Assembly: GCA_014634225.1 (NCBI GenBank)
Contig: BLFN01000089.1
Coordinates: 42,976-60,475 of the forward strand
Source of the DNA: Acropora yongei
Lineage: Eukaryota; Cnidaria; Anthozoa; Scleractinia; Acroporidae
Reading direction: 5' to 3'
Length of the DNA stretch: 17,500 nucleotides
A model generated the notes under the pieces. The model was not told where the DNA came from, did not search any database, and worked only from the letters and a program-made list of their open reading frames with translations. Made by a program: the position numbers and the translations under genes. Position 1 is the first letter of the stretch; every line of letters begins with the position of its first letter. Positions 1-17,500 of the stretch are shown here, piece after piece.

Positions 1-366
1 TACCTGGCACAGGTGTAAAAGAAAGCCTTCCCCCCCTCCCCTATGGTCTAGATTTCCCCAACACTGTGCACGTCAATATTCTGAGCAGATTTACACAGAG
101 ATATCAACAGTTAATCATTGCCAATAAGTCTCTTAACAAGTCACCCTGTATAACTTTATACAGCATGGCAGTATTCCACTAAATCAAGCTCATTAACTCA
201 AACTCAGAGCTAACTAGATGCTTTTCACACTCCCATTCGCAAGCGGGTGAACGCAACTTTTCAACATTGGAGAAGTGTAGCTTCCATGCAAAAGAACTAA
301 TTAGCATCACTATAAACATTGCAAATGACTTAAAGATTTCCTTATATTCATATTGTATACTTACAG
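1..366. other. Upstream intron or 5' UTR of the recombinase-like gene
   Basis: This stretch ends in an acceptor-like sequence (pyrimidine-rich, then ttacag at 361-366) just before the zinc-finger exon. An open frame runs back to 267, but its peptide is low in complexity and lies on the intron side of the acceptor, so I do not treat it as coding. Nothing else is recognisable. Confidence 0.4.
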
Positions 367-561
367 CTCCAATGACGACAACAGGACAATGTTGCTATTT
401 GTGTTACAGAGAAGTAGCCTACAGCCATTTCTGTAACAAATGCAAACAGGTAGTTTGCACATTTCCATCATGTTCTACATATCATGAGGAAGATGATTCT
501 AAACCATTCTACGTATGTAAAAACTGTGCAGCCCAAGATCCAGAGGATGCATTGCCTTCAG
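367..561 (+). CDS. Exon 1: eight-ligand cross-brace-type zinc finger
   Basis: The exon enters in phase 1 (two bases finish a codon), has a Met codon at 372 that could be the start, and leaves one base before the GTACCT donor at 562. Counting from that Met, ligands are spaced C8-x2-C11-x9-C21-x2-C24-x4-C29-x4-C34-x3-H38-x10-C49-x2-C52. This is two CxxC pairs at the front, a middle group and a final CxxC, the arrangement of FYVE, PHD and RING type fingers that bind two zinc ions. The exact class cannot be decided by eye; the R/K-rich lipid motif of true FYVE domains is absent. The last part (AAQDPEDALPS) begins the acidic linker. Joining to the exon at 5120 completes a Val codon, and phases agree. 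Confidence 0.65.
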
Positions 562-3500
562 GTACCTTTGGAACGTAATAATTTGCAAAGTAATAAAGTT
601 ATTTTTACCTAAAATAAACAATAATAATAGCAGGGAGGAGGAGGTGAAAAGATGATGTGTTGCCATGTAAGACTTGAAAATGACGACAATAATTATTACT
701 TATAGGTAAGCATAAACTGTGAATCATTAACAAGTACACTCTACACACATGCCACAGCAGTTTAAATCTTTTAGTGTGTGGGATAATGTAAAGGTATTAT
801 ATAAGCCATATTATCAATTAAGTCAGCCTTCAATTATTAAACCGTTATTCAATTATAATTCATTATAACAATTTATAATGGATCAATATCAAAGTTAGTT
901 GATTTACTTTCTTTTGGGCTGGATTATGTATACATCAACTGATGGAGTATATCTATTATCATTTATTGTTTCATACAAAGCTACAAGTTTGAATGCCTGT
1001 GACATCAGTGACATAAATAAAGTAAGTTAATATGGAATTCATAAGGACTGTGGTGTCTGCATGTAAATGTTTACTTAAATGTTCTCATGCACAGAAGTAA
1101 CCTAAAGGAGAACTTCCACATGAACCACAAACCAGTCAAAAATCTTAATCCACAAAATAAAGACTAAGTATCTAGAATGCATTTCGTGGATCAAGATTTT
1201 CACAGGTTTTCAGTTCACCTAAAATTTAATGCACTGTGTTTTTAGTAGGGGAAATTGCTGCAATGAGTATATCTTAAATTAACCTAACTAAAAGATACTT
1301 ACACATTATATGATTAGACCATATAGGTATCTCTCCGAACTATGGCAACGTACAGATGTGATCTTACTAGACAGAGTTAATTAGCTAAAGTACAACTGAA
1401 AAAGAAGGCACCTTCAAAAGACCTGGTCTTCTGCTGGATAAAGCAGTCATGGGCAGATATTCCCGCTGAGATGGCGAGGAAATTGTTAAAAAAAAAGCAG
1501 CATCTCAAACACTCTTGACAACACAGAAGATAATGGTGTCTATGCTGTCAACACGCCATAACTAGTTGATGATATGGCAATGAAGAATTGAATGTGAGAC
1601 CAACAGCAAAGACGACAACTGAAAACTTCATTCATGAAGGCACCAAAACAAAATGGCTCCTTTAGGAGCCATCACTTAAATAAAAGTTCATGACCAACAG
1701 AAATGATTCACGTACACAAAGTAATTAATGTGTTTAATTTGTTGATAATGGTTTGGCTTATAGCTGACTATGTTATACAATTCAATTGAAGCTCTTGTAA
1801 CACTAGCAAGAACGTTTTTGGCAGAAATATTCATCTTTAAGCCAAACTGCTCTATCTTGTAGAGATTTCACTGGTTCCCAGGTTAATTTGGTGCATTGGT
1901 GCAAAAATCAATAGGCTCATAGGTGGATAAATGGAAAGTTCTTTTTTAATTGGTAAATTCTGTGTTGTTCTTTACAAAATGAGGGGCATATGATTAGTCC
2001 TGTGTAATACCTGGCACCAAGTTTGACTGGAACGTTTTCTCTCATGACCACTGTGTAGTCATTTTTTTTTTCTTTGGTAGAGTAAGGAGCACCATGATCA
2101 GGAGGCCAACGTACCCAGTGTCTCACGACAAACTGCTCTTATGAATAAAGGTTTGCTTTCTCTCAATTATTAATATAAATGTAAGTGTAAGTTAATTGTG
2201 GCTAAAATTCTCTGTGGTTTGAAAATTTTTAAAACAATATTTGTGTGAATCACACATTTTTCATTTATGATCAGTTTGACACTTCTTCTTAAATAACAAG
2301 GAAAATGGCAAAATGAAGTTCTTTTCTTCATTTACAAGTCTTACCTGTCCAGTATTTATAAAAAAGCTTGCCTGTGCAAGCTTTGATTCATTATTTTTCG
2401 CAGACTGGCGCTAGGCTTTTCGTATTTATTGATGCATAGCGACTGCAAGCGTGCAGTATTTATTAAATTTCTTAGCGTACTGTGGCAACTTCAAATGCCC
2501 TGCAGATTTTTTTAAAATTACATGTCAGACTAACTCGCTAAGGTTTTCTTTTAATTGTTTGTGCGAGCCGAAAAATCAGAGCATGACTTTGTTTAATAAT
2601 CGGCCTTGACAGCCTGGGAGGGGTTGAAATACTTACATATTTTAAATGCTGCCTAATTTGATTTGAAATACATCAGAAGATGTAGATAGTAAATTGTACA
2701 TCAGTCCTATTTATACATCGAAGATCACTGATAACAAATCCTACTGTTGCAATCTCCAATATCCGCACGTAGATAATATTTTGTCTGAAATGTGTTAAAA
2801 TTCTTCATTTTCAAATTTATCACCACGATTCATCATCAATTAAGGACATTAAGGTTTTTTTATTTTTTTTTATTTTGGGAATTGCAGTTGGTAACACGGT
2901 AACAAATGAAGCTGATATTTTACTGCATGCTTTGAAGTAACAATGCAAGTAAACACGACACATGCAATTCAGATAAATGAACTTTTTTTTTCTTCTATCA
3001 AAAATCTATTACATATGCTTAGCTTTCCAACAATGTAAATTTCCATTTTCACAGAAAACCTTAGATACGGAATTGTCATCAATGAAAGACATGGATTTCA
3101 CTTCACATCTTACATGTAAAGTGACTGCATATTTCACAAGAGTCCAATAAAATCCATAAGGCTTAGTGTAAAAAAAATCTAAACAAACACCTATGAGCAA
3201 ATTATCTGAATTCTAGAAAACACAGACTTGTGAGCTGAGGAGCATTTGCCCAATAGGGAACACACCATTGAGAACTCATCAGTTTCTGTGACACCAGAAC
3301 TCCCTCCGTCTTGAATCGCCAGTAAAATGAAAATGGAGACAAATCATATTAAAAGCACCAAACAGGGAATTTATCCAAGCCACCTGTTCAATTCTGAGAG
3401 CAATTTAATACAATAAAAAATAAACTTCCTCTTCTACTAACTGCATCCACTGCAATTGTATTGCAAAATGTACCTTGCATCTTGGTGCAGCCTCTGGCTG

Positions 3501-6500
3501 CCCCTAATTCAACCTACTTCACCAAATAAAGTAAGTATGGATGTATGTATGTATGTATGCATGTATGTATGTACATACGCATGTGACCTACTCAGGCTTT
3601 TCTCGGCAACAAACACATTCTCTTTGCATTAGCATGGTCACAAATCTCTCACAAGTACACCACAACGCATTTTTCAAACGATCATTCAATTCAACATGAC
3701 TATTGTCATCCACAGAATTACCAGCACGTTCTAGCTTCAAACGCAGCCATACTAAAAAATCATAAGTCGGACAGCAAGGCTGTTGCCTAACAGGAGCCCG
3801 GTAGCCTGGGGCTCCCAAAGAATAGCTCTGGGCGCCTTAAGTTTTCACAGCAACACCTTTCACTTCATATGTTGGGCTCCTAAGTTCTCAGCGTTTAGCT
3901 CTGAGGGCCCCTTTAAAATTTTCTTAGGCAGCAGCCTTGGACAGAATAATGTGACAGATATGCGGCCTGGCCGTGAATGTCTGCTCAAAATGGCGGCAAC
4001 CAGTGTCGAACTTTGCACTTCTATTTCATTGGGATTGCATCCACTTCAGAAGCTAAACCGACTAAAATTAATGTGAACTTTTTATTGCTGATGGAAAAAA
4101 TACAAAGTTTTTGGAGTGAACTTCTCCTTTAATAATTAAAGGAATCCAAGACAAAAAGAATTTAAAGCTAAAAAAACAGAAGTTTGAGCCACAACAGATA
4201 CATATCCAATAACACCCTGATTTAAAAAAGTGCCAGAGGACATGAGAAAATGTTTCTTCAATTATTGATCAAACAATGATTAGTTTTCAACATAATTATT
4301 TGTTATATCAGGGTTCTCAGTTAAACAAAACCTTAAGTTATTATTATTAAGGTTTTGTTAAACTGAGAAGCCTGATATAACAAATTTGTTGAAACTTGAC
4401 CAAAACCACTGATAAATTAGGACATAGCTACCATTTTTAGCAACATCATGATTGTCAGTAATAGATGGCTGACTCCTGTGCATATGATGCGATTTTACAT
4501 TCATTTTGTGTTCCTTTTATCGGGTGCCAGTAATGTTTGTCATTCCCAGTTAAATCTGGGTTTTCATTCATACTAACAATTTATTGTAATTCTGGCCTCG
4601 CTGAATGAATTTGTGTGTTAAATCAAGTTCATTCAACCAGGGTGCCACTATATAATAGTTGCACTTACCAATTGACAAAGTTTTACCTATAACCATTATA
4701 TTTAAAACAGGCCATTTTTCGGGTTGAATTATGTGAATCAATGAATCACAAATACATGTAAAAGCTTATATCTTAGTACTAGTATTGGTACTTATTGGAT
4801 GATTCCAGAAAATATCTAGACCCTACAAAGGGTGGCATGAACATTTTAACCCCCCTTGCCTGGGAAAATTCCAAAAATTAATGTTCTACCACCTACATGC
4901 TCTAAACTCAAAAATTGTTAACCTCCCTGTCCCTTCCTGAATTTCCATTCCTTAGATGTACTTCAACCAACTGGAATCCAAGTTTAACTCAAGAGAACTT
5001 CCAATGAAAGAGATTTGCACTTTTACATCTTACCATCATTTTACCAGAAATCTCTCATAGAAAAAATGCACTGAATATTGAGTTGTTTAATAAATAAATG
5101 TAATTTTCTCTCTTTTAAGTATTTGGAAAAAATTGGCACAAAAAAAGTTATGGACATGAGAGTGACATAAGTGAGGATGTACAAGTAAGTTAAAAATATA
5201 AGTCTTATTGCATACTAGTGTGATTGAATGCTGGAGTGGCACTCATTTTGGTGCATATTGGTGCCAAGAAACTAAAGGTTTAAGTTAAAGAAATGAGTCA
5301 TTGATATATAATAGAATTTTGTTCTCAAAGTAGATCAGAATTTGAATTTTAGTAACTTAAGTGAAGTCTCTTTCTTTGACAGAGCAAGAAGCACCAGCAT
5401 GCCAGTATAGCCAATACTTTAACAGGTGATCCAAAATATCAAATATACACACTAATTAAATTTTCTGAAATTTTGTATTGATCAAAATACTGTTATCCAT
5501 TTTTAGTTACAGATGAAATGGTTTTTGATTCAGATGACGACGATGCAGACACGGACATCAGTCCATTATTAATGTATGAACCAATGGTAAGCACCATTAG
5601 ATTTGTATGTAATGTTTAAAAAGCAAGCAGTACTCAGAATGTTTTATCCCATATTTAAAACCTGTGGTGAAGTTTTAAACCTGATAAAACAGAGAGGAAA
5701 GGAAGCATTAGTTTCCATGTTGCAAATAACATTTTTAGACAGTTTGCTTGCAGTTTGCCTCCACAGTACTCAAAACACAGAACTAGTAGCTTCAAATTTC
5801 TGCTATTCACTAGATTTTTACAAGTCAAATGAGTTAAATATTAAACATTTGATCAAGTTAACTGTTTGCAATGACTGTTACCAAACTAAACTATCTTGCA
5901 TTAAGAGTAAGTAAGTAAGAGCAGTTTTCAGTCATCATCATCATCATCATCTTTAGTAATGCATGATACAAAATTGACCAAAATTGGCAGCAAATGAGAC
6001 TGATGTGCAACCAACAAACCCTAACCCAAAACCAATCACGACTTGGTCTGAGCTACGCGCATTTACTTTGAATTCTGCAAGGCTTAAGGTTATGTCAATT
6101 TAAGGTTATGTCAATTTTGTTGTGTACAAAATCTCCCTTTCTGTATATTGGTAACTTCTTCAGGGGCCTTATTCTAGTCTGGGAGACTGGCAGATGTCAA
6201 GATACCAGTAGCCTCCTGATCTCTAAAAGTCAGCACAAGTCTCTTTCGTGTACACCACCCATTTCCATTTTCATCAACAAGTATATCGTTCTTGTTATGA
6301 CAATTTTTGTCCCCGCAACTTGTACAATTGTGAATGAAAATCTTATTTATAGTGGTCATGCACACAGCTTAATACAAACACTAACCTTTAAGCTAGTTTA
6401 CAGGCATGCCATTGGAAGAAAGGAAACAAATATTTCAAATAAACGTAATAGAGTGGTTTAGGGCGCTGTGCAACGTATTACACAAATTCAAACTGCTTTG

Positions 6501-9500
6501 AATTCATTGGGCAAGTCACACAGACTCCAAATTTTGCTTGTCCCGACATGTTAAAATTAAGGCGTATCTACATGATCAATATATTCAATACTTGATGACA
6601 ACTGATCATAATCAACAAATTAATCAATTGATATTACAAATTGATAGAAATTGATTGGTCTCTTTCTTGTGATTAAGGATTTTTATTGACTTTTGTAATA
6701 ATGTGCAGGTCCAGGAAATATCCATACTCCCCCCACAGAAGGGATTGGAATTTCCTGGGGGGTGGGGGGGTTCTAAATCCAAAAAATGTGATGAAATGTG
6801 TGAAGCTTAATTGGAATTTCCAGAGGGTTGAGGAGTCTTAAGAAAAAAATCCCTTCCATAGGGAGATATGAATATTTTCTGGAACTGCACATTAACTCTC
6901 AATTTTATCAATACCAATAGAGTTGAAATCGACAAAGATCATGTCTACATATTCACTGTCCTAAATTGTTCAGTTGTTAAGCGTCAATTAAGCTGATCCA
7001 AAATAAGTATACTAGGTAACATTAGTAGAATTCTATTAGTATACTAATGCAAATGCTACTATCTGATTGGCTGAGCTACTTGTATCCTATCAGTCATTAT
7101 AGTTCACCACTAAATTTTCTACGATTCTTATTGGTTTAACTCGATCAAGTGATGCAACAGTGTTCGTCCGCAGAGAGACACTATCAGCCCATAGTGCCCA
7201 TCCACGGAAAATACCCGGATGGATAGTACTCATTGGTAAAAATACTTCTGTAAACTAGCGACAGAAACAGAAACACTCTATTGTTTAATTAGAGCACAGC
7301 AGCTATTGGTCGTCCACAAAATGCAATGTTTTCATCATTTTTACAAAGTTTTGGAAGAGAGTTTAAACGTAAATGGATAATTAAAGTCCTGAGAAGACTA
7401 TAGAAGGACATTGAAGGTTTTTGACATTAAAAACTTGAAATTATTCAAAAACAGGCACGTGTGCGTAAACAACTGCATATTTACCGCAGACAATTCAATA
7501 TATGCGATTTTGTTAAAGTGTAAAGAGGGTCCTGAAGGGGTGAAATGGGAATTGTGATTTGCCTGTTTTTGCACTGGGAAAATGGGATTTTGGTCACTGG
7601 GACTGGGATTTGAGTCAGAAAAAAAGCCAAAATAGGAAGGGAGTGGTGTTTTGCTAGCACATCAGTGGGATCAGGACACTGGTTAGTGGGATTTGGAAAA
7701 AAATGGTGGCTGGGAAATGGGATTGGTAACACCCCTTCACGACCCTCTGTGAAGTTCAATAAAGCAAGGAAAAATAATTGGAAACCATTATTTATGTTTA
7801 TTTCTGCAGTTAGAATTCTACCAAAACAATTAGCTTATTCGCTCTCAATTTGTATCGGGCGATAGTTGATTTGGCCTTCGAACTCATCAACTATCACCTC
7901 ATAGAAATCTCGAGCTCATAATCTAATATTATTATTGTTAATTAGAGAAAATTACTAACTTACATGGTAATTAAGCCGAAGCTGGCTGATGGTGAGTTTT
8001 TGATTTAGGTGATTGGATTAATCTACGACTCACATTCTTGACTATCAATTTTCATCAACTACATAAAGAAATTTCTGATTATCGATTTCAACAAATTAAA
8101 ATGGCTAATGCATCGACAAATATCGAGTATTATCGATTTATCGATTAGCTTTCCGGCCTATTCGCATTCGATCCCATCTCGGCCTCGAAAGGAAAAGTAC
8201 GAGACACGAATAACAAGTTTTATAGCAAACAACAACTAATATTAGCTCTTAACAACAAAACGTAAAATTGATAAACTGTTCGCACAAAATAGTTCTCAAA
8301 TGCGAGTATGGACTGACCTCGTGTTGCACGTTGCCCTCGTGTTGCACGTTGCCCTGTCAATATAATATTGTGGGCGCAATTTGATGCCACTCACAAGCTA
8401 GTGTAGCGAGTTCTCTGCATATTATCTGTTACTCTATTTCCAGAGACGCAAAAAGATTAGGCCAAACAAATCTTTTCCCCGTAACGCAGTACAATACAAC
8501 TTCGGAATACGAGCAAAAAGGACAGAGTTGCATTCGTCACTTCACTGAAGGCGCGGTAACAAGATTTCGTTCGCGACTCTAACCTCGTCCCCCAGAGCCT
8601 TCTCCGCTTTGAGGATGGCAGGGGCGTAGCCATCTTGAAAAGGTCTGGGGATGACGATGACGTTGACGCGACCTCCAGCAAAGTTTCCAGCAAGGTTTCC
8701 AGCAACGCTACCTCGCCTTTAATTGCAAAACGGCGTGAGAAGCGGGAAAACAACGAATGATACACAGCAAATGCTTTGGACCTTTGTCTTTGTAACATCG
8801 AAAATAAGGTCGATAAGCAAAAATGAACAGCTGTTGCGACCTGGTGTGTCTCGTCAGAGAAAAGAAAAGTAGGACAGTTGCCTTTAAAATGTGCGAATGA
8901 AACCTGTATCAGTGAAGCGGATCACATATTAAGCGGAAACCCTCTAATACAGCGCGAAGCGCGCTACCGTTTCCACCAGACCAAGATTTTTCACGAATTT
9001 CTTGAAAATTCATTCTATGGTTGTTCAAGAACGTCGCGGTAATCTCAAGACTCTTTTCGCACGTAAATTTCAAACTGTCTGAAACACCCCGTCCCTCAAT
9101 CAAAAAGTGTCAGAAAAGTGTCAAAAATCTTTGTCTGGTGGAAACGGTAGCGCGCTTCGCACTGTAAGAGAGTGATAATGGGAATCAAGGTCACGTTTCA
9201 CGGAAAATAAATTGGTTCCGAATTGGCCCTTTCACAGTTCAAGTCACAGGAAATAAAATCGGTATTTCAAGTTACATGAAAAAACTACTTTTTGACACGA
9301 ACTTACCTAACTTATGATAATTGAAAAGTTACGCCCAAAGCACAGCCTTATTAGATGTCGTTATCATCCGCCCGCTTCGCGTTCTGTGCGTAGCAAAAAG
9401 AAATCCCAGCATGAACACGGAGAGTGATGATTGCCCTGTAACAGTTACGCATATTTTTTAATTACGGTCGAAAATGATAATAGACACAACCAGAATCCCA

Positions 9501-12500
9501 GTTCACGACGAATTAAATACTTCTTTCTCATTTCACGGAGAATTATTATGGAAAATCACGGTTCAAGGCCTCTAATGAAATCACGATGCACGAGAAAAAA
9601 ACAAGACATTTCACTTTTCAAGGGAAAAAAATTACGCCATTCATGAATAACGACAATACTCTTTACCACCCTCTGTTAAATGAACACCAGCTTGAGTCCC
9701 AAAATTTTGTTCCTGCTTTTACTGTAAAATAAACATCGGACACCTCTGTTAAACGGGCGCGGAGACTAATATTGAGCAGACAACTCAAAGACTCATTTTC
9801 TTTCTAAAGGTTTAGCTGAGACTCTTTTGTCCAGCGATATTGTTTTAAAGCTAAGTGATTATTTCAGATTGATGCAGTGATCGACTGGACATGGTACTGA
9901 TGAGCAGTCTTTAGCTAGTCTTTGATCTTACACCTGTTACACCGTGTTGCAAAAGGTTAAACAGTTAGTTGCATTTTGTAAAGTGAAAGTTAGCTCGGCA
10001 GGGGTTACTCGGGGGAGGGCTGTCTGGGGTACCCGAGACCATATAAACGGGCCCTAGCTTGCACCAAGTCGGCTGCAACTATAACTGTGTCAACTTCTAA
10101 TTTGTTTAATGTGTCCAGAGGAAGCAGTCAAACAGTATTACAATACCCGGCAGAACTGAGAAATCGTCTGCAAAGCAAAGTTCCCTGTACATTGCATAGC
10201 CCTATTTTGTTCTGTTGTTTGTTTTCAGAAAAGAACAAAGCACACCCGTAGATGCAAGCAAGATATAGAATATTGCCTCATTGATGAGGATGATCGACCC
10301 GTTGACACTGATGACGAGTCAATGTCATCATATGAACCGGATGACGATGATGAAGATGAAGATGAAGATGAAGATGAAGATGAAGATGAGGATGAAGATG
10401 AGGATGAAGATGTAAGTTTTGCAATTTATCCATTTATAAATGTTAACTTTTACAGCTGATTAAACAATATACTCGAACCCCCAAGCCCCAGGGAGTTAGC
10501 GGGATTGGTGTTTGTTAGGCCCAGTTCAGACGTCGTACTTCTGCTGTGCCGAACTAAATTGCAATTTGGTTCGACTGTAGGACGGCAGGAAATCAATTCT
10601 GACTCAGACGTCGGGCCAGAGTCGAATCAAATTCAGGCTTAACTGAAGCCTCGTAAAAATTCTCCTCGTAGGAACGCAATCTCCCCAAAACACATTAACA
10701 TAATCTATGAATTCAGTTTGGCGTGACAGAAGCACGACGTTTGAATCGCAGTCGTGCCGGAGTGTTGTAGCACGGCAGAGCTTGTCGAACTTAATTGCTT
10801 ACCGAACTTAATTCAAAGGTTTGATTCAGAAGCCGTGCAGAAGCCATGCAGAAGCATGACGTCTAAACTGGGCCTTAATCACGATTCAAGGTTCTGAAAA
10901 GTCAATCAGGAACGTAAAAACAGAGTTCGAATGGAGCGAAAGGAAAATAAGATTAGTTTGAGTTAGCGGACAGAAATTTCGAGTCAACCGAGTTCGAGTC
11001 AGCCGATAGTAAATGATTGTAAAAAATGGGGTTAAAACGATTATTCGAGTCGAGTTGTAAAATCACAACCGTGGTCATTTTCGTGGTTGAATTCTACTAT
11101 GCAATTAAAGAACCCTGAATGATAAAAGCTTGCATGGGGCAAACAACTGAGCAATGAAACAATAGATTTGTTTCTTATTATTATTAATATGAGCCAAGAG
11201 ACCTCATCCGCTTGTATGAGTTTAAGAGCCCTTCGTTTTACGAACTAATGTCCCTTCATCCACGATGGAATTTTCTGAAACTTTTTTCAGATTTAATTAG
11301 ATTCTGTGCCACCTTCTTTAATAGCGAACCTCAAGCAGCCATCAAAGATTTTAAAACAGATGTGCTTTTGTCTTATATACAGCAGGGAAAAAAGAATCAC
11401 TCCAGTCAACTAGCCCTGAGACAAGCAGTGACTAAAGGTTCGTTTTGACCTCTCTCTGCATTGATTGTCGTAAATATAAACTCCCATTTGCCTTTCTCTC
11501 TTTCTACTCAAGCATGTTAAGGCATGGCTCACAGCCCAACAGATTGCATAACCTCTCGGTGATCTTAATACCGAAACACTTTCAACTCCTGGGCAACAAT
11601 ATAAAGCATAAAATCATAAATTATTTTTGGTTTTCATTGTTAATTAGTTGGGTCATGCGACCTGTTATCAACTTTTTTTAATTGAAACTTGGGTGTGTAC
11701 ACTTCGGCGACGGCATATCGGGCCCGTTTGGTCTCGTTAAGGCACAATGAATGACGTTTCTATCCTTTCATTGTTTCACAGGCCACTCCCAAACGGAGAA
11801 TGATTTTGACGTCGATGGAAGTGTAAGTTGAAAAAATACCGGGGAAGAACTCATCCTAGTTCGTGCTTTTTGCAACCCTTAAGAAGTTCTCTATTTGTAC
11901 TCTCGTTTCGATGTATATTCTTGCGTATCCTTATTTCATTTTAGAAGCAAAAAAAATGTCCTCGTAGCACTGCTGACGACTGCCTTTCGTCAGTGTATGC
12001 TGGTGGCGATGAAGTTCATTCCGCTGAAACTAAGTCTTGTTTCCTCAGTTCTAATCGAAAAACGTACAAGGACGTAAGCGGTCTTTAGAGTGTTGCCGAG
12101 TCCAACTTCAACTTCAACTTTACTTTATTTAGCACGCGAGTTTTTTAGTTACAATATTAACATTAAAAAACAGGAAAGGATACATTCGTCGTGGCAACTG
12201 GCAGGAGGAAGGACAATACCTTATGTCCATCTCCAGATCTCTTTTCCTCTCAATAGGATAGTGCATTTCAAATAGGCCATTTCCGAGTTCACCTCTGCCT
12301 CCATTTCAAGGCGAGGCTAAGTGCGAAGTCTTTGTTTCATTCATATTGAAATTGCATCTAATTACCATAACAAAAATTTCGCACTTAGACTCGCTTTCAA
12401 GGAGAGATTTAGGCGAACTCGGAAATGGCCTATTAAAGTCGAATACGATAAATCAAAGTAACTCAAAATAGTTTTGTTTTACATGGTTACACCTTACGCT

Positions 12501-15500
12501 GACAATTTAGCATCGCATCGTAGCGCAAATTTTACATCTGTAACAGCTGACAACTACGAATAGTGTTGCCTAACCTTGACGTGGTTGTTCCTCGTATATC
12601 TTTTAGGAATGGTTTTGAGCCGAAAAGAAATGTGATACATGTAGGAGATTATGTTTTGGCTTAGAATTATTACCTTTTGAAGGGTTAAAAAAAAACCTTT
12701 CAAGCCACGCCAGCCACAAGTCAGCATCTTAGTTCCTCTTAGGGTTCTTCTCAAAATTTCCGATGAGCACCCCTGTGCTTTTTCAAATGGGAGTTCTCCG
12801 GGGGCTCAAATATCCCTGATCTCAGAACAAAGAAGCGAAATCAAATCCAAATAAGCCAGTAGGTGGAGTATGGTCCACCGACTGCACGTGTTCAAGTGTT
12901 TCTTGTAGACTAATCAGTCAAGTGACGACCGAAATTCCGGAAACAAGCTCGAGATGCGAGTTATCGGGTGCGAGGATCGAGACGGGAGGAACTGTTAGCT
13001 CAACTTTCAGCCGGCGTTGCTGCATTTTTTGCTTAAAGTGTATATGACACAAAAAATATTTTCTGCTTATTTGAAAGGCCTTTCAAAACATAGAAGAATG
13101 GCGTTTTTCGTTTTGAAATATCTTTTTTTTTATTTTAGAGATATGAACGTTTTTCTATTATGCAAATTAGAAGTTGTAAAAGTTGTAAAAACTGAATAAA
13201 CGACATCTCTGGAAATATTTTCAACTTGGCACCATAAATGTTCATCGCCACAGAAACAAATTACACCCTTAGTGTTGTTGCCATAGGAACTCTTTTGGCT
13301 CCAGTCTCTATCTGTCCAAAAACCAAATATCTTCATTTTCAACCTCCAAGGTGAGACAAAGGGTTCTTCTTGGAGCAGAAATAGTTCCCCTGTTGTCATA
13401 ACCCCCATCAATAGAATGTGTAGGGTAGATGGTTCTTGGTTGAGACAAAAACTGGGAATTTCACTTTAAGACAGCACCAGTGGCAAACCTGTTGTCATGG
13501 CAACACCATTAAGGGATTCGTTTTGTTCCTTTTGTGATGGACATTTATGGTGCCAAGTTTGAAGAACACTGCTTTAATATTTCTAGAGATATCGTTTATT
13601 CAGTTTTTACAAAATTTTCAGTTGCAGTATTATGAAATCATCCCTGATCTAATTTGCATAATAGAAAAACTTCAATATCTCTAAAACGAAAAAAGATATT
13701 TCAAAAATAAAAACGCCATTCTTCTGTATTTTGAAAGGCCTTTCAAATAAACAGAAAATAAGTTTTTGTGTCTTGTACACTTAAATTAGTAACAAGTAAC
13801 AATAATCCGGGGATTTTTAAAGCTAGTTTCCAGTTCCTCTATAATTGATATTTTTCAGTGACTTGTAAGCGACCACCTTCGCATTAAAAATAGGTCATTT
13901 CTGTGGATTCGCACAAAACTCGTTTTGACCTAGAGGGAAAATGCATCTCGGAAATGTATTCATGTCTACGAGGTTTTCCCGTGAAACGAGGACTGAAAGC
14001 ATCCTCTACTCGGGATTACACCCTTGTTCAACGCGGTTCCTCCCGAACGCGACTGCTAATCATTGGCCTGTTCTTTAAAGGTTGATCATGAAGAGCAAGC
14101 GGTACAGGCTGGGAGCTGGAGAGTATCAAACACGTTAGAAAAACCTGCTCCTGTCACTGTGACTAAAAAAGGTACGTTTGTATATAGACAGCAATTTATA
14201 TATCAGAAAATCTGGTTATCGTTTCTACGAGTTGTTTTGGGGACGAGGGTTAATAGAGGATTAACAGTAATTTTTGGCTCTTTCTTGTGATAGGCCCCAA
14301 TTTGTAATTAACCTAACTGATTTTAAAACTCGACTCCAGTCTCCATTTGAATTTTGGAACGGGCAGTAGAACCCACTAACTTGAACTGAGTTAACTTGAA
14401 CACACCGTTAAATCCAGTTTCATTTGGATTTAACACTGCAGCTCTAATTTTTATTTCATTTATTATTGGCAAACTCTTATTCGGTTAACTAGATCTAAGT
14501 CTTGTAGTATAATATAATTCAGAACAAGTCATATCAGGAGTTCATCACTCGGAACGTGCCCTTGTTTCTTTCACGACGTTTTCTCAGACCGACCGTCATA
14601 TAGAATGCTGTTGGTTCATAATTCATATAAATTTTTTGTTTGTAGTGATGTCATCCAAGATCATAATTAAAGACTCCGCCTCCAAAACCCACGTATGTAT
14701 GTTTTGCGGAGAACAACATCTGAAGCTATCCAGACACTTGAAGAGAAAGCACAAAGACGAGGCGATTGTGGCAGAAGCGATGGCCCTCAAGGACGGATCT
14801 AAGGCGTTTGAAAGGATACGTCTCAGGGGAGATTATCACCACAACTGCAATGTTTTGGCCCTCGGCGAGGGAGAGTTGATCGTGGTGCGGAACCCTGGCA
14901 GTAAACAGCCGTTTGGTGATGCCTCGTCGTTTTTACCGTGTCCAGATTGCCTGGGGTTTTTTAAGGGGGACGAGCTTTGGCGTCACAACAAGCGCTGTCA
15001 GCACAAAACAACTGAGCCCAAGAAATGGAAGAAACTGCAGCTTGAGGCCAGGCTTCTGCTGCCCACTGCCTCAACTTCGACGGCAGAAGTGGATAAGGAA
15101 CTATTTTCAAATGTGCTTGCTGTCATGAAAAACGACAGTATCTCCTCCCTGGCCAGACACGATCAAATTATTTTGAAATTTGGAGCTGCAATCTTGGAGA
15201 AGGTCGGAAAGAAGAACTCCAACTATGTCTCGCAAAGGATGCGCCAGCTAGCTAGGCTGCTCACAGTACTGCGAGCGAGAAGCCAGGAGAAGGATGCGGG
15301 GTTAGACAGTTTCATAGACACCTCAAAGTTTGATGATTTGGTTGAGGCGGTCAAGGAGCTATGTAGGTTTAATGAGGAATCCCGATTGGATATCGGGATT
15401 CCATCTCTAGCCCTTAAGCTTGGGCACAGCATCAAGCGCTGTGCTCAAGTCGTCAAGTGTTCTGCACTGCGAAGCAAGAACGAAAATGGGTTCAAGAGAG

Positions 15501-17110
15501 CCAAACGTTTCATTGACCTGTTCGAAAGCGAGTGGACCTCTAAAATAAGTTCACGGTCCCTCGCTTCATTAGGGTCAAAGAAACAAAATAAGGTCGACTA
15601 TCTTCCCCTGGCAGAAAAGACCTAACAAGCCTAAAGAATCATCTGGATTCCAAGATGGAATCATTGTCATCCGCCTTGTCATCCGCCGAAGGGCCGGTTA
15701 ACGTTGAACAGTGGTCCAACCTCGCCAAGTCAACCCTGTCGAGAATAATACTGTTCAATAAGCGAAGATCTGGGGAGACTGCTACTCTAGAGATTTACCA
15801 GTTTGTAAATCGACCGGATTGGAGCTCTTGTAGTAGCGACATGAAGAAGTCCTTGTCTCCTTTAGAAAGGCGACTATGTGAAAGGTACCAAAAGTTCTAT
15901 CATAACCGAAATCAGCAGAATGAAATGAGCACAAGAAAGCTCTGAGTTCCCATCATGTACTGAATGAATATATGCCGAAAAAGAGAAGCCTGTGCAAAAT
16001 TTAGTTCATATACGTATGAAGATAAAATTAAGAATAAACAATTATAAGATAAACCTAGGTCAGCATACTTTTGTTCCAGTTTTGATCCACACATATGGAG
16101 ATAGCGAATCTTTACGGTGAAATTCCAATGTCTCGAAACCTCGATTCCCCAAACCCTCCGATTTCTCGAGCCAAAATACATTTCGCTTTGGTGTGCTTCA
16201 CTATTGTTGTACTCCTATATTTGGCAATTGAGCTCCCGATTTCTCCAGGCACTTTTTTGTTAGGTTCGAGAAATCGGGATTCCACTGTAATAACATTATT
16301 AAACTAACATTGTCTACTGAACATTAAATCTTCAGGCTCGACCTTATTGAAATCACGGGCAAGAGAAACAGAAAAGTGCCGATCCTGCTGACCCCGGAAA
16401 CAAAGTCGGCTATTGAGTTGTTGATTGAAAGACGGCCGACCAGTATTCCAAAAGAAAACCCTTTTGTTTTTGCTCGCGCGACCAAGGGGTCTATAGATCA
16501 TCTCAGAGGCTGGGACTGCGTTTCCAGTAATGTAAAGGAAATTGAGGGTTCACTTCGACAGCCAAAATCGATCACCAGCACGAAACTGAGAAAGTACATC
16601 GCAACGGTGTCACAAACAGCAGCCCTAAGCGAAGTCGATATCGACTGGCTGGCGCGCCATCTTGGACACGATGTCCGCGTACATCGGGAGTTCTATCGCC
16701 TGCACCACTCCACCACAGAACTGGCAAAAGTCAGTAAGCTGCTTCTCGCTGTCGACTCGGGAAACCTAGAAAAAATAGCCGGAAAAAACCTGGGCGAAAT
16801 GTCAGTGGAAGGTACTTAAACACAAAGTTTATTCACTTTTAACGTTGTCAAACGGTTTGCTCAGCACACAAATCTGGCAAAAATAGCTGAAAGGGTGAAA
16901 AGGCGTCTCTGCAAACCCAAGGTCAATATTGTCTTTTTTATTTGCTGAGGAATAAGGAACAAAAACTACGGAAACACAGGGACTCAAACAACTTTGAATA
17001 TTTGAAAAAATCCTTAACTCTGCATATCTGATCAAAAAAGATGTTAACAAACTGAATGTTCTAATTTACAGATATCCCTGACATTACAGACCCTGCCAGT
17101 GAGTCCGAAG
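367..17110 (+). CDS. Multi-exon zinc-finger / tyrosine-recombinase-like protein (Crypton-like family), 12 exons in window, frame broken once
   Basis: Joined exons are 367-561, 5120-5184, 5383-5425, 5507-5586, 10229-10411, 11383-11437, 11782-11822, 11945-12073, 14081-14171, 14646-15884, 16336-16811 and 17072-17110. Seen directly: each junction has GT donor and AG acceptor, phases match throughout, and the spliced frame is open except for one single-base break near 15617. The product has an N-terminal eight-ligand zinc finger, an acidic linker, a C2H2 and a C2HC finger, then a domain with all expected tyrosine-recombinase residues. Known of the fold: such enzymes cut and rejoin DNA through a 3'-phosphotyrosine; Crypton transposons and their domesticated relatives carry them in animals. 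Inferred: a nuclear DNA-binding protein, either a Crypton-derived host gene or a decayed copy. Eleven introns argue against a simple mobile element. The start could be the Met at 372 or lie upstream of the window; the 3' end is not certain. The family is uncharacterised as far as I know, so I give no symbol. Confidence 0.8.
1121..1218. repeat. Imperfect inverted repeat (hairpin)
   Basis: The left arm (1121-1158, around aatcttaatccacaaaat) pairs with the right arm (1181-1218, around atttcgtggatcaagatt). The inner 18 bases match at 16 positions, and weaker pairing extends outward. It looks like a small MITE remnant. Confidence 0.5.
1653..1672. repeat. Perfect 9-bp hairpin resembling a histone 3' stem-loop
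   Basis: atggctcct / aggagccat form a perfect inverted repeat. Read as RNA it gives a GGCUCC stem, UUUA loop and GGAGCC stem, preceded by CAAAA and followed by AUCAC, close to the metazoan histone mRNA stem-loop. The top stem pair is C-G rather than the usual U-A, and no histone reading frame was found upstream. Confidence 0.45.
2011..2132 (-). other. Candidate minus-strand exon, unknown product
   Basis: On the minus strand, a stretch bounded by an acceptor-like AG (gagcag, at the complement of 2133-2134) and a donor-like CCAG|GTATTA (complement of 2009-2010) is open for 40 codons. It includes WPPDHGAPYSTKEKK and DYTVVMRENVPVKLGA. The peptide looks protein-like in composition, but I do not recognise a family. 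It may be an exon of a nested antisense gene or a decayed transposon fragment. Confidence 0.22.
2363..2384. repeat. Short perfect hairpin
   Basis: aaagcttgc and gcaagcttt pair perfectly over nine bases with a four-base loop (ctgt). No neighbouring gene end explains it, so it is listed only as a structure. Confidence 0.5.
3009..3200 (-). other. Weak minus-strand coding-like stretch
   Basis: A 63-codon open frame on the minus strand includes TLHVRCEVKSMSFIDDNSVS followed by a Cys-containing segment (FCENGNLHCW). An acceptor-like tgcag lies just ahead of TLHVRC. The composition is protein-like, but no family is recognised and no splice partner can be shown. It lies between two other minus-strand candidates, which is the only reason to note it. 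Confidence 0.15.
3537..3578. repeat. (ATGT)n microsatellite
   Basis: About eight to nine ATGT units with interruptions (atgc, then gtacatacgc at the right end). It directly abuts the 3' side of the minus-strand P2RX7_C-like stretch. Confidence 0.9.
3588..3818 (-). pseudogene. Decayed P2RX7 C-terminal-domain-like fragment
   Basis: The minus-strand frame of 76 codons ends with WCTCERFVTMLMQRECVCC (complement of 3606-3662) then REKPE and a stop at 3588-3590. Known family pattern: the Cys-rich P2X7 C-terminal domain, also common as a stand-alone domain in invertebrates, has W-C-x-C-G-x-C-x-x-M-P-T-x-x-E-x-x-C-C-x-E. Spacing matches exactly here, but the third Cys is Phe, the Gly is Glu and the Pro is Leu, and the frame stops just before the rest of the domain should follow. 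I infer a degraded exon or retro-copy nested in intron 1, antisense to the host gene. It shows no relation to the recombinase gene. A live exon with an unusual sequence is possible but less likely, because the ATGT repeat starts about ten bases past the stop. Confidence 0.45.
4298..4385. mobile_element. Near-perfect 39-bp-arm hairpin (MITE-like)
   Basis: Arms 4298-4336 and 4347-4385 pair with two mismatches around a ten-base AT loop (gttattatta). Weaker pairing continues outward (gttttcaaca at 4283-4292 with tgttgaaac at 4387-4395). No coding capacity. Such long, young-looking arms suggest a small non-autonomous element or a palindromic duplication. Confidence 0.6.
4800..4960. repeat. Degraded repeat related to the MITE at 6699
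   Basis: The stretch begins gattccagaaaatatctaga and has purine/pyrimidine runs and aaattccaaaa-type motifs that resemble the terminal and internal parts of the element at 6699-6894. No intact terminal inverted repeat remains. Confidence 0.3.
5120..5184 (+). CDS. Exon 2: acidic/basic linker
   Basis: Acceptor TCTTTTAAG and donor GTAAGT (5185) are both strong. Two leading bases complete the Val codon begun in exon 1, and the exon ends on a codon boundary. It encodes FGKNWHKKSYGHESDISEDV-Q, a hydrophilic segment with no fold signature. The other two frames are closed by stops, which supports the frame. Confidence 0.7.
5383..5425 (+). CDS. Exon 3: short Ser/His/Lys linker
   Basis: Acceptor CTTTGACAG, donor GTGATC (weak, lacks the usual GTRAG). 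It encodes SKKHQHASIANTLT and leaves one base. The short intron that follows is only 81 bases. Phases agree on both sides. Confidence 0.65.
5507..5586 (+). CDS. Exon 4: acidic linker
   Basis: Acceptor CCATTTTTAG, donor GTAAGC. Two bases complete a Val codon with exon 3 and the exon ends on a codon boundary. It encodes TDEMVFDSDDDDADTDISPL then LMYEPM. The other frames stop early. A Ser/Asp-rich run like this often marks casein kinase 2 sites or charged linkers in nuclear proteins (inference). Confidence 0.7.
5932..5951. repeat. (TCA)n simple repeat
   Basis: About six uninterrupted TCA units just downstream of a (GTAA)n run at 5907-5919, both inside intron 4. Confidence 0.85.
6084..6115. repeat. 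Tandem duplication, 16-bp unit x2
   Basis: ttaaggttatgtcaat occurs twice in perfect tandem (6084-6099 and 6100-6115). Confidence 0.85.
6699..6894. mobile_element. 196-bp MITE with about 47-bp terminal inverted repeats
   Basis: The left end starts taatgtgcaggtccag and the right end, read on the other strand, starts taatgtgcagttccag; similarity continues to about 6745 and from about 6849. The interior is rich in G and C runs. No coding capacity. The superfamily is not clear from the ends. Confidence 0.7.
7524..7748. mobile_element. 225-bp MITE-like element with 19-bp terminal inverted repeats
   Basis: agagggtcctgaaggggtg at 7524-7542 pairs with caccccttcacgaccctct at 7730-7748 with one mismatch. 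The interior is a degenerate series of gggatt/gggaaatggg motifs. Open frames on both strands here are by-products of that low-complexity interior. Confidence 0.65.
8104..8149. repeat. AT-rich imperfect hairpin with atcgat motifs
   Basis: gctaatgcatcgacaaatat near 8104 pairs imperfectly with tatcgatttatcgattagc ending at 8149. It may be the end of a larger degraded element that includes the perfect ten-base hairpin gatagttgat / atcaactatc at 7861-7894. Confidence 0.35.
8317..8352. repeat. Tandem duplication, 18-bp unit x2
   Basis: cctcgtgttgcacgttgc is repeated perfectly at 8317-8334 and 8335-8352. Confidence 0.9.
8675..8710. repeat. Tandem 12-bp unit, about three copies
   Basis: ccagcaaagttt, ccagcaaggttt and ccagcaacgcta follow one another without spacing; the third copy is diverged. 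On the minus strand it gives the repeated LLETLLET peptide of an unsupported open frame. Confidence 0.8.
8942..9172. mobile_element. 231-bp MITE with about 50-bp terminal inverted repeats
   Basis: Left end ctctaatacagcgcgaagcg (8942 on) and right end (to 9172) are inverted copies with few mismatches through gctaccgtttccaccaga and on to about 8992. The interior has no coding signature. The arms contain gcgcgaagcgcgc, itself near-palindromic. Confidence 0.75.
10229..10411 (+). CDS. Exon 5: basic stretch followed by 24-residue Asp/Glu run
   Basis: Acceptor TTGTTTGTTTTCAG and donor GTAAGT are both strong. The exon is exactly 61 codons, phase 0 to 0. It starts with KRTKHTRRCKQDIEYCLIDE, which could serve as a basic nuclear-localisation type patch (inference), and ends with 24 consecutive acidic codons (10340-10411) made mostly of GATGAA units. 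The stretch keeps Asp/Glu coding even where the repeat unit varies (GAT GAG, GAC), consistent with selection for acidity. Confidence 0.75.
10412..11382 (+). other. Intron 5
   Basis: 971 bases. It contains the Harbinger-like MITE at 10518-10874. On both sides lie clusters of cgaaccc, gttcgagt and cgagtcaaccgagttcgagt motifs (about 10471-10515 and 10920-11060), which suggests the MITE landed in an older repeat. Nothing else is seen in the rest, and the open frame from 11212 lies on the intron side of the acceptor. Confidence 0.5.
10515..10877. mobile_element. Harbinger-like MITE with TTA target-site duplication
   Basis: The element proper is 10518-10874 (357 bp), flanked by TTA at 10515-10517 and 10875-10877. 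Its ends are GGCCCAGTTCAGACGTC (left) and, on the opposite strand, GGCCCAGTTTAGACGTC (right). Known of PIF/Harbinger elements: 3-bp TWA or TTA duplications and GC-starting short inverted repeats. There is no transposase frame, so it is non-autonomous. Confidence 0.75.
11383..11437 (+). CDS. Exon 6: short linker with NAGNAG acceptor
   Basis: The acceptor is tatatacag followed at once by a second cag, so splicing could start at 11383 or 11386 with the difference of one Gln. It encodes QGKKNHSSQLALRQAVTK and one leftover base. The donor GTTCGT is weak. The phase (0 in, 1 out) fits both neighbours, which is the main support. Confidence 0.55.
11438..11781 (+). other. Intron 6
   Basis: 344 bases, AT-rich, ending in ttgtttcacag. 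No repeat or gene is recognised in it. Confidence 0.5.
11782..11822 (+). CDS. Exon 7: micro-exon
   Basis: 41 bases, acceptor TTGTTTCACAG, donor GTAAGT. Two bases finish a Gly codon, then HSQTENDFDVDGS. One of the other frames contains a stop. Both sites are strong and the phase fits exons 6 and 8. Confidence 0.6.
11945..12073 (+). CDS. Exon 8: Ser/Cys-containing linker
   Basis: Acceptor TTATTTCATTTTAG, donor GTAAGC. 43 codons exactly, phase 0 to 0, starting KQKKCPRSTADDCLSSVYAG and ending SSNRKTYKD. Hydrophilic, no domain recognised. The four Cys are not spaced like a zinc finger. Confidence 0.6.
12271..12434. mobile_element. 164-bp fold-back MITE with 20-bp perfect terminal inverted repeats
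   Basis: aataggccatttccgagttc (12271-12290) is the exact reverse complement of 12415-12434. A second inverted pair lies inside: cgaggctaagtgcgaa with ttcgcacttagactcg, one mismatch. The target duplication is not clear. Confidence 0.8.
13033..13784. mobile_element. 752-bp fold-back element with about 250-bp arms
   Basis: The left arm (13033 to about 13287) and right arm (about 13490 to 13784) are inverted copies with mismatches and small gaps. Ends are TTAA-AGTGTATATGACACAAAA and, inverted, a TTAA-GTGTACAAGACACAAAA version. Each arm contains the perfect palindrome TTTGAAAGGCCTTTCAAA (13070-13087 and 13730-13747). TTAA at both ends could be a piggyBac-type target duplication or part of the repeat. 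No transposase. Confidence 0.75.
14081..14171 (+). CDS. Exon 9: linker before the C2H2 finger
   Basis: Acceptor CTGTTCTTTAAAG, donor GTACGT. It encodes VDHEEQAVQAGSWRVSNTLE then KPAPVTVTKK and leaves one base, which with TG from exon 10 makes a Val codon. Phases fit both neighbours. Confidence 0.65.
14172..14645 (+). other. Intron 9
   Basis: 474 bases, AT-rich, ending in ttttttgtttgtag. It has a small hairpin (gttaaatcc / ggatttaac, 14408-14433). Nothing else is recognised. Confidence 0.5.
14646..15884 (+). CDS. Exon 10: C2H2 and C2HC fingers, core-binding-like region and first half of recombinase domain; frameshifted
   Basis: It opens with two bases completing a Val codon, then Met-Ser-Ser. 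Zinc fingers: C-x2-C-x9-H-x4-H at 14696-14752 and C-x2-C-x11-H-x3-C at 14939-14998, with the family-typical stretch HHNCNVLALGEGELIVVRNP between them. A helical region follows (SLARHDQIILKFG, then YVSQRMRQLARLLTVLR) that corresponds to the core-binding part of related proteins. The frame then stops at 15623-15625 after LPLAEKT; the reading frame one base back continues DLTSLKNHLDSKMESLSS as the family expects. Box I of the recombinase is FNKRRSGE, its Arg codon at 15766-15768. The donor GTACCA at 15885 leaves two bases and completes Arg with exon 11. A separate gene starting at the Met at 15655 is less likely. Confidence 0.75.
15376..15402. repeat. Perfect 11-bp hairpin inside the coding exon
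   Basis: ggaatcccgat and atcgggattcc flank a five-base loop. It encodes part of ESRLDIGIPS. Its arm shares ggaatcccgatt with the terminal repeat of the element at 16115-16287. Confidence 0.6.
15885..16335 (+). other. Intron 10 with a MITE
   Basis: 451 bases, donor GTACCA, acceptor TAAATCTTCAG. It contains the element at 16115-16287. The codons that run on past the donor (ending STRKL) do not fit the family, whereas splicing here restores LCER-LDLIEITGKRNRK, which does. Confidence 0.6.
16113..16289. mobile_element. Pogo/mariner-like MITE with TA target duplication
   Basis: The element 16115-16287 (173 bp) is flanked by TA at 16113-16114 and 16288-16289. Right end inverted: CAGTGGAATCCCGATTTCTC; left end: CGGTGAAATTCCAATGTCTC. 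Known of Tc1/mariner elements: TA duplications, and pogo/Tigger types often begin CAG. Internal extra copies of cgatttctcga occur. No transposase frame. Confidence 0.65.
16336..16811 (+). CDS. Exon 11: catalytic half of the tyrosine-recombinase-like domain
   Basis: The first base completes the Arg codon of exon 10; one base is left at the GTACTT donor. The peptide contains the beta-hairpin Lys region (GKRNRKVPILLTP, 16358 on), then SITSTKLRKYIAT with the second catalytic Arg codon at 16589-16591, then LARHLGHDVRVHREFYR with His at 16667-16669 and the nucleophile Tyr at 16694-16696. The following helix (AKVSKLLLAVDSGNLEKI) and GKNLGEM are typical of this family's end. The usual His of the H-x-x-R box is Thr here, as I recall for the family (STKLRK). 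Known: Arg-Lys-Arg-His-Tyr perform strand cleavage. With all five present in place, catalysis is possible in principle if the frame upstream is intact. Confidence 0.85.
17072..17110 (+). CDS. Exon 12: acidic tail
   Basis: Acceptor GTTCTAATTTACAG, donor GTAGGT. Two bases complete an Asp codon with exon 11; then IPDITDPASESE and one leftover base. Strong sites and matching phase. The protein goes on beyond this exon. Confidence 0.6.
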
Positions 17111-17500
17111 GTAGGTCAGATCTTGCACGTCCTTTGTATATCATATCACCAACGTCATTGCAACGATATAAAAAAATTAAACATCCAGGTTTTAAAAGCT
17201 GTAGTACCAAGTGTGATAGCAACAATTCTCGTTTCCAATGAGTGCGATCTGTTTGGCCAACTCCAAGAATCGAGACCGATTTTGAGAGCCTCAGCAGAAT
17301 CTGTCTGTCATACTCAATTTCTTGGAGCTGAGTGGAAGAATCCCAATGCAGAGTAACGCTCTTTCATTTCACAAGTCGTGTTATTGTAATAACGAATAAG
17401 TGCCATTCGTATATAGTAGTTACATAGTAGTTATATGTAATATAACATGTTACATGTTATATAGTAGTTATAAGTAATATTATTTCTCATTAATCATCAT
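17111..17500 (+). other. Region after exon 12: intron, possible terminal exon, AT-rich palindrome
   Basis: The phase of exon 12 could be met by an acceptor at 17187-17188 (acatccag) opening a short exon 17189-17241 that encodes GFKSCSTKCDSNNSRFQ and stops at TGA. That acceptor has a poor pyrimidine tract, so this is only a possibility. The far end (17400-17480) is AT-rich with repeated tagtagtta and a palindrome at 17440-17462 (atataacatg / catgttatat). Confidence 0.3.

Follow-up and report, generated by a model that had tools for sequence, protein, structure and literature searches.

The window analysed here, the last 17,500 bases of a 60,475-base contig (C39) of Acropora yongei, ends where the contig ends, and its upstream flank is masked. 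Across positions 367–17110, 13 blocks on the forward strand each form an open frame bounded by AG and GT, and the gene runs on beyond 17110, where the last block meets the donor GTAGGT. Ranked against all AG/GT sites of the window with a simple splice-site consensus score, 12 of the 13 acceptors and all 13 donors fell within the best 10%; the sole acceptor outside, that of exon 12, ranked in the best 23%. Phases, worked out by hand, were as follows: block 1 ends in phase 1, and the others run 0→1 (block 2), 1→0 (3), 0→1 (4), 1→0 (5), 0→0 (6), 1→1 (7), 1→0 (8), 0→0 (9), 0→1 (10), 1→2 (11), 2→1 (12), and 1→1 (13). Ten blocks (1, 3, 4, 5, 6, 9, 10, 11, 12, and 13) thus form a mutually in-phase chain. 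Exon 1 (372–561) cannot join block 2 (2081–2150), which needs a start in phase 0, or in phase 2 if read from 2083, and instead joins exon 3 (5120–5184) in phase. Likewise, blocks 7 (11291–11437) and 8 (11782–11822) cannot follow exon 6 (10229–10411) in phase. Scanning 620–2040 with relaxed thresholds revealed no 1→0 exon that would link exon 1 to block 2, and 10470–11240 held no exon of the needed phase between blocks 6 and 7; the scans returned one 19-base candidate, usable only if block 2 starts at 2083. An earlier note had proposed twelve exons with consistent phases; the exon-like AG/GT blocks across the span stand, whereas the phases clash between exon 1 and block 2 and between blocks 6 and 7.

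Exon 1 encodes a FYVE/PHD-like Cys/His-rich finger of 63 codons that is single in its own genome and matches the Pfam FYVE family at E 0.063, under the cut-off. Its fold predicted alone was uninformative (mean pLDDT 52). A 69-amino-acid open reading frame (ORF), P0121, shares the finger at 88% identity, and because the similarity stops within the predicted donor, the comparison supports reading exon 1 as a conserved coding exon that ends in phase 1. None of the 120 listed homologues, many of them partial entries, carried the finger in a search with a pattern and a two-sequence profile that does find the control P0121. Residues 1–190 of a spliced model had no protein match at E ≤ 1e-3 among 525 candidates, in a weak search that also missed P0001, an Acropora homologue with a different start, followed by a segment collinear with the last part of exon 3 and exons 4–6. 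The finger exon, together with block 2, may therefore belong to a different transcript, with the recombinase protein starting further downstream. The phase clash with block 2, the absence of the finger from the listed homologues, and the unmatched N-terminal 190 residues all favor this arrangement, which is compatible with any of the readings discussed below. However, exon 1 precedes the other exons on the same strand and is in phase with exon 3, it is conserved with a donor at its end, and the searches were weak, given that P0001 was missed despite resembling exons 4–6 and that a single-exon ORF, which is what many coral entries are, could not show the finger. We regard a separate transcript as a serious possibility, while leaning against it. 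The added N-terminal finger of the earlier note is thus real as a conserved coding exon. Its membership in the recombinase protein is only putative, given its phase clash with block 2 and its absence from all 120 listed homologues.

The linker region between the N-terminal and C-terminal exons was compared with P0001 exon by exon. Joined together, the last part of exon 3 and exons 4–6 were collinear with the P0001 N-terminus (score 160, reached by 0 of 300 shuffles). Exon 3 has good splice sites and is in phase with exons 1 and 4; exon 4 (5383–5425), inside the collinear match, has an acceptor that no other site of the window outscores (0.0%). Exons 5 (5507–5586) and 6 encode an acidic linker, the latter with an Asp/Glu repeat and a GATGAA array at 10349–10412, and exon 6 reached 43% identity to P0001 over 37 residues (E 1e-6, database of 120). 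Taken singly, block 2 and exons 6 and 9 were equalled by none of 300 shuffles and exon 5 by 7, whereas exons 1, 3, 4, 7, 8, and 10 did not stand out (63, 135, 120, 101, 188, and 280 of 300 shuffles). Block 2, whose acceptor is in the top 0.4%, resembles P0001 residues 32–52; exon 9 (11945–12073), a further linker exon, resembles residues 98–115, a stretch that exon 6 also resembles. The linker exon 10 (14081–14171) is unlike P0001, yet its donor is in the top 0.3% and its phase fits exons 9 and 11. The orphan blocks 7, open from AG to GT and unlike the P0001 N-terminus, and 8, with an acceptor in the top 0.1%, perhaps represent an alternative transcript. Chance exons were ruled out, as homologues cover 97% of the length of exons 11–12 and exons 3–6 are collinear with P0001. 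Exon duplication was also considered: blocks 2 and 4 and exons 6 and 9 look alike by eye, yet neither pair fell below 50 of 500 shuffles. The pairs that did were 5/6 (0/500, both acidic) and 4/10 (16/500, five residues), and duplication is not claimed.

The recombinase itself is encoded downstream. Exon 11 (14646–15884) contains a C2H2 finger, a C2HC finger, the helical core-binding region, and the start of the tyrosine-recombinase (YR) catalytic domain with the active-site Arg. Exon 12 (16336–16811) continues the catalytic domain with the active-site Lys, Arg, His, and Tyr, and exon 13 (17072–17110) begins a C-terminal acidic tail that matches DIPDIT of P0001 and ends in a donor in the top 0.1%. 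Homologues, the family alignment, and the modelled fold bear out this domain order, as read in the earlier note. The modelled structure of the nearest long homologue matched XerH, lambda integrase, and Cre in Foldseek (best E 1.1e-3), indicating that the core-binding plus catalytic fold of tyrosine recombinases is present, with residues 738–746, including the catalytic Tyr, modelled at pLDDT < 50. The active-site R, K, R, H, and Y are conserved in the family alignment and in exons 11–12 of the window, and the first His of HxxR is replaced by Thr in 85 of 87 aligned sequences and in the window. Catalytic box II in exon 12 (TSTKLRKYIAT) looks more like that of type IB topoisomerases than the phage-integrase HxxR. 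A purifying-selection test gave 93% vs 79% for 19 intron codons (p 0.04; 19 codons only). No Pfam family matched the window pieces above the cut-off, and the search for Phage_integrase and DUF3504 suggested in the earlier note left both unmatched at E ≤ 1. Among 43 family members, 4 matched Phage_integrase (best E 0.014), and DUF3504 was not among the 15 Pfam families matched at E ≤ 0.1. A sequence-profile search of solved structures returned four matches, all of them weak (best E 0.43).

Homologues were found in corals, an octocoral, an anemone, beetles, fish, and molluscs, the closest named ones in Acropora (63–71%) and Montipora (70–72%). Acropora muricata, Montipora foliosa, and Dendronephthya have two listed proteins each, and two divergent listed proteins each were found in the beetles Psylliodes and Abscondita and the fish Paramisgurnus. 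A viral carrier was ruled out, as viral_contigs contained no relative and all 38 pattern matches failed tblastn. A profile built from eight members detected a C-terminal domain, named Myb-like by eye, in 36 of 121 proteins; this Trp-containing domain is common to coral, octocoral, beetle, fish, and mollusc members, and the Pfam table of family members lists no Myb family. At the C-termini of P0008, P0017, P0024, P0028, P0073, P0074, P0075, and P0097, the Trp-containing Myb-like domain spans ~60 residues. In the window gene, the domain would perhaps sit past the contig end. Searching the own genome for it with the joined tail query or with the Montipora homologue P0008 found none, an empty result that shows little.

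Exon 11 is interrupted by a frame break at 15592–15625, where two overlapping open frames (14513–15625 and 15592–15945) meet with a net shift. The relatives P0003, P0005, and P0006 read straight across this place. The GT..AG stretch found there was not taken as an intron because it is 22 bases long and covers family-conserved residues (P534 and D538, present in 94 of 94). Either the assembly is at fault here or the break marks a recent loss in this copy. If the latter, the locus could be a former host gene that has become a pseudogene in this lineage, a reading that would also accommodate the failure to find the 3′ end elsewhere in the assembly with P0008. However, this is the sole break seen in exons 11–12, splice sites and active-site residues are intact, and the coincidence of contig end and window end explains the missing 3′ end. 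We consider a pseudogene improbable.

Copy number was assessed in the own assembly (405 Mb, 365 contigs), with match counts taken as lower bounds. Besides the exon itself, searches with exon 12 recovered one 37% relative on contig C86, and those with exon 11 an 89-residue piece on contig C207 at 41%. At the DNA level, 2,166 bases of the locus matched only themselves, whereas a control, the intron repeat at 13051–13766, gave at least 34 matching stretches, 3 of them its own copy and the rest at 20 or more places on at least 18 other contigs. The YR exons thus look like one close copy in 405 Mb, and the multi-copy state that the earlier note gave for the closest relatives did not hold in this genome. 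The C86 and C207 pieces belong to a second lineage nearer P0119 (77% over 53 amino acids and 48%). The C86 relative (C86:228537–229235; L006, L013, and L016) is decayed and lacks the second catalytic Arg (LGKY for LRKY); it keeps the acceptor at the same base as the exon 11/12 intron, which is ~180 bases long there. The C207 piece (L008; C207:1426916–1427191, minus strand) is a zinc-finger fragment, and its longer match has one TGA stop.

The history of the intron between exons 11 and 12 was examined by comparing where homologues lose similarity. The junction corresponds to P0001 residue 623. Of 120 homologues, 100 pass through it, 18 stop near it, and 2 were not judged; among the 18, 15 stop at the junction itself, P0020 and P0010 no more than five residues away, and P0117 21 residues further on. 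Past the junction, unrelated residues follow in P0003 (19), P0119 (7), and P0094 (41). In a quick tree built from the window and 60 of the 120 proteins (61 rows in all), 22 rows formed an anthozoan clade (SH-aLRT 90, not strong). Similarity was lost at the junction in 14 of 14 unnamed ORFs inside this clade, and 12 of 12 outside passed it. If the unnamed proteins are ORFs called without splicing, and with spliced gene models not scored, the intron maps as one change over 27 scored rows. P0116, which groups with the octocoral Dendronephthya (100), also stops at the junction, and the intron therefore probably predates the hexacoral/octocoral split. Intron conservation among orthologues was scored at this junction only. 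The tree is compatible with vertical descent, with the deepest anthozoan forks unsettled.

The single copy, the old intron, the conserved active site, and the decayed sister copies together suggest that the locus is a host gene that anthozoans took from a YR-encoding mobile element, with its enzyme residues kept, a reading that we favor while judging the case for and against it to be evenly balanced. The earlier proposal of a host-captured recombinase rather than a plain transposon is in this respect partly supported, by the one copy of the YR exons and by the intron found across the anthozoan clade. Against the host-gene reading stand the frame break in the window copy, the two listed proteins in A. 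muricata, M. foliosa, and Dendronephthya, and the limited support for the anthozoan clade, as well as the Thr at the first His, the modest best Foldseek E-value, and the low-confidence Tyr loop. The frame break, the two-protein species, and a wider family that looks mobile leave room for the main alternative, a low-copy, intron-bearing anthozoan YR DNA transposon (Crypton-like, perhaps CryptonV) of which the window holds the last, now breaking copy. Such an element would fit the spread of the family over beetles, fish, molluscs, and many unnamed contigs, the divergent protein pairs in Psylliodes, Abscondita, and Paramisgurnus, and the decayed second-lineage pieces on C86 and C207, and CryptonV elements, some families of which target microsatellites, have been recorded from cnidarians in the available text of PMC8869645. 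It fits less well with one close copy in 405 Mb, the same intron throughout the anthozoan clade, and a tree compatible with vertical descent, and we consider it somewhat unlikely.

As in CryptonA/I and cnidarian CryptonV, the YR is the sole enzyme seen, in animals that include cnidarians (PMC3212892 and PMC8869645, as far as their available texts go). Unlike the Crypton R-H-R-Y tetrad, R, R, and Y are kept here and the H is replaced by Thr. The Myb-like C-terminal domain is a further difference, as the available text of Kojima and Jurka (PMC3212892) describes no C-terminal domain in animal Cryptons. Cryptons are also mobile and repeated, whereas this locus is single-copy, carries many introns, and matches only itself at the DNA level. 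The DUF3504 genes (ZMYM2/3/4, QRICH1, KCTD1, KIAA1958, and WOC) are likewise host genes derived from a YR and longer than their YR part. In contrast, the human ones have all lost the catalytic Tyr and the second Arg according to the same portion of Kojima and Jurka (PMC3212892), and both residues are kept here; the DUF3504 profile was also unmatched. Identity to XerH/XerA, lambda integrase, Cre, and the Tn1549 integrase was 9–16%; further differences from these enzymes are the Thr for the first His and the zinc fingers and linkers that are added here. ALOG-type DIRS1 retroposons, with remnants in Nematostella and Acropora, also combine a YR with a zinc-binding addition; in the available text of PMC3537659 this is a zinc ribbon inside the core-binding domain, whereas here C2H2 and C2HC fingers precede that domain. 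No reverse transcriptase was noticed by eye in the ORFs of the window. Among the titles and abstracts surveyed, none described this gene or an anthozoan host YR.

Returning to the host-gene reading, we hypothesize that the protein would be guided to particular DNA sites by its zinc fingers, and perhaps also by a C-terminal Myb-like domain beyond the window, and would clamp the DNA there with its core-binding helices and catalytic domain. Since the Tyr and its partners are retained, it probably can still act as a site-specific recombinase or resolvase that cuts a strand and rejoins it, and not only as a DNA-binding regulator. A more far-reaching version, in which an ancient nuclear YR gene, adopted from a mobile element and passed on by vertical inheritance, is common to corals, anemones, and octocorals and has its active site still under selection, is tentative, and we hold it to be unlikely. 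If true, it would provide an animal-encoded site-specific recombinase, unlike the known domesticated animal YR genes, which lost the catalytic Tyr. The human Crypton-derived genes lost their active site in the account available from Kojima and Jurka (PMC3212892); a single-copy, intron-rich anthozoan gene with its catalytic residues raises the possibility that the enzyme itself was adopted, and with it the question of which DNA would be rearranged.

The window also contains repeats. That at 13051–13766 (unstranded), in the intron before exon 10, has long inverted arms (92 nt, 86% complementary), and because its copies elsewhere in the genome are only 68–83% identical, it represents an old insertion. 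Shorter intronic inverted repeats at 8942–9172 (61-nt arms), 12271–12434 (66 nt), and 4298–4385 (39 nt) are perhaps remnants of small mobile elements. In addition, a tandem repeat lies at 8317–8355 (18-nt unit, 2.2 copies) and a direct repeat at 17419–17480 (25-nt pair).
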